A stretch of DNA of 64,000 nucleotides from Oceanococcus sp. HetDA_MAG_MS8 (lineage in GTDB: Bacteria; Pseudomonadota; Gammaproteobacteria; Nevskiales; Oceanococcaceae). The translations under genes were made by a program, and so were the position numbers. The stretch covers positions 186,001-250,000 of the forward strand of contig JAHCMK010000001.1 in NCBI GenBank assembly GCA_019192445.1. The letters run 5' to 3'. Positions 1 to 64,000 of the stretch are shown here, in pieces (within the stretch, counting starts at the first letter, position 1; each line of letters opens with the position of its first letter). Below the pieces are notes generated by a model. That model made no database searches, was not told the DNA's origin, and was given only the letters and a program-made list of their open reading frames with translations.

Positions 1-1
1 A

Positions 2-736
2 GTCGATTATTTGCATGAGCGAGAGGTGCTGGAGAGTTATCGGGAACGCTTAGCGGACGATGTCCGCTTTGTAGTGCCTCGAACCTACAGCCGCTATAGC
101 AGTAGTGAAGTGCTGAGCATGAGCTTCGAACACGGCATCTCGCTGAAGGCGAGCGCGGTGGCGGAACTCGGCGCTGCGCGCCGTGAGCGCCTAGCGCAGG
201 CCTTGCTGTGGTTGTTCTTGCAAGAGTTTTTTGTATGGAGACAGGTGCAAACCGACCCGCATTACGGCAACTACCGCTTGCGCCTGGATGATCAAGGTGC
301 CGACCAATGGGTGCTATTGGATTTTGGCGCAACGCGCAGCTTTTCTCCGGGCTTTGTGCGCGACTATGCTCGCATCGTACGGGGCGCTTTGGAGGATGAT
401 CGTGAGGAGGTTCTGCGCGGCGCTGTGGGCATTGGACTGATGCGGAGTTATTTCCCTGAGCCGGTGTTGCAGGCCTTCTTTGAGCTGACGCGGCTCATCG
501 TTGAGCCTTTTTGTCAGGGAGAGTACGACTGGGGGCGCTCGGACCTACCCCAGCGCGTAAGTCAGGCGGTGGCGCGGAATGCCTTGACCCGCCATTTCAA
601 GATTCCGCCCCGCGAAATCGTGTTCTTGCATCGGCGTCTGGCGGGAGTGTTCATTACCCTGAATCGCCTCCAGGTGCGCTTAGATGGTCGGCGCATGCTG
701 GAGGATGCCCTGTCTGTCGCGGAAACCATCGAGTAA
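2..736 (+). CDS. ABC1/AarF/UbiB-family kinase-like protein, 3' part
   Basis: The frame is open at the left edge of the window, so only the last 244 residues are present. The segment QTDPHYGNY matches the conserved Q-x-D-P-H-x-G-N motif of the ABC1 (AarF/UbiB/ADCK) atypical kinases, and it is followed about 20 residues later by a DFG metal-binding motif (LLDFGATR). The upstream MSFEHGISL corresponds to the hinge region that reads MEYLEG-like in the family. Members act in ubiquinone biosynthesis or lipid metabolism, and most need ATP binding. UbiB itself usually sits beside ubiE and ubiJ; the neighbours here are different, so this is more likely a paralogue of the AarF type. The N-terminal half, with the KxGQ motif, is outside the window. 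Confidence 0.85.
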   Translation, partial: VDYLHEREVLESYRERLADDVRFVVPRTYSRYSSSEVLSMSFEHGISLKASAVAELGAARRERLAQALLWLFLQEFFVWRQVQTDPHYGNYRLRLDDQGADQWVLLDFGATRSFSPGFVRDYARIVRGALEDDREEVLRGAVGIGLMRSYFPEPVLQAFFELTRLIVEPFCQGEYDWGRSDLPQRVSQAVARNALTRHFKIPPREIVFLHRRLAGVFITLNRLQVRLDGRRMLEDALSVAETIE

Positions 737-909
737 TCTATGCCCGGTGCTTTGGGGACTGATCAGGTCTGGTTGCGCAGCGCGCGGCTGAGCCTGAGGC
801 ATAGCTCTCAAGCGTCGGTGCAGAAGGCCTCGGCCCAGCTAGGGGCAGAGCAGAGGAGACCAGGCATGTACGCCATGTCGACAACAACAAACAATAGAGG
901 ACTGTAGCT

Positions 910-1404
910 ATGGCTCATCGTTTTGATGACGTACAAACATTCGAGCAAGACGCCGATACCATTTTTGGTATGTTTTGCGACCCGGAATACTTTGCAAAAA
1001 AGTACGCCCAAACCGCTGTTGAACACGAGATTCTCGAGGCTAGCTCGAATGACCAGAGCTTTAGCATTAAAGCGAAGATGAAAATGCGTTCGGACGCTCC
1101 GGTGCCTGGGTTTGCCAAGAAGTTTGTGAGTGACACCATGACCGTGGAGCAAACAGATACCTGGGATAAAACCACCCGCACAGGACATCTAGAAATTCAT
1201 ATTCATGGCGCCCCGATTACGGTCAAGGCAGCCATGGAGCTCGTCGATACCGACCGGGGCGCCGAAAACCGCATGCACTGGGAAGTGGTGTGCAAAGTCC
1301 CTTTGGTGGGCTCTAAGCTCGAGAAGATGCTGGAAGATGACATTCGCCACAAGGCACCGCGTGACTTGGAAGTTAGTCGTGCGCTCGCCAAGGACTACGC
1401 CTAA
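910..1404 (+). CDS. DUF2505 (SRPBCC-fold) protein
   Basis: This 164-residue protein has the features of the DUF2505 family, a START/SRPBCC-like helix-grip fold with a hydrophobic ligand cavity. It starts with a short FDDVQTFEQDADTIFGMFCD segment and continues with alternating strands ending in a C-terminal helix (LEKMLEDDIRHKAPRDLEVS). There is no signal peptide or membrane segment, so it should be cytoplasmic. The ATG has a GAGGACT ribosome-site-like stretch about 10 bases upstream. The next gene begins 3 bases after its stop, so the two are probably co-transcribed. The ligand and function are unknown. Confidence 0.8.
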   Translation: MAHRFDDVQTFEQDADTIFGMFCDPEYFAKKYAQTAVEHEILEASSNDQSFSIKAKMKMRSDAPVPGFAKKFVSDTMTVEQTDTWDKTTRTGHLEIHIHGAPITVKAAMELVDTDRGAENRMHWEVVCKVPLVGSKLEKMLEDDIRHKAPRDLEVSRALAKDYA

Positions 1405-1407
1405 TTT

Positions 1408-1644
1408 ATGACCGAGCCTGCTGACCAGACGAAATCTCAAGACGCACCCAGCTGGGTGCAGGTGATGTGGTCGACCCTGGCTGCATTCTTCGGAGTGCAG
1501 TCCTCACAAAATCGTGAGCGCGACTTTAGCCGTGGTAAAGCCAGTCATTTCATTGTGATGGGATTACTCATGACGGCTGCGTTTATTGCTGTGGTTGTGG
1601 GCGCGGTGAAATTGGCGCTGCATTTCGCAGCCACTGGCGCATGA
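1408..1644 (+). CDS. DUF2970 small membrane protein
   Basis: This 78-residue protein contains the segment LAAFFGVQSSQNRERDF, a hallmark of the DUF2970 family, followed by one hydrophobic helix at about residues 49-72. It is thus a single-span inner-membrane protein with a soluble N-terminal segment. It begins 3 bases after the DUF2505 gene, and its stop overlaps the pcnB start by 4 bases (ATGA), which suggests translational coupling in one operon. Its function is unknown. Confidence 0.8.
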   Translation: MTEPADQTKSQDAPSWVQVMWSTLAAFFGVQSSQNRERDFSRGKASHFIVMGLLMTAAFIAVVVGAVKLALHFAATGA

Positions 1645-3095
1645 GCGCGCTCACCCCCACTGGTCAGTCGGCAACTCGGTACACTCTGGGCCTGATTTTT
1701 CGTTGGCTACGCCGTTGGCGTGATCGCCTGCTATCTACTTCTACCACGGACCATGCTTTGACCGCTGAGCCCGTCAAAATCCCGCGTGATCAACACCCCA
1801 TATCACGCAAAAACATTTCCCGTGCGGCGCTGAAGGTGCTCTATGGCTTGCATGAGGCAGGTTTTCAGGCCCTGTTAGTCGGCGGTGGGGTGCGTGACCA
1901 ACTGCTGGGTATGCAGCCCAAAGATTTCGACGTGGCAACGGATGCCAGTCCGGAGCAGGTCAAAGCGGTCTTTCGGCGCTGTCGACTCATTGGCCGTCGC
2001 TTCCGATTGGCCCATGTGCGCTTTGGTGACGAGATTATCGAGGTGGCCACCTTCAGGGCTGCTCCAAGAACACCGGATGAGGGGGAGGACGACAATAGCG
2101 CCGATGGTCTGCATGAGCAGGACGACAGCGGGCGCATCTTGCGCGACAACGTCTATGGCAATTTAGAGCAGGACGCGGTGCGCCGCGATTTCACCATCAA
2201 CGCCTTGTACTACGACATTGCCGACTTCAGCATTGTCGACCACGTAGGCGGAATGGCCGACTTGGAGCAACGACGTCTGCGATTGATTGGTGATCCTGAA
2301 ACCCGATATCGCGAAGACCCTGTGCGCATGCTGCGCGCCATGCGCTTCGCCGCCAAATTAGACTTCAATATTGACCCGGCGGCGGCTAAGCCCATTGCTA
2401 GTTTGCGTCCTTTATTGCTCGATGTGCCGCCGGCGCGGATTTTCGATGAGCTGCAAAAGATGCTCCTTTGCGATCATGCGCAGGCCTGCTTTGCAGCCTT
2501 GGTGCGCTACGACATGTTGGCCTTACTGCTGCCGCCAGTCGCGGCGCTGCTAGATCAGCCGAAGGTTCGCCCGTTCATCGATGCCGCCCTGGCCAGTACC
2601 GAGAGTCGAATTCGTCAGAACAAGCCGGTGAGCCCGGCCTTCTTGCTGGCTTGCATGCTCTGGTTCCCCATGCTCAAACGTCAGCAGCAGCATCTCGACC
2701 AGGGCTTGCCGCCAATGCAGGCTTTGTCTGCAGCCGCCGATGAGGTTTTTGCCCAGGTCTTACCACGGGTCGCTGTGCCGCGGCGGTTTTCGGCCATGGT
2801 CAATGAGATCTGGCACCTACAGCACCGATTTCATCAACGGCGCGGTAAGCGCCCCTATCGTTTGCTGGAGCATAAGCGCTACCGCGCTGCTTGGGACTTC
2901 CTCGAGCTGCGCGCCGAGGTTGGGGACGCCGAGGCCGAGCTACCGGGGTGGTGGGATCATTTCGCTAATGCGCAAGGCGAGGATCGATCACAACTTCAGG
3001 AGCAGGCGGGTGGTTCCGCAGAGGGGGCGCCGTCTAGGCGTCGACGGCGGCGCCGGCGTAAGCCGCGTGGCGGGGCGAACACCTCCGAGTCGTGA
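1641..3095 (+). CDS. pcnB: Poly(A) polymerase I
   Basis: PcnB adds 3' poly(A) tails to RNAs and so marks them for decay. The 484-residue protein has the class II nucleotidyltransferase signature LVGGGVRDQLLG at residues 79-90 and the catalytic DFDVAT at 95-100, with the third acidic residue in RRDFTINALYY. The RNA-binding head domain (RYREDPVRMLRAMRF) separates it from tRNA CCA-adding enzymes. The C-terminus ends in a run of about nine arginines, typical of bacterial poly(A) polymerases. The first 45 residues are poorly conserved. The gene overlaps its upstream neighbour by 4 bases, and its stop overlaps the GTG start of folK. Confidence 0.95.
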   Translation: MSALTPTGQSATRYTLGLIFRWLRRWRDRLLSTSTTDHALTAEPVKIPRDQHPISRKNISRAALKVLYGLHEAGFQALLVGGGVRDQLLGMQPKDFDVATDASPEQVKAVFRRCRLIGRRFRLAHVRFGDEIIEVATFRAAPRTPDEGEDDNSADGLHEQDDSGRILRDNVYGNLEQDAVRRDFTINALYYDIADFSIVDHVGGMADLEQRRLRLIGDPETRYREDPVRMLRAMRFAAKLDFNIDPAAAKPIASLRPLLLDVPPARIFDELQKMLLCDHAQACFAALVRYDMLALLLPPVAALLDQPKVRPFIDAALASTESRIRQNKPVSPAFLLACMLWFPMLKRQQQHLDQGLPPMQALSAAADEVFAQVLPRVAVPRRFSAMVNEIWHLQHRFHQRRGKRPYRLLEHKRYRAAWDFLELRAEVGDAEAELPGWWDHFANAQGEDRSQLQEQAGGSAEGAPSRRRRRRRRKPRGGANTSES

Positions 3096-3589
3096 CGCCC
3101 TTCGTCATCGGGCTAGGCGCCAATTTGGGTCAGCCTGAACGCCAGCTACAGGCGGCGCTAGACCGGCTTGAGGCCCATCAATCGGTGGTACTTGGCGCGG
3201 TCTCTGATTTTGTCCGCAGCCCGCCGATGGCCGGCATGGACCAACCGGATTACTGTAATGCCGTGGCATTGGGGTCCACCACATTGGACGCCATGGCTCT
3301 ACTCACGCTCCTACAGGAGATTGAGCACGAGCAGGGTCGTCGACGCGACCGACCCCGCTGGTCAGCTCGGGTCCTGGATTTAGATTTGCTGATGTTCGCC
3401 GACGAAGAGCGCAGTAGCTCTTCGCTAACGCTGCCACACCCTGGGATCGCCGAGCGCAATTTTGTGGTCCTACCATGGCTGAGCGTGGACCCTAAGGCGC
3501 AGCTCCCCGACGGTCGTCGTCTGGCAGACCTCGCCCAGGGTATGTCTTCTCTGCCGCCCTGGGGTGGTCCTCAGGTGCGCACGGCCTAG
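3092..3589 (+). CDS. folK: 2-amino-4-hydroxy-6-hydroxymethyldihydropteridine pyrophosphokinase
   Basis: HPPK transfers pyrophosphate from ATP to hydroxymethyl-dihydropterin in folate synthesis. The 165-residue protein begins with the typical GLGANLGQPERQL. It carries the family signature RRDRPRWSARVLDLDLLMF, in which the DLD aspartates bind magnesium, and the LTLPHPGIAERNFVVLP segment. The start is GTG at 3092, overlapping the pcnB stop by 4 bases. The pcnB-folK-panB order is widespread in gammaproteobacteria. A gap of 77 bases separates it from panB. Confidence 0.95.
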   Translation: MTPFVIGLGANLGQPERQLQAALDRLEAHQSVVLGAVSDFVRSPPMAGMDQPDYCNAVALGSTTLDAMALLTLLQEIEHEQGRRRDRPRWSARVLDLDLLMFADEERSSSSLTLPHPGIAERNFVVLPWLSVDPKAQLPDGRRLADLAQGMSSLPPWGGPQVRTA

Positions 3590-3666
3590 GTCCGGCAGTG
3601 TTTCCAAGCTCCGCTGCCCGCTCGTCGTATCATGTAGGGCTGATTTCGCTTTAGCGGACACTTTCT

Positions 3667-4494
3667 ATGTACCCCAATCCACGACCCACAGGGGAGCGCC
3701 CCCTGACCTTGCAAGATTTTCGCCGAATGCATGATTCTGGCGAGAAGATCGCCTGTCTCACCGCCTACGACGCGAGTTTTGCGCGTTTGGTGGACGGGGC
3801 CGGCGTGGAAATTGTGTTGGTGGGTGATTCCCTGGGTATGGTCGTGCATGGCCAGGGCACCACCGTCAGCGTGCGCACCCAAGATATCGTCTATCACAGT
3901 AGGGCGGTATCAGCCGGTCTGTCACGCGCGTTCCTGATGGCGGATATGCCGTTTTTGAGTTTCGCTACACGTGACCAGGCCATTAGCTCTGCCCAAGCAT
4001 TGATGCAGGAAGGCGGGGCGAAGATGGTCAAGTTAGAAGGCGGCGCTATCCAGGCGGATATTGTCGAATTTCTGACTCAGCGTGGCGTGCCGGTGTGCGG
4101 CCATCTCGGTCTGCAACCACAGCTCATTCATAAGCTGGGTGGGTTCAAGGTACAAGGTCGTGACGATGCCCTGGCTGCTCAAATGCGTGAGGATGCTCGT
4201 GTGCTAGAGCAGGCTGGTGCGGACATGCTGCTGATCGAGTGCGTGCCATCTGGGCTAGCGGGCAGTATTACCGAGGCCGCTGGCGTGCCTGTGATCGGTA
4301 TTGGCGCAGGCCCTGATGTGGATGCACAAATCCTGGTGATGCATGATGTTTTGGGAGTCAGCCGCGGCCGTGTGCCGCGCTTCGTGAAGAATTTTCTCAG
4401 TGGCCGAGATGACGTCGAAGAGGCTTTCCGCGCCTATGTTCAGGCGGTAAAGAGTGGCGAGTTCCCCGCGCCGGAGCACGGCTTTGGTGACTAG
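3667..4494 (+). CDS. panB: 3-methyl-2-oxobutanoate hydroxymethyltransferase
   Basis: PanB makes ketopantoate from 2-oxoisovalerate and methylene-tetrahydrofolate, the first committed step to pantothenate and CoA. The 275-residue protein has all the expected motifs: TAYDASFARL near residue 35, VGDSLGMV and MADMPF with the magnesium-binding aspartates, KLEGG, GHLGLQPQ, and LIECVP with the catalytic glutamate. Its length is normal for a PanB, which forms a TIM-barrel decamer. It is followed directly by panC, whose likely GTG start overlaps the end of this gene. Confidence 0.96.
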   Translation: MYPNPRPTGERPLTLQDFRRMHDSGEKIACLTAYDASFARLVDGAGVEIVLVGDSLGMVVHGQGTTVSVRTQDIVYHSRAVSAGLSRAFLMADMPFLSFATRDQAISSAQALMQEGGAKMVKLEGGAIQADIVEFLTQRGVPVCGHLGLQPQLIHKLGGFKVQGRDDALAAQMREDARVLEQAGADMLLIECVPSGLAGSITEAAGVPVIGIGAGPDVDAQILVMHDVLGVSRGRVPRFVKNFLSGRDDVEEAFRAYVQAVKSGEFPAPEHGFGD

Positions 4495-5362
4495 TCCGGA
4501 CCTGCCGCTATGGCGGCAACCGCTGCCACTGCGTGAGCAGATCCAGCAGTGGCGCAAACAGGGTGAGCGGATAGCTTTAGTGCCCACCATGGGCTGCCTG
4601 CATGCGGGCCATTTGGCCCTGGTCGAACGTGCGGCGGAGCTCTGCGATCGGGTGGTGGTCTCGATTTTCGTCAACCCGCTGCAGTTTGCTGCAGGCGAAG
4701 ATTTGGAACGCTATCCGCGAACTTTGGAGGCTGATTACCAAGCCTTACTGGATGCTGGTGACTGCGACGCCGTGTTCGCTCCAGCTGAGCACACCCTCTA
4801 TCCTCATGGACGTGCGGGAATCACGCAGGTTCACGTGCCGGACATCTCTAGCCGTCACTGCGGCGCCTTTCGCGATGGTCACTTCGACGGGGTGACCACC
4901 GTGGTGGCTTTGTTATTCAACATGGTCGCTCCCGACGTGGCAGTGTTTGGCGAAAAGGATCGTCAGCAGCTGTACTTGATCTCGCGGATGGTGCGCGACC
5001 TGCATATCCCAGTGGATGTGGTTGGCGTTCCGACCGTCCGTGAGGCAGATGGCTTGGCGATGAGCTCGCGTAATCGCTATTTGAGCGCGGCGCAGCGGGA
5101 GCAGGTTGGCGTCTTTCCCCAGCAGTTGGATTGGCTGCAGCAGCAGAGCCATGATGGTGAGCTTGGCTGGGCTGAGGCGCGTCGCCGCGCCTGGGCTACG
5201 TGGGAAGAAGCGGGCCTAGAGCCAGATTACCTGGACTTGGTCAACGCAGACTTTGAGCCCGTTGATCAATGGGTTGCCGGTGGCGGCTACGTCTTGGCTG
5301 CGGTCAAAATTGGCAACGCCAGGCTGATCGATAATCGGGCGTTGCGCAACGCAACATCTTGA
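4487..5362 (+). CDS. panC: Pantothenate synthetase
   Basis: PanC condenses pantoate with beta-alanine using ATP. The 291-residue protein shows the HIGH-like motif [28 protein letters not shown] and the KMSKS-like [10 protein letters not shown] chose GTG at 4487, which has GGAG at 4473-4476 and overlaps the panB stop. A GTG at 4454 in the same frame would add 11 residues with no family counterpart. The substrates come from PanB (through ketopantoate reductase) and from PanD, whose gene follows about 100 bases downstream. Confidence 0.94.
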
Positions 5363-5462
5363 ACCAAAGTGGCAGTCTGATTACACTCCGCGACCCGATG
5401 AAGATTCTGGGCGAAATTTCGTCCTGCCATTGACTGCGGAATTCAACCGAGGACGTTGTGCC

Positions 5463-5843
5463 ATGCACCTGACCCTGTTAAAAGCCAAGCTTCACCGCGC
5501 CTGTGTGACGCATGCCGAGCTCGACTACGAGGGCTCCTGCGCGATCGACGACGACCTCCTGCAAGCGGCGGGCATCCGCGAGTACGAGCAGATTCAGATT
5601 TATAACCTCAGCAATGGCGAGCGCTTCGAAACCTACGCCATTCGGGCCGAGGCCGGCTCCAAGGTGATTTCCGTCAACGGTGCGGCCGCGCACAAGGCGG
5701 GCGTGGGCGATCGGGTGATTATTTGCGCTTACGCGGGTATGACCGAAGCCGAAGCGGGGCAGCATAAGCCTCGTTTGGTGTACTGCAATGAGCACAACGA
5801 CATCACCCACACGCGCTATACCATCCCGGTACAAGCCGCTTAA
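5463..5843 (+). CDS. panD: Aspartate 1-decarboxylase proenzyme
   Basis: PanD makes beta-alanine from aspartate. It is made as an inactive chain that cleaves itself between Gly24 and Ser25 to form the pyruvoyl cofactor; this site is visible as YEG-SCAID. The 126-residue length is standard. The ATG at 5463 is preceded by GAGGA at 5449-5453. A TTG 33 bases upstream in the same frame is not needed and would move the conserved [13 protein letters not shown] away from the N-terminus. With panB and panC it completes the pantothenate cluster. Confidence 0.95.
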
Positions 5844-5980
5844 GCGTAACTACGCTGCACCTGCCTGAGGAGGGCCGGGGGCCCACAACATGTAGAGGGG
5901 GTGAGGGCTGCGCTAGCGCCCTCGGGTGAGCGCTTACGCGTTCGATCTCGCGCGCAATCCCAACCCCAGGCCTTGCCGCT

Positions 5981-5998
5981 GCTGCACGTCTGTGCAGC
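5981..5998 (+). other. Hairpin upstream of pgi
   Basis: GCTGCAC and GTGCAGC form a perfect 7-base-pair stem around a GTCT loop, 19 bases before the pgi start. It has no T-run, so it is not a clear terminator. It could modestly affect pgi translation or be chance. Confidence 0.3.
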
Positions 5999-6017
5999 CT
6001 TGCGCTAGGCTCCAGGT

Positions 6018-7541
6018 ATGAACTGGGACACACTTCAACAGCATTACTCTTCGTACGATGTGGACTGGGCCAAGCTCTGCGAGCAACCAGGGCGCAGCCA
6101 GCAATGTTCGCGGGTCGCCGCCGGGCTGCGTTTGGACTGGAGTCGGGAACACGTGACCCAGCCCGCGTGGGAGGCTCTGCTGGCCTTGGCTGAACAGCGC
6201 GAGGTTGCCCAGCACAGGCAGCGCCAGTGGCAGGGCGATCTGGTCAATTGCACTGAGAATAGGGCGGTTTTGCATGGGGCTTTACGCAGCCCAGAGCGAG
6301 GCCCAGCCAGCGTGGCCACGGATATCCAGGCGCAGGAGCAGGCCCTGGAAGATTTGGTCGCGCGTCTCAACCGCGAACAGCCTGATCATGCGGTGTTGCA
6401 CATCGGTATTGGTGGCTCCGATCTGGGTCCACGACTGGCCGCCGAGGTGGCTGGCATGGTCCAAGAGCCACAACGTTCGCTGTATTTCCTGAATAACTTG
6501 GACGATGCCAGTGTGCGGCGTACTTTGCGCCGGCTCGATCCTCGGCGCACCTTGGTGGTGGTGGTTTCTAAATCTTTTGGGACTGCCGAAACCCGCGCGC
6601 TGATGGAGCGCTGTACGCATTGGCTGGGTGAAGCGCAGGTGGACCCCGCCCATGCCTTGATCGCGGTCACGGCCAAAACCTCTGCGGCTGTGGATGCGGG
6701 GGTGAGCCCGCAGCGGGTTTTGCTGTTGCCTGAATGGGTCGGCGGGCGTTACTCGCTGTGGTCGGCCGTCAGCCTGAGTCTGGCGCTGGCCTATGGCTGT
6801 GCGGCGCGTCAGCAGCTACGTGCTGGCGCACAGGCTATGGACACCCATTTTCTGGATGCGCCAATGGGGGATAACTTGCCTGTACTAGGAGCCTTGGTCG
6901 GGCTATGGCAGCGGAATGTCCAGCAGTACAACACGCGGGTGGTGGTCCCCTATGCGGACGCTTTAAGGCTGCTGCCGGAGTATTTGCAGCAGTTAGAAAT
7001 GGAATCCAATGGCAAGTCTGTAGATGCGCAGGGGCGTCCCTTAAGCCATGCTACGGCGCCAGCCACCTTCGGTGGTGTTGGTAGCTGCGTGCAACATGCC
7101 TTTTTTCAGTTGCTTCACCAGAGCCAGGATGTGCATCCGGTGGAGTTTGTCTTGCCAGCCGTCTTGCCGGATGTTCCTGCCCAGCTCCAGCAAACGCTGA
7201 CGGCGCATTGTTTAGCCCAGGCCTGTGCGCTGACTCAGGGGCGCACAGCCTCCGGGGATGATCAAAGCCGGCGCTGTCCTGGAGGTCGGCCCAGCAGCTT
7301 GCTACAGCTCGCTCGCTTGGACCTATGGCACCTGGGGGCATTGCTGGCTTACTACGAGCATCGTACTGCCGTGCAAGGTTGGATCTGGGGAATTAATAGC
7401 TACGACCAGTTCGGCGTGGAAATTGGCAAAAAGATTGCCGCCGAGGTGGAGCCGGCTTTGGCGGGTGAGGCGGACTACCCGGATGCCGTCGCCGCCGCGG
7501 CGGGCGCATGGTACCGCCGATGCCAGGAACACAGCGCTTAG
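6018..7541 (+). CDS. pgi: Glucose-6-phosphate isomerase
   Basis: Pgi interconverts glucose-6-phosphate and fructose-6-phosphate in glycolysis and gluconeogenesis. The 507-residue protein has HIGIGGSDLGPRL, SKSFGTAET, the sugar-phosphate-isomerase signature WVGGRYSLWSAVSLSLAL, YLQQLEMESNGKS with the catalytic glutamate, and the C-terminal INSYDQFGVEIGKK with the catalytic lysine. It is shorter than the 549-residue E. coli enzyme. The PATFGGVGSCVQHAF segment differs from the usual PGTNGQHAF but keeps the QHAF core. It follows panD, as in Pseudomonas, and converges on queG with only 22 bases between the stops. Confidence 0.94.
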   Translation: MNWDTLQQHYSSYDVDWAKLCEQPGRSQQCSRVAAGLRLDWSREHVTQPAWEALLALAEQREVAQHRQRQWQGDLVNCTENRAVLHGALRSPERGPASVATDIQAQEQALEDLVARLNREQPDHAVLHIGIGGSDLGPRLAAEVAGMVQEPQRSLYFLNNLDDASVRRTLRRLDPRRTLVVVVSKSFGTAETRALMERCTHWLGEAQVDPAHALIAVTAKTSAAVDAGVSPQRVLLLPEWVGGRYSLWSAVSLSLALAYGCAARQQLRAGAQAMDTHFLDAPMGDNLPVLGALVGLWQRNVQQYNTRVVVPYADALRLLPEYLQQLEMESNGKSVDAQGRPLSHATAPATFGGVGSCVQHAFFQLLHQSQDVHPVEFVLPAVLPDVPAQLQQTLTAHCLAQACALTQGRTASGDDQSRRCPGGRPSSLLQLARLDLWHLGALLAYYEHRTAVQGWIWGINSYDQFGVEIGKKIAAEVEPALAGEADYPDAVAAAAGAWYRRCQEHSA

Positions 7542-7563
7542 GGCCGCTGCGCAGTTGCGTGGT

Positions 7564-8646
7564 TTAGGCGGCGTGGGCCCCATGTTGCTTCAGTGCCCAC
7601 TGGCGCAGCTCTTCCCACCAATCGCAGGCTTCGGGCTCAGCCTGCTGTAGAGCCGCAATCACCTGAGGACTACTAGGGGCATTGCCCAAGGCAATGCACA
7701 GGTTTCGCCGCCACCCCAGCCAGCCTGTGCGGCGTATGGGCATGCCGGCCGTGCGGGTTTCAAATTCAGCCGGAGTCCAGTCCCACAGCTCCAGCAACGA
7801 GGGGGACTCCAGTCCATGTCGGGCCGCGAAGTCTGAGTGAACGGCAGAGCCAGCCAGCCGGTTCCAGGGACAGACCAACTGGCAGTCATCACAGCCGAAG
7901 ATGCGGTTGCCGATGGCTAACCGCCATTGTTCCGGGATGGGGCCACGATGCTCGATGGTCCAGTAGGCAATGCAGCGGCGGGCGTCGAGCTCACGAGGGC
8001 CGGTGATGGCCGCCGTAGGGCAGGCGGTGATACACGCGGAACACCCTCCACAGCCGTCGCGTAGCGGGGGCTGATCGCTGGCTGGCAAGGGGAGGTCGGT
8101 GAGGATTTCACCGAGTAAAAACTGACTTCCGTCCAAGGGGTCGAGTAGCAGGGTGTTCTTGCCGATCCAGCCCAGACTGGCATCGCGCGCCAAGGCCTTT
8201 TCTAACAAGGGCGCGCTATCCGTGGCGACGCGGTAGCGCAGCTCGGGGACGGCATCGGCGAGACGCTGCCCTAGCTTTTTGAGCTGCTGGCGCATGCTCT
8301 TGTGATAATCGCGCCCCAAAGCGTAGCGCGCGATATAGGCCTTGTTGGGGTCGCCGAGGGTGATCCGAGACTGCCCTTGATCGGCATGCCAATAGGGCCA
8401 TTTCACGCTGATAATGCTGAGGGTGTTGGGGTGTACACACTGGGGATCTTTGCGGAGTGGCAGGCTGCGCGGAATCCAATCCATGCTGGCATGACGCCCT
8501 TGTTCTACCCAGCGTGCCAGTAGCTCGTGATCTTGGTCCAAGTGCATGCGCGAGATCGCCACGCCCGAAAACCCCAAAGCCCTCCCCCAAACCGGTAGCT
8601 GCGCGGCCAGCTCCTTGAAGCGTGTCATCTTGTAATCTTGTGCCAT
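7564..8646 (-). CDS. queG: Epoxyqueuosine reductase
   Basis: QueG reduces epoxyqueuosine to queuosine in tRNA, using cobalamin and two [4Fe-4S] clusters. The 360-residue protein has the N-terminal cobalamin-binding region (YALGRDYHKSMRQQLKKL, ATDSAPLLEKALARDASLGW) and the two cluster motifs CGGCSACITACP and FGCDDCQLVCPWN, then a HEAT-like C-terminus. Two ATGs are possible, at 8646 (MAQDYK) and 8628 (MTRFKEL); neither has a strong ribosome site. Both starts lie within a few bases of the start of nnr on the other strand, so promoters must overlap coding sequence. Confidence 0.94.
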   Translation of the reverse strand: MAQDYKMTRFKELAAQLPVWGRALGFSGVAISRMHLDQDHELLARWVEQGRHASMDWIPRSLPLRKDPQCVHPNTLSIISVKWPYWHADQGQSRITLGDPNKAYIARYALGRDYHKSMRQQLKKLGQRLADAVPELRYRVATDSAPLLEKALARDASLGWIGKNTLLLDPLDGSQFLLGEILTDLPLPASDQPPLRDGCGGCSACITACPTAAITGPRELDARRCIAYWTIEHRGPIPEQWRLAIGNRIFGCDDCQLVCPWNRLAGSAVHSDFAARHGLESPSLLELWDWTPAEFETRTAGMPIRRTGWLGWRRNLCIALGNAPSSPQVIAALQQAEPEACDWWEELRQWALKQHGAHAA

Positions 8647-10093
8647 GTTCGATTGTGACCCCATGTATTCCGTCGCGCAGGTTCGCCGCATTGACGCGAG
8701 CGCCATTGCTCAGCAGGGTGACGACGGTTATGCCTTGATGGAGCAGGCCGGTTATTTTGCCTGGCGTACGCTGCAGCGTGCCTTTCCCCGCGCACGTCGT
8801 CTGTGCGTCTTGGCAGGGCCAGGGAATAACGGCGGAGATGCTCTGATCGTTGCAAGGCTGGCCCTGCAGCAGGGGTTGGATGTGCAAGTGTATGCGCTCA
8901 GCCCCGCAGCCCAATGGCGCGGGGCTGCCGGCCGCGCCTGGCAGGAGTACAGCAAGGCGGGCGGAGTTCTGTGCACCGATGCGCCCCGCAGCGCGGAGGT
9001 GATTGTTGATGGCTTATTCGGCACCGGACTCACACGCAGCTTAAGCGGGCAGGCCGCAGATTGGGTGCAATGGGCTTTGGATCAGAAGGCTGGGGGCAGT
9101 GGGGTTCTGGCCTTGGATATTCCGAGTGGCCTGGACGCTGACACGGGGCAGGCCCTAGGGCCAGTGCTTTTCGCTGACCATACCGTGAGCTTTGTGGCGC
9201 CTAAGCTAGGGCATGACCTTGGTGACGCTATCGATGCCTGCGGCAGGCTGCATTTCTCCAGCCTGGGCGTGAGCTGGCCGGAGGCATCGCTAGAGGCTCC
9301 CCAGGCCTGGCGCGTGCAGACATGTCAACGCCCCGCGCGTTTGCCGGCCACGCACAAAGGCCACTGTGGGCATGTGTTGCTGCTTGCGGGCCGCGGGCAG
9401 TTTGCCGGAGCGGGCCGCTTTGCCGCGGGCGGCGCCCTGCGCGCTGGGGCCGGCAAGGTGAGCCAGTTGGTCCAAGATCCGGCAGCGCATCCCCAAGACT
9501 GGCCTGAGGTGATGCACCCTTCTTGGTCCGAACTCCCGCAGTTGTTGCCGAGCGTTGATGTCTTGTGTGTGGGGCCAGGCTTGGGCCGCGGGGAGCAGGA
9601 TCAACCCGGCCTGCCTCCGATGGCGGCAAAGGCGTTGCCCCAGGTATGGGATGCGGACGCGCTGTGGTGGCTGGCGCAGCAGCCCCAGCGTCTCGAGGGG
9701 GTGTCGGCTGTGCTGACGCCCCATCCGGGTGAAGCCGCCACCTTGCTGGGGTTGAGCACCGCCGAAGTGCAGGCGGACCGCCTTGGGACTCTGCAGGCTT
9801 TGGTGCAGCGGTATCAATGCGTTGTTGTTCTGAAAGGAGCGCGCACCTTGGTTGGCGCCCCTGGAACCACGCCGCGCTGTGTTCCGCAGGGTAATCCAGC
9901 GATGGCGACGGGTGGCATGGGGGACGTCTTGGCGGGCCTCATTAGTGGCTTATGGGCGCAGGGTTTGAGTGCATTTGATGCCGCCACCTTCGGCGCCTAC
10001 TTGCTGGGCCGCGCCGCGGATCGGGCTGCAGACAACATAGGGGCGGCATTGTTGCCACATGATTTGTTAGAGCAGGGGGAGCTGTGGACGTAG
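8645..10093 (+). CDS. nnr: Bifunctional NAD(P)H-hydrate epimerase / ADP-dependent dehydratase
   Basis: Nnr repairs damaged NAD(P)H hydrates. The 482-residue protein is a fusion. The N-terminal YjeF_N epimerase domain includes VLAGPGNNGGDALIVARLAL and LDIPSGLDADTGQ. The C-terminal ribokinase-like dehydratase domain includes LTPHPGEAATLLG and GNPAMATGGMGDVLAGLISG with the catalytic aspartate. Start choices are ATG at 8645 or at 8663 (MYSVAQVRR); the latter fits the family N-terminus slightly better. The end overlaps tsaE by 10 bases. The queG/nnr/tsaE order matches E. coli yjeS-yjeF-yjeE. Confidence 0.93.
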   Translation: MFDCDPMYSVAQVRRIDASAIAQQGDDGYALMEQAGYFAWRTLQRAFPRARRLCVLAGPGNNGGDALIVARLALQQGLDVQVYALSPAAQWRGAAGRAWQEYSKAGGVLCTDAPRSAEVIVDGLFGTGLTRSLSGQAADWVQWALDQKAGGSGVLALDIPSGLDADTGQALGPVLFADHTVSFVAPKLGHDLGDAIDACGRLHFSSLGVSWPEASLEAPQAWRVQTCQRPARLPATHKGHCGHVLLLAGRGQFAGAGRFAAGGALRAGAGKVSQLVQDPAAHPQDWPEVMHPSWSELPQLLPSVDVLCVGPGLGRGEQDQPGLPPMAAKALPQVWDADALWWLAQQPQRLEGVSAVLTPHPGEAATLLGLSTAEVQADRLGTLQALVQRYQCVVVLKGARTLVGAPGTTPRCVPQGNPAMATGGMGDVLAGLISGLWAQGLSAFDAATFGAYLLGRAADRAADNIGAALLPHDLLEQGELWT

Positions 10094-10572
10094 GTCAGGT
10101 TCATCTGCATTGGGCAGACGCCGAGGCCACCACGCAATGGGGTCTGCGTTTTGGCGAGTACCTGGCCCAGGCCTGGTCGCCATCAGCGCAGCTTCGAGTG
10201 GGGTTGGAAGGCGGTCTGGGTGCCGGCAAAAGCCATCTCAGCCGCGCCATTTTGCGAGGGCTGGGGGTCACAGGTGCCATTCCTAGCCCGACCTATAGCC
10301 TCCTAGAAACCTACCCGCAGGCAGCGGTGCCCGCGGCCCACATGGACTGGTATCGGCTACATGACGCCCTGGAATTGGACATGTTGGATTGGGAGGGTCT
10401 GACTCAGCAATTTCCACTCATTCTTGTGGAATGGCCGAGCCGGCTGCCGGAGCGGCACAGCGACTTCGAGTTATGGGTCGAGCTCGCCGCATCGGGGTCG
10501 GGCCGGCAAGCAACTTTGCGTCCACGCTCACCATTTACCAAAGGTTTAGTGAAACAGTTTGATGCGGCTTAG
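10084..10572 (+). CDS. tsaE: tRNA threonylcarbamoyladenosine biosynthesis ATPase TsaE
   Basis: TsaE is the ATPase partner of TsaB and TsaD in making the t6A modification at position 37 of ANN-decoding tRNAs. The 162-residue protein has the P-loop GGLGAGKSHLSRAILRGLG followed by the family-specific SPTYSLLETY and MDWYRL (usually HxDxYR). Most homologues read GDLGAGKT in the P-loop, so the aspartate-to-glycine and threonine-to-serine changes are mild departures. The start is GTG at 10084, inside the end of nnr. A gap of about 100 bases separates it from amiB. Confidence 0.92.
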   Translation: MDVGQVHLHWADAEATTQWGLRFGEYLAQAWSPSAQLRVGLEGGLGAGKSHLSRAILRGLGVTGAIPSPTYSLLETYPQAAVPAAHMDWYRLHDALELDMLDWEGLTQQFPLILVEWPSRLPERHSDFELWVELAASGSGRQATLRPRSPFTKGLVKQFDAA

Positions 10573-10672
10573 CATAAAACCTTCGCAGGTACCTCTTTTT
10601 TAAATAAAAAAGCTTGTGTCACCTTTAAAACTGGCGTAACCTCGACGCGTCTGTTCCCTGGGGGAGCGCGAG

Positions 10673-12031
10673 ATGCGCATGGTGACCTGGCTGCTGTTTC
10701 GGCGACCCGCTGCTGTTGTAGCGCGGCTAGCCGTGCTCTGTCTGTGGGTGTCCACAGCACAGGCAGCTAACCTGCACGCCATACAGACCAGCCAGCAAGA
10801 GGCGGGCACAACGGCAGTAGAGCTCACATTTGACGAGCCGGTGCAATGGCGCTGGTTCCGCCTGCAAGATCCGCACCGCGTGGTTCTGGACATTCATGCC
10901 GCGCAGATCGGCAATGTCGCCCCAAAAGTTGGGGGTATGGTGCGAAACATGCGGTTTGGTCGCCTGGATGACGGCCTGCGCGTGGTGCTCGACTTAGACC
11001 AGCAGCCTGGGGAGGTGCGCCTCGCCTCTACCCAGTCCACAGCCTTGACGGTGATGTTGGACTCCGCCGAGCCAGAGCCAGAGCCAGAGCCAGCGGTGCA
11101 GGCTGCGATTGAACAGGATGCGGAAACGGTCGCGCCGACGCCCGTGATCACCGCGGTTCAGCGTCCGGTTGTGGTGGTTGTGGACCCTGGCCACGGCGGA
11201 AAAGACCCCGGCGCCATAGGCCCCAGTGGCTTACGTGAAGCTCATGTGGCGCTCAGTATTGCGCGCATTTTGCGAGAGGAGCTCCAGCGCTATGGGGGCT
11301 ATCAAGTCGTTTTGACGCGAGATTCCGATGTGTTTTTGCCCTTGCGCGAGCGCATTCGGGTGGCTCGCGAAGCGGGCGCGGATCTGTTTGTATCGATCCA
11401 TGCTGACGCATTTGATGATCATCGTGCGCACGGCTCTTCGGTGTACGTGCTCAGCCATCGCGGGGCAAGCTCCGAACATGCTCGCCTGCTGGCGCGGCGT
11501 GAAAACGAAGCTGATCTCGTCGGCGGCGTTCAGCTGCAAAGTCGGGATGAGACCCTGGCCGCGGTATTGCTCGATATCTCGATGAATGCCGCTCTGGATG
11601 CCAGTACGGATATTGCCTCCAGAGTGCTGCAAGGTCTGGAGACTTTGGGGCCAGTGCATAAATCCAGTGTGCAACGGGCTGGATTTGTGGTTCTGAAAGC
11701 GCCAGATGTTCCCTCGATACTGGTGGAGACGGCGTTTATCTCCAATCCACGCGAAGAGCGTCAGTTGGGTAGTTATGCGCACCGTCAGCGTTTGGCCCAG
11801 ACCCTGGCTGGAGGCATTCGAGATTACTTTCGCGAGTATCGACCGGCGCAGCTGGTCGCGGGTGACGCGCCGGCAGAGCATCTGGTCAGATCCGGAGAGA
11901 CGCTGTCTGAAATTGCGCAGCAATATGGGCTGAGCGTCGGCGATCTTCGCCGTAGTAATAGTTTGGTCTCGGACCGCATCCGAGTGGGTCAGCGCCTGCG
12001 GCTGCCCCTGCAAACGGCGGCCAGACTCTGA
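10673..12031 (+). CDS. amiB: N-acetylmuramoyl-L-alanine amidase with AMIN and LysM domains
   Basis: This periplasmic zinc amidase cleaves the peptide from peptidoglycan glycans, chiefly during daughter-cell separation. The 452-residue protein starts with an Arg-rich segment and a signal peptide ending near residue 32 (VSTAQA-AN). An AMIN septal-targeting domain follows, then an EPEPEPEP linker, the Amidase_3 domain (VVDPGHGGKDPGAIGP, FVSIHADAF, ILVETAFISN with the zinc histidines and catalytic glutamate), and a C-terminal LysM repeat (HLVRSGETLSEIAQQYGL). The context tsaE-amiB-mutL matches E. coli amiB. The start is ATG at 10673, after GGGGGAGCGCGAG. Confidence 0.94.
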   Translation: MRMVTWLLFRRPAAVVARLAVLCLWVSTAQAANLHAIQTSQQEAGTTAVELTFDEPVQWRWFRLQDPHRVVLDIHAAQIGNVAPKVGGMVRNMRFGRLDDGLRVVLDLDQQPGEVRLASTQSTALTVMLDSAEPEPEPEPAVQAAIEQDAETVAPTPVITAVQRPVVVVVDPGHGGKDPGAIGPSGLREAHVALSIARILREELQRYGGYQVVLTRDSDVFLPLRERIRVAREAGADLFVSIHADAFDDHRAHGSSVYVLSHRGASSEHARLLARRENEADLVGGVQLQSRDETLAAVLLDISMNAALDASTDIASRVLQGLETLGPVHKSSVQRAGFVVLKAPDVPSILVETAFISNPREERQLGSYAHRQRLAQTLAGGIRDYFREYRPAQLVAGDAPAEHLVRSGETLSEIAQQYGLSVGDLRRSNSLVSDRIRVGQRLRLPLQTAARL

Positions 12032-12275
12032 TTCTGGCTCCGCCGGAGCTCTCTCCAGACACACAGCCCCAAGGTGGGTGACAGGGGCTAGCCTAGCTGC
12101 CCAAAGCCGCAGGGCCTGTGCACCAGATTGCTTCAGACGCTGGAGCCTCGCAACGGGACGAGCTCGCTTAAACCCGAGCATCCTGGCTGTCGGGGATTGC
12201 TGCACCTTGGGCCGTTTTTGCGGACAACTCTCGGGCGACTTGCTCCCTGACCTCGACTGCGGCAAGGTTCGCGCC

Positions 12276-14123
12276 ATGCCTATTCATGCCCTGCCATCAA
12301 ACGTCATCAACCAAATCGCGGCTGGTGAGGTGATTGAACGCCCTGCCGCCGTGCTCCGCGAGCTACTCGACAATGCCTTGGACGCCGGCGCCGACCATAT
12401 CGTCATAGAGGCCCGTGCTGGTGGTGTGGACTTTTTAAGTGTGCGCGATAACGGTGAGGGCATCCCGGCTCACGAGATTCCCTTAGCATTACAGCGTCAC
12501 GCGACCAGCAAGATTTCCTGCTTGGACGATCTGCAGTCCATTGCCACCATGGGCTTTCGCGGGGAAGCTTTGCCCAGCATCGGGGCGGTCGCAGACCTGC
12601 GTATCGTCTCAAGAACACCTGCCGCCGAACACGCGTCGGTTGTGGAGCTGGTCCCTGGGCAGGAGCTTATTGGGCCGTCTCCGGCGCGTGGTCCGGTGGG
12701 CACCGAGGTGGCTGTGAGCGGCTTGTTCTCTCGGGTACCCGCTCGGCGCAAGTTTTTGCGCAGTCCGCGCACGGAGTGGAGTCATGTGGAAGCGATGGCC
12801 CGGCGGTTGGCATTGGCCAGACCTGGCGTGGCGATTCGCTTGGTGCATAACGATATGGAGGTCTGGAATCACCCTATTCAATCGCTGAGCGAGCGGGTGC
12901 GTAGCGTTGTGGGGGAGGGCTTTATGCAGGCGGCGGTGAGCCTGGAGGCCGAGCAAGACGGCTATAGGCTCAGGGGTTACGTGAGTCGCCCGGCATGGTC
13001 TAGAACGCAGCCCGACACCCAGTTCTTTTTCTTAAATGGGCGTTATTTGCGGGATCGGCTCGTCGTCGGTGCCCTGCGCGCCGCTTACGCCGAAGTGTTG
13101 CACGGAGCTCGCCAACCCGGATATGTGCTGTTCTTAGACATGCCCGGCGAGCGCGTTGACGTCAACGTGCATCCGGCCAAACAAGAGGTGCGTTTTCAGG
13201 ACGGCCAGCTGGTATTCCGCTTCCTGCGCTCGACGGTGGACGGGGTAATCCGCGCGGATGCCCCTCAGCAGAGGGAGTCAGCACAGACCAGCGCAGCAGC
13301 ACAGATCAGCGCAGCAGCACAGATGGCGGAGCAGCAGAAGCAGGCCGGGTACGCGGCAGCCACATTGCCCTTGGTGAGCACCCCTACGCCGCAGCAGCGA
13401 CCATCCCCACTCCGTGTGGCGGAAACCGCAGCCGAGCGCTGGCCCTCGGCCGGGCCAGGGATGCCATCAATGCCGGCTGCGCAGGAACCTGCTGCTCCTC
13501 AGCATGGCATGCCAGCTATGGGTCTGGAGGAGCCACCGCTGGGCTTTGCCTTAGGCCAGCTCCATCGCGCATATATCGTCGCTCAGAGCAGCCGTGGGCT
13601 CATTTTGGTGGACATGCACGCCGCTCACGAACGTATCGTCTTAGAGCGATTGAAGGCGGCGCTCAGCGGCGATATGTGCCTGGCTCAGCCATTACTGGTC
13701 CCCCTCGACCTGGAAGCTTCGTCACAGGAGTTGGCGGCCTTGGATCTTTGTGCGGATTGGCTGCAGCGCTTGGGTTTGGATGTGATGGCCACCGGCCCGC
13801 AGTCGATGCGCTTACGCGGGCGGCCTTTGCTGCTGGAAAAGTTTGATCTCGAAGCCTTGCTCCGAGATATTTTGGCAGATGTCCATGCGGCCGAGTCTCC
13901 GGATGTGCACCGACTGGAGGCGGCCTTGGATAGCGCCCTGGGTAATCATGCCTGTAAGGCAGGCAGCATTAAGCATGGCCGGGTGTTGAGCCTGAGCGAA
14001 ATGAACGCTCTGCTAAGGCAGATTGAGGCCACACCCCGAAGTGGCCAGTGCAATCATGGTCGTCCCACTTGGACCGAGCTTCCCTTGGAAGAGTTGGATC
14101 GCCTCTTTTTGCGTGGGCGCTAA
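12276..14123 (+). CDS. mutL: DNA mismatch repair protein MutL
   Basis: MutL couples MutS mismatch recognition to strand incision. The 615-residue protein has the GHKL ATPase motifs NQIAAGEVIERPA, DNALDAGA, VRDNGEGIP and GFRGEALPSI at the N-terminus, then a variable linker and the C-terminal dimerization domain. The C-terminal domain reads DMHAAHERIVLE, which fits the endonuclease motif D-x-H-A-x2-E-x4-E, with ACKAGSIKHGR and CNHGRPTW further on. This is the endonuclease-type arrangement rather than that of E. coli MutL. I chose ATG at 12276; the frame is open 66 codons further upstream, but that extension lacks family character. The linker holds an 18-base tandem repeat. Confidence 0.95.
   Translation: MPIHALPSNVINQIAAGEVIERPAAVLRELLDNALDAGADHIVIEARAGGVDFLSVRDNGEGIPAHEIPLALQRHATSKISCLDDLQSIATMGFRGEALPSIGAVADLRIVSRTPAAEHASVVELVPGQELIGPSPARGPVGTEVAVSGLFSRVPARRKFLRSPRTEWSHVEAMARRLALARPGVAIRLVHNDMEVWNHPIQSLSERVRSVVGEGFMQAAVSLEAEQDGYRLRGYVSRPAWSRTQPDTQFFFLNGRYLRDRLVVGALRAAYAEVLHGARQPGYVLFLDMPGERVDVNVHPAKQEVRFQDGQLVFRFLRSTVDGVIRADAPQQRESAQTSAAAQISAAAQMAEQQKQAGYAAATLPLVSTPTPQQRPSPLRVAETAAERWPSAGPGMPSMPAAQEPAAPQHGMPAMGLEEPPLGFALGQLHRAYIVAQSSRGLILVDMHAAHERIVLERLKAALSGDMCLAQPLLVPLDLEASSQELAALDLCADWLQRLGLDVMATGPQSMRLRGRPLLLEKFDLEALLRDILADVHAAESPDVHRLEAALDSALGNHACKAGSIKHGRVLSLSEMNALLRQIEATPRSGQCNHGRPTWTELPLEELDRLFLRGR
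13289..13324 (+). repeat. Two-copy 18-base tandem repeat in mutL linker
   Basis: The 18-base unit from 13289 to 13306 is repeated exactly from 13307 to 13324 and codes for S-A-A-A-Q type hexapeptides. It lies in the disordered linker between the ATPase and dimerization domains, where length change would keep the reading frame. Confidence 0.9.
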
Positions 14124-14124
14124 C

Positions 14125-15081
14125 GTGGGGGCAGAAGGCGCAAGGCCGCCGTTGATCTGTGTGCTGGGCCCGACTGCGAGTGGGAAGACAGCGTTGGCTA
14201 TTGCCTTGGCGCAGCAGCTTAACGGCGAAATCGTGATTATGGACTCCGCGCAGATCTACGCGGGCGTGGATATCGGCGCCGCTAAACCTACTGCAGCCGA
14301 GCAAGCGCAGGTGCCCCATCATTTGTTGGGTGTTTACGCCTGGGAGCAAGTGTGCACGGCGGCTGATTGGGCTACAAGAGCCAGCGCGCATATCGCAGAC
14401 ATCTGCGCGCGGGGGCGGCAGCCCATCCTCTGCGGAGGCACATTTTTGTACCTGCGGGCGCTTATCGAGGGGTTCCATGATTTACCCGCCACTCCGCCTG
14501 AGTTACGGCAGCAGTTCCAGCGTGAGCACCAGCGCCAAGGTCAGGCGGCGCTCTATGCCCAGCTGCAGCAGCAGGATCCGCAAACTGCAGCCAGTATTCA
14601 CCCCAACGACTCCCAGCGCACCCTGCGGGCTCTAGAGATTCTGTCCCTACAAGGTCAGGGCCGGGCCGCCAGCGTGGCCGCTGGGCAAAGGCGTCCTCTC
14701 TGGCAGGGCAGCGTGCACAAAATTGCGGTGTTGCCCGGAGATCGCGCGCAGTTGCGCGCGCGAATCGCCCAGCGCTTCGACCAAATGGTGGCCGCTGGGT
14801 TGTGGGATGAGGTCAAGGCTATCCGCAGTAGTTCCAACTACAACCCCGACCTACCCGTCTTGAAAGCATTGGGCTATCGCCAATTGTTTGCGGCGCTGGA
14901 GGGGCAGGTCTCGGAACAGGAGGCCATCGACAAGGCCATTACTGCCTCCCGTCAGTACGCCAAACGCCAATTGACTTGGTTAAGAAAGGACTCCGAGGTG
15001 GTCTGGTTCGACAGTAGTCAGACCAATTGCTATCGCCAGGTCCTCAATTATTTAGAGCAGGCGGGGAACCCTGCGGATTGA
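14125..15081 (+). CDS. miaA: tRNA dimethylallyltransferase
   Basis: MiaA transfers a dimethylallyl group to A37 of UNN-decoding tRNAs. The protein (318 residues from this start) has the P-loop VLGPTASGKTALAIALAQ, MDSAQIYAGVDIGAAKPT, the tRNA-contact segment ILCGGTFLYLRALIEG, NDSQRTLRALEI, and the C-terminal SRQYAKRQLTWLRK. The start is uncertain: GTG at 14125, just after the mutL stop, fits the usual length, and GTG at 14113 would overlap mutL by 11 bases. Both have weak ribosome sites. mutL-miaA-hfq is a conserved gammaproteobacterial order. Confidence 0.93.
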   Translation: MGAEGARPPLICVLGPTASGKTALAIALAQQLNGEIVIMDSAQIYAGVDIGAAKPTAAEQAQVPHHLLGVYAWEQVCTAADWATRASAHIADICARGRQPILCGGTFLYLRALIEGFHDLPATPPELRQQFQREHQRQGQAALYAQLQQQDPQTAASIHPNDSQRTLRALEILSLQGQGRAASVAAGQRRPLWQGSVHKIAVLPGDRAQLRARIAQRFDQMVAAGLWDEVKAIRSSSNYNPDLPVLKALGYRQLFAALEGQVSEQEAIDKAITASRQYAKRQLTWLRKDSEVVWFDSSQTNCYRQVLNYLEQAGNPAD

Positions 15082-15121
15082 GCTTGGTCGCAGGGAGGGC
15101 GCATACGGCCCGCGATGGGAT

Positions 15122-15130
15122 TGGTATAGT
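15122..15130 (+). promoter_or_regulatory. Possible hfq promoter (extended -10)
   Basis: TGGTATAGT has the TGn extension and five of six bases of the TATAAT consensus, about 70 bases before the hfq ATG and beyond the miaA stop. No good -35 is seen at the right distance, which extended -10 promoters tolerate. hfq has its own promoters in relatives; the assignment here is inferred. Confidence 0.4.
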
Positions 15131-15198
15131 GCGTATTGCGTGCACCTCATCCGACACAAAAACTACAAGGGCCCCGCTGAGGGCCAACGGAGATCAGC

Positions 15199-15453
15199 AT
15201 GTCCAAAGGACACACACTACAAGAGCCTTTTCTGAATGCCCTCCGGCGCGAGCGTGTTCCGGTGGCCATTTTTTTGGTCAATGGCATCAAGCTACAAGGC
15301 CAAATTGAATCCTTTGACCAGTTTGTCGTCGTATTACGCAATGCTGTAAGTCAGATGATTTACAAACATGCCATTTCCACCATTGTTCCCCAACGTCAGG
15401 TACGTCTAGATTTTGGTAACTCGGACCAAGAACCCCCCGCCGAAACCGACTGA
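15199..15453 (+). CDS. hfq: RNA-binding protein Hfq
   Basis: Hfq is the hexameric Sm-like chaperone that pairs small RNAs with mRNAs. The 84-residue protein has Sm1 ([23 protein letters not shown]) and Sm2 ([11 protein letters not shown] with the YKHA motif) and the proximal-face residues Gln8, Phe42 and Lys56-His57 region. The C-terminal tail is short, unlike the 102-residue E. coli protein. ATG at 15199 follows GGAG at 15189-15192. The hflX frame begins inside its 3' end. Confidence 0.97.
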
Positions 15454-16831
15454 GTCCACCACGCAGGGTGGACTGGCCGCAACCGGCCTCACGCCCGCAG
15501 GAGCACCAGCCAAAACTGGGCAGCAAACCGTTTTGCTCGTGGCTGTGGACTTGCCTGGTGGCCGTGGCGTGGCTGGACGTGAAGAGTTTGTGGAGCTGGT
15601 TGCGGCTACCGGTAGCCGTATTGCTGGGGTTGTAACCGGAACCCGTCAACGCATCGATCCCGCAAGCTTTATCGGCAGCGGCAAGTTGCAAGACATTGCC
15701 CTGCAGGTGGCGGAGCACGACGTTGATGTGGTGGTGTTCAACCACACGCTGAGCCCAGCTCAGGAGCGCAATATTGAAGCGGCTGTCTGCACCCGCGTGT
15801 TGGACCGTAACGGTCTGATCCTCGACATTTTTGCTAGGCGGGCGCGTAGCTTCGAAGGGAAGTTGCAGGTGGAGCTGGCGCAGCTTAAGCATCTATCCAC
15901 CAGGCTGGTGCGCGGCTGGTCGCACTTGGAGCGCCAACGTGGTGGCGTCGGTTTGCGCGGGCCAGGTGAAACTCAGCTTGAAACCGACCGACGGCTGCTG
16001 GCCAAGCGCGTGAGCCAAATCGAGCGACAAATCGCCAACGTGCAGCGTGGTCGTGCCCTCAACCGTAGCCGTCGCCAGCGTAATGCCGTGCCTGTAGTGG
16101 CTTTGGTGGGTTACACCAATGCTGGCAAATCGACGCTGTTCAATGCTTTGTGTGATGGCGAGGTGTATGCAGCAGACCGGCTGTTCGCCACATTGGATAC
16201 GACCATTCGCCGGGTCCCGCTGCCGGGGCTGCCAGAAGCGGTCATTGCCGACACGGTTGGGTTTGTCGCAGATTTGCCCCATGCCTTGGTCGCGGCCTTT
16301 AAGGCCACTTTGGAAGAAGCTGTTGAGGCCGACCTACTGCTGTTGGTGGTCGACGCCGCAGACCCGCAGCGCGACACCCAGCTTGAGGCCGTGCACGAGG
16401 TCCTTGCTGAAATTGGCGCGGACGAGCAGCCCATGCTGCGAGTCGATAACAAAATTGACTTGCTGCCTGCGGGAACGCCGTACACGTCTGAGGTGGAGGA
16501 TGGGGTCATTCCCAAAGTGGCAGTATCCGCGCGCACAGGCGCTGGCCTGGACGAGCTGCGGCGCACCATTGTGCGCAAGCTTGCAGGGGATATGCAGGAT
16601 TGGTTATTGGAGCTGCCGCCGCAGGCGGGAGCGGTGATGGCTAAGCTGCACGCGAGCGGCGCAGTGAAGCATAGCCGGGGAACAGATCGAGGCGGGTGGC
16701 AGTTGCAGCTGCGTATGCCGACTCAGAGCCTGGATCGTATCTGTGGTGAGCAGGGATGGCCGCAATGGCGGTCTTGGGTCCTTAGCCCGCATGAGCCTGC
16801 GTTAGGATCATGCGACAATTCATACTTCTAA
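15413..16831 (+). CDS. hflX: Ribosome-associated GTPase HflX
   Basis: HflX binds 50S/70S ribosomes and splits stalled ones under stress. The protein has the N-terminal HflX nucleotide-binding domain ([25 protein letters not shown]), the family linker [13 protein letters not shown], and the G domain with [12 protein letters not shown] (G1), DTVGF (G3) and NKID (G4). The C-terminal part after the G domain is about 100 residues. The start is unclear: there is no ATG or strong GTG, and TTG at 15413, inside hfq and preceded by a weak CAGG, gives 472 residues. The real start may be further in, because the first 36 residues are low in family character. Confidence 0.92.
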
Positions 16832-16850
16832 CTTAGGCAGCAATATCGTT

Positions 16851-17984
16851 ATGGCCTGGAACGAACCCGGCTCGAATAACCCCTGGGATAAACAGGGGCC
16901 TCCAGACTTGGAGGATTTGTTTAAAAAGTTTCGCCAGAAATTTGGCGGCGGTGGCGGCGGTAGCCCCAGCGGCGGCCTTCCCATTGGGCTGATTAGCTTC
17001 GTTGCTGGCATCGCTTTGGTGGTGTGGCTGTTTTCCGGCTTCTACATCATCCAACCCGGTGAGCGCGGCGTGGTTCTGCAATTTGGCAAGTACCTCACCA
17101 CCACGGGTGAAGGCCCCCATTGGCATGTGCCGCCCCCGATACAACGGGTAGAGAAGGTCAACGTCGATGGAATCCGCAACGTGACCGACCGCCAGGTCAT
17201 GCTCACTCAGGATGAAAACATCGTGGACTTGGAGCTGGCTGTGCAGTACCGCGTCAGTGATGCCCAAAAATATTTATTTGAAACCCGTGATCCGGATCTC
17301 ACCCTGACCCACGCTCTGAAGAGTGCATTGCGCGAGGTGGTCGGGAAGTCCTCCATGGATTTCATCCTGACGGCAGGCCGGGAAGAGGTCGCGGAGCGCA
17401 CTAAGCTGCTACTGCAGGAAACTCTGGACACCTATTCCACGGGTTTGGTGGTCACCGAGGTCAACATTAAAGATGCTCAGCCACCGGATCCGGTTCAGGG
17501 GGCATTCGCCGATGCCATCAAAGCGCGTGAGGACGAGCAGCGACTGATCAACGAAGCCGAGGCCTATGCGAACGAGGTGGTCCCCGTTGCCCGCGGTGAG
17601 GCGACCCGTCGCGTCGCCGAGGCGAATGCTTATCAGTCGCGCGTAGTCGAGGCCGCATCCGGTGATGCCAGCCGCTTCACTCAGTTGCTGGAAGAGTACC
17701 AGCGTGCCCCAGAGGTCACGCGGGAACGCCTATACCTGGACGCGATGGGGGATGTGTTGAACGGCGCGAGCAAAGTTGTTTTGGATACCGACTCCTCGAA
17801 TCCTTTGCTCTACTTGCCGCTGGATAAGGTCATGAATCGCCGCCCCAGTGATACGGAGGCGAACGACATGCGCGGGAACGCGAGTCTCAGTCAACAGCTT
17901 GGTAAAGCGGCCAGAGATTCTGCCATTCGTTCGCAGCGCTCCAGTAATGGGCGCGAGGCTTCACGTGAGCGGGGGCGTCGCTAA
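16851..17984 (+). CDS. hflK: HflK, subunit of the HflKC membrane complex
   Basis: HflK and HflC form a large SPFH-domain cage in the inner membrane around the FtsH protease and modulate its activity. The 377-residue protein has a cytoplasmic N-terminus (MAWNEPGSNNPWDKQG) with a glycine run, one transmembrane helix at about residues 44-64, then the periplasmic band-7 domain starting at FYIIQPGERGVVLQFGKY and a coiled-coil rich in Glu, Ala and Arg. Its stop overlaps the hflC ATG by one base (TAATG), so the two subunits are translationally coupled. Confidence 0.96.
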   Translation: MAWNEPGSNNPWDKQGPPDLEDLFKKFRQKFGGGGGGSPSGGLPIGLISFVAGIALVVWLFSGFYIIQPGERGVVLQFGKYLTTTGEGPHWHVPPPIQRVEKVNVDGIRNVTDRQVMLTQDENIVDLELAVQYRVSDAQKYLFETRDPDLTLTHALKSALREVVGKSSMDFILTAGREEVAERTKLLLQETLDTYSTGLVVTEVNIKDAQPPDPVQGAFADAIKAREDEQRLINEAEAYANEVVPVARGEATRRVAEANAYQSRVVEAASGDASRFTQLLEEYQRAPEVTRERLYLDAMGDVLNGASKVVLDTDSSNPLLYLPLDKVMNRRPSDTEANDMRGNASLSQQLGKAARDSAIRSQRSSNGREASRERGRR

Positions 17985-18859
17985 TGTCTATGAAAAATAT
18001 TGTGCTAATCGTTGCCGTCGTCGTGGGTTTGGGCCTGCTGGCGGACTCAGTCTTCATCGTGGACGAGCGTGAACATGCGGTGGTCCTACAGCTCGGTGAA
18101 ATCAAAGGCACCGACTACCCTGCAGGCATTCATTTCAAGGTGCCGCTCATTCAGAATGTGCGCTACTTTGACCGGCGTATTCTGTCTCTGGACAAACAGC
18201 CTGAGCGGTTTTTGACCTTGGAGAAGAAGAATGTCCAAGTGGACTTCTTCGTCAAGTGGCGTATTGATGATGTGGGTCGGTTCTACCGGGCGACGGGTGG
18301 TTTCGAAGGCGTGGCCCTAGAACGCTTGTCCGACATCATTAACCGTGGTCTGCGCAATGAGTTTGGTACCCGGACTATTCAAGAAGCCGTTTCTGGCGAG
18401 CGCCGCGAGATTGTGCGTGCATTAGAGGAAACAGCCTCCGAGAAGGTGAATGAACTGGGAATCACCTTGGTGGATGTTCGGGTGAAGCGCATCGACCTGC
18501 CAGAGACCGTTAGTGATTCCGTGTATGAACGGATGCGCGCCGAGCGGAAGCGCGTCGCCTCCGATCTGCGCGCACGCGGTGCAGAGGTGGCGGAAGGTAT
18601 TCGCGCCGAAGCGGACCGCGAGCGCGAGGTCATCTTGGCGAATGCCTATCGCGAGGCCGAGGAATTACGCGGTGCTGGTGATGCGCAGGCCGCAGCGATC
18701 TACGCTGAGGCGTATAACCGGGATCGCGAGTTTTACAGCTTTTATCGGTCTTTAGAGATCTACCGGAATGGCCTGGGGTCTAGCGGAGATATGTTGGTTT
18801 TAGAGCCCGACAGCGATCTCTTTAAGTACTTCGGTAATAAGGCTGGCTCAGCTCCGTGA
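17984..18859 (+). CDS. hflC: HflC, subunit of the HflKC membrane complex
   Basis: HflC is the partner of HflK. The 291-residue protein has one N-terminal transmembrane helix at about residues 4-25 and then the band-7 domain (SVFIVDEREHAVVLQLGEIK, GIHFKVPLIQNVRYFDRRIL). A long helical region with RAEADREREVILANAYREAEELRG follows, and the C-terminal YRSLEIYRNGL is typical of HflC. A palindrome with a T-run 29 bases after the stop should end most hfq-hflXKC transcripts. Confidence 0.96.
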   Translation: MSMKNIVLIVAVVVGLGLLADSVFIVDEREHAVVLQLGEIKGTDYPAGIHFKVPLIQNVRYFDRRILSLDKQPERFLTLEKKNVQVDFFVKWRIDDVGRFYRATGGFEGVALERLSDIINRGLRNEFGTRTIQEAVSGERREIVRALEETASEKVNELGITLVDVRVKRIDLPETVSDSVYERMRAERKRVASDLRARGAEVAEGIRAEADREREVILANAYREAEELRGAGDAQAAAIYAEAYNRDREFYSFYRSLEIYRNGLGSSGDMLVLEPDSDLFKYFGNKAGSAP

Positions 18860-18887
18860 GCCTGCCCATCTGCTTGGTGGTACTGCG

Positions 18888-18916
18888 AACGCCTCGGTCA
18901 TGACCGAGGCGTTTTT
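18888..18916 (+). terminator. hflC terminator overlapping the yjeT start codon
   Basis: AACGCCTCGGTCA at 18888-18900 and its exact reverse complement at 18901-18913 form a perfect 26-base palindrome, running straight into TTT (five T in a row at 18912-18916). This is a strong intrinsic terminator. The ATG of yjeT (18900-18902) sits at the centre of the hairpin and the 3' arm codes for its residues 2-5. Confidence 0.8.
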
Positions 18917-19088
18917 GCAGGCCGTTGCCCTGGCGATGGTCATTGAAGGCATGGGGCCATTTCTGCTTCCTGGGCGCTGGCGGCGTATGATGCTGCGCCT
19001 GTTGCAGTTGCCTGAGAACAATCTGCGCGTTTTTGGCGCCCTGACCATGGGGATGGGTGTGCTGATATTGCAATTGACCGGATCCTGA
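18900..19088 (+). CDS. yjeT: DUF2065 inner-membrane protein YjeT
   Basis: This 62-residue protein has two hydrophobic helices (about 5-24 and 41-60) separated by a basic turn (PGRWRRMMLRLLQLP), with the family pattern VIEGMGPFLLPGRW and LPENNLRVFGALTMGMGVL. It aligns with E. coli YjeT (LVLEGLGPMLYP, LPDNILRRFGG) from its first residue, which supports the ATG at 18900. The function is unknown; its place after hflC is conserved. The start codon is buried in the terminator palindrome, and no ribosome site is seen outside the hairpin, so expression may be low or structure-dependent. Confidence 0.82.
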   Translation: MTEAFLQAVALAMVIEGMGPFLLPGRWRRMMLRLLQLPENNLRVFGALTMGMGVLILQLTGS

Positions 19089-19092
19089 TCGC

Positions 19093-21539
<2,447 letters not shown>

Positions 21540-21557
21540 AACTCTTACTCGACCGGT

Positions 21558-21588
21558 GGGCGGCGCTGCGGCTGCTACAGCGCCGCCC
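21558..21588 (+). terminator. Strong hairpin after purA
   Basis: GGGCGGCGCTG and CAGCGCCGCCC form a perfect 11-base-pair stem around a 9-base loop, 18 bases after the purA stop. There is no T-run, so it may be a poorly T-tailed terminator or an mRNA 3'-end stabilizer. The rest of 21589-21844 holds nothing I can recognise. Confidence 0.5.
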
Positions 21589-21844
21589 TACTGGCATGAG
21601 TGCGCGGCCTTTTGAGCACGGTGGAATCTGGCGCGCTGGTCGACGTTTTTGCCATGCCGATGGCGGAAACGGTCTAGTGTGGCTGAGCTGCTGGAGTGGG
21701 CAGGGCCCATCGGTCGGCGACCCGGGCAATCACGGCGCTGCGTAGGGGGTGGTCCTCTGTGAGGGCGTCCTCCGTTGACGCCATCACTTGGCTGTGGAGC
21801 CCGTCTGTGCGCCGATTGATGCCCCCATGCCGCCCTTCAGGCAC

Positions 21845-21866
21845 AAAAAAACCCGCACGCGGCAGG
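21845..21866 (-). terminator. Terminator of the tRNA-Leu gene
   Basis: On the minus strand, just past the tRNA 3' end, a GC-rich hairpin (CCTGC, loop CGCGT, GCGGG) runs into seven T residues (AAAAAA-A on the plus strand). This fits an intrinsic terminator for the single tRNA gene. Confidence 0.65.
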
Positions 21867-21880
21867 CCTTTTCGTTATCG

Positions 21881-21967
21881 TGGTGCCGGGAAGAGGACTT
21901 GAACCTCCACAGGGTTTCCCCTACTAGAACCTGAATCTAGCGCGTCTACCAATTCCGCCACCCCGGC
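21881..21967 (-). tRNA. tRNA-Leu (CAG)
   Basis: The reverse strand reads GCCGGGGTGGCGGAATTGG at the 5' end, the class II layout with a long variable arm, and the 3' CCA is encoded. The anticodon stem CTAGA/TCTAG holds the loop TTCAGGT, giving anticodon CAG (complement at 21931-21933), which reads CUG leucine codons. The T arm is GAGGTTCAAGTCCTC. The length is 87 bases. It sits between purA and rnr, as in Pseudomonas, on the opposite strand. Nothing integrated is seen next to it. Confidence 0.95.
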
Positions 21968-21990
21968 AGCGAAGCGCGCATTCTCGCCTT

Positions 21991-21994
21991 AGGA
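21991..21994 (+). promoter_or_regulatory. Ribosome-binding site deciding the rnr TTG start
   Basis: AGGA is placed 7 bases before a TTG at 22002. No ATG or GTG in the first 60 codons has a comparable site, so this supports the TTG start. Confidence 0.6.
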
Positions 21995-22001
21995 ATTTTT
22001 T

Positions 22002-23924
22002 TTGTCAAGACACAGTTCACCCACCAAAACACCACCGGAAAAAGGGCATCCCAGCGGCCGAGTCTGCCGCCGTCAAAAGGGTCCAGATTTGGTCCTCCCC
22101 GACGATGGGTCCAGCCCTTGGGTGTTGGATCGCGACTTGCCACGACCCGCTCATGGGGCAGGGGTGCAAGTGACGCGCCTTGAAGACGGTAAGGTGCTGG
22201 GCTACGTGCTTATCGAGGCCGCGAAAGCGGCCACCATTGTCGGACGGGTGGACAAACGCCAGGCCCAAACCTTTGTGCAAGTGGAGTCGGCCATTCGCGA
22301 AGCGCGCTATCCGCTCAGCGGCGCGGAGGCTTTGAGTCATGGGCAGTACATCAGCGCCGCTTTGGAGCATGAACAGGCGACAGTGCTGGAGGTGCTGGGA
22401 GAACAGCCTTCTGCAGGACTGCGCATTGCGTCCGTCATGGATGAGTTTCAGCTCCCTGGTGAGTTTCCGCAGGCTGTAGAGCAGGCGGCGCAGGCCATCA
22501 CTGCTCCCAATGACGTCCTGCCCCGCGAAGACTTGCGCGGGCAGGCCTTTGTGACTATTGATGGCGAGGACGCCAAGGATTTTGACGATGCCGTCTTGGT
22601 GAAGCGCCGCGGCTTGGCATTTACCTTGTTTGTGGCGATTGCTGATGTAAGCGCGCATGTCGGCGTTGGCGATGTCATCGACCGAGAAGCGCGTAGCCGC
22701 GGCACTTCGGTGTATTTTCCGGGCCGCGTTCTGCCGATGCTACCGCATCGCCTATCCGATGATTTGTGCTCCCTGCGACCTCAGGTGGACCGCGCCGTGC
22801 TGGTCTGTGAGCTCAAGGTGTCGCGGCGTGGACGCCTGACGGGGTATCGCTTTTTCCCGGCGACCATTCACTCCCATGCGCGCTTGACCTACAACCAGGT
22901 GGCGCAGGCCTTAGAAGACCAGCATCCCAAGCAGTGGTCAGCCAGCGTTAGCCGTAATGTGAACAACCTCGCCAAATTGCATAGTGCGCTGCAGGAGCAG
23001 AGAGAAATACGCGGCGCTTTAGACTTTGCCAGTCGCGAGCTCACTGTGGAGCTGGATGATGATGGTCAGGTTGCGGCCCTGGCGAGGCCGCAGCGCAATG
23101 TGGCTCACCGCATCATCGAAGAGTGCATGATTCTGGCCAATGTGGCGGCAGCGCAGGCTTTAAGGCGCGCTAAGCAGCCATTCTTGGCGCGCATCCACGA
23201 GCCGCCCCCTGCCGAAAAGCTGGCCGCGCTGCGCGAATTTCTCGCCATGCAGGGTATGCAGCTGAGTGGTGGGGTGTCGCCTAGTCCCAAAGATTATGCG
23301 CAGGTGCTGGCGCAGGCCGGCGATTCCCCGCAGGCGGCAACCATACAAATGGCCGTGCTGCAGAGCTTGCAACAAGCGGTCTATGCCCCGTCCGATGCTG
23401 GTCATTTTGGCTTGGCTTTGGACGACTACGCCCATTTCACCAGCCCAATCCGGCGTTACCCAGACCTCATCGTGCACCGAGCCTTATATGCCATGCTCGG
23501 CGGCCCCAGCATGCCGCAAGAACAATGGGAGCAACTCGGGCAGCAACTTTCCGCTTTGGAGCGTCGTGCGGATAAGGCCAGTTGGGCAGTGCTGGAGGCC
23601 CTGAAGTTCGATCTTTTGGAACACCGCCTTGGTGAAACCCTGCCCGGCGTGGTGGGCGGCGTGACTGATTTCGGGTTGTTCGTAGAGTTACCGGAGTACG
23701 CTGTTTCGGGATTGGTGCACATCAGTGAACTGGGCTCAGACTACTTTGTCTATGACCCGGAGGCGCGGTTGCTGCGTGGTCGACGGTCCGGGCAGACCTT
23801 TCGCCTCGGGCAAACGCTGGATGTTCGTATCGCGGCAGTCAATCCCGCTGCCCGCAAGTTAGACTTAGTGCCTGCCAACGCGCGTAGCAAAACGCGCCAG
23901 TCATCCAAAAGGAGAAGACGATGA
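22002..23924 (+). CDS. rnr: Ribonuclease R-like 3'-5' exoribonuclease
   Basis: This RNase II/R family enzyme degrades structured RNA from the 3' end. The 640-residue protein has N-terminal cold-shock-like domains (LVLPDDGSSPWVLDRDL and the following strands to about residue 165). The RNB catalytic domain carries DGEDAKDFDDAV with the metal-binding aspartates, and an S1 domain (GVVGGVTDFGLFVELPEYAV) precedes a short basic tail. At 640 residues it is much shorter than E. coli RNase R (813): the N-terminal helix-turn-helix and the long lysine-rich tail are missing, so it approaches RNase II in length. The context before rlmB argues for rnr. Start TTG has AGGA 7 bases upstream. Confidence 0.9.
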   Translation: MSRHSSPTKTPPEKGHPSGRVCRRQKGPDLVLPDDGSSPWVLDRDLPRPAHGAGVQVTRLEDGKVLGYVLIEAAKAATIVGRVDKRQAQTFVQVESAIREARYPLSGAEALSHGQYISAALEHEQATVLEVLGEQPSAGLRIASVMDEFQLPGEFPQAVEQAAQAITAPNDVLPREDLRGQAFVTIDGEDAKDFDDAVLVKRRGLAFTLFVAIADVSAHVGVGDVIDREARSRGTSVYFPGRVLPMLPHRLSDDLCSLRPQVDRAVLVCELKVSRRGRLTGYRFFPATIHSHARLTYNQVAQALEDQHPKQWSASVSRNVNNLAKLHSALQEQREIRGALDFASRELTVELDDDGQVAALARPQRNVAHRIIEECMILANVAAAQALRRAKQPFLARIHEPPPAEKLAALREFLAMQGMQLSGGVSPSPKDYAQVLAQAGDSPQAATIQMAVLQSLQQAVYAPSDAGHFGLALDDYAHFTSPIRRYPDLIVHRALYAMLGGPSMPQEQWEQLGQQLSALERRADKASWAVLEALKFDLLEHRLGETLPGVVGGVTDFGLFVELPEYAVSGLVHISELGSDYFVYDPEARLLRGRRSGQTFRLGQTLDVRIAAVNPAARKLDLVPANARSKTRQSSKRRRR

Positions 23925-24631
23925 AGACATTGCCAGCATTACGCCACGCTGTATTGGTTGCGGCAGTGGGAAGTACTGTGGTCGTAACCGGCTGTGCCAC
24001 CGATGACCCGAACCGCCGGGCCAAAACCGGGGCTGCTGTGGGGGCGTTGATCGGCGCCGTGGCTGGTCACCAGGTGGATGGCGATAAAGGCCGTTATGTG
24101 GGCGCAGTGGTTGGTGCTATTGCCGGCGGTGCGGCTGGTAACTACATGGACAAACAGCAGGCAGAGCTGGAGCGTGAATTAGCGGCTGAGGCGGCGCGCA
24201 ATGAGTTACGCATTACCCGTATGACCGGGGATGCGCTGCGGGTTGGGGTTGCCTCGGATGTGTCTTTTGATTTCGATAGCGCAGCCATTCGTAGCGATGC
24301 CCAGGCGACCTACGCCAAGATCGCTCAGGTGCTCAAGGATTACGATAAAACCGTCATCCATGTGGTGGGGCATACGGATTCCACCGGCTCCGAGGCATAC
24401 AACATGCGCTTGTCCGAACAGCGCGCCAATTCCGTGGCCACAGTGCTACGCGGTAATGGTGTGGTGCCCGCGCGCATCCTGACTGAGGGACGCGGAGAAA
24501 GCGAACCTGTGGCCGACAACAGCACGGCGGCAGGGCAAGCTCGCAATCGACGTGTGGATATCGTGATCAAGGCCATTGTTGAAGGCAATGAAGCGGCTGC
24601 TTACACCCCGCCGCCCAACTTGGGGTCCTAA
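23921..24631 (+). CDS. OmpA-family lipoprotein with glycine zipper
   Basis: This 236-residue protein has a signal peptide with the lipobox VTGC and a lipidated Cys25. Next come a glycine-zipper segment (GAAVGALIGAVAG and GAVVGAIAGGAAG, about residues 37-72) and a C-terminal OmpA-like peptidoglycan-binding domain (VSFDFDSAAI, VGHTDSTGSEAYNMRLSEQR, NRRVDIVIK). It resembles YiaD. It should be anchored in the outer membrane and bind peptidoglycan. Its ATG overlaps the rnr stop (ATGA) and has AAGGAG upstream, so it is coupled to rnr, an unusual pairing. Confidence 0.9.
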   Translation: MKTLPALRHAVLVAAVGSTVVVTGCATDDPNRRAKTGAAVGALIGAVAGHQVDGDKGRYVGAVVGAIAGGAAGNYMDKQQAELERELAAEAARNELRITRMTGDALRVGVASDVSFDFDSAAIRSDAQATYAKIAQVLKDYDKTVIHVVGHTDSTGSEAYNMRLSEQRANSVATVLRGNGVVPARILTEGRGESEPVADNSTAAGQARNRRVDIVIKAIVEGNEAAAYTPPPNLGS

Positions 24632-24636
24632 GTTAC

Positions 24637-25410
24637 TTGGTCCAATACCCTGGGCGTAGTGCCGACGTAGCCGGCATCCATGCCTGCGCTGCTGCGCTGG
24701 AGGCGGGTCGGGTCGTCGCCCTGATGTTGACGGACCGCGATCTGAATAAGCGTCAGCAAGCGCTGGCCCAGCAGGCCCAACAAGCCGGAATTGCCGTGCT
24801 GCGCGCCGATGCCACCACCCTGGTGACGGCTGCGCCGCCCGGTTTGCGCCATCAAGGGGCGGTGGCTTGGTTGGCTACAGCTGCGTCCGCTGGTCAGGCC
24901 GCGGAGGCCCCGCGCGAGTCGGAGTTAGCGGCTTGGGTGGCCTCCGCACCTGCGCCGGCGCGGATTTTAGTCCTGGACGGTATCGAAGATCCGCGCAACC
25001 TGGGCGCGTGTTTAAGGGCCGCCGACGGAGCCGGAGTGCAGCTGGTACTCATACCGCAGGCGCGTTCCGCGCCCTTGACAGCGGTGGCGCGTAAGACCGC
25101 GGCGGGTGCGGCGGAGAGCCTGCCCTTATGTTCGGTGAGTAACTTGGCGCGAGCCCTGGAACAGCTGCGTAGCGCTGGTGTATGGGTGGTGGGTTTGGCC
25201 GATGAGGCCGATCAATCGTTATACGCGGCTGATTTGTCTGGGCCCGTGGCCATCGTGATGGGCAATGAAGGGCAGGGGCTGCGTCGACTAACGCGCGATC
25301 TTTGCGATCTGACTGTCAGTATTCCCATGTTGGGACATGTCAGCAGCCTCAATGTTGCGGTCGCAACCGGTGTGGTCCTCTACGAAGTGTGCCGCCAGAG
25401 CCCAGGCTAA
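24637..25410 (+). CDS. rlmB: 23S rRNA (guanosine-2'-O-)-methyltransferase RlmB
   Basis: RlmB methylates G2251 of 23S rRNA. The 257-residue protein has the short substrate-binding N-terminal domain (VAGIHACAAALEAG) and the SPOUT knot domain with LVLDGIEDPRNLGACLRAADGAGV, VMGNEGQGLRRLTRDLCD and IPMLGHVSSLNVAVATGVVLYE. The start appears to be TTG at 24637, 5 bases after the lipoprotein gene; no ATG is available before the conserved region. The order rnr-(lipoprotein)-rlmB-rpsF matches relatives apart from the inserted lipoprotein gene. Confidence 0.92.
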   Translation: MVQYPGRSADVAGIHACAAALEAGRVVALMLTDRDLNKRQQALAQQAQQAGIAVLRADATTLVTAAPPGLRHQGAVAWLATAASAGQAAEAPRESELAAWVASAPAPARILVLDGIEDPRNLGACLRAADGAGVQLVLIPQARSAPLTAVARKTAAGAAESLPLCSVSNLARALEQLRSAGVWVVGLADEADQSLYAADLSGPVAIVMGNEGQGLRRLTRDLCDLTVSIPMLGHVSSLNVAVATGVVLYEVCRQSPG

Positions 25411-25503
25411 ACCCGCAGCTGGCATCCGGCCTAGCGTTGGCCCAAAGCCCTAAGCTTTGAGTTGCCTCAGCTCTGATCCTTTCTTTTCTGAGCGCTACCG
25501 TTC

Positions 25504-25509
25504 TATAAT
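25504..25509 (+). promoter_or_regulatory. -10 element of the rpsF operon promoter
   Basis: TATAAT is a perfect -10 consensus, followed by a GC-rich stretch (GGCCGGC) that is typical of ribosomal promoters under stringent control. The -35 region is weak (TTCTTT at 25481-25486). The promoter call is inferred from these and the position about 90 bases before rpsF. Confidence 0.6.
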
Positions 25510-25513
25510 GGCC

Positions 25514-25564
25514 GGCTTCGCAGCCAGTGTTGGCTACGAAGCCTTGTCCCACCGCGTTACGCGG
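25514..25564 (+). promoter_or_regulatory. Structured leader of the rpsF-rpsR-rplI mRNA
   Basis: GGCTTCG (25514-25520) pairs with CGAAGCC (25537-25543), with an inner AGCCA/TGGCT stem, and a second hairpin CCGCG-TTA-CGCGG lies at 25552-25564. rpsF leaders in many bacteria bind the S6:S18 complex for autoregulation. These hairpins are candidates, but I have not matched them to that motif base by base. Confidence 0.4.
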
Positions 25565-25601
25565 GGGACTGTACCGCTAACGGAACATCCATAAGGTTGA
25601 C

Positions 25602-26048
25602 ATGAGACATTACGAAATCGTGTTCCTGGTCCATCCGGATCAGAGTGAACAAGTGCCGGCCATGCTTGAGCGCTATAAAAGCGTGATCGAGGCTGCCGAG
25701 GGCCAAGTGCACCGCAGTGAAGATTGGGGCCGCCGCCAACTGGCTTTCCCTCTGCAGAAGCTGCATAAGGCGCATTACGCGCTGATGAATATTGAAGCCA
25801 ATCAAGACACCCTGGACGAGCTGGTTCAAGGCTTCCGCTTCAACGACGCCATCCTGCGCCATTTGGTCGTCCGCCGCGATGGGCCAATCACCGAGCAGTC
25901 TCCTTTGGCTAAGGAAGAAGAAATCAAGCAGGCTAACAAGGCTAAAGCTCAAGCAGAGTTGAGCCGATCTGATAATGACAACGAGTCCAGCGAAGCGGCC
26001 GAAACGCCAGCGGACTCTGCTGATAACAGCTCCGAGGAATCCCGCTAA
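25602..26048 (+). CDS. rpsF: 30S ribosomal protein S6
   Basis: S6 binds S18 and the central domain of 16S rRNA. The 148-residue protein has the ferredoxin-like core [39 protein letters not shown] and [13 protein letters not shown], then a C-terminal tail of about 45 residues rich in Ser, Glu and Asp with no homologue fold. Acidic tails are common in gammaproteobacterial S6 and are the target of RimK-type glutamylation in some. The start ATG follows TAAGG. The stop overlaps the rpsR start by one base. Confidence 0.97.
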
Positions 26049-26275
26049 TGTCGCGTTACTCCCGTCGCCGCAAGGTATGTAAGTTCACCGCCGAAGGCGT
26101 GGAAGAGATCGACTACAAAGATCTGAACACGCTCAAGCAGTACATTTTGGACAACGGCAAGATTGTCCCTAGCCGGGTCACTGGCACCAAAGCCCGCTAT
26201 CAGCGTCAGCTGTCTAAGGCGATCCGCCGGGCGCGCTACTTGGCTCTATTGCCCTACACCGACCGTCACTTCTAA
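26048..26275 (+). CDS. rpsR: 30S ribosomal protein S18
   Basis: S18 partners S6 in the platform of the 30S subunit. The 75-residue basic protein has [21 protein letters not shown] and [20 protein letters not shown] with LLPYTDRHF at the end, as in E. coli. It follows rpsF directly, without the priB gene that lies between them in enterics. Confidence 0.97.
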
Positions 26276-26287
26276 GGAGATCCGGGA

Positions 26288-26740
26288 ATGCAAGTCATTT
26301 TGTTATCGCGGATTCGCAACCTGGGTGACCTGGGCGATACCGTTAAAGTTCGTGCCGGCTACGGCCGCAATTTCCTGATTCCCCAAGGTTTGGCATTGCC
26401 GGCCAACAAGGAAAACGTGGAAGTTTTCGCTGCACGTAAAGCAGAGCTGATTAAAAAGGCTGAGGACTCCATGAACGCAGCCAAAATGCGTCATGCCCAA
26501 ATTGATGGCAAGCGCGTTTCGGTGACCGTGCGTGCATCCGAAGAAGGCAAGCTCTACGGGTCTGTCGCGGCCGCGCAAATCGCTGAAGCCGCTTCGGCTG
26601 CCGGCATTGAGGTGGAAGCTAAGGAAGTGGTTCTAGAGCAAGCTTTCCGCGAAGTGGGCGAGTTTGAGGCCATTGTTGCTTTGCACCCTGATGTGGAAGC
26701 CAAGCTCATCGTAGAAATCACCGCTCAAGCGGTGAACTAA
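26288..26740 (+). CDS. rplI: 50S ribosomal protein L9
   Basis: L9 is a dumbbell-shaped protein of the 50S subunit near L1. The 150-residue protein has the N-terminal MQVILLSRIRNLGDLGDTVKVRAGYGRNFLIPQG with the L9 signature, a long connecting helix, and the C-terminal GKLYGSVAAAQIAEA and VVLEQAFREVGEFE segment. A strong AAGGAGAT site precedes the ATG. A terminator follows about 100 bases downstream. Confidence 0.97.
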   Translation: MQVILLSRIRNLGDLGDTVKVRAGYGRNFLIPQGLALPANKENVEVFAARKAELIKKAEDSMNAAKMRHAQIDGKRVSVTVRASEEGKLYGSVAAAQIAEAASAAGIEVEAKEVVLEQAFREVGEFEAIVALHPDVEAKLIVEITAQAVN

Positions 26741-26835
26741 AGGCGAGGCTGCAGTCTTCACCAAATTGGCTGCTTGATAGCCCGGTTTGGTGAACATTGG
26801 CTGAGCCGGGGCTTTGCTCCGCGCAACGATTCTGG

Positions 26836-26870
26836 AAGCCGATGGCTGCATTGCAGGCATCGGCTTTTTT
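26836..26870 (+). terminator. Terminator of the rpsF-rpsR-rplI operon
   Basis: AAGCCGATG (26836-26844) pairs with CATCGGCTT (26858-26866), with an inner CTGC/GCAG stem, and is followed by six T. A second hairpin (CACCAAA...TTTGGTG) lies just upstream at about 26760-26794. The stretch from 26871 to 27120 holds no gene I can support. Confidence 0.85.
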
Positions 26871-27120
26871 GTTGCAAGGGCTGCCAGCGTAGATGCTGGC
26901 AGGCTGGCCGGCGCGGTGGAGACTCAAGGGCGTGCAGCTTGCCCTTCGCCTTTGTCTGCGCGCGCCGAAGCGGCGTCGTTGCCGCATGACATGAGGCGGT
27001 GGCGTGCAGGCGCTAAGCGCAAAACTTTGTGGGTCGGGCATAAGGTGCAGCGCTGATGCGCGGCCTCAGTGGCCAAGTTCCAGAAAGTGAGCCGGTGCGC
27101 AATGATGTGGTGAAGAACTT

Positions 27121-27149
27121 TTAACAGCGCTGCTGAAGCGGGATAGACT
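27121..27149 (+). promoter_or_regulatory. Candidate dnaB promoter
   Basis: TTAACA (27121-27126) and TAGACT (27144-27149) have 5/6 and 4/6 consensus matches at the ideal 17-base spacing. The start point would fall at about the dnaB ATG, so the mRNA would be nearly leaderless. Confidence 0.45.
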
Positions 27150-27155
27150 TTGCGC

Positions 27156-28523
27156 ATGGATGAAACCCTGAACCGAGGCTCTAAAGCTCCACCGCACAAT
27201 CTCATGGCGGAGCGCAGTGTACTGGGCGCCCTCTTGCTGGGTGGCCGGCATTACGACGCCGTGGCCGAAAGGTTAATTGCCGAGGACTTTTATCGGCGCG
27301 AGCATCGAGACATCTGGGCGGCCGCCAATGAGCTGGGCAAGCGCGGCCAGGCCATCGATCCGGTGACCATTGCCGAAATCTTGGAGGCTAAAGATCGCCT
27401 GGAAGCCTGCGGTGGCTTGCCTTATTTGGTGGAGTTGTCTCAGCAAACCCCCGCGGCTGTGAACGCAGTGGCTTATGCCGACATTGTTCGCGAGCATGCC
27501 GTACGCCGCAGCCTCATCAATGCGGCGACCGACATCATCGAAAAGGTGCATGCTCGAGAGCATGATGAAACCAAGGATCTGCTGGATTTTGCCGAGCAGC
27601 AGGTGTTTCATATTGCGGACCGCCGCTCGGCATCAGATAACAAGGGCGTTCGTCTTATCGATGTACTGCCTGCGGCCGTCGAAGAAATTCGCCTGGTTGC
27701 TGAAAGCAAAGGCGTAGCCGGCTTGCCGACGGGGATTAGCCGTTTTGACGAGATGACCACTGGCCTCCGCCCTGGTGACCTGGTCGTTGTGGCGGGACGA
27801 CCCGCGATGGGTAAAACCTCCTTGGCGATGAACTGGGCTGAACATGCGGCGTTGCACTCTAAAATTACGGTTGCGGTGTTTTCGCTAGAAATGCCAGCGC
27901 AGCAGTTGGCGATGCGCCTGATCGCATCCCATGGCCGTATCAACCAGCAGGCCCTGCGGAGCGGTGAGTTAAGCAAGGAGGATTGGGCGCGTATCAATTC
28001 TGCTGCGCACACTTTGCGCGACGCGAAAATCGTGATCGATGACTCCGGTGCGCTGTCACCGCAGGATTTACGCAACAAGGCGCGTCGTATCAAGCGAGAA
28101 CATGGGCTGGGTCTGATCCTGGTGGATTACCTGCAGCTGATGGAGGTGCCGGGTTCCAAAGAAAACCGGACCAACGACATTGCCCAGATCTCGCGCTCCA
28201 TGAAGACCTTAGCCAAGGAGCTAGAGGTGCCGATCATCGCCTTGTCGCAGCTCAACCGCGGGGTGGAGCAGCGCGACAACAAGCGTCCACGTATGGCGGA
28301 CCTGCGCGAGTCTGGCGGTATTGAGCAGGACGCGGATTTGATCACCTTCATCTACCGTGACGAGGTGTACAACGAGGATAGCCCGGACAAAGGCACGGCA
28401 GAGCTCATTATCGCTAAGCAGCGTAATGGCCCCATTGGAACGGTGCGGACCTCCTTCCTAGGGCACCTGACTCGCTTCGAGAATCTGGCAACCTACAGCT
28501 ACGATGCCGAATTTGATAGCTAA
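27156..28523 (+). CDS. dnaB: Replicative DNA helicase DnaB
   Basis: DnaB is the hexameric 5'-3' helicase of the replication fork. The 455-residue protein has the N-terminal primase-interacting domain (PPHNLMAERSVLGALLLGG), the linker helix, and the RecA-like domain with the Walker A AGRPAMGKTSLAMN, FSLEMPAQQLAMRL and Walker B LGLILVDYLQLM. The arginine-finger region follows in SRSMKTLAKELEVPIIALSQLNR. I chose ATG at 27156 rather than the TTG two codons before. No good ribosome site is present. Confidence 0.97.
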   Translation: MDETLNRGSKAPPHNLMAERSVLGALLLGGRHYDAVAERLIAEDFYRREHRDIWAAANELGKRGQAIDPVTIAEILEAKDRLEACGGLPYLVELSQQTPAAVNAVAYADIVREHAVRRSLINAATDIIEKVHAREHDETKDLLDFAEQQVFHIADRRSASDNKGVRLIDVLPAAVEEIRLVAESKGVAGLPTGISRFDEMTTGLRPGDLVVVAGRPAMGKTSLAMNWAEHAALHSKITVAVFSLEMPAQQLAMRLIASHGRINQQALRSGELSKEDWARINSAAHTLRDAKIVIDDSGALSPQDLRNKARRIKREHGLGLILVDYLQLMEVPGSKENRTNDIAQISRSMKTLAKELEVPIIALSQLNRGVEQRDNKRPRMADLRESGGIEQDADLITFIYRDEVYNEDSPDKGTAELIIAKQRNGPIGTVRTSFLGHLTRFENLATYSYDAEFDS

Positions 28524-28583
28524 TGGCCTGAATGGAACCGGCAGGTCAGATCAGTACGGCGGAGCAGTAGCGGCCGTGGATTT

Positions 28584-29714
28584 ATGCTCTTAGGCGGCCG
28601 GGTGCGTGCGCTAGTCGACCTGAGCGCACTACGACATAATCTGGCGCAGCTCCAGGCTCTGGCGCCGCAGGCCCAGCTTATGCCTGTGATCAAGGCCGAT
28701 GCTTATGGTCATGGAGCCGTACGTGTGGCGATGGCACTGCAAGATCGCGTGCCCATGTTTGCTGTGGCCGCGGTGAGCGAAGCTGTCGCTCTGCGCGAGG
28801 CCGGCGTGCAATCGCGAATTTGCATCTTGGGCGGTATCCAGGATGCCAGTCAGTGGCAGTTATGCCAAAGCCAGCGCTTTTTGCCTGTGGTCCACGCTCA
28901 GTGGCAGTGGGAGCAACTCCAAGCACTGCCAAGCCCGCCGGGTTTTTGGCTGAAGTTTGATACAGGCATGGGGCGGCTAGGCTTCGCTGCGAATCAGGCA
29001 GCGACGCTCTCCGCGCAATTGCGTGCTGCGCCGGCTTTGGCCTCAGGGCTGCAGGGTGTAATGACACATTTGGCCTGCGCGGATAGCCAAGACGCAGAGC
29101 ACACCCAGGCCCAACTGCGCTGTTGGGAAGATCTGTATCAGACCCACTTTTCGGATTACGACCCCTCGACGGCAAACTCTGCCGCCTTGCTGCAATGGCC
29201 GCAGACCCGGCGGGGCTGGGTGCGACCGGGTTTGTGTCTGTACGGAGTGTCTCCGCTGGCTGAGGGGGCCAGCCATCCATCCTTACGTCCGGCACTCAGG
29301 CTGGAAGCCCGTGTGCTGGATGTGAAAACACTCCCGGCTGGACACAGCGTTGGCTATGGTGCGATTTGGCAGGCACCGCGCGACTGTAGGGTGGCCGTGG
29401 TGGCGATTGGCTATGCCGATGGCCTGGTGCGTCTCCTGGGCGAGGATAGAGGCATGTGGTTGGCCGCGGCTGGCGGTCAGCGATTGCCGCTGCGTGGGCG
29501 GATTTCCATGGATATGTGCGTGGTAGAGCTACCATCGACGACCAAGGTACAGGCAGGGGACTGGCTGGGAGTCTGGGGCCCCCGAGCCATGCCGGTGAAT
29601 GAAGTGGCGCGGCGGGCACAAACTCTATCCTATGAGCTACTCACGGGGCTTCGTGGGCGCGTTGCTCATCTTGAAGCTGAGACCGATCCTAGCGAGGCTG
29701 GTATCCGTGGCTAA
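28584..29714 (+). CDS. alr: Alanine racemase
   Basis: Alr makes D-alanine for peptidoglycan from L-alanine using PLP. The 376-residue protein has the PLP-lysine motif VIKADAYGHGAV (Lys37), the active-site tyrosine in HSVGYGAIW, the TIM-barrel DTGMGRLGF, and the C-terminal beta domain with RGRISMDMCVVEL. The length is a little above the usual 360. It follows dnaB, as in Pseudomonas, and its end overlaps the radA start by 8 bases. Confidence 0.95.
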   Translation: MLLGGRVRALVDLSALRHNLAQLQALAPQAQLMPVIKADAYGHGAVRVAMALQDRVPMFAVAAVSEAVALREAGVQSRICILGGIQDASQWQLCQSQRFLPVVHAQWQWEQLQALPSPPGFWLKFDTGMGRLGFAANQAATLSAQLRAAPALASGLQGVMTHLACADSQDAEHTQAQLRCWEDLYQTHFSDYDPSTANSAALLQWPQTRRGWVRPGLCLYGVSPLAEGASHPSLRPALRLEARVLDVKTLPAGHSVGYGAIWQAPRDCRVAVVAIGYADGLVRLLGEDRGMWLAAAGGQRLPLRGRISMDMCVVELPSTTKVQAGDWLGVWGPRAMPVNEVARRAQTLSYELLTGLRGRVAHLEAETDPSEAGIRG

Positions 29715-31077
29715 AGACAAAACCCAATTTGAGTGCAGCGAATGTGGTGCGCTGAGCCCGCGCTGGGCTGGTCAATGCGCCCAATGTGGGGCCTGGAACA
29801 CCCTGCAAGAGGCGCGTATTTCGGCAAAAGCCAGCGCCAGCCAGCAGTCTGGCCGTGGAGGACGCAGCTGGGCCGGGGAAAGCCGCTTGGAGTCCTTGGA
29901 TGGCCCGCAAAGTGAAGCCCCCCAACGCTTGCCTACGGGTTTTGTCGAACTGGATCGTGTTCTCGGTGGTGGCTTGGTGCCTGGCGCGGTGATCCTGCTC
30001 GGTGGCGACCCCGGCATTGGTAAATCCACCTTGCTGTTGCAGATGCTGCTGCGCCTCAAAGATGTGGCGCGCGTGTATGTGACCGGGGAGGAGTCAGTGG
30101 GGCAGGTGCGGGCACGTGCCCAACGCTTACAAGAGCCTAGCGCCGATGTGGCGTTATTGGCCGAAACTGAGGTTGAGTCGGTCTTGGAAACCGTGAATGG
30201 CAACGATTGTCAGGTTTTGGCGGTGGACTCCATTCAAACGCTGTTTGCTCGCGAACTCAGTTCGGCCCCAGGCTCGGTGGCTCAGCTACGCGAATGTGCA
30301 GCGCAGTTGGTGCGCTATGCCAAGCAGCGCGGCGTAGTGGTGCTGCTAGTGGGGCATGTCACCAAAGAGGGCGTGATTGCCGGGCCGCGTGTGTTGGAGC
30401 ACATGGTGGATACGGTGCTGTATTTCGAATCTGACCCTGGCGGACGTTTACGCATGATTCGGGCGGCCAAAAATCGTTTTGGTGCCGTCAACGAGCTTGG
30501 TTTCTTCGCCATGCGAGAGCAGGGCTTGGCCGAGGTGAAGAATCCTTCGGCAATCTTCCTCGCACGCCGTCCAGACCCGGTGCCGGGTAGTGTGGTGGTG
30601 GTTGCCCGTGAGGGTACGCGGCCCTTACTGATCGAGGTACAGGCGCTCACGGATGAAGGCAATGCGCGGCGGGTCACCGTCGGCGTGGATACCAACCGCC
30701 TCGCCATGTTGTTGGCGGTATTGCATCGTCACGCCCAGGTGGATGTGGCGGGCCAGGATGTGTTCATCAATGTGGTCGGCGGGGTGCAGGTTCGAGAAAC
30801 GGCTTGGGACTTGGCGGCGGTGCTGGCCATCATGAGCTCTTTTCGCGACCGCGCTTTACCCTTGGATTTGGCGGTGTTCGGCGAGATTGGTCTAGCCGGC
30901 GAGCTGCGACCAGTGGCAGGTGGCGAGGAGCGCATTGAGGAGGCGCGCAAACAGGGCTTCAAGAGGCTGATCGTGCCCCAGGCCAACGCTCCTAGGCGCA
31001 GTCCGCCGGGTTTGGAGATTCATGCCGTTGCCTCATTGGCGCAAGCTCTGGACGCCGCCAGAGATATGCTCAGTTAA
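29707..31077 (+). CDS. radA: DNA repair protein RadA
   Basis: RadA is a RecA-like helicase that drives branch migration in recombination. The 456-residue protein starts with a zinc finger (Cys10, Cys13, Cys24, Cys27), has the Walker A GDPGIGKSTLLLQ and the RadA-specific KNRFG motif (AAKNRFGAVNELGFF), and ends with a LonC-like domain (EIGLAGELRPV). I chose GTG at 29707 with GAGG at 29694-29697; the longer upstream frame would add 36 residues that overlap alr and lack family character. Confidence 0.94.
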   Translation: MAKDKTQFECSECGALSPRWAGQCAQCGAWNTLQEARISAKASASQQSGRGGRSWAGESRLESLDGPQSEAPQRLPTGFVELDRVLGGGLVPGAVILLGGDPGIGKSTLLLQMLLRLKDVARVYVTGEESVGQVRARAQRLQEPSADVALLAETEVESVLETVNGNDCQVLAVDSIQTLFARELSSAPGSVAQLRECAAQLVRYAKQRGVVVLLVGHVTKEGVIAGPRVLEHMVDTVLYFESDPGGRLRMIRAAKNRFGAVNELGFFAMREQGLAEVKNPSAIFLARRPDPVPGSVVVVAREGTRPLLIEVQALTDEGNARRVTVGVDTNRLAMLLAVLHRHAQVDVAGQDVFINVVGGVQVRETAWDLAAVLAIMSSFRDRALPLDLAVFGEIGLAGELRPVAGGEERIEEARKQGFKRLIVPQANAPRRSPPGLEIHAVASLAQALDAARDMLS

Positions 31078-31133
31078 GCTGGATTCCCCACCGCATCGAC
31101 CAACGCGAGCGCCTCGCTTAAAGCCTGCTGCAC

Positions 31134-32399
31134 TTAGGCCGATTTACGAGGCGCCTCGATGCGTACCGATTCGATGACATGCGCGGCGACCGCAACAATT
31201 TCAATACGGTAATCGCCCAGCCTGAGGCTGTGTCCGGGTTCGGGAAAAGTTTCCAGCTGATTGAGGATGAGGCCGTTGAGCGTGCGTGCCGACGATGAGG
31301 GTAAGGCCCAGCCCATGGAGCGGTTGAGGTAACGCACACTGCTTTTGGCATCGACCAGGTAACGTCCGTCTGGCTCCATTTTGACCCGCCGATTGCGGGT
31401 GGCTGGGTCGGTGGTGAATTCACCGACGATTTCTTCCAAGATGTCCTCCAGAGTGACCAAACCCTGGATGTCCCCGTACTCGTCAACAACGAAGCCTATT
31501 CTGCGCCGCTGGTTTTGGAAGTTCAGTAACTGCTGATTCAGAGCCGTTCCTTCGGGAATGAAATAGGGCTCCCGGGCCTGGGCCAGCAGGCTTTCCCGGT
31601 CAAGTTGCCCTTCGGCCAGCATGGGCAGCAGACGCCGCACATGAATAATGCCGCGCAGATCGTCAATAGAGCCTTCGTAGAGCGGTAGCCGTGTATGTTG
31701 GCTGCGTTGGATCATCTCCAGGCAGCCGGTCCAGTCTTCACTGATATCCACACCCTGAATTTCATTGCGCGGAATCATGATGTCTTCGACCGTGGCTTTT
31801 TCGAGGTCGAGTAGGGAGAGCAGCATGGCCTGGTGGCGGCGCGGCATCATGGCGCGGGTTTCGGCCACCACCGTCCGCAGCTCTTCGGTAGACAGGTTGT
31901 GCTGCTCAGCATCTTCGGGCTTCACCCCCAAGAGGCGCAGCAGCATGCGCGCGAGGAAGGTGATCAAAACCACGACGGGGTAGAGCACCAACTGCAAGGG
32001 TCCGTAAATACGGCTGGCAGGGAAGGCGAGCCGTTCTGGATGCAATGCACCCAGAGTTTTGGGGGTGACCTCGGCAAAAATCAGAATTGCTGCCGTCAGT
32101 AAGCCTGTGGCGATAGCAATACCGGGTTCGCCAAACAGGCGCAGACCCAAAATGGTGCTAATGGCAGAGGCAAGAATGTTGACAAAGTTATTGCCGAGCA
32201 GGATGACGCCAATCAGACGATCCTGCCGCTCTAGGAGTTGCAGAGCGCGTTGTGCGCCACGATGGCCGCCGCGGGCCAAGTGCTGGGCCTTGTATCGATT
32301 CAGCGCCATCAGCGCGGTTTCGGAGCCAGAGAAAAAGGCCGACAGCCCCAGCAGAAAAACTAGCGCCAGTAGAAGGGCGCCAGTAGACACATCGTCCAA
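31134..32399 (-). CDS. CNNM/CorB-like transporter with CBS domains
   Basis: This 421-residue protein has an N-terminal DUF21 membrane domain with about four helices (residues 5-180) including FSGSETALMALN, then a pair of CBS domains (VEDIMIPRNEIQGVD, GFVVDEYGDIQGLVTLEDILEEIVGE) and a C-terminal CorC/HlyC domain. It matches YfjD/CorB, linked to magnesium efflux. The ffh-ypjD-yfjD neighbourhood is conserved in gammaproteobacteria. It is on the opposite strand to radA with its stop 56 bases from the radA stop. Confidence 0.88.
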   Translation of the reverse strand: MDDVSTGALLLALVFLLGLSAFFSGSETALMALNRYKAQHLARGGHRGAQRALQLLERQDRLIGVILLGNNFVNILASAISTILGLRLFGEPGIAIATGLLTAAILIFAEVTPKTLGALHPERLAFPASRIYGPLQLVLYPVVVLITFLARMLLRLLGVKPEDAEQHNLSTEELRTVVAETRAMMPRRHQAMLLSLLDLEKATVEDIMIPRNEIQGVDISEDWTGCLEMIQRSQHTRLPLYEGSIDDLRGIIHVRRLLPMLAEGQLDRESLLAQAREPYFIPEGTALNQQLLNFQNQRRRIGFVVDEYGDIQGLVTLEDILEEIVGEFTTDPATRNRRVKMEPDGRYLVDAKSSVRYLNRSMGWALPSSSARTLNGLILNQLETFPEPGHSLRLGDYRIEIVAVAAHVIESVRIEAPRKSA

Positions 32400-32481
32400 G
32401 CGAGCAAATCTTGATCAGGGATTAGATAGTGTTTCTAGGCAGAGCGAGCGCCCTTGTCAAGCGCTCTACGACTCCGGCCTC

Positions 32482-33264
32482 TCAACTCCAATGCGAGGCC
32501 AACACATATTCCAGGACGAACTTCACGCCCACATAGCCTACGAACAGCGCCAGCCAAGCCGCGGCGATCCAGCGCAGTGCGACTCCACCTCGCCATCCGC
32601 GCAGCGCTTGACCGGCCAACAAGGTGCCAAAGAGCACGGCGGCAATCAGGGTAAATGCTGTTTTGTGCGCAAGATGCTGAGCGAAAAAGTTCTCTACAAA
32701 GAGGAAGCCGGTAGCAATCCCACCAATGAGGAGTAGCCAGCCCAGGCCAATGAGCCTAAAGGTGCTGCGCTCTAATTCCAGCAGCGGCGCCGCCAGCAGG
32801 GGTTTCTTGTGTTTACGTAGATGGCGGGCCTGCAAGGTGCAGGCGATGGATTGCATGGCCGCCAAGCTCAGCACTGCCCAAGCCAGCATGCTGAGCAGAA
32901 TATGCACGCGCAAGGCCGGTGTGAGTTGCGCAACATGCGTACTGGCGGGTGTGGGTAGCAGCAAGCCTATCGGTATGACCAGCGCCACAGTGCCCCAAAT
33001 CACGCGATCGAGGCCGCGCAAATACAGGCGTTGCCGCAGAACCAAATGCGCAGCAGCGATCAGCCAGGCAAACAAAGCCACGCTGGATCCTAAGCCCAGG
33101 CGCCATCCCTGCGGCTCCACCACCTCGGCTTGCAGGCCCAAGGCAGTGAGCAGTGCGCCCAGCATGACAAGCATGAGGGCGGGCAGCGCTCGTTGATAAG
33201 GCTGACTAATCGCGGCGGCAGCAAAAGCGGCCCCGGCACTAATTGCGGCGAAGGTGATGTTCAC
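32482..33264 (-). CDS. CcsA/YpjD-like cytochrome c assembly membrane protein
   Basis: This 260-residue protein has about eight hydrophobic helices with the CcsA/CcmF-type pattern, including RVHILLSMLAWAVLSLAAMQS and LAHKTAFTLIAAVLFG, where histidines in the second and later helices are the likely haem ligands. It resembles E. coli YpjD, next to ffh. The tryptophan-rich WWD heme-handling loop of full CcsA is not evident. It is divergent from ffh (91 bases apart) and upstream of the CorB gene. Confidence 0.85.
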   Translation of the reverse strand: MNITFAAISAGAAFAAAAISQPYQRALPALMLVMLGALLTALGLQAEVVEPQGWRLGLGSSVALFAWLIAAAHLVLRQRLYLRGLDRVIWGTVALVIPIGLLLPTPASTHVAQLTPALRVHILLSMLAWAVLSLAAMQSIACTLQARHLRKHKKPLLAAPLLELERSTFRLIGLGWLLLIGGIATGFLFVENFFAQHLAHKTAFTLIAAVLFGTLLAGQALRGWRGGVALRWIAAAWLALFVGYVGVKFVLEYVLASHWS

Positions 33265-33355
33265 TCGGTAATATTGTCACAGCGCGCGGCGCAACTCACG
33301 TATTTGTTTCCACCCGGCTCCGATGGCGGCGGTGGAACTTCATGATGGTTTATCG

Positions 33356-34741
33356 ATGTTCGAATCCCTTTCAGAGAATCTCCAGTCCACCCTTAAGAAT
33401 CTGCGCGGCCAAGGCAGGCTTACCGAAGACAATATCGCCGACGCCCTGCGCGCCGTGCGGCGGTCGTTATTGGAGGCGGACGTTGCCCTGGAAGTGGTGC
33501 GGGATTTCATTGCCAAAGTCCGCGAACAGGCGCTGGGAGAAGCCGTCCGCAGCAGCCTAACTCCAGGTCAGGAGTTCATCTCCATTCTGCAACGTGAACT
33601 GGTTCAGGCATTGGGTGGTGAGTCCCAAGGCTTGGATCTACGCGCCCAGCCGCCAGCAATTATTCTGCTGGCCGGTTTGCAGGGTGCGGGTAAAACCACC
33701 AGCGCCGGCAAGCTGGCGCGTTACCTCCATGCGCAAAAGAAGCGTGTGCTCATGGTCAGCGCCGACGTTTATCGCCCGGCAGCCATCGAACAGCTGGCCA
33801 CTTTAGGGCAGCAGTTGCAGATCGATGTGCAGCCCTCGTCGGCGTTGCAGGCACCCAGTGCCATTGCTGATGAGGCTTTAGAGCGAGCGAAGCGCGAGTT
33901 CTATGATGTTTTGATTGTGGACACTGCCGGCCGGACCAGCATCGACGAAAAGATGATGGCGGAGATTGCCGGTCTGCATCAGCAGCTGGCGCCGGCAGAA
34001 ACCTTGTTTGTGCTGGATGCCATGACTGGCCAGGATGCGGCGCGCACCGCGCAGGCCTTTGACCAAGCGGTACCCTTGACCGGGGTGATTCTGACCAAGG
34101 TGGATGGCGATGCACGGGGTGGTGCGGCGCTGTCGGTACGCCATATCACCGGTAAGCCCATCAAGTTCTTGGGCGTGGGTGAAAAACTCGAAGCCCTGGA
34201 GGCCTTCCATCCGGACCGCTTGGCCTCACGCATTCTGGGTATGGGCGATGTGCTCAGCCTGATTGAAGAAGCCGAGCAGAAAATTGACCGGCAGAAGGCA
34301 GAGAAGCTGGCCCGCAAGCTGCAAAAAGGGGGTGGCTTCGATTTAGACGACTACCGCGACCAGCTGCTGCAGATGCAGAAGATGGGCGGTATTGGCGCGA
34401 TGATGGATAAGCTGCCAGGGATGGGGCAACTCCCTGCGCAGGTGAAGAACCAAGTGAACGACAAAGAGTTCATGCGCAATGTGGCCATCATCAACTCCAT
34501 GACCAGGCAAGAGCGCCGTTTTCCAGCGGTGATCAAAGCCTCGAGGAAAAAGCGGATTGCTGCCGGCTCCGGAACGCAAGTCCAGGACGTGAACCGCTTG
34601 CTCAAGCAGTTCACGCAGATGCAGGGCATGATGAAAAAAATGCGCGGTGGCGGCATGAAGAAAATGATGCGGGCCATGGCTGGGCGCATGCCTCCCGGCA
34701 TGATGGGGCCAGGTGGTCCTGGCCGCCCTGGTGGCTTCTAA
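33356..34741 (+). CDS. ffh: Signal recognition particle protein Ffh
   Basis: Ffh binds signal sequences of nascent membrane proteins and docks on FtsY. The 461-residue protein has the N domain (MFESLSENLQSTLKNL), the GTPase motifs GLQGAGKTTSAGKLA, DTAGRTSIDEKMM and TKVDGDARGG, and the methionine-rich M domain with SGxxxxV-type RNA-binding helix (AAGSGTQVQDVNRLLKQF) and an Met/Gly tail. I chose ATG at 33356; a start 33 bases upstream would add a non-conserved 11 residues. Confidence 0.96.
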   Translation: MFESLSENLQSTLKNLRGQGRLTEDNIADALRAVRRSLLEADVALEVVRDFIAKVREQALGEAVRSSLTPGQEFISILQRELVQALGGESQGLDLRAQPPAIILLAGLQGAGKTTSAGKLARYLHAQKKRVLMVSADVYRPAAIEQLATLGQQLQIDVQPSSALQAPSAIADEALERAKREFYDVLIVDTAGRTSIDEKMMAEIAGLHQQLAPAETLFVLDAMTGQDAARTAQAFDQAVPLTGVILTKVDGDARGGAALSVRHITGKPIKFLGVGEKLEALEAFHPDRLASRILGMGDVLSLIEEAEQKIDRQKAEKLARKLQKGGGFDLDDYRDQLLQMQKMGGIGAMMDKLPGMGQLPAQVKNQVNDKEFMRNVAIINSMTRQERRFPAVIKASRKKRIAAGSGTQVQDVNRLLKQFTQMQGMMKKMRGGGMKKMMRAMAGRMPPGMMGPGGPGRPGGF

Positions 34742-34757
34742 GCAGGCCGCACACTTT

Positions 34758-34780
34758 GAGCGAGCCATGCTCGCTTTCTT
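34758..34780 (+). terminator. Terminator after ffh
   Basis: AGCGAG and CTCGCT flank a five-base loop and run into TTTCTT, 18 bases after the ffh stop. The stem is short (6-7 pairs), so the call is moderate. The next gene starts 25 bases further on. Confidence 0.5.
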
Positions 34781-34804
34781 GTATTGACGAACTAGAGAGT
34801 CACA

Positions 34805-35281
34805 ATGGATTTATTGGCTTTGTATGCCCGTATGAGCAAAGTCCCAGGGGGCAAGGCGGCGTTTTCAAAAATGGTGGCCTTGAAGGCGCCCTATTTTCGG
34901 ACCGTGAGCCCAGTGTTGGAAGAGCTGAGTGCGCAGCAAGTTCGCGCGCGCTTGCGCAAGCGCTGGTCGGTAACCAATCACATCGGCACAGTGCATGCCA
35001 TTGCTATGTGCAACCTCGCCGAGTTCACTGGTGGTTTACTCACCGAGGTGGCGTGTCCGCCAAGCGCCCGTTGGATTCCCAAGGGTATGCAGGTGGAGTA
35101 CTTGGCCAAGGCCAACACCGACCTGGTGGGCACAGCGCAGTTCCCGGCTGATGTGGACTGGAGTGTGGCGCAGACGGTTGCTGTTCCGGTCGAGGTGTGT
35201 GACCGGGAAGGAACCCCCGTTTTTCGGGCCAGTATCGATATGTACTGCAGCCCTAAGCCCGCGGCGTCCAAGGCCGCATAA
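34805..35281 (+). CDS. DUF4442 hotdog-fold protein
   Basis: This 158-residue protein matches the DUF4442 family of hotdog-fold proteins, related to acyl-CoA thioesterases. The segments KRWSVTNHIGTVHAIAMCNLAEFTGG and WIPKGMQVEYLAKAN are characteristic; NHIGTVHA carries the helix-facing residues of the fold. There is no signal peptide. The substrate is unknown. The ATG at 34805 has an AGAG-like site upstream. A strong terminator follows about 90 bases after the stop. Confidence 0.85.
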   Translation: MDLLALYARMSKVPGGKAAFSKMVALKAPYFRTVSPVLEELSAQQVRARLRKRWSVTNHIGTVHAIAMCNLAEFTGGLLTEVACPPSARWIPKGMQVEYLAKANTDLVGTAQFPADVDWSVAQTVAVPVEVCDREGTPVFRASIDMYCSPKPAASKAA

Positions 35282-35369
35282 GGCTCGCATTCCATCGGAG
35301 ACAGCCTGATTGGCACGCGGTTTGCTACATCGAGTCTGTCTCCCTGGTACGTTGATCGTGCCAATTTTG

Positions 35370-35411
35370 AGAGGGAAGTGCTTAAGGATTGAGCACTTCC
35401 CTCTTTTTTTT
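35370..35411 (+). terminator. Strong intrinsic terminator after the DUF4442 gene
   Basis: AGAGGGAAGTGCT (35370-35382) pairs perfectly with AGCACTTCCCTCT (35392-35404) around a 9-base loop, followed by eight T. This is a textbook intrinsic terminator. Confidence 0.92.
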
Positions 35412-35446
35412 GCGAGAACCGGCGAGGAGCTGCCCACCTTCCGTAT

Positions 35447-35599
35447 GCGCGTGTTGGGCCGTCGGGCTCGCTACCCTTGGCGCCGCTGCGCGGTGTCCTT
35501 CGGCACCAAGGCCGAACGCGATCCCAACGGCCCAACACGCGCAGGGAGCCTCTCTGCGCCGTCCGTCCCGCGAAGCGGCGCGGGGGACACAGGCGCAGA
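35447..35599. other. Strongly folded intergenic region
   Basis: GCGCGTGTTGGGCCGT (35447-35462) pairs exactly with 35527-35542, a 16-base-pair stem. The enclosed 64 bases hold a smaller hairpin TTCGGC-ACCAAG-GCCGAA with flanking CGCG/CGCG. Next, TCTGCGCC (35553-35560) pairs with GGCGCAGA (35592-35599), enclosing GTCC/GGAC and CCCGCG/CGCGGG stems. No coding frame here looks real, and there is no tRNA or rRNA feature. It could be a structured RNA or a REP-like extragenic element. Confidence 0.55.
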
Positions 35600-35683
35600 C
35601 TACGCCGCCAGGCGTTCGGGCCCTAGGCCATAAAGCCCGTTCCAGCTTCCTCTAGTCGGCATAGGATGTTGATAGGGGCGTTC

Positions 35684-38518
35684 TCAGTATCCGCGCTCGA
35701 GGATGGGCTTTAGGTAGTGGCCGGTGTGCGAGTTGGGATTGGCCGCTACCTCTTCCGGGGTGCCAGTGGCGACGATCTGCCCGCCGCCTGCACCGCCCTC
35801 GGGCCCCAGATCGACCAGCCAGTCTGCCGTCTTGATGACATCCAGATTGTGCTCGATAACCACCACCGTATTGCCGTGGTCGCGCAAGCGATGCAGCACC
35901 TGCAGCAATTGCTCCACGTCATGGAAGTGCAGGCCGGTGGTGGGCTCATCCAGGATGTATAAGGTTTTGCCTGTATCGCGCCGCGACAGCTCCTTGGCGA
36001 GCTTGACGCGTTGTGCCTCACCACCTGACAAGGTCGTCGCGCTCTGGCCCAAAGTGATGTAGCTCAAGCCTACATCCATCAAGGTCACCAATTTGCGCTT
36101 CAAGGCGGGCACGGGGCCGAAGAACTCCACCGCGTCCTCGACCGTCATCTCGAGGACCTCGGCAATGGTTTTACCCTTGTAGCGAATATCCAGAGTTTCG
36201 CGGTTATAGCGGTGGCCCTGGCACACTTCGCAGAGCACATACACATCGGGTAGGAAGTGCATTTCCACCTTGATCAGCCCATCGCCCTGGCAGGCCTCGC
36301 AACGCCCGCCTTTGACGTTGAAGGAAAAACGACCTGGTGTGTAGCCCCGCGCGCGGGCCTCGGGCACGCCTGCGAAGAGTTCGCGAATGCCCGTAAACAA
36401 ACCAATGTAGGTGGCCGGGTTGGAGCGCGGAGTCCGCCCGATGGGGCTTTGGTCAATGCCAATGACCTTATCGAGTTGATCCAGACCGCGAACCTTGTCC
36501 ACTGGTGCGTTGGGTAGGCTGGCTCTATTGAGCTCGCGCGCGGCGATGGGGTAGAGGGTGTCGTTGATGAGGGTGGATTTCCCGCTACCCGACACCCCCG
36601 TGATGCAGATCAGGCAACCCAGGGGTAGCTCTACATCGACCTGCTGCAGGTTGTTCCCGCTGGCGCCCTCAATGCGGAGAACGCGCTGCGCATCTGGAGC
36701 CTGCCGAGGCTCTGGGATGCTGATGCGACGCTCGCCACTGAGATATTGACCCGTGAGCGATGCCGGAGTCTGGATCACTTCTTCTGGCGTTCCCGCAGCA
36801 ACGACTTCGCCGCCATGCACACCGGCCCTTGGGCCAATATCGAGCACATGGTCTGCACAGCGAATGGCATCTTCGTCATGCTCGACCACAAGCACTGTAT
36901 TGCCCAGGTCACGCAGACGCACTAAGGTATCGATGAGGCGTTGGTTATCGCGCTGGTGTAAGCCAATCGAGGGTTCATCGAGTACATACAGCACCCCAAC
37001 CAAACCCGCCCCAATCTGGCTAGCCAGCCGGATGCGCTGAGACTCGCCCCCGGACAGAGTTTCGGCCGCGCGGTCTAGGCTCAGATAGTCCAATCCCACA
37101 TTGTTCAAAAAGGACAAGCGCAGGCCGATCTCTTTGAGCACGGGGCGGGCGATTTCGGCCTGTTGCCCTGGTAATTCCATCTTCTCGAAATGGGCCAGCG
37201 CATCGGCAATGGACATGCGCGATATTTGCGGCAAGGTGCTGCTCGCGACCTGCACAGCGGAGGCAGCCCTGTTGAGGCGACTGCCGTCACAAGCGGAGCA
37301 GGGCTGGTTCGAACGATAACGGGCCAGCTCTTCTCGCACGGCGTCCGATTCGGTTTCGCGATAACGCCGCTCCAAGTTCGGCACAATGCCTTCAAAGGTA
37401 TGGTTGCGGACTTTGCGCCGACCGCGCAGGTCGGGGTATTCAAAGCGAATTTTGGTACGCCCACTGCCATACAAGACCACCTCCCGATGCTTGGGGGGCA
37501 GGTCCTGAAAAGGCATTTCCAGGTCGATGTCGTAATGCTCAGATAAACCTGTGAGCAGCGCGTAGTAATAGGGATTGCGCCGGTCCCAGCCGCGAATGGC
37601 GCCATCAGCCAAAGCCGCTTTGGGATTGGCCACGATGCGGTCGGCATCGAAGACCGAAGTGGTTCCCAGGCCATCGCAGGAGCTACAGGCCCCATGCGGG
37701 CTATTAAAGGAAAACAAACGCGGTTCCAGCTCCTGCAGGGTAAAGCCGCATTCAGGGCAGGCAAAACGCGCCGAAAAGGTATGTTCTTGGGCATCCCCTG
37801 ACGCGCGCCATGGCGCGACAATGGCCAAACCATCGGCCAGACGCAGGGCTGTTTCAAAGCTCTCGGCCAGGCGCTGCGCCTGATCGCTACGCACTTTGAA
37901 GCGGTCGATCACCACATCGACATCATGCTGGGTTTTAGGGTTCAGGCTCGGAAGCTCATCGAGCTCATGGAGTTCGCCATCGACTCGAATACGAATAAAG
38001 CCTTCGGCTCTGAGCTGCTCCAACAATTGGCGGTGCTCGCCTTTACGGCCCCGAATAATGGGGGCCAGTAACATCCAGGCGCTGTCTTCGGGTAGCTGCA
38101 GCACGCTATCCACCATCTGACTCACCGTTTTGGCGGTGAGGGAAATGTGGTGATCCGGACAATAGGGCACACCCACCCGGGCAAAGAGCAGGCGCAGGTA
38201 ATCCTGAATTTCGGTCACCGTACCCACGGTAGAGCGTGGGTTGTGGCTGGTAGATTTCTGCTCAATGGAAATAGCGGGGGATAAGCCTTCGATGCTGTCC
38301 ACATCGGGCTTATCCATCATCGACAAAAACTGCCGTGCGTAGGCAGACAAAGACTCCACATAGCGCCGCTGCCCCTCGGCATAAATGGTGTCGAAGGCGA
38401 GAGAACTCTTGCCAGAGCCAGACAGCCCGGTAATGACAACTAGCTTGTCGCGCGGGATGTCCACGCTGAGGTCACGCAAGTTATGGGTGCGCGCACCGCG
38501 CACGCTAATGGTCTTCAT
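35684..38518 (-). CDS. uvrA: Excinuclease ABC subunit A
   Basis: UvrA recognises DNA damage and loads UvrB in nucleotide excision repair. The 944-residue protein is full length. It has the first Walker [17 protein letters not shown] near residue 31, the zinc motifs CPECGF and CSSCDGLG and [16 protein letters not shown], the second Walker [16 protein letters not shown], and two ABC signatures [12 protein letters not shown] and [12 protein letters not shown] with [12 protein letters not shown] and [12 protein letters not shown]. It is divergent from the MFS gene. I see no LexA box (CTGT-N8-ACAG) upstream. Confidence 0.97.
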
Positions 38519-38644
38519 AGTCCGCTGGGGCCAGGGTGGGGGAGCAAACTTGGTACTATAAAACGATTACTTCGGATGAGTTGTGTCTTCCGACTTGGGG
38601 TCAAGCGAGTGCGTAAAGAGCATTCGCGCCGGATTTTCCATTTG

Positions 38645-38656
38645 TTGCAATTGCAA
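38645..38656. promoter_or_regulatory. Palindrome between uvrA and the MFS gene
   Basis: TTGCAATTGCAA is a perfect 12-base palindrome in the 167-base divergent intergenic region, 29 bases before the MFS ATG. It could be a repressor operator; this is inference from shape and position only. Confidence 0.25.
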
Positions 38657-38685
38657 AGACTTTGAACGCTGAGCCATCCCTGTCT

Positions 38686-39849
38686 ATGAGTCGCGCCGAA
38701 AGGCGCATAACGGCCACGCTGGCACTGATGCTGCTGTGCCGCATGTTGGGCTTGTTCATGGTCCTGCCGGTGCTCTCGCCATGGGCCTTGGAGTTGGCGG
38801 GTGAGCCAGGGCTTGCCGTGGGGCTGGCTGTGGGCGTGTACGGGCTCACCCAAGCCTTGCTCCAAATTCCGTTGGGCTGGCTGTCCGACCATATTGGCCG
38901 TAAGCCGGTGATTGTGGGGGGCTTACTCTGCTTCGTCGCGGGAAGCGCTATCTGTGCCCAGGCGGATACTGTGCAGGGCTTGGTGCTGGGCCGATTGGCC
39001 CAGGGTGGTGGAGCCATTGCAGCCACATCGACGGCCCTGCTGGCCGATTTACTCCGGGCCCAGGTTCGCTCGACGGCCATGGCGGTGGTGGGCATTAGTG
39101 TGGCCGGGGCTTTTGCACTGTCTTTGTTGCTGGGGCCGGCTCTACTTGGCTGGACCGGCGTGCCGGGCCTGTTTTGGTTGGCCACGGTAATGGGCCTGAT
39201 TGCCATTAGCCTGCTTGCAACGCTGCCTGCGGCACCCGCCATCGTCGCTGGTGCGGAAGATGCGCCGGATAAACCCCAGGGTGCCAATGCCCTCATTCTC
39301 GGTATCGGTAGCCTGCACGCAGCACTGGCCTTTTTATTCGTGGTCTTACCGCTGGAAATCGACGCAGCCGCCGGTGGTCAAGCCCAAATGCAATGGCGTA
39401 TTTGGCTGCCCACCGTGGCCTTGTCATTGGTGGTGGTATTTCCCATGCTCCGCGTGGTGGAAAAACGGGGCTGGGAATGGCGATCTATGCCTTGGGCTTT
39501 TGCTCTCATGGCCTTAGCCACAGGCGCTTTGGGCGTTGTTCCCGACTGGGGTTTGGTCGCCGTGCTCTCGTTATACTTCGCCGCGTTTAATTTTTTGGAG
39601 GCCAGCCTGCCGGCGCTGCTCAGTCGCTTGGTGGGTCAGGGTCGGCGCGGACGCATCATGGGTCAGTTCAGCGCGGCGCAGTTTCTGGGCATTTTTGTGG
39701 GTGGTGCCATCGCTGGTGCGGTGCACGCGCAAGCCGGCGCCGCCTGGAGCATGCTGGTCTCGGCCTTATTGCTGGTCCCGGCGTGGGTCGCTGTGTGGCT
39801 ACCAGCCCGGCGCGCTTGGCGTAATGAACCCATCGGCCAGGCAGGCTAA
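38686..39849 (+). CDS. MFS transporter (DHA1-like)
   Basis: This 387-residue protein has about 12 hydrophobic segments and the MFS motif A ([13 protein letters not shown]) between helices 2 and 3, with a second, weaker copy in the second half. The N-terminal [22 protein letters not shown] resembles the drug/H+ antiporter group that includes YajR. I chose ATG at 38686; a TTG 24 bases upstream is also in frame. In Pseudomonas an MFS gene likewise lies between uvrA and ssb. The substrate is unknown. Confidence 0.85.
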
Positions 39850-39947
39850 GGACTACATCCATTTTCAATGCAGCTGTCCGCATTATGGACTTGCCTGCGT
39901 TCTCCCGAACACGCATCGTTACAACGACACGCAATAGGACTACAGCT

Positions 39948-40418
39948 ATGGCACGAGGAATTAACAAAGTTATTTTGGTGGGTAATCTGGGCGCCGACCC
40001 GGAAACCCGCTATACCCAATCCGGCTCGGCCGTCTGCAATGTGCGCATTGCGACTTCGGAGTCCTGGAAGGACAAACAAACCGGCGAAAACCAAGAACGT
40101 ACCGAATGGCACCAGGTGGTGTTCTTCGGTCGTCTAGGCGAGATCGCCGCCGAATACCTGCGTAAGGGCAGCCAGATTTACGTCGAAGGGAGCCTGCGTA
40201 CCCGCAAATGGCAGGGCAAAGACGGCCAAGACCGTTACACCACCGAGATCATCGGCAATGAAATGCAGATGCTGGGCAGCCGCGGCGGCGGCATGGGTGG
40301 CGGAGACGGTGGCGGTTATGGTGGCGGGCAGCGTAGCCAAGCCCCCCAATCAGCCCCGCAGCGCAGCGCAGCCCCAGTGGTCAACGACGACATTGATAGT
40401 GACGACTTGCCCTTCTGA
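39948..40418 (+). CDS. ssb: Single-stranded DNA-binding protein
   Basis: SSB coats single-stranded DNA and recruits repair and replication proteins by its C-terminal tip. The 156-residue protein has the OB-fold ([60 protein letters not shown]), a glycine/glutamine-rich linker, and the acidic tip [10 protein letters not shown] chose ATG at 39948, where the conserved start lies; the frame continues upstream without family character. A good terminator follows. Confidence 0.97.
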
Positions 40419-40461
40419 CCATGGGAATATCTAGAAAGTGTAGAAAACCTCACAATACTTC

Positions 40462-40492
40462 GTATAAAGCCCCATTCTATGGGGCTTTATAC
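40462..40492 (+). terminator. Terminator after ssb
   Basis: GTATAAAGCCCC (40462-40473) pairs perfectly with GGGGCTTTATAC (40481-40492) around a 7-base loop, 44 bases after the ssb stop. The stem itself supplies the A and T tracts, so it could work in both directions. Confidence 0.8.
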
Positions 40493-41414
40493 TTATGACG
40501 CGTTCGGTATGCCTCCGGACGTAAAATAGCTGCGGTACGATTAAACTGCAGCGTGCATCCTTTCTGAGCAAAAGGTAAATGAATGACCTTACTCAGCCCA
40601 GAAAAATGCCCCAATACCCCTACATCGCAACAGGCCGTCGAGGCGGCGCGTTAGGACAAGTTAGTTGAAAGACGTTGTCGTGAACTCATTGGTGAGGAGT
40701 GTTGGCGATCAAGTGGACTGCGAATCCTGCAGTAGCAAGTGTTGCCCAAAGGCACGAATCTGTGTAGTGCCAACGAAATAGACGTCTTTCGATATCGCCC
40801 ATCCTCCTAGGGAATGACCGCGCAAGGTCATGGGCAGCAGCGTTGAGCCGAGCATACGAAATGGCGAAATGTGCAGATCAGAGCAATCTCTCTGCATTGA
40901 ATTTGTGAAACAGTACGGCAGGTTGAAGCGTAATTTCGGACCAGTACTTTTCTCGAGTTCCTGCGCCAGAAACGCATACGTCCTAGTTGATTCCCGCCGA
41001 GAAAATATGCTTGAAGCGCCAAAGTACGAAGTTAAGCCATAACAACATCAAAGATCCCCAATAGGACGCTTCCAGCGCCTATTACATACGAAGGTTTAGC
41101 AACGCTTAGTGGCCTACTTCCGGTTGCCTGCCTTTTCGCTCGTAAACCTGGGCTTCGACTAGTGGTTCTCTCGAATCCTACGACATCATTCATTCGCCTT
41201 TGGAGGATGATTGCAGCAGACCGATGGTCAGTCCTGACTATCGGATGCTAGCCATAGTTGTGGACGAGTCATAAGTAATAGTTTTATCGTAATCGCTACA
41301 GCGGTGGGCATCGACCTGCGTAAGCAACCTGGTTGGTATCGGGTGCAGAGTTGGAGCTCCATAACTAGGTAGATACAGAAAGCGAAACACTAGAGATCGT
41401 TAAGGGTCAGAAGC
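40493..41414. other. Gene-poor stretch between ssb and the small gene
   Basis: About 920 bases hold no gene I can support. Short frames are present: a 29-codon one at 40579 with AAAAGG upstream, and 60-70-codon frames on both strands around 40830-41040, none with recognisable sequence. The composition looks more AT-rich than in the flanking genes, and one small hairpin (ATGACC/GGTCAT, 40814-40831) is visible. It reads like decayed or laterally acquired DNA. Confidence 0.5.
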
Positions 41415-41603
41415 ATGGTGACTAAGACCCGGCTTACGCTGCGTCCTGGCCAAAAAGGAACTAAAAAGCTTGTTCAGGAGTATGGCGATAAGCTGGTTGC
41501 TGTTCGCTATCTATATGATTGCGATAAGGGCAGAAGAATCAAAACAATAGAACTGGTTGTTGAGGATATTCCTTGGCTGGAGGGGAAGTCTTCACCCCGG
41601 TAA
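41415..41603 (+). CDS. Small basic conserved-looking protein
   Basis: This 62-residue protein begins MVTKTRLTLRPGQKGTKKL and continues with LVAVRYLYD and IKTIELVVEDIPW. It is rich in Lys and Arg in its first half and ends in two predicted strands, so it may bind nucleic acid. AAGGG at 41402-41406 lies 8 bases before the ATG. I recall similar small proteins next to mobile elements in other proteobacteria, but I cannot verify this. There is no signal peptide. It is the only convincing gene between ssb and the giant gene. Confidence 0.65.
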   Translation: MVTKTRLTLRPGQKGTKKLVQEYGDKLVAVRYLYDCDKGRRIKTIELVVEDIPWLEGKSSPR

Positions 41604-41924
41604 TGTAGGATTAAGGGTGTTTAATGAACGGCACCGGCCGGCTTTGGCGGAGAAAAAGCGCATTCAGCGGCGTCCAAACCCCGCTCCCTGCGGAATCTGC
41701 ATATGCATGTAGATGCAACGAACAATTTATTGACGAACTGCTGGTAAGTCGTCGTCATATCCGGGAGACTCGGGCACCGTTTATCCGACAATGAAGTGCG
41801 CTGAAGGGAGGGCTGATGCGCCGGAGGGATTTCGATGCGTGGTCCGCGATGCCGGGGCAACCGTCGTTGATATTGACAACGGTTCGCGCCGGGTCAGTTC
41901 CCATGAGCATCAGGGAATAGACCG
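41604..41924. other. Upstream region of the giant gene
   Basis: This 321-base stretch holds no gene I can support; frames at 41624 (56 codons) and 41791 look like chance. It contains an inverted repeat AACCGT (41859-41864) / ACGGTT (41879-41884) and a perfect TTGACA at 41873-41878 inside it, but no good -10 at the right spacing. The promoter of the giant gene is probably here. Confidence 0.4.
41912..41916 (+). promoter_or_regulatory. Ribosome-binding site of the giant gene
   Basis: AGGGA lies 8 bases before the TTG at 41925. None of the three nearby in-frame ATGs (41961, 41967, 41973) has such a site, so this decides the start. Confidence 0.55.
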
Positions 41925-44900
41925 TTGGCTCTTCGCTCCCCATCAACTGTTCTTGCAGCCATGGCAATGGTCATGGCTACGTTTGATGTGGGAGCTGCGG
42001 TTGACGTTGATATCCGAGCGGCGTCGAATTTGGTTCCTGGCTCTGCCCGAGCGAGCTATGTCGCTGCCTTAAGCGACTGCAACGCCGTCGTCCGAATCGA
42101 GGTCGGAAGCGTCGGCCAGACAGCGTCCGTTTCCAGAAGCCAGCTTCAAGCCACTATTGGCGGGGGAGCTGATTGTGAGTACCCCTTCGTCGTTGCTGGT
42201 GCGAACAGACTCTCACCGAGCGTCAGAGTATTTGGAGAATCTGGCCAGCTCGCTGAATTGACAGAGAGCTTTGCCTTCGAGCGGGAGTCTCCGAGCGTAA
42301 CCAGTCTTGAGGTTGCCTTGGACGGTGCTGCAGGCTCCGCTCAGTTTCTCAATCTGACCGTTTTCGCGAATGACGATATCGATTTACAGGCGATAAGGGT
42401 TACCGCCTTGGGCCTGCGCGCTTCACAACTGCGTGCGGTCGGTGGCGTTATTGAGCGGGCACGGGAAGGCGCATTCCTGAATGCTGTCGATATTCCTGTT
42501 TACCCGCATGTCGAAGGCCAGACCGAGTTCAATGTTGCGCTGCCGCTGGAGGTGGCCCTAGCGCCTGATGAAATCGCCGCGGATGGCGTCGTACTGCTGA
42601 ACGTTTCCGCAGTCGATGCTTCCGGAAATCAGAGTGGTTTTTCGGCGATCCGATTCACTGGTTCTGACGTGGCCGAAGATGCGCTGTCGCTCAGAGTTGA
42701 GCCAGAGACAATTACCTTCAGCAATATCCTGGAGTCTGCTGCGCTGTCGCCACTCGTGAATTTTGAGTTTCGCGGTGAGGTGCCTTTAAGGGGGCGGGGT
42801 ACCGGCGTGACTTATCGTTCGCTCGACACTGAGAGTGTCGCAGTGACCGACGCGGGTGTGGTGTTGCCCCTTGCCGAGACATCTCAGGGCCCAGTCAATA
42901 TTGAAGTGTCGTACCCGGGTCTGGAGCCGATCCTTGTCCCGGTGAGCGTTGACTTCAGCAAAGTGGTCACGGGTCTGGAACTGGATGGCCTGGACGGCCA
43001 GGGCCGTTTTACTGTGCCGAGCCTGAATGAATGGGTCGAGGGCCCCATTGTCCGCGTGCGCTTCGATGACGGATCGTCGACTCGATTAACGGAGTTGGTG
43101 TCCCTGAGCACGCCGGTGCGAAGCGACCTCAGCCCTTTGCTCGAAGTCGATGATCGGCGTCGGTTTAGAGCTGCGGCATCTTTTGCTGCCGATCAGCAGA
43201 GCGCAGTGCAGTTCGTATGGCCAGCTGACCCCAGCATTTCCGTGGGTTTTGGTGTTCATGCCATAGATGCGCTTCCGAGTGTGGAGGTGCTGGGGCCGGA
43301 TACCGCGGTCGCGGGCGAGCAGGTGCCCATTAGGGCGGTTGCCACCGATGATGTCTCCGTCAGCGCAGTCGAGTTTCGCGTTGATGGTGCCGTGGTTGGT
43401 CGACGGGAAGCGCCGCCCTATGAACTTTCTCTGGGAATGTCCGCATCCGACAGTGGCCGCGTGCTGGTGATTGACGCTATCGCCATTGACAGCGCCGGCC
43501 AGCAAGGGTTCTCGCTTCCCAAAAATGTGGTCGTCAGAGCCATCAGCGACCCCACACCGCCTGAGTTGGTATTCGAGAGCCCCCGGGTCGGTCAGCGGGT
43601 GGTCGAGTCCACCCCGCTCACCGTGCAAGTCGCCAGGGAAGTCGATATTTCTCGCCCTGAGGATTATCGCCCGGAGCATTCGTACATCGATTTCTATTTT
43701 GATGGGCGTAAGGTTGCCGAGAGCTTCTTCCCGGAACTCGAGTCGCGAAATATTCTCGGTACGCCGACGATATTTGAAGTGTGGCGGGCGCAACTGGAGG
43801 CGCCGGATATCAGCGTTAATGAAACCGGTTTAACCGTGTCTGCAACGGCTTATGGTGTTGCCGGTGGCGAACGAGTCCTGTCGGACGTCCTCGTACGGGT
43901 GGTTGAGAATACCCCAGCGCAAATCCGTATCGAAGCACTCACCGATGGCTCTGAGCTGAGTGCTGGTCGCGCTTATCCGATCACTTTGGAGTTTGACGAC
44001 GACACCCTTTACCTGGGGGCCGATATTGAGTTACTGCTGGACGGGGTGCCGATTGCCAGCGCCGGATTTACTTTGCCGCCTGAGGACAGAACCGAGGATG
44101 CATTGGTACGCCAACAGGGTACAAGCACTTTTGTTTTTGCCCCGACGGCAGATCAAGTAGGGGATGCACCGAGGTTGCAGGCCCGCATTCAGGACTTTCA
44201 TGGCGCTGTCAGCTTGTCACCCCATGTCGACGTGACCATCCGCGCCAATCAAGGACCAACGGCGACGATGGTCAGCCCGGTCGAGGGCGCCCGCTACGTC
44301 TCCGGTTCCAGCATTCCTTTGCGTGCTGCTGCGGCCGACGATGTAGGCGTGGAGCGGATTGATTTCTATGTAGATAACGTGCTCATAGGCACCGATACAA
44401 GTACCCCTTTTGCAGTGGAGTTCGCGTCGCCGGAGGACATTCCTCAGGAGCAGTTGTTCTCCGCACACTGCGTTGCTTACGACAGTGCGGGGCAGACAGT
44501 GCAATGCCCAGCGGTGTCCTTTGTGGTCGGCCTGGACGAAGAGCCGCCGGTGGTCAATGTCTCCTCTCCGCCCATCACGGCCACGGAGGCCGGGGTGAGT
44601 CTTGCGGAGGTGGTCGAGAGCGATACTTTTGTTCTCAAAGTCACTGGATTTGACAATGTGGGTGCGACGCAGGTCAGGCTCTCTGGCGTTGCCCGCCAAG
44701 GTGGTACCTACCATCTGACCGGTGACTCTGCAGACGTCCTTAGCGGCGACGACTTCCCTTTGGAGCAGATTCCCGGGGTTCTGAACGCTTACTCGGCAGC
44801 ACAGGTTGTTCGTGCGCCCGCGCATTCGGGTATTCCCGACGACTTTCGTGACCGCTACCCCATCGAGGTGGAAGTCACTGATGCCACCGGCAATCGTTCT

Positions 44901-47900
44901 GTAGCCGAGGTCACAATTGCTGTTGTTACCGACGCACCGCCCCGAGTGGTCTCAGCGGTCACACCCAGAAGCGCATTTTATTCGCGTGATGAGGTTGTGG
45001 TTGATGTCCTGGCGGAGGACGACCGGAGCGTGGTCGCGTTGCGACTGGAACTCAGAGAGCCGCAGTCCGGCAATGTGCTGGCCAGCCTCAGCGCCGATTC
45101 TTCCAATGGCCTGCTGCCTGGCGCTGCGGTTCAGAACAGCTTCGTGTTGGACCTCGCGTCCTTGATGCTGGACAACTCGGCTGCCAGCCTCGAATTGCAG
45201 GCGGTGGCAACCGATGTAACGGGTCAGGATTCCCCCCCGTTCACGCTCCCCTTGCAGATTCTGGAGGATCGTTTTGCACCCCGCCTGGGTTTGAATGATC
45301 CCATCCCCGGAAGCCGTCTCTACCGTGGACAGGATGTGTTCTTTGCTTGGAAGGTGGTCGACGAGTCCGTTGTCACCGAACTGCGTTTTGAACTGTCCTC
45401 GGGAGGTCCCGCTCAGGTTTCCGCACCCAATTCCCTGGCAAGCGAGGGACAGTTTGCCTACCGCATTCCCGAGGACGTGGCCGCAGACTCCCTGGTGGTG
45501 ACCTCGGTGGTGACAGATGTCTTCGGCAATAGCGAAACACAGGAGTGGAGCTATCCCCTGAGTGACGATGCCGCGCCGGAGGTCAGCATACGCAGCCCCG
45601 CGTCCGGAAGCCGCGTAGTAGAGGGCGAGCCCTTTACTGCCGTTGCGCTGGTGACGGATGACCGTGGTGTCGTGTCGGTCGAGTTTGCAATGGCCGTGGA
45701 TGGCATTGAGGTGGAATCTCTGGTGCTGGACGGTACTGAGATTGCGTCGACTATCGAGGAAGGGGATTTTGTTAGTGCCGCATTACGTACACCGCATCGT
45801 CCCGAGGGCGCGACCGTCAGCCTGATCGTGCGTGCGGTAGATTCTGTTGGACAGGTCGGTGTCTCGCAGATTGCCATTGAAGTTGTGGACGATGCGGAGC
45901 CGCCGCGGGTACAGCTTGTTGAGCCGGAGTCGGGCTTGGCGCTGATACCCGGCGATGCATTTCCCATCGAAGCTGTAGCTGAGGACAATCTCTATGTCGA
46001 CACGATTCAGCCAGTCCTGTTGGATGCCTCCGGCGAAGGTATCCCAATCGAGTGGGAGTCCCTGGTTCGAACCGACCGCATCGAACGTCAAACTGCACCG
46101 AACCCCAACAGCTTTGGCGAAGTCATCGTCGGCGAGCGCTTTTTCTCCAATCTCAATGGTCAGTTGCGCTTACCAGACAATCTGCTGGAGCGGGCCGGCG
46201 AGCGTCTACGGTTTCGCATTGACATTGCCGACCGCGGCATCAACAACGCCTCCTCGAGGGAAGTGGAAATTCTTCTGCTGGCTGATGAAGAGGCGCCGCA
46301 AATCAGCCTCGCTTCGCCGCTGGAAAGTCTGGTGGAGGGTGAGCCCGCAGAACTGAATGTGGATGTTATCGACAATGTCGGTCTGGTCCGGGTGGAGGCC
46401 AGCATTGTTGATCCTGTATCCGAGGAACTGCTCAGCGCCACCGATTTAAGCGGTGCCAAGACCTGGAGTGTGCAAGAGAACATTGACCTCGGCGCTTATG
46501 CCGCAGGTACCGAGATTTCACTGCAAATCGTCGCCGAAGACACCTCCGGGAATGTGGGCACTGCCAGCCGCGTCCTTCGTATCGAGCCGGATACCGCGCC
46601 TTCATTGCGTGTACTGGACCAGTTTCCCGCCAGTCCCATGCGTGGCGCTACTTTGGCGCAATGGGTGGAAGTTGAAGATGACCTGAGCAGCCCCAGTCAG
46701 CCTGTGGTGGCGTTGACGATGCATACCTCGCTACTCGATGCGAGCACCCGCTCGGTTGTTGGTCTGGCCGAAGCCCGTCCGGCTGCGATGCCGGACTCGA
46801 GCCCGCCCTACCGTCCTTGGGTCGGGATTGAGTATCCAGAAGCCGCTCTGGATCTGGCGCTGGAAATCGCCGATGTCGCCTACCTGGAAATTAGCCAAGG
46901 GCAATTGAGACAGGCACCCTGGCCGAAGGTGCTGGCTGGGGATTTGCACCTTTCGCTGCCGCCGGGTCACAGCGTAAATTACTTGGTCACCGTGGAGCGT
47001 GATGCTCTGTGTACCGCTCCTGGCGCAAGCCAAGTCCCCATGGAGGTTATTTCCTTTGATGACTGGATTGCTGACCGGTCAATCTCCAGCGTGGCAATTG
47101 AACCGATTATCACCGGCCCCGATGGCGATATTGTGTCGTCGCCGATTCAGGAAATCCGCTTGGATCTGGGCAAACTCGAAGGCGTTACCGAGTTCGTTGG
47201 CGACGTTTCTGAATATGAGCTAACGCCGACTTATCGCATCACACTGACGCTGGTGCAGAACCGATCGGGTGAGCCGGGTAGCGGCTTCATCAGTGCCGAC
47301 GTTATGCGTCTGCTGGACCAATCTGATCTCAATACGGAGTTCTTTGGCACGCTTTCCCGGGTGCCGGCGATTGCCGGGTTACGGGGGGTGACGACACTGG
47401 GTCATGCGGTTGACCGGCGAAGTCTGGAGCGCGGAGAGCAGGAACTCAGCCCCCTGCGGGCGGGCGTGGTGGACTCAGACCTTGACCCCCCAACAATTGC
47501 GATTGAATACCCTCAGCAGGGTCGTTCAGTCGTGCCCGGTGAACGTCTCCCGATTCGCGCTGCGGTGGAGGACCAAAGCAGTGGCCCAGCCGTCGTGGAC
47601 TGGTCCTTGACCGGCTTTGCCGAGTCTGCGCGCCGCAATTACGTCGACTTTGCTCAAAGCTCCGTATCCAATTCCGTGCAGATTCCGGATCATCTGCAGG
47701 CCGGCTTATTACAACTTGTGGCCACGGTACGCGACGAGGGCGGAATCCTGGGTTCTGCTGAGGTTGACTTGCGGGTCGTCGCTGATCTTCCGCCCGAGAT
47801 CTCTTTATCTGAATTTGCCAGCGAATACCTCGACGGCCGCTATCAACGGGTGCTGGAAGATGCGGCGCGTGTGGAGTATGCCGAGTTCTTTGTGCGCACT

Positions 47901-50900
47901 GGTGAGCAATTCCGCCTGACCACGGCATTGAACGACGACGCCGGGTTGACCCGCTTCTCGATGTACCGGGTTGAAGCTGACGGGAGCCGGACCGAGATTC
48001 TTCGACAGACCTGGGCCCAGCAATGCCCCGAGCCCACCCTGCGGGCTGAGGTGGTCGAGGCGGAACTGGTATTTGACCAAGCGGAACCGACCCGCTATGT
48101 GCTTGAGGCCGAGGACACGCGCGCGCAGGTCCAGCAACGCCAGATCCTGATCAACCCGCTGGTCAATATGGCACCCAGCCTGCGCATCGTGACGCCGGCT
48201 GAGCAGCAGTTGTTCGCCGCCGGTACCTTCCGGGTGCTGGTGGGCGTTGCGGCTACGGATGACCGGGCACTGGGCATCAACGCACTGGAGGTGCAGGCCA
48301 ACGGCGTGCCGCTGGCTCGGGCACCACAGAGCGTTACGAACATCAATGGCGACCTTGGTGGCGCGGGTGTCATCAACCAGGCATTCGCAGAGATTTACGA
48401 CGAAATCGAAGCCAACTATTCCGTCGAGTTCGCGAATGAGCATGGCCGCCGGGAGAGCCGGCATGCACTGGAGCTGGCCCACATTTTTGAAGTGCCTGCA
48501 GGCCTCATTCGGGCCGATGAACCCGTACAGATCGTCGCTGTTGTTCGCGATTCCGAGGGGGCAATTGGCCGGCACGCCATTGAGGTGTTGGGCGCAGCGG
48601 ACGATATTGTTCCTGAAGTGGCGGTGACCGCACCAGAGCCGGGTTTTGGGGCTATTGAGGCCACAACCTTCGGCATGGCGCTGCGGGCATACGACAACGT
48701 CAAAGTCGCCCGCATTGAAATCTACGCGGCCTATGGTGTGGCCCTGCCCGACGGCGAGTATCGCCAGACAGAGTTCGGCAATCCAATACGGGTCATTGAA
48801 GACGTGCCCGCGCGCGATGATCTGCCGATATCCACGGTCAATATCGACACACCCGTATACGAACAACTGGTGAGTACCGGACGTGTTCCGGAGATCGCCG
48901 AGCTTTTCCCGGGGCTGGTTCTTAGTGGTGAGGAGTCCTTTGATCGTTGGCTACGTCTTGTCGTGCGGGATGCGTCTGGTAATCAGCGCATACGTGAGTT
49001 CAGCGTGCCCATTCGCGTTGATGAGCGTCCGACGCTGGATCTGGTGGAGCCGTCGGCCGGGGAGGCATTGGTTGAGGATGCCATCGTCCCGGTTAACGTC
49101 CTGGCCTTCGACGATGTTGGCGTGGCTTATGTGGAGCTCACTGCGCGGCATGGTAGTGACGTGGTTTATTCCTTGCGGATTACCCAGCCGCCCTACAGCT
49201 TCCTGGTTCCGGTGCCGGCATACCAACCGGGGGGAGCAAGCGGTACCAATCAACTGACGCTGGAGTTGCAGGCCCTGGACACCTACGGGGTAGTTCATGG
49301 GGATCTGGACCGCCATTTAGCTCAGGAGTCGAGAGCATTTCCGATTGTCCAGGACCAGCCTCCGAGTGTTGCGATCGGCACACCGGTTGACGGTACTGTT
49401 GTGCTAGAGGGTGAGTTTGTTCTCGTCCAGGTAAACGCAGTGGACGATGTTGGTATAGAGCGGGTGTCCCTCCAGGTCGACGGACTGGTGAGCGGCGAGC
49501 GGACCTTTACCGACACCGAGTATCCCTTTGAGTTCTTGTTCCAGACGCCATACGGCCAAGCGGGCCAGGATATTGAACTAGGTGCCATCGCCATTGAACG
49601 TCGCTTCACGGGCGAAGCACGCACCGCGATTACGCCGCGTCCGGTGAGGTTGACAGTAGACACCGATGTCGATGCGCCCGCGGTCACGTTGATTCAGCCT
49701 GCGCTCACCGGTACTGCCGTTGCCGAGCGTCAGCCGATTCCCTTTCTGGCCAATGTGACAGATAACGTCGCGGTGACGCAGGTGCGGGTCGAACTGAGTG
49801 CCGATGTCAACGCGGATGGTGCCTTTACCGAAGCAGAGAGCGTTCTACTGCAGTTCATCGGTCAGGCACCCTACAGCGGACAACTACCTACCCGCACCTT
49901 GGCGGAGTACCTCGGTACGGAGACGCCAGCCACGGATGTCCTGGACCTGCGTTTTTCGATTACCGCGATTGACGGCGCGGGCAATGAAACGATCGTCCGG
50001 CGCAATGTGCTGCTGCAACGCAATCAACCTCCTATCGTCGAGGACATCAACGTGCTCGATTCACGGGGGTTCAGGATACCTGCGCCTGTAGCGGGGCTTG
50101 CCGAAGGGCGCGAGTTTTTGGCTCAGGTTCTGGTGCGCGACCCTGAAGCCGGTGTGGATAGCGTTGAGCTTTTTGCCGGTGTGACAGAAAACGGAGTGCT
50201 TCCGGAAACACTAGAGTCTCTTGGCACTGATGTGGCCGCGCCCTTCAGTTTCCACACCGAGATGCCCCTGGCGGCAGTTGGCGAGAAGGTGGTGTTGAGG
50301 GCGCGGGCACGGGATATCGCCGGCTTCGAGTCGCCACTTTCAGCATCTCTTGAATTGGAGGTTCTGCCTGATGAGCCGCCACTCGCAACAATCGTCAAGC
50401 CGGCGAATGACGACAGCGTGGTCATCGATGGCGAAGACGTCGAGGTTTTGGTCGAAGCACTGGATGATCTGGGGTCTAAGGGCATTGATCGGGTTGTCTT
50501 CTATGTGAATGAAACGCCGGTTGCGACGGTCCGCAACTCCCAGTCCGAGATTGCGGGGCTCGCCAACCAGGACAATATCTACGGCACGCGGATCGCACCT
50601 CCGCCGGGGACGCAGGGTTTCCTGGTGCATGCGGAGGTCTTTGACGTTCGCGGTCAACGCACGGTGACGGACCCGGTAAGAATCGGCCAGGTTGAAGATA
50701 CGGTTCGTCCGCAGATCGCCATATTGTCCCCTGCAAATGGAGAGATCCTGAGCGCTGGCGAGCCGCTAAGAGCCGTGGTCAGCGTTCGCGACATCGGCGA
50801 TTCAGCCAATCGCAGCGTAGATGCCTATTGGGTACGTGAAGCACAAGACGCACAAGGGCTATGGCAGCCCCTGGATGAGGCGAATCTGATCCTGCGCCGC

Positions 50901-53900
50901 GATGATACCCGCCCGGCAGGAGATCTGACGCCGGTGAGCGACCCAGATGAACACCGCTACATTTACTGGGCTGACTTCGCCGATGGCGCCATTTTGCGCC
51001 GCAGCCTGGAGCCCCGTGAACGCCTGCGTTTGGTGACCACGGTCACGACGCCTAATCACACGGTCGTTGCAGAGTCGGTACATGAAGTGGGCCTGCCCAT
51101 TTCCGAACGGCGCTTCTTCGCGCCGGTTGCACCGACCACCGAGGCGGCGCGCAGTCTGGCGCAATCCGTTTTCTATACCGCTGTCGATCAATTCCGCGGT
51201 CCAGAGCGTACCGGTGCTTTGGTTGGTGTGTGGTCCACGCGCAATCCGCTATACCTGGAGGCCGATCTTGGCTACTTGGGTGAGGATCTTTACCGGCCTT
51301 ACAGCGGGCTCTTTATTGCCGATATCAGCAACGAGGGTGAGCTTGACGATAACCGCCTCTTCGTCCATTCCGAATTGCTGGCGGGCAGTAGCGAGATATT
51401 CGCCGGCACCATCGGGGAGGTTCACGCCGATGCAGATTTCGTCATTGCAAGCAAATCCGGAGACCTGATACCGGCAGATGACGATGGTGCTTTTGTCGCT
51501 GCATTGCGCGAGCAGATTGCCCTGGAGCCCGATACCGGGGCCGAGTACAGCACGCCGAGTGGTGCGGAGCTATTGATTTTTACCGCCCGTAATGGCGATG
51601 GCCAGTTCGGTCTGCCTTATCTGTTGGCGGGTCGTATCGATTTACCGTTTGCCGACGTCTACGGCTTGGATCGCAAGGATGATCTGGTGCTGGTCGCCAA
51701 CGGTCTTGGCGGCGTTCAGGTCATTGACATCAGCAGTGTCACTGCGCCCTATCGGGTCGCCTTCATCCGCCCGAATGGTCTCGCCCGTGATGTGGTCGTT
51801 GATGGTCGCTTTGCTTACGTGGCAGCCTCGCAGGAAGGTGTTGTGGTTGTCGACTTGGAGGACCCGGAGCTACCCATCGTTTCGCGCATCGATACTTTGG
51901 GCATTGCCAACCGATTAGCCCACAGTGGCGACCGGCTTTATGTCACAGACATGGCTGGTGCGGGTGGTGGTGCCCGGCTCAACGTTCTCAGTGTGGCTGA
52001 TCCCTATCAGCCTCTGTTGTTACGCAGCATTGACCTGCTGCCTGCACGCGAGGACTTTGCGCCGGATGGCGCCTACGATGTGAGTGTTGTTGGCGAGCAG
52101 GCGTACGTAACGGTTCACTACGCCGACCAGGAAGATCGGCCCAGACAGTCGATTGTGGAAGTAATCGACCTCGCAGCGGTGGATGACCCACGTGTTGATG
52201 CCACTATCCCGGCGGTCGTCCACCGGGAAGTCCTGGGGGCGGACTTCGGCGCCCGCGGGCTTACTGTGGCCCGTGGCGGCGTACAAGTTGCCGGAGGGCA
52301 GCAAGGCGTGGTGCGTCTGGATCTGCCCTACCTGACCGTGCTTTCGAATGCCCCCGTTGACGCACAGCGCGCAGTGTCTACGGCGTTAACGCAGATCGAC
52401 ATCGAGTTGTCCGATGTATTGGCGCCAGGCGTCGCTCTGGCGGATTTCATTCGCGTCATGCAGGGTGACCCGGTTCTCGGCATTGATGTCAGCGAGAGCT
52501 TCGCCATGCGCTTTGCCAGTCGCGACGGGGAACCAGCGCGCCGCTTCATCGAGTTGGTCCGCCAGCCGCAACAGGAACTGCTGCCCAATACGGTGTATCA
52601 CGTTGTCATCGATCAAGGCCTGACGGCCTTGTCAGGAGAGAGCCTGGCATCGACCTACGAATTTGGCTTCCAGACCTCGGCGGCGGGCACCGCCGCTGCG
52701 CCCTCGCTGGTCACGGTCTCACCGGCACATGGGGCGATCCGCGGGGGTACGGAGATTATCGTCAGGGGTCATGACTTTGGTGCTGCACCCCGTCTGTTCC
52801 TGGGGGGACAGGAGCTGGTTGTCCAGCGGGTGGAAGCCGCCACGGCTGAGGATCCTTATGAGCGGCTGCATGCCGTGACCGTTCCCAACGTGGCCGGCCC
52901 TGCCGCTCTGCGCGTGATCAACGATGCCGGTCTCGCCGACATGGCAATCGGCGCATTTTCCTACCTGGACCTGCTGGATCTGTCGTTCATCTCTCCGCCA
53001 GTGGTGCGTATAGACCAGTCCGGCGAAGGCGACGTGGTGGAGATCGTCGGATTTGGATTCGAGCCCGATCTGAGGCTGCGCGCTTGGCAGAGCGGACGCG
53101 AGGAGACTGCGGTCGAGTTCAGCGTGGACGGAGATACGCTGCAACTGCTCAGCACGCAGAGATTGCGCTGGGTGGTACCTGATTTCGGCGAACGTTTCCG
53201 TGGCTTTGTCGACATAGAGCTGAGCCGCCCGGGCGGTGACAAGCGCTTCGCCAGTCGCGCCCTCTTCTACGGACAAATGGAACTGCAGCGGCGGCTCGAG
53301 ACCACGCAGCCGCTGACCTTTGACCAGCTGCAGCAGGTGGATGGGGGTTGGTCTAATTTTATTCCGGATCCACTCAAGCTCCCCCCCGGGAAGGTGGTGG
53401 ATATCGCACATGACCCGGAACTGGATCTGGTTTACGTGCTCGGGCAGGGGCGGAGTGGCGAAAGACTGAGCGACGATGTGACGGCATCCGAGGAGCAGCT
53501 TCGCCAAGTGGTCCCACCGGGGTGGATTTCTTTGGTCAGTTATCAAGCCGGCGTCTCCGAAGCAGCCCCAATGCATGGATTGGGTTACTTCAACCTGCCG
53601 CAGGATTTGGTCCCCACCGCCATGTGGCTGGGTGATACACATCTGTATGTGTTGGCTGTAGGTCGTGAGTACCCGCTGCTGAATACCACCTATGAGGGGC
53701 AGAGCTGGCTGTTGGTTTATGACCGGGAGGACCGGGTGCCCGGAGCGGGGCCCGACCCCGATGGCCGCGATCGGGATATCTTGAATGCCGTGCGCCTGGA
53801 ATTAGGGCAGCCAGCCAATCTGATCGCGGGCCGGGGTGACTTGTTGTTCGTCGCCGCCGGCCCCGCGCCAGGATTTCGATTCCTTGACCGGGATGAGGAT

Positions 53901-56900
53901 CCAAGAGTCGCCGTGATCGGCGTACAGGATCCCCTCAGGCCCAGTGTTGTTCGCTACCTGGAAACCGGACGTATTGCCGGCCGGTCGGTACCGCTGGCAC
54001 CCCGTAAGCTGCTAACCAGTAGTGACAAACTGCTAGTTTCCGGTTCGTCCACGGCCTTTGTGTTCGATTTATTGCAGAGCGCGCTGCCGCAAATTGCAAC
54101 TGCCGCGCTGCCGGCAGTACCGGGAGTCATAGAGGATCGGGAGGTGGTGTTTGGTACCGGTGTTCGCAGTGGTTCCCTGACGGACCCGGTGATGCTCGAT
54201 TTTGGTAATTCGGCAAACCTGGCTGAACTGGCACGCTACGAAAATCGGGGTTTCAGTCTTCCTGGGAGTGCGACGGCGTCGGATGCGTTTAGCACCTTGG
54301 GTGCGGTCGCTTCTCGGTTCAGTCCCCCACTTGGCGATCCGCTGGCAGGGGCGTATTTGGGGCTATTTGATGCCGGCGACTCCGACGAGATTGCCCTGGT
54401 TGACGCGCTGCGCTTGTCTACACGTAAAAACACGCCCGTAGATAAATTGATTGTGGGTCAGGACGGCGTTCTGCTCGGTGTGCAGCAGTTTCCTGACGGC
54501 GACGCGATTGGCGAAAGCCGCAGTGAATTGTGGTTGCTGGATCACCTGGTCCTGGATTTGGCTCTCAGCGAGCCCAGAGATGGTGCTGTGGGTGTCTCTC
54601 CGGACGTGCGGATTCTGCTTCAGTTCAACCGTGCTCCGCAGCCGCCAGCTGGCGAGTCAGTTGGTGTTTTCCTCACCCGCTACCTGTCTCTGCTACGGGA
54701 TGATGGCAGTGATCATGGGCAGGACATCGCGTTCACCATCGAACCCGACCCCGAAGACCCAACACGGTTCCACTTGTTACCCGCGACCGAATTGGCGCCA
54801 GCAGCAGACTACAGCCTGCAGTTTCGGCCGGAGTTGGGTAGCCGTCGTACGGATGGCCTGTTCAGTCGCCAAGTTGCATTCCAGACAGCCGGTGCCAGCG
54901 GTCCGGCACCGGAGTTGCTCCGGGTCAACCCCTTCAGCGTGGACGTGCGTGGTGGCACGGTGCAATTGGAGGTGCGGCACGCCAATGCAGCCAGCATATT
55001 GGTTGGGGGTGAAACGGCGATCGTGCTTTCCGCAGAAGCGCTGGATGCCGAGGTCAGCCGACTGACTGTAGAGGTGCCGTCCGCACTACCGGGACCGGCC
55101 GCGGTTACCGTGGTTAATGGCAGCGGAGCGCAGGATACGCGAATCGGGGCCCTGGTATATGGGGACCCTCTGTTGGCGACCACCGTGCTGCCGGTTGCCG
55201 GGACGTTGAATGGCGGTACGGTCGTGCGCATCAGTGGTCGTGGGTTCCCTAGTGGGGGAGAGGGCCTCAGCGTCACATTCGGCGACACCCCGGCAACCGC
55301 AGTGACGGTGCTCAGCGGTGAACTGCTGGAGGCAGTTACCCCCGCAGGGCGAATCGGTCCTGTCGATGTCAGCCTAAAAACCGAGGCGGGCAGCGCGGTG
55401 ACACTGGACGCCGGTTTTCGCTATCTGCAGCCCATCCAGGCCAATGTCCAGGGCGATTTTGCTGAAACGGGTGAAGATCCACCGGTTTACGACGCAACCC
55501 TGGATCCCACAGAGACCTTCCTGATCACCGCACAGGGCGGCGCCGGCGTCGTCATTTACAACATTGCGGCTTCGACCTTTACTGGAGATCCGGAGAATCC
55601 GCTGAATCCGGACGCACTACGCGACGAGATTGATCGCGATGGTAATGGAATTGATGACAGGATCGCCGCTCAAATCGAGTTACCTGCTCCGTACGAGGCC
55701 TACGGTGTCGATGCCTACTTTGAGCGCGCCTACGATCGCCTGTTTGTTGCCGCAGGTACACCCCAAGGCGATGCAGCGCGCTTGTTCATTATCGGATTTG
55801 ATGCAGGTGCCCTGGACCGCTCGCAGATCATCGCTGAGTTACCGCTGCCGGGTCGCTTTGCGCGGGGAATCGAAGTAGAAAACAAACGCGGTGTGATTGC
55901 GCTGGCTGATGCTGGTCTGGGCTTCGTCGATGTACACCTGCAGGCGAAGGCCTTCCTGAATGGCCGTATAGATACAGACGGCGCGCCAACACTGGATGTG
56001 ACGCGGTTGCCATACCGTCAGGGCTATGGCGACGTTTATCTGGCGGTTAGCGGAAACTACGACGTACCAAGCAATCGCCTGATTGATGGCGATGATCGTG
56101 ACACCGGGGCCCTCTACGTTGTCGAGCAGTCGGCCGTTGAAGGCCTGCGTATTCTGGGCTCGGTCAGAGGGCCCGCGAGCCGGGTGCAGACTGATGGCCA
56201 ATATGCCTATCTGGCCTCGGGTGATGGCGGCATGGCTGTTGTGGATCTCAATGATCTGACCGCACCACAGATTGTCTCAAGGGTTCCAGGAAACGTTCAG
56301 GATATTGCTCGCACTGGTCACCAAGTACATATTGTCCAGAGTGACGGCAATATACTGACTGTTGACGTCAGCGACCCGCTCGAGCCGCAAGTCCTGGATG
56401 GACTGGAGGCCTTCCCAGGCAATGGGATTGAAGCCTTGGCAGCATCGGCTTTTGCCGTGGTGGGTGCCGGACGCACGGATACTGCGCAAACGGCTGTGCA
56501 GGTCAACCCGGACGCAGCGCTGAAGATTCACGCGGTGGCGCCTGCCAGTGGCATTTTGGACCGCGATCCGGATGGTCGTGTCAGGGCCACGCTGCGTTTC
56601 AATAAGGCCATTGATCTGTGGCCGCCGAACACAGGGTTATTCCGTATAGAGGACGCCGCCGGTTCCCTGCCGCTGACTGTGGAGCTGGTCAACAACGACG
56701 CGCACCTAGACTTACAAAACCCCGGTTCAATCGCTCCCGGTACGCCGCTGGAAGTAGTTGCCCTGGCCGGAGTCGAAAGCGTCAAACCGCTTCCGGAAGG
56801 GCGTTCGCAAAGGTTGTATGAGTTGGCGCAGACCCAGCGCTTCCCAATAGTCTATCGGGGTGCGCCGCAGAGTCCGCCGGAGATTGTCGATGTTGTGCCG

Positions 56901-59900
56901 CGTCGTGTGCCGCTGGGTGCAGAAACGCAGATCACCGTCTCCGCGCTGAACGTCAGCCTGGACCCGCAGCAGACGCGCCTGCAGATTGGCGGCGCCGAGG
57001 TTGCAGTGATCTCCGCGCGTTCTGATGCGGAAAACGACCGGGTCGTTCTGCTGACAGCGCTGGTTCCGGTGGTGGAGTATCCCGGACTGTATGACGTGGT
57101 GTTGTCCACGGAACGGGATGGTATCCGCGAGGCCGACACCCTGTATGGCGGACTCGCGATCGACACCGCCATCCAGATAGATGGCGCTTCTCCGCGTTGG
57201 GGTGCTGTTGATGGGGGCACGACGGTGACAATCCGTGGCCGCGGATTCGAGCCGGGAAATACGGTGGTCGACTTTGCCGAGGTGCTGTTCGGCGACACGC
57301 CAGCGAGATCCGTACGGGTATTGGCAGACGACCTGATGGAAGTGCAGGCACCACGTGGAGCTCCGGGGCGCGTTGATATCGTCCTGCGTGACCGCTACGG
57401 CAACGAAGCCCGCCTGGAAGACGGCTTTGGCTTTGGCTTGCGCCAGCTTTCCACCCGCGAGGCACAAGCCATCAATCCACGGCATGTGATTGTTGATGAA
57501 GTGACCGGTGTGGCGCTGACCGATGCCGGCTACTTCGACATCGCCAAGGCCCAGGTCTGGCCGCCAGATCCGGTTATTGCGGCCAGTTTCGACATCAATG
57601 ACCCCCAGCAGATGCTCCTTGTCGGTGGCAACAACGCCCTGCCAGCAGGTGAGGAAGCGCGGCGCGCCATCGAAAGTCATACGCGGTTTATCGGGCTACT
57701 GGGAAAGAGTAAAAGCGGTGCGCTCTCCGAAGAGGAGGCCGTCGAGTTCGAGCAATTGAAACTCCAGGCATTACCGACAGCGATGGATTCAGCGGCGCTG
57801 GACGCCCGGCTGGAAGATCCGCAGGCGCGCCGACTCTACGCCGCTTCCGGTGTCGGGGGTCTCTCCATTCTAAATCTGGATGATGGCAACGGCTTGCAAC
57901 TCATAGGACGGGAGTACGAGGGGTATAGCGAATTCTTGAGCCTGGACGTGCAGGCCGCTGAGGAGTGGGTACTGGTGTCGAGGATGGCCGGCACGAAGGA
58001 GCCACCTGAGGGTATCGACTGCAAGAGTCTAGATCCCGAGGCGGAGCTGCCCGAGTTGTATGCGCTCAGCACCAGCGTTGAATCAGATCCCGTTGGGTTG
58101 GGGCCGTTGGGCGTAAACGGCTCCATAGGACTACTGTCCTCTGGATGGGCCTACGCTGGCGGATGGTCCCGCTCACGGGTCTGGACGCTGCCGTGTCGAT
58201 GGGATGCAACCACTGCAGGTGGGCCCTTAAGGCCAAAAGAGCAGGTTGAGTATCGAGTGGAAATGCTGGATTTGTATGATCCGGTCGTCCGCGATACCTG
58301 GGTGGTGGCAGACAACGTTGTTGATCTGGCCGTGTATGGCGAATACCTGCTAGCGGCACTTCAAAATGGTGAAGTCTGGATCCGCCATCGGGAGCGCACG
58401 GCGGAGTTTGCCCGGATCGTGCTCGACACCGACCTCCAGTTTGGCTTGGGGCATCCGCAACACCTGCAGGTCCTGGGTAATCTGCTGTTTATTGGCGCCC
58501 GCGTGCCTGTGGTGGTGGACCTGAGTGAGCCTTTGCAACCGAAGGTTCTTTCGGCAGGAAATACCGAAAGCGCTGCAGGCATGGCTGTATTCAGTGGCCG
58601 GTTAATCGCCGCCGGTGAGACCTTGCTAAGGCAATTCGAGTTGCCGGGGGCGCTCGTGACCCGCAGTTCGGTACCCGAAGCGGGTTGGTTGGCAGCCAAT
58701 GATGCGCTGCAACTGGACTTCAATGAGCCCATCACCCGCGAGTCACTGCTCAATACCGACAACCTAAGCCTCACTTCATCCACAGGAACACCTGTCGCGG
58801 TGACTGTGGAAGCATTGGGCGATACACCGGACAGCGCCTCGAGTATCCGCTTGGATTTCTCTCGGGAGCCAGGAGAAATCTACACGCTGCGCCTGCAAGA
58901 CCTGCGCAACCTGCGCGGTGGCTCGCTATGGACGCCCTATGTGCTCCGCATTCAAACGGCATCGGCGCCCGCCGTTCAGCCCAAGATCACAGAGGTTCTG
59001 GGCGGCAAGCAGCACTTTGGCGATCAAACGCCGATAGACATCTATGGCAGCGGTTTTCGTGCTCAGGGCATCGTTGCACAGGTCGACAGCTTCGAGGTTC
59101 CGCTGGAGGTCCTAAGCGAGGAGCATCTACGGATTCCCGCGGGCAGTCTGGATTTACTCCCATTGCAGGCTGGTGTGCATCACTTGCGTTTGCGTGATGG
59201 CGAGCTGCAGGCCGATCGTTTGGGCGCGATCATGCTTGCCGAGGAGCCCAGCGGTACAGCATTTGAGTTATCGCAGAATTCCGTCTCCACCGCGGGTGGT
59301 GAAGTTGTACGCATACGGGCATCCCGACCGGCCTTCCTGCCGGGGGCCAATGTCATCCTGCGCTCCGCCTCCGGCAGCGAAATACGTACCACCGAGCTGA
59401 CGCCCGGCGTGTTTGTGAATGACCTGAAAGACAATGTGCGCGACCCGAGTACTCTGGAATTTCGGGCGCCAGCGGTAGTCGAGGTCGGTACGTATCAGGT
59501 GTTTGTAGCTGCGGGCAGCCGGGAATGGCAGGTTGGTGAGCTGGCTTACAACCTGGGTAGCGGGCGCCGCTTCGAGCTGCCGAACTATCCACCCCTGGTA
59601 GCCGGTGCGATGCACTTCCGCGATCACTGGCTCTTTGTCGGGATCAAGGACGGCCTTGAGCCCAGCGCGGTCAATCGCTTCCTCCTGCCCTCCGGGCTCG
59701 AGGTCTATGATCTCAGCGTTCCCGAGCAGCCCTTGCGGGTGGCCCAAATGCCGATCGACGATCCGGTGCTGGGCATAGACAGTTTTGGCAACACGCTCTA
59801 TTTGGCGGCATCTCAGACGGGCTTGGTGGTCGTCGACATTACCGACCCAACGCAGCCGTACACCGTCGCCTCGCAAGCCACCCCGGGCAGCGTCGCGACG

Positions 59901-62900
59901 GATGTGGCGGTCAACCCCGCCTTGGGCGTGCTGGCGCTTGCAGTTGCCAATGATCTGGGCTCTGGGGTGATTCGCTTTGTTGATCCAACCGATCCATTGT
60001 TGGATGCGCCGACAAATATCCCGCCAATCTCCTTGAGCGGCGATGAGCGGGCGCAGCCCGTGGATATTGAATGGCAGGGGGACCAACTCTACGCCCTGCT
60101 ACGCAAGGACGACGTACTCATCCTGGCGGTTTTCGAACTGAACTCCGGGAGCTGGACACGGGTGGAGCACCACGTACCGCAGGTCCAGTCGGAGTGGCTG
60201 GACGACGTGTCGATGGTCGTGCTCCACGGTCAGGTTCTGGTCGGTAGCGAAGCCGGCTACGTGGTGTTGCAGAGCGCGGAGCCAGGGGGCTCCTATACCG
60301 CGACTTATTGGCAGGACCAGCCGCCGGTCGCCAACTATGGCGAAGTGTTTGCGGTTGGTGGAGCGCTGTATGTCGCTGCCGACACCGGACCTGTAGCTGT
60401 GCCGCCCTCGGCATTGGCGGTGGTTGGCGTGGCGCCGGAAGAGGGAGCGCAATTGGGTCATGGAGACGCCATCCACATCCAGTTCTCGGATCTGATCAAC
60501 ACTGATCCGGCGGTGGTCAATGCGGGCATCCAGATACTTGACGGGAGTGGTCAGCCCTGGCCGGGCGGAAGCTACGAAGTCATTGCCGAAAATACAGTGG
60601 ATGGCGGCGTTATCACTGTACGGTTGGCGGATACGGAGCTGCCGGCGGGAACGGCTCGCGTGCAGATTGGGACAGCCATCCGCGATCTGCCTGGGAACCC
60701 CTTACTCCAGCCCGTGGTGCAAAGCTACGCGATCTTCAATGGGCAGCGGCCGCGGGTGGTTGGTGTCTCCCGCGAGGAAAACGGGGTGGAAGGAATGCAC
60801 TACTTCCACGCGGATGGCACAGAGACCGGCCTCATTCAAGGATCGGGTTTTGGCAGCGATAGCACGGCCTTGCAAATCTGGGTTGGGCAACAGGCGTTGT
60901 CGCCGGCGGACATTCTGACCGTTAGCGATGAACAGATTCGGTTCGCGATGCCCAATCTGGGACTGGGCTTCTCTTCCGCAGCTTTGCCGGTCAGCGTCGC
61001 ACGTGGTGCCGCGCAGGACCGACTGAACGGTGCGGTGGTCATTGCACCGCGTATTGTTTTGGATGACGTTCTGCCCGATGTTGGCCCGCCGCAAGGCGGC
61101 AACCTGGTTGAGTTGTTTGGATTTGGATTCGCGCCTGGAATGCAGGTGCGATTCAATGGGGTTACGGCAGCAGATACTCGGGTCCTGAGCACCAACCGCC
61201 TGGTGGTACGGGCTCCTGCCGGTAGTTTTGGCTTCGCGGATGTGGCCATTGCATCGGCGATATTCCCCACTGAAGAGGCCATCCTGGCTGCGGCCTACTT
61301 TTATGCGGCGAGTGAGACCGGTCGCGCAGACCTGCCTGAGGATGCATCCGCACCCATTTCGGCCATGGCATACCGCAATCAGTTGGTATATGCAGTCACC
61401 GGCGGCAGTTATCAGGCCATTGATGCGCAGGGCCGGATCCTTCAGAACTTAAATTCGAATTCAGGCCGGCTGATCGTGGCAGATGTGAGTGACCCGGTAC
61501 GGCCGCAAATTCTGGGGCGGGAGTTTGCAGGTGACCTGCTGCCCTATTTCTTCGACGAGCGTTTGAGTCCTGATGGGCTGCGCGACTTGGTGCTCAGCGG
61601 TCAAGAGCTCTTCGCCATAGGCGCTGACCGTCTGTTCCAATTTGATGTCAGCTTGCCTACAGATCCGCAGCTGCTTGCTGAGCACGCCACACCGGGGCAG
61701 CGGATTCTGTCCATCTCGGCGGATCGCGGCCTAGTGTATCTGGGCGGCGAATTCGGATTGCAACTGCTGCGTATTGAGGCTGATCGGCGTCTGCGGTTAT
61801 TGAACGAGATTCCGGTTGCCCAGTTGGGCGGTGTCCCGGTGGACATCGTTCAAGACGGCGATAGCCTGTGGTTGTTACTGGCCGAACAAGGACGTGCTGT
61901 ACAGATTGAGCTCATGTCCGGCGAGTTCCGCATCGTCAATCATGTGAATCTCGTGGATCCTTCGGGCGTCGCCATCGATGGCCAGCGCATACTCCGCGTA
62001 TCCGACCTGTTGCTGGTCAGTACCGGGGTGCAGGGCACCGTCGTCGCCTATTTCCTCAAGCCGGACGGAAGTTCAGAAGCGGTGGCCGACCTCAGCCTGG
62101 CGTACTTGCTGCAGGGCGGGGATTTCTTCGCGGGCAACATGACCCTGGTTGGTCAGACCCTGTACGTCTCTGGTGGACAAGGAGATCTACAGCAGTTTGA
62201 TATCTCAGACTGGCTGGATAACCGATTCAGAACGCGTCTGGAACTGGCGAACTATATCCGCTTGCTGGGCGACGTGCGGGCCGCCGTTGTGGGCCCGGAT
62301 GCCATATTTGCCGGTACAGCCTTCGTCTATTCGGATCAGGAGCCCCTTGAGAACCCGCTACCCCCGGGTACGCTCTTCAATGCCCTTGGTGGCTCAGTGA
62401 ATACCGTGCTTGAGTCCGGCTTGAATGTCCTCGAACAACGACCTGCAGTGCGTGGTGCTCTGGCAACCGATGCAGCCATTGAGGTGCAATTCAATCAGGT
62501 CCTGGATATTGATCAGTTGCGCAACGTCGGTGCCGATCTGGCGCGATTGACACTGTCTGGAGCACCTGTGGAGGGCCTGGTGTCAGCCACGGTCAACAAT
62601 GCCGGATCGCGGCTGATTTTCCGCCCCATCCAAGAGCTGCAAGTTGGCCGGGAGTATCGATTCACCTTGGATGCAGCTTGGCGCGACCTTGCCGGTAGCG
62701 CCTTGGGCAGTGATTACAGTTTCCGCTTTGTCGCAGTAGATGCCCGTGAGCCGGCGGTGGAATCTATTTCCGGCGCGGCCGTCAGCTGGCGGGGCGGAGA
62801 CCAAATCACACTATATGGCCAGGATCTGGATGGCGTACAGCAGGTTCAAATTGGCGATGTTGTGATTGGTGCTGTCGATTTCCTCGAGCAGCATCCTGAT

Positions 62901-64000
62901 CGCCTTGTCCTGCTTTTACCGGCATTGCCAGAGCCGCCGGAACGGAACCGGCTGTTGGGCATCCGCGTGGATTCCGCCGCTGGATCTGCCACCTTGCCGG
63001 CCGCAGTCAATTTCGTCACCGACCCAAGCATTGACGAAATCGGCGCCTACGATATGACCGCTGAGCGGTTTGATCCCGGGCAGCGTCAGTTCCTGTTCAA
63101 CGCCAGCGAATACGCGGCGATCATGGGCCGGGGTCTGGGTCCCTTCACCGAGGTGCGGATCAACGATCGGGCTGCGCAGTCGGTTTCGCTGGTGGAGCCA
63201 GGGCTGCTGGTATTTGCCATTCCCGGTGACACGGTCGGGCCACTGCTGGTGTCCGTGAGCAACCTCAGCAGCCGCAATGATTCGGTCACTGACCAAAGTC
63301 TGGAAGTGGTCATGCGCGGTGCCATAGACACCAGCGCTGGAGATTTTGTATCCCGGGATGGAAACCTGCTGTTGACCTGTGCTCAGGTGCGTTGCCAGCT
63401 GCTGGCCACACCAGACGATGGGCTATCGGTGTTCCTGAGTGACTTTGAATGGCCTGAGGTTCCGACGGCGATGGCCATGGCAAACGGTTTTGCCGCTGCG
63501 GTGGGCGAGGTCTCAGGGGAGATCATGGTTGCCGACCTGAGCAATATCTATCAGCCGGTAATCAGCAACCGTATCCCGAATCCCCGACAAGTGGTTCATG
63601 CACGGATTCGGGTCAGTGGTGGCAACTTTGTCACCTACGCTGCTGACCGTATTTCCGTCGGTAATCTTTCAGGCTCTGGCTGGCTGGACATCAGCCTGGC
63701 TGAAACCATCGTTGATGCGGTCGTGGACGGCGGGCTGCTTTACCTGCTGACCGACTCGGGGTTGCAGATACGAGAGCTGCGCCAACCGGAGTCGCCCGTT
63801 TTGGAGTACAGCCTTGGCTGGTTTGGTGCTGAAAATTTACGCTTGGCGAGTCAACGTCTGGCCGTTTTCGGTGCAGATCAAGTCGAAATATTCGACCGCA
63901 AAGTCGAGGCGACGCCCGCTCTGCTCTCCCTGGGCCGGACTGCAATCCCGGGGCTTGCAGATCTGATATTGAATGGGGAGTTGCTGGCTGCGGCCTTTGC
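41925..64000 (+). CDS. Giant exported multidomain protein, 5' part (Ig-like, propeller, Big_5 and TIG repeats)
   Basis: One frame is open from after a TGA at 41904 to the window end, at least 7358 residues, with no stop on reading through. TTG at 41925 gives MALRSPSTVLAAMAMVMA-TFDVG, which looks like a Sec signal peptide cut after Ala18. Residues about 446-3046 are some 20 divergent Ig-like repeats (D-x-x-P-P-x-V-x-I openings, A-x-D-D-V-G-V cores). A linker of unknown fold follows (3046-3212). From 3212 on, a propeller/Big_5/TIG/TIG module repeats six times with a seventh beginning. Cysteines are very rare, as expected for an exported protein. No GGxGxD RTX repeats are seen. It is probably a surface or secreted adhesin-like protein; the C-terminus is missing, and the function is not known. 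Confidence 0.85.
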   Translation, partial: MALRSPSTVLAAMAMVMATFDVGAAVDVDIRAASNLVPGSARASYVAALSDCNAVVRIEVGSVGQTASVSRSQLQATIGGGADCEYPFVVAGANRLSPSVRVFGESGQLAELTESFAFERESPSVTSLEVALDGAAGSAQFLNLTVFANDDIDLQAIRVTALGLRASQLRAVGGVIERAREGAFLNAVDIPVYPHVEGQTEFNVALPLEVALAPDEIAADGVVLLNVSAVDASGNQSGFSAIRFTGSDVAEDALSLRVEPETITFSNILESAALSPLVNFEFRGEVPLRGRGTGVTYRSLDTESVAVTDAGVVLPLAETSQGPVNIEVSYPGLEPILVPVSVDFSKVVTGLELDGLDGQGRFTVPSLNEWVEGPIVRVRFDDGSSTRLTELVSLSTPVRSDLSPLLEVDDRRRFRAAASFAADQQSAVQFVWPADPSISVGFGVHAIDALPSVEVLGPDTAVAGEQVPIRAVATDDVSVSAVEFRVDGAVVGRREAPPYELSLGMSASDSGRVLVIDAIAIDSAGQQGFSLPKNVVVRAISDPTPPELVFESPRVGQRVVESTPLTVQVAREVDISRPEDYRPEHSYIDFYFDGRKVAESFFPELESRNILGTPTIFEVWRAQLEAPDISVNETGLTVSATAYGVAGGERVLSDVLVRVVENTPAQIRIEALTDGSELSAGRAYPITLEFDDDTLYLGADIELLLDGVPIASAGFTLPPEDRTEDALVRQQGTSTFVFAPTADQVGDAPRLQARIQDFHGAVSLSPHVDVTIRANQGPTATMVSPVEGARYVSGSSIPLRAAAADDVGVERIDFYVDNVLIGTDTSTPFAVEFASPEDIPQEQLFSAHCVAYDSAGQTVQCPAVSFVVGLDEEPPVVNVSSPPITATEAGVSLAEVVESDTFVLKVTGFDNVGATQVRLSGVARQGGTYHLTGDSADVLSGDDFPLEQIPGVLNAYSAAQVVRAPAHSGIPDDFRDRYPIEVEVTDATGNRSVAEVTIAVVTDAPPRVVSAVTPRSAFYSRDEVVVDVLAEDDRSVVALRLELREPQSGNVLASLSADSSNGLLPGAAVQNSFVLDLASLMLDNSAASLELQAVATDVTGQDSPPFTLPLQILEDRFAPRLGLNDPIPGSRLYRGQDVFFAWKVVDESVVTELRFELSSGGPAQVSAPNSLASEGQFAYRIPEDVAADSLVVTSVVTDVFGNSETQEWSYPLSDDAAPEVSIRSPASGSRVVEGEPFTAVALVTDDRGVVSVEFAMAVDGIEVESLVLDGTEIASTIEEGDFVSAALRTPHRPEGATVSLIVRAVDSVGQVGVSQIAIEVVDDAEPPRVQLVEPESGLALIPGDAFPIEAVAEDNLYVDTIQPVLLDASGEGIPIEWESLVRTDRIERQTAPNPNSFGEVIVGERFFSNLNGQLRLPDNLLERAGERLRFRIDIADRGINNASSREVEILLLADEEAPQISLASPLESLVEGEPAELNVDVIDNVGLVRVEASIVDPVSEELLSATDLSGAKTWSVQENIDLGAYAAGTEISLQIVAEDTSGNVGTASRVLRIEPDTAPSLRVLDQFPASPMRGATLAQWVEVEDDLSSPSQPVVALTMHTSLLDASTRSVVGLAEARPAAMPDSSPPYRPWVGIEYPEAALDLALEIADVAYLEISQGQLRQAPWPKVLAGDLHLSLPPGHSVNYLVTVERDALCTAPGASQVPMEVISFDDWIADRSISSVAIEPIITGPDGDIVSSPIQEIRLDLGKLEGVTEFVGDVSEYELTPTYRITLTLVQNRSGEPGSGFISADVMRLLDQSDLNTEFFGTLSRVPAIAGLRGVTTLGHAVDRRSLERGEQELSPLRAGVVDSDLDPPTIAIEYPQQGRSVVPGERLPIRAAVEDQSSGPAVVDWSLTGFAESARRNYVDFAQSSVSNSVQIPDHLQAGLLQLVATVRDEGGILGSAEVDLRVVADLPPEISLSEFASEYLDGRYQRVLEDAARVEYAEFFVRTGEQFRLTTALNDDAGLTRFSMYRVEADGSRTEILRQTWAQQCPEPTLRAEVVEAELVFDQAEPTRYVLEAEDTRAQVQQRQILINPLVNMAPSLRIVTPAEQQLFAAGTFRVLVGVAATDDRALGINALEVQANGVPLARAPQSVTNINGDLGGAGVINQAFAEIYDEIEANYSVEFANEHGRRESRHALELAHIFEVPAGLIRADEPVQIVAVVRDSEGAIGRHAIEVLGAADDIVPEVAVTAPEPGFGAIEATTFGMALRAYDNVKVARIEIYAAYGVALPDGEYRQTEFGNPIRVIEDVPARDDLPISTVNIDTPVYEQLVSTGRVPEIAELFPGLVLSGEESFDRWLRLVVRDASGNQRIREFSVPIRVDERPTLDLVEPSAGEALVEDAIVPVNVLAFDDVGVAYVELTARHGSDVVYSLRITQPPYSFLVPVPAYQPGGASGTNQLTLELQALDTYGVVHGDLDRHLAQESRAFPIVQDQPPSVAIGTPVDGTVVLEGEFVLVQVNAVDDVGIERVSLQVDGLVSGERTFTDTEYPFEFLFQTPYGQAGQDIELGAIAIERRFTGEARTAITPRPVRLTVDTDVDAPAVTLIQPALTGTAVAERQPIPFLANVTDNVAVTQVRVELSADVNADGAFTEAESVLLQFIGQAPYSGQLPTRTLAEYLGTETPATDVLDLRFSITAIDGAGNETIVRRNVLLQRNQPPIVEDINVLDSRGFRIPAPVAGLAEGREFLAQVLVRDPEAGVDSVELFAGVTENGVLPETLESLGTDVAAPFSFHTEMPLAAVGEKVVLRARARDIAGFESPLSASLELEVLPDEPPLATIVKPANDDSVVIDGEDVEVLVEALDDLGSKGIDRVVFYVNETPVATVRNSQSEIAGLANQDNIYGTRIAPPPGTQGFLVHAEVFDVRGQRTVTDPVRIGQVEDTVRPQIAILSPANGEILSAGEPLRAVVSVRDIGDSANRSVDAYWVREAQDAQGLWQPLDEANLILRRDDTRPAGDLTPVSDPDEHRYIYWADFADGAILRRSLEPRERLRLVTTVTTPNHTVVAESVHEVGLPISERRFFAPVAPTTEAARSLAQSVFYTAVDQFRGPERTGALVGVWSTRNPLYLEADLGYLGEDLYRPYSGLFIADISNEGELDDNRLFVHSELLAGSSEIFAGTIGEVHADADFVIASKSGDLIPADDDGAFVAALREQIALEPDTGAEYSTPSGAELLIFTARNGDGQFGLPYLLAGRIDLPFADVYGLDRKDDLVLVANGLGGVQVIDISSVTAPYRVAFIRPNGLARDVVVDGRFAYVAASQEGVVVVDLEDPELPIVSRIDTLGIANRLAHSGDRLYVTDMAGAGGGARLNVLSVADPYQPLLLRSIDLLPAREDFAPDGAYDVSVVGEQAYVTVHYADQEDRPRQSIVEVIDLAAVDDPRVDATIPAVVHREVLGADFGARGLTVARGGVQVAGGQQGVVRLDLPYLTVLSNAPVDAQRAVSTALTQIDIELSDVLAPGVALADFIRVMQGDPVLGIDVSESFAMRFASRDGEPARRFIELVRQPQQELLPNTVYHVVIDQGLTALSGESLASTYEFGFQTSAAGTAAAPSLVTVSPAHGAIRGGTEIIVRGHDFGAAPRLFLGGQELVVQRVEAATAEDPYERLHAVTVPNVAGPAALRVINDAGLADMAIGAFSYLDLLDLSFISPPVVRIDQSGEGDVVEIVGFGFEPDLRLRAWQSGREETAVEFSVDGDTLQLLSTQRLRWVVPDFGERFRGFVDIELSRPGGDKRFASRALFYGQMELQRRLETTQPLTFDQLQQVDGGWSNFIPDPLKLPPGKVVDIAHDPELDLVYVLGQGRSGERLSDDVTASEEQLRQVVPPGWISLVSYQAGVSEAAPMHGLGYFNLPQDLVPTAMWLGDTHLYVLAVGREYPLLNTTYEGQSWLLVYDREDRVPGAGPDPDGRDRDILNAVRLELGQPANLIAGRGDLLFVAAGPAPGFRFLDRDEDPRVAVIGVQDPLRPSVVRYLETGRIAGRSVPLAPRKLLTSSDKLLVSGSSTAFVFDLLQSALPQIATAALPAVPGVIEDREVVFGTGVRSGSLTDPVMLDFGNSANLAELARYENRGFSLPGSATASDAFSTLGAVASRFSPPLGDPLAGAYLGLFDAGDSDEIALVDALRLSTRKNTPVDKLIVGQDGVLLGVQQFPDGDAIGESRSELWLLDHLVLDLALSEPRDGAVGVSPDVRILLQFNRAPQPPAGESVGVFLTRYLSLLRDDGSDHGQDIAFTIEPDPEDPTRFHLLPATELAPAADYSLQFRPELGSRRTDGLFSRQVAFQTAGASGPAPELLRVNPFSVDVRGGTVQLEVRHANAASILVGGETAIVLSAEALDAEVSRLTVEVPSALPGPAAVTVVNGSGAQDTRIGALVYGDPLLATTVLPVAGTLNGGTVVRISGRGFPSGGEGLSVTFGDTPATAVTVLSGELLEAVTPAGRIGPVDVSLKTEAGSAVTLDAGFRYLQPIQANVQGDFAETGEDPPVYDATLDPTETFLITAQGGAGVVIYNIAASTFTGDPENPLNPDALRDEIDRDGNGIDDRIAAQIELPAPYEAYGVDAYFERAYDRLFVAAGTPQGDAARLFIIGFDAGALDRSQIIAELPLPGRFARGIEVENKRGVIALADAGLGFVDVHLQAKAFLNGRIDTDGAPTLDVTRLPYRQGYGDVYLAVSGNYDVPSNRLIDGDDRDTGALYVVEQSAVEGLRILGSVRGPASRVQTDGQYAYLASGDGGMAVVDLNDLTAPQIVSRVPGNVQDIARTGHQVHIVQSDGNILTVDVSDPLEPQVLDGLEAFPGNGIEALAASAFAVVGAGRTDTAQTAVQVNPDAALKIHAVAPASGILDRDPDGRVRATLRFNKAIDLWPPNTGLFRIEDAAGSLPLTVELVNNDAHLDLQNPGSIAPGTPLEVVALAGVESVKPLPEGRSQRLYELAQTQRFPIVYRGAPQSPPEIVDVVPRRVPLGAETQITVSALNVSLDPQQTRLQIGGAEVAVISARSDAENDRVVLLTALVPVVEYPGLYDVVLSTERDGIREADTLYGGLAIDTAIQIDGASPRWGAVDGGTTVTIRGRGFEPGNTVVDFAEVLFGDTPARSVRVLADDLMEVQAPRGAPGRVDIVLRDRYGNEARLEDGFGFGLRQLSTREAQAINPRHVIVDEVTGVALTDAGYFDIAKAQVWPPDPVIAASFDINDPQQMLLVGGNNALPAGEEARRAIESHTRFIGLLGKSKSGALSEEEAVEFEQLKLQALPTAMDSAALDARLEDPQARRLYAASGVGGLSILNLDDGNGLQLIGREYEGYSEFLSLDVQAAEEWVLVSRMAGTKEPPEGIDCKSLDPEAELPELYALSTSVESDPVGLGPLGVNGSIGLLSSGWAYAGGWSRSRVWTLPCRWDATTAGGPLRPKEQVEYRVEMLDLYDPVVRDTWVVADNVVDLAVYGEYLLAALQNGEVWIRHRERTAEFARIVLDTDLQFGLGHPQHLQVLGNLLFIGARVPVVVDLSEPLQPKVLSAGNTESAAGMAVFSGRLIAAGETLLRQFELPGALVTRSSVPEAGWLAANDALQLDFNEPITRESLLNTDNLSLTSSTGTPVAVTVEALGDTPDSASSIRLDFSREPGEIYTLRLQDLRNLRGGSLWTPYVLRIQTASAPAVQPKITEVLGGKQHFGDQTPIDIYGSGFRAQGIVAQVDSFEVPLEVLSEEHLRIPAGSLDLLPLQAGVHHLRLRDGELQADRLGAIMLAEEPSGTAFELSQNSVSTAGGEVVRIRASRPAFLPGANVILRSASGSEIRTTELTPGVFVNDLKDNVRDPSTLEFRAPAVVEVGTYQVFVAAGSREWQVGELAYNLGSGRRFELPNYPPLVAGAMHFRDHWLFVGIKDGLEPSAVNRFLLPSGLEVYDLSVPEQPLRVAQMPIDDPVLGIDSFGNTLYLAASQTGLVVVDITDPTQPYTVASQATPGSVATDVAVNPALGVLALAVANDLGSGVIRFVDPTDPLLDAPTNIPPISLSGDERAQPVDIEWQGDQLYALLRKDDVLILAVFELNSGSWTRVEHHVPQVQSEWLDDVSMVVLHGQVLVGSEAGYVVLQSAEPGGSYTATYWQDQPPVANYGEVFAVGGALYVAADTGPVAVPPSALAVVGVAPEEGAQLGHGDAIHIQFSDLINTDPAVVNAGIQILDGSGQPWPGGSYEVIAENTVDGGVITVRLADTELPAGTARVQIGTAIRDLPGNPLLQPVVQSYAIFNGQRPRVVGVSREENGVEGMHYFHADGTETGLIQGSGFGSDSTALQIWVGQQALSPADILTVSDEQIRFAMPNLGLGFSSAALPVSVARGAAQDRLNGAVVIAPRIVLDDVLPDVGPPQGGNLVELFGFGFAPGMQVRFNGVTAADTRVLSTNRLVVRAPAGSFGFADVAIASAIFPTEEAILAAAYFYAASETGRADLPEDASAPISAMAYRNQLVYAVTGGSYQAIDAQGRILQNLNSNSGRLIVADVSDPVRPQILGREFAGDLLPYFFDERLSPDGLRDLVLSGQELFAIGADRLFQFDVSLPTDPQLLAEHATPGQRILSISADRGLVYLGGEFGLQLLRIEADRRLRLLNEIPVAQLGGVPVDIVQDGDSLWLLLAEQGRAVQIELMSGEFRIVNHVNLVDPSGVAIDGQRILRVSDLLLVSTGVQGTVVAYFLKPDGSSEAVADLSLAYLLQGGDFFAGNMTLVGQTLYVSGGQGDLQQFDISDWLDNRFRTRLELANYIRLLGDVRAAVVGPDAIFAGTAFVYSDQEPLENPLPPGTLFNALGGSVNTVLESGLNVLEQRPAVRGALATDAAIEVQFNQVLDIDQLRNVGADLARLTLSGAPVEGLVSATVNNAGSRLIFRPIQELQVGREYRFTLDAAWRDLAGSALGSDYSFRFVAVDAREPAVESISGAAVSWRGGDQITLYGQDLDGVQQVQIGDVVIGAVDFLEQHPDRLVLLLPALPEPPERNRLLGIRVDSAAGSATLPAAVNFVTDPSIDEIGAYDMTAERFDPGQRQFLFNASEYAAIMGRGLGPFTEVRINDRAAQSVSLVEPGLLVFAIPGDTVGPLLVSVSNLSSRNDSVTDQSLEVVMRGAIDTSAGDFVSRDGNLLLTCAQVRCQLLATPDDGLSVFLSDFEWPEVPTAMAMANGFAAAVGEVSGEIMVADLSNIYQPVISNRIPNPRQVVHARIRVSGGNFVTYAADRISVGNLSGSGWLDISLAETIVDAVVDGGLLYLLTDSGLQIRELRQPESPVLEYSLGWFGAENLRLASQRLAVFGADQVEIFDRKVEATPALLSLGRTAIPGLADLILNGELLAAAF
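43262..51060 (+). repeat. Array of about 20 Ig-like protein repeats
   Basis: Repeats of about 95-130 residues open with LPSVEVLGP, PPELVFESP, GPTATMVSP, APEVSIRSP, PPRVQLVEP, APQISLASP, PPTIAIEYP, APSLRIVTP, RPTLDLVEP, PPSVAIGTP, APAVTLIQP, PPLATIVKP and RPQIAILSP, and continue with v-x-G-E then A-x-D-D-x-G-V and a VDG turn. These are bacterial Ig-like (cadherin-like) repeats. They differ strongly in sequence, so the array is old rather than freshly duplicated. Spacing varies, with longer inserts at about 46600-47470 and 47790-48160. Confidence 0.8.
51061..51560 (+). other. Linker region of unknown fold in the giant protein
   Basis: About 165 residues between the Ig array and the first module (SERRFFAPVAPTTEAARSLA to DTGAEYSTPSG) match no repeat on either side. 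It includes the acidic segment DLIPADDDGAF and mentions of FYTAVDQFRGPERTG. I do not recognise a domain. Confidence 0.5.
51561..53280 (+). repeat. Giant-protein module 1
   Basis: Propeller-like block with blades such as VQVIDISSVTAPYRVAFI and VVVVDLEDPELPIVSRID (LVIVP pattern), then Big_5 from about 52343 (NAPVDAQRAVSTALTQIDI), TIG from about 52702 (VSPAHGAIRGGTEIIVRGHD) and a divergent second TIG to 53280 (VVEIVGFGFEPDLRL). Confidence 0.75.
53281..55440 (+). repeat. Giant-protein module 2
   Basis: Propeller-like block (LDLVYVLGQG, TAMWLGDTHLYVLAVG, LLFVAAGPAPG) with an Asp-rich DPDGRDRD loop, then Big_5 from about 54562 (LSEPRDGAVGVSPDVRILLQ) and two TIG-like domains (VNPFSVDVRGGTVQLEVR; VLPVAGTLNGGTVVRISGRG). 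Confidence 0.75.
55441..57438 (+). repeat. Giant-protein module 3
   Basis: Propeller-like block with a DRDGNGIDD calcium-loop-like motif near 55635 and the blades MAVVDLNDLTAPQIVSRV and ILTVDVSDPLEPQVLDGL, then Big_5 from about 56533 (VAPASGILDRDPDGRVRATL) and two TIG-like domains (VVPRRVPLGAETQITVSA; ASPRWGAVDGGTTVTIRGRG). Confidence 0.75.
57439..59584 (+). repeat. Giant-protein module 4
   Basis: Propeller-like block (RRLYAASGVGGLSILNLDDG, LLFIGARVPVVVDLSEPLQP) that includes a long insert with two of the few cysteines, then Big_5 from about 58664 (VPEAGWLAANDALQLDFNEP) and two divergent TIG-like domains (FGDQTPIDIYGSGFRAQG; NSVSTAGGEVVRIRAS). Confidence 0.7.
59585..61308 (+). repeat. Giant-protein module 5
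   Basis: Propeller-like block with clear blades LEVYDLSVPEQPLRVAQM and LVVVDITDPTQPYTVASQ, then Big_5 from about 60418 (VAPEEGAQLGHGDAIHIQFS) and two TIG-like domains (ETGLIQGSGFGSDSTALQIW; DVGPPQGGNLVELFGFGFAP). Confidence 0.75.
61309..63338 (+). repeat. Giant-protein module 6
   Basis: Propeller-like block (LIVADVSDPVRPQILGRE, LFAIGADRLFQFDVSLPTDP), then Big_5 from about 62433 (AVRGALATDAAIEVQFNQVL) and two TIG-like domains (VSWRGGDQITLYGQDLDG; RQFLFNASEYAAIMGRGLGP). Confidence 0.72.
63339..64000 (+). repeat. Giant-protein module 7, incomplete
   Basis: A further propeller-like block begins (LLLTCAQVRCQLLATPDDG, IMVADLSNIYQPVISNRI, LLYLLTDSGLQIRELRQPES) and is cut by the end of the window. 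More modules may follow. Confidence 0.65.

Follow-up and report, generated by a model that had tools for sequence, protein, structure and literature searches.

Adjacent hairpins between a DUF4442 gene and uvrA as probable relics of dispersed, outward-paired TwoAYGGAY RNA elements

Introduction

The small RNAs that titrate CsrA or RsmA, namely CsrB, RsmY, RsmZ and RsmW, are encoded by single-locus genes with promoters of their own, and the consensus selected for CsrA by SELEX resembles ACAGGAUGU. CsrA itself is described as a homodimer in which each half binds an RNA motif, its sites being hairpins with a GGA loop (PMC4333381). A family with related features, TwoAYGGAY, was entered in the table of Weinberg 2010 as a probable RNA that is probably not cis-regulatory (PMC2864571), and CsrA binding was proposed for it in a 2014 paper on the basis of motif matches (PMC4333381). 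According to that table and that motif analysis, TwoAYGGAY is one candidate RNA for which a function has only been proposed (PMC2864571, PMC4333381), while the copies reported here form a multi-copy repeat whose paired members face outward. Among the papers listed by full-text searches of PMC, no title or opening of an abstract describes dispersed outward pairs of TwoAYGGAY, and this dispersed, outward-paired organisation of the RNA family is new.

The locus that led to these copies lies in a 64-kb window, by which we mean the whole stretch of DNA analysed (64,000 nucleotides of Oceanococcus sp. HetDA_MAG_MS8). In the gap between a DUF4442 gene and uvrA, a first-pass annotation had pointed to two long hairpins lying side by side, and had offered a structured RNA, a REP/BIME-like repeat or a nucleoid-binding site as possible readings. 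We favour, with moderate confidence, the reading that these hairpins are a decayed, core-less outward pair, one of type A and one of type B, of a dispersed family of Y-shaped, putatively CsrA-binding RNAs homologous to Rfam RF01731.

Results and Discussion

Two stable hairpins behind the DUF4442 terminator

Hairpin 1 starts 34 nt past the terminator of the DUF4442 gene, which has arms of 16 nt that are 94% complementary and a T-run at 35404-35411 (T8 by sequence), and hairpin 2 is found 84 nt from the stop codon of uvrA (Table 1). The arms of hairpin 1, at 35446-35471 and 35518-35543, are 26 nt each and 92% complementary, and the predicted fold comprises 17 perfect outer pairs and two small inner stems; after a spacer of 9 nt, hairpin 2 (35553-35599) is predicted to form 18 pairs with bulges. 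The fold z-score of the region 35430-35610 is -6.2 on the plus strand and -5.3 on the minus strand, with 0 of 200 shuffles equally stable on either strand. In a scan for inverted repeats with arms of at least 18 nt, at most 2 mismatches and at most 60 nt between the arms, hairpin 1 was the sole one of such size across the window, and ten windows simulated with a Markov-1 model contained two inverted repeats of at least 18 nt and none of at least 22 nt. Arms, folds, shuffles and terminator thus bear out the annotated picture of two stable adjacent hairpins after a strong terminator.

Table 1. Positions of genes, terminator and hairpins at the DUF4442-uvrA gap, numbered within the window
Feature	Positions	Strand	Remarks
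DUF4442 gene	34805..35281	+	Pfam PF14539, E 1.5e-48; 3' end faces the hairpin pair
Intrinsic terminator of DUF4442 gene	35369..35411	+	17 pairs, loop of 3; T-run toward the hairpins
Putative type-A Y element relic (hairpin 1)	35446..35543	GGA-sense strand -	outer stem and one side hairpin remain
Putative type-B Y element relic (hairpin 2)	35553..35615	GGA-sense strand +	two-tip core gone
uvrA	35684..38518	-	PF17755, PF17760; convergent with the DUF4442 gene

It had also been claimed that neither coding sequence nor a tRNA explains the hairpins, and this holds: the Rfam scan of the window placed no family, tRNA included, at the hairpins (its sole match being a tRNA at 21884-21967), and the ORFs that cross them occur mechanically, with no support for any as a gene. 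Terminator-like sites in 34700-36000 begin at 34757, 34758 and 35369, none of them at the hairpins, and in the terminator scan neither stem has a T-run directly after it, so that the stems do not qualify as intrinsic terminators. The same interval, scanned for one promoter type, contained no sigma-70-like promoter.

Intact relatives in the same genome

The annotation had proposed searching the rest of the genome for copies and looking for conserved pairing, and both were found. A DNA search with 35430-35640 against the whole genome (3.53 Mb, 20 contigs) gave 44 matches at E<=10, of which the weaker are largely due to chance; the genome holds 18 intact Y elements, 14 of type A (relatives of hairpin 1) and 4 of type B (relatives of hairpin 2). 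Intact elements are Y-shaped palindromes of 165-200 nt in which a long outer stem encloses two adjacent tip hairpins, the loops of which read, for example, ACAGGAYGU and AYGGAC; the two types are about 71-77% alike over 90-150 nt. R1, a covariance model built from 17 elements of this genome, matches it 22 times at E<=0.1, and 18 of these matches are at E<=1e-19.

In an alignment of 13 intact copies of type A, both sides have changed with pairing kept at 20 of 62 pairs, a figure reached by 0 of 500 shuffles. When the partner columns are slid by 1-3 positions the paired cells fall from 95% to 30-47%, a control that is favourable to the structure, whose prediction came from this very alignment. 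Most of the covarying pairs belong to the outer stem, where 13 of 18 covary, and the tip hairpins are the least varied part of the element. Copies exist and their pairing is conserved; therefore the structured-RNA and the dispersed-repeat readings of the annotation are both right. A further alternative, that of chance palindromes or of a nucleoid-protein site special to the DUF4442-uvrA gap, has nothing beyond the hairpins themselves in its favour. Copies elsewhere, homology and covariation count against it, and by the shuffles and simulated windows such hairpins are not expected by chance; we give it practically no credence, the copies elsewhere having already refuted chance.

The window pair as a probable relic

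In the DNA search the best match of hairpin 1 in E value is to another relic of the same genome (E 4.5e-9, 73% over 96 nt), with intact A copies at E 8.4e-9, 5.5e-8 and 1.9e-7. Identity to sequence elsewhere in the genome reaches up to 83% over 53 nt, and against one intact A it is 78.6% over 56 nt and 92.6% over 27 nt; the match of hairpin 1 to R1 is weak (26.3 bits, E 0.05). Hairpin 2 is identical to an intact B copy at 31 of 31 nt (E 4.5e-9) and 88% identical to another over 48 nt, and a separate comparison gave 96.6% over 29 nt; the B relic has no R1 match at E<=0.1. Type-B-like sequence in the window runs from 35568 to 35615. Aligned to intact copies, both halves retain the outer stem and one side hairpin without the two-tip core, and the window copy neither reaches the gathering score of RF01731 nor shows two GGA tips. 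Its order on the RF01731 strand is minus-plus, as in most pairs elsewhere. Judged from these alignments, the window copy is a homologous relic of TwoAYGGAY, and we do not count it as a functional member.

A corresponding change can be followed in two near-identical relatives, G002 and G003, in which an intact pair of G003 faces a G002 counterpart with a clean internal deletion of ~231 nt, by which the remaining halves of the two Ys have become joined. This passage from a full to a reduced pair is a loss of the same kind as that at the window copy. At the DUF4442 orthologues of G001, G002 and G003 no uvrA is found within ~1.5 kb (ffh is present there in G001) and there is no match to R1, a model that could miss a relic like that of the window; the position of the window pair is therefore not common to these three genomes.

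Membership in TwoAYGGAY and distribution

The intact copies match TwoAYGGAY (RF01731), which belongs to CL00106, the clan of CsrA-binding sRNAs. Out of 12 loci scanned, 11 match RF01731 at E<=0.1 and 9 reach the 43-bit cut-off (best 51.1 bits, E 1.2e-5), the matches lying on the strand opposite to the R1 model. An RF01731 search of the own genome yields 14 matches at E<=0.01, all of type A and all over the cut-off. The 4 type-B copies are missing from these genome-search matches; when B copies were scanned directly, two of three passed the cut-off and the third, L046, had no match at E<=0.1. Besides scoring above the Rfam cut-off, intact copies share with the described family the long outer stem closing two adjacent GGA-loop hairpins, the AG linker and the CGG after the second hairpin; they differ in loops that are often one base shorter (AGGAC), and the window copy differs further in lacking the core.

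Matches to R1 occur in 13 of 61 genomes (the own genome and 60 relatives), comprising every one of the 4 in the own family and 9 from a second family of the order. RF01731 is over its cut-off in all 13 of these genomes, which had been picked for R1 matches, against 0 of 14 control genomes. Across the class, at least 23 of 369 genomes match RF01731 at E<=0.001 and at least 15 are over the cut-off, with up to 7 candidates scored per genome. In G003, 5 of 9 element matches fall within 250 nt of the first base of a contig (C96:10-167, C6:240-395, C63:49-200, C55:217-372 and C27:1-63). The element hairpins seem to break assemblies, so that draft genomes may hold more copies than are counted.

Signs of one-strand selection at the RNA level

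Among the alignment rows that include the core, GGA stands in the tip-2 loop in 57 of 57 and in the tip-1 loop in 49 of 57, counts that include weak rows, come from an alignment fitted to the model and leave out 7 of 64 rows (three core-less ones, both matches of L149 and two of the duplicated locus L156). Seven of the eight losses of the tip-1 GGA are in own-genome A copies, and thus affect 7 of the 14 intact A elements. Counted on the RF01731 strand of the 40 elements that measure 140 nt or more (L149, a reduced one, among them), GGA occurs 233 times and TCC 37 times, with an excess of GGA in 40 of 40; this is the most skewed among 32 trinucleotide pairs, and AGG and GAG come next. A G.U pair is tolerated in RNA, and the same site on the other strand reads A.C. 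Single stem mismatches, sought with G.U disallowed and accepted only if present on both strands, amount on the RF01731 strand to 53 G.U and 11 A.C (54:12 with L149). Collapsing them by shared context, a partial correction in that related copies are not fully independent, leaves 39:9 (p 1.5e-5); G045 alone gives 2:2. Were palindromes simply being perfected by mutation, neither strand of the element should be preferred. The three tests (GGA at the tips, the GGA/TCC skew and the excess of G.U over A.C) speak for selection at the RNA level on a single strand.

These asymmetries of G.U over A.C and GGA over TCC are unexpected for a strand-neutral DNA palindrome, and weigh against the possibility that the elements are a REP/BIME-like DNA repeat, that is, palindromes with no RNA role that are moved by a Y1 (RAYT/IS200-type) transposase. 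The copies do resemble such repeats in being intergenic palindromes, many in number and some in inverted pairs; furthermore, the own-genome copies cluster on a tree of elements, own-genome and G001 sites are without a common flanking protein, and ~495 bp are common to three copies. Nevertheless, the elements are much larger and Y-shaped, and Y1_Tnp has no match in 7 of the 13 element-bearing genomes, one of which has 24 RF01731 matches. At 14 Y1 loci of the own genome and 12 others no R1 match was found within ~1.5 kb, although R1 may miss distant elements. REP/BIME repeats with RAYT were set aside as candidates, there being no Y1 association and no elements found to flank a Y1 (RAYT) gene. 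We consider such a transposase-moved repeat quite improbable; of the repeat reading of the annotation, the dispersed repeat stands and the strict REP/BIME does not. The sole Y1_Tnp match of the own genome, L031 (G000:C1:464275-464601), is without an R1 match within ~1.5 kb.

Spread of the copies

In a tree built from 39 elements of five genomes, many forks of which are weakly supported, the copies of the own genome and of G001 group by genome (3 and 2 changes, against shuffled means of 13.2 and 8.3), and those of G002 and G003, near-identical at common sites, interleave. No flanking protein is common to own-genome and G001 sites, and each of three G003 sites fetched has a G002 counterpart. This clustering, together with the flanks, suggests lineage-specific amplification. 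L125 (G000 C5) and L173 (G044 C1:502986-509215, of another family) have the right-hand gene and its neighbour in common at 60% identity; they may be an old shared site, which would speak against purely recent spread.

RVT_1 has no match in 9 of the 13 genomes, among them the own genome, G001, G002 and G003, and the other four have a match; with carriers lacking it, a resident reverse transcriptase is therefore not required, and a retro-element was rejected on this count. Group IIC introns habitually sit at terminator T-runs. Three own-genome A copies (L124, L125 on C5 and L128 on C2) are embedded in a common unit of ~495 bp, the sense strand of which carries 8-10 GGA against 3-4 on the other strand, and in two of the three units the common part starts right at a terminator T-run, as such an intron would. 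Unlike a group IIC intron, the L128 unit has no Rfam intron match, and 9 of 13 genomes have no reverse transcriptase match; group II introns were discarded, no such family being among the matches to the L128 unit (to E 5) or to 12 loci (to E 0.1). An attC-like site was also rejected, the 7-mer in the outer arms standing in reverse order to the boxes of the attC consensus.

Placement behind gene ends and paired geometry

Based on simple gene calls, in which a called ORF spans the element at 9 of 57 sites, the 57 element sites of six genomes lie between convergent genes in 24 cases, between co-directional genes in 33 and between divergent genes in none, whereas 22 of 66 element-free gaps of at least 80 nt at the same loci are divergent (p 3e-7). 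Weak G044 matches, a duplicated site and sites orthologous between G002 and G003 are counted among the 57, and an additional locus, L140, lacked a flank on one side. The own genome alone gives 0 of 18 divergent sites against 8 of 20 control gaps (p 0.003). In a crude scan, 13 of its 18 sites have a terminator of a flanking gene with the T-run toward the element. In genus g2, the model match lies 11-40 nt away from a stop codon at 9 of 10 sites, none of which is faced by a terminator.

Such a placement might suggest a two-way barrier at 3' ends, in which the stems stop read-through or protect the RNA 3' ends of the neighbours and GGA is incidental. Both the lack of divergent sites relative to the control and the g2 sites agree with a barrier, and it is a good fit to the tip-less window copy. 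However, it leaves the GGA in 57 of 57 tip-2 loops and the least-varied tips unexplained, no T-run directly follows the window stems, and a terminator already precedes 13 of 18 own-genome sites. As a full account of the elements we hold it to be unlikely.

Pairs, defined as neighbours within 600 nt among the 109 elements listed, face outward in 25 of 28 cases, being minus-plus on the RF01731 strand; two are plus-minus and one is plus-plus. The outward order holds for three families, namely the own one, the second family of the order and another of the class (G217, G327, G420), so that a transcript entering from either side would traverse one Y in antisense and the other in sense. An outward orientation is also what a central two-way promoter needs, and the pairs could accordingly be divergent sRNA genes with a promoter between the Ys, each giving a CsrA-titrating sRNA. 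The spacers argue otherwise: at 9 nt in the window, ~10-20 nt in L151 and 34 nt in L122 (automatic measurement is noisy, with overlaps in 5 of 9 pairs) they leave no room for two promoters outside the stems, and a central promoter was rejected for this shortness in several pairs. Moreover, as judged by R1 matches, 11 of the 18 intact copies of the own genome lack a partner within 600 nt, and the scan of 34700-36000 covering one promoter type was empty; divergent sRNA genes thus seem to us very improbable.

At an orthologous gap with flanking proteins 98-99% identical, L148 (G002) and L152 (G003) carry oppositely oriented elements with unlike outer stems. Rapid turnover or an inversion could account for this, as could an ancestral pair of which each genome lost a different half.

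A putative role in CsrA binding

A CsrA gene is present in 13 of 13 element-bearing genomes. Given this, the biology of CsrA and the paired GGA hairpins, the intact copies are read as putative CsrA/RsmA-binding RNA elements, which is the reading we prefer; two side-by-side GGA hairpins on one stem would suit one CsrA dimer. We hypothesize that a transcript of the sense strand of an intact element would fold into the long outer stem and the two adjacent GGA-loop tip hairpins, and that the two tips would hold the two faces of one CsrA/RsmA dimer. Because copies adjoin gene ends and the sense strands of paired copies point outward, read-through from either side would carry one GGA-bearing Y, and the dispersed Ys may act as CsrA-titrating or CsrA-recruiting 3'-end elements. 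The window copy, since its tips are lost, should no longer bind CsrA in a two-tip fashion, and would be at most a two-way hairpin barrier behind the DUF4442 terminator.

Several observations temper this proposal. With the tip-1 GGA lost in half of the intact own-genome A copies, the two-site clamp would be weakened there, and as 13 of the 18 own-genome sites face a terminator, read-through must often be low. Against the CsrA reading, the own genome has 8 single sites between co-directional genes, and the sense strand runs with these genes at 3 of them and against them at 5. GGA may also serve another GGA-binding protein instead of CsrA. With CsrB, RsmY, RsmZ and RsmW the elements share GGA in hairpin loops, the Rfam clan and hosts that have CsrA; in contrast to those sRNAs, they are dispersed behind gene ends, some as opposed pairs, and the window pair has no sigma-70-like promoter nearby in 34700-36000.

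A further-reaching version, in which TwoAYGGAY is a mobile or self-spreading set of RNA-selected outward pairs behind terminators and gene ends that clamps CsrA on RNA read through from both sides, is in our view possible but doubtful. If true, repeats would constitute a genome-wide, renewable CsrA sponge moved by some machinery, and tip-less relics such as the window copy would be its fossils. With the family listed in 2010 now seen as a repeated, paired 3'-end element that appears to be selected as RNA on one strand, its role becomes testable, and the present data suggest that CsrA may be titrated by dispersed repeats besides dedicated sRNA genes. The window copy offers a concrete example of how an element may decay into simple hairpins that resemble unexplained palindromes.

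Larger arrangements of the elements

In G045 one pair is present twice with equal scores, at L155 (C1:2306724) and L156 (C1:2314974), ~8 kb apart. At L057, L062, L063, L065 and L077, loci of the order's second family, several elements are seen by eye to lie within longer conserved tails of the AAAGAAAGCACACCC / GGGTGTGCTTTCTTT type and to adjoin a CTTTTCTTTG/CAAAGAAAAG palindrome, the whole having the appearance of a larger composite repeat.
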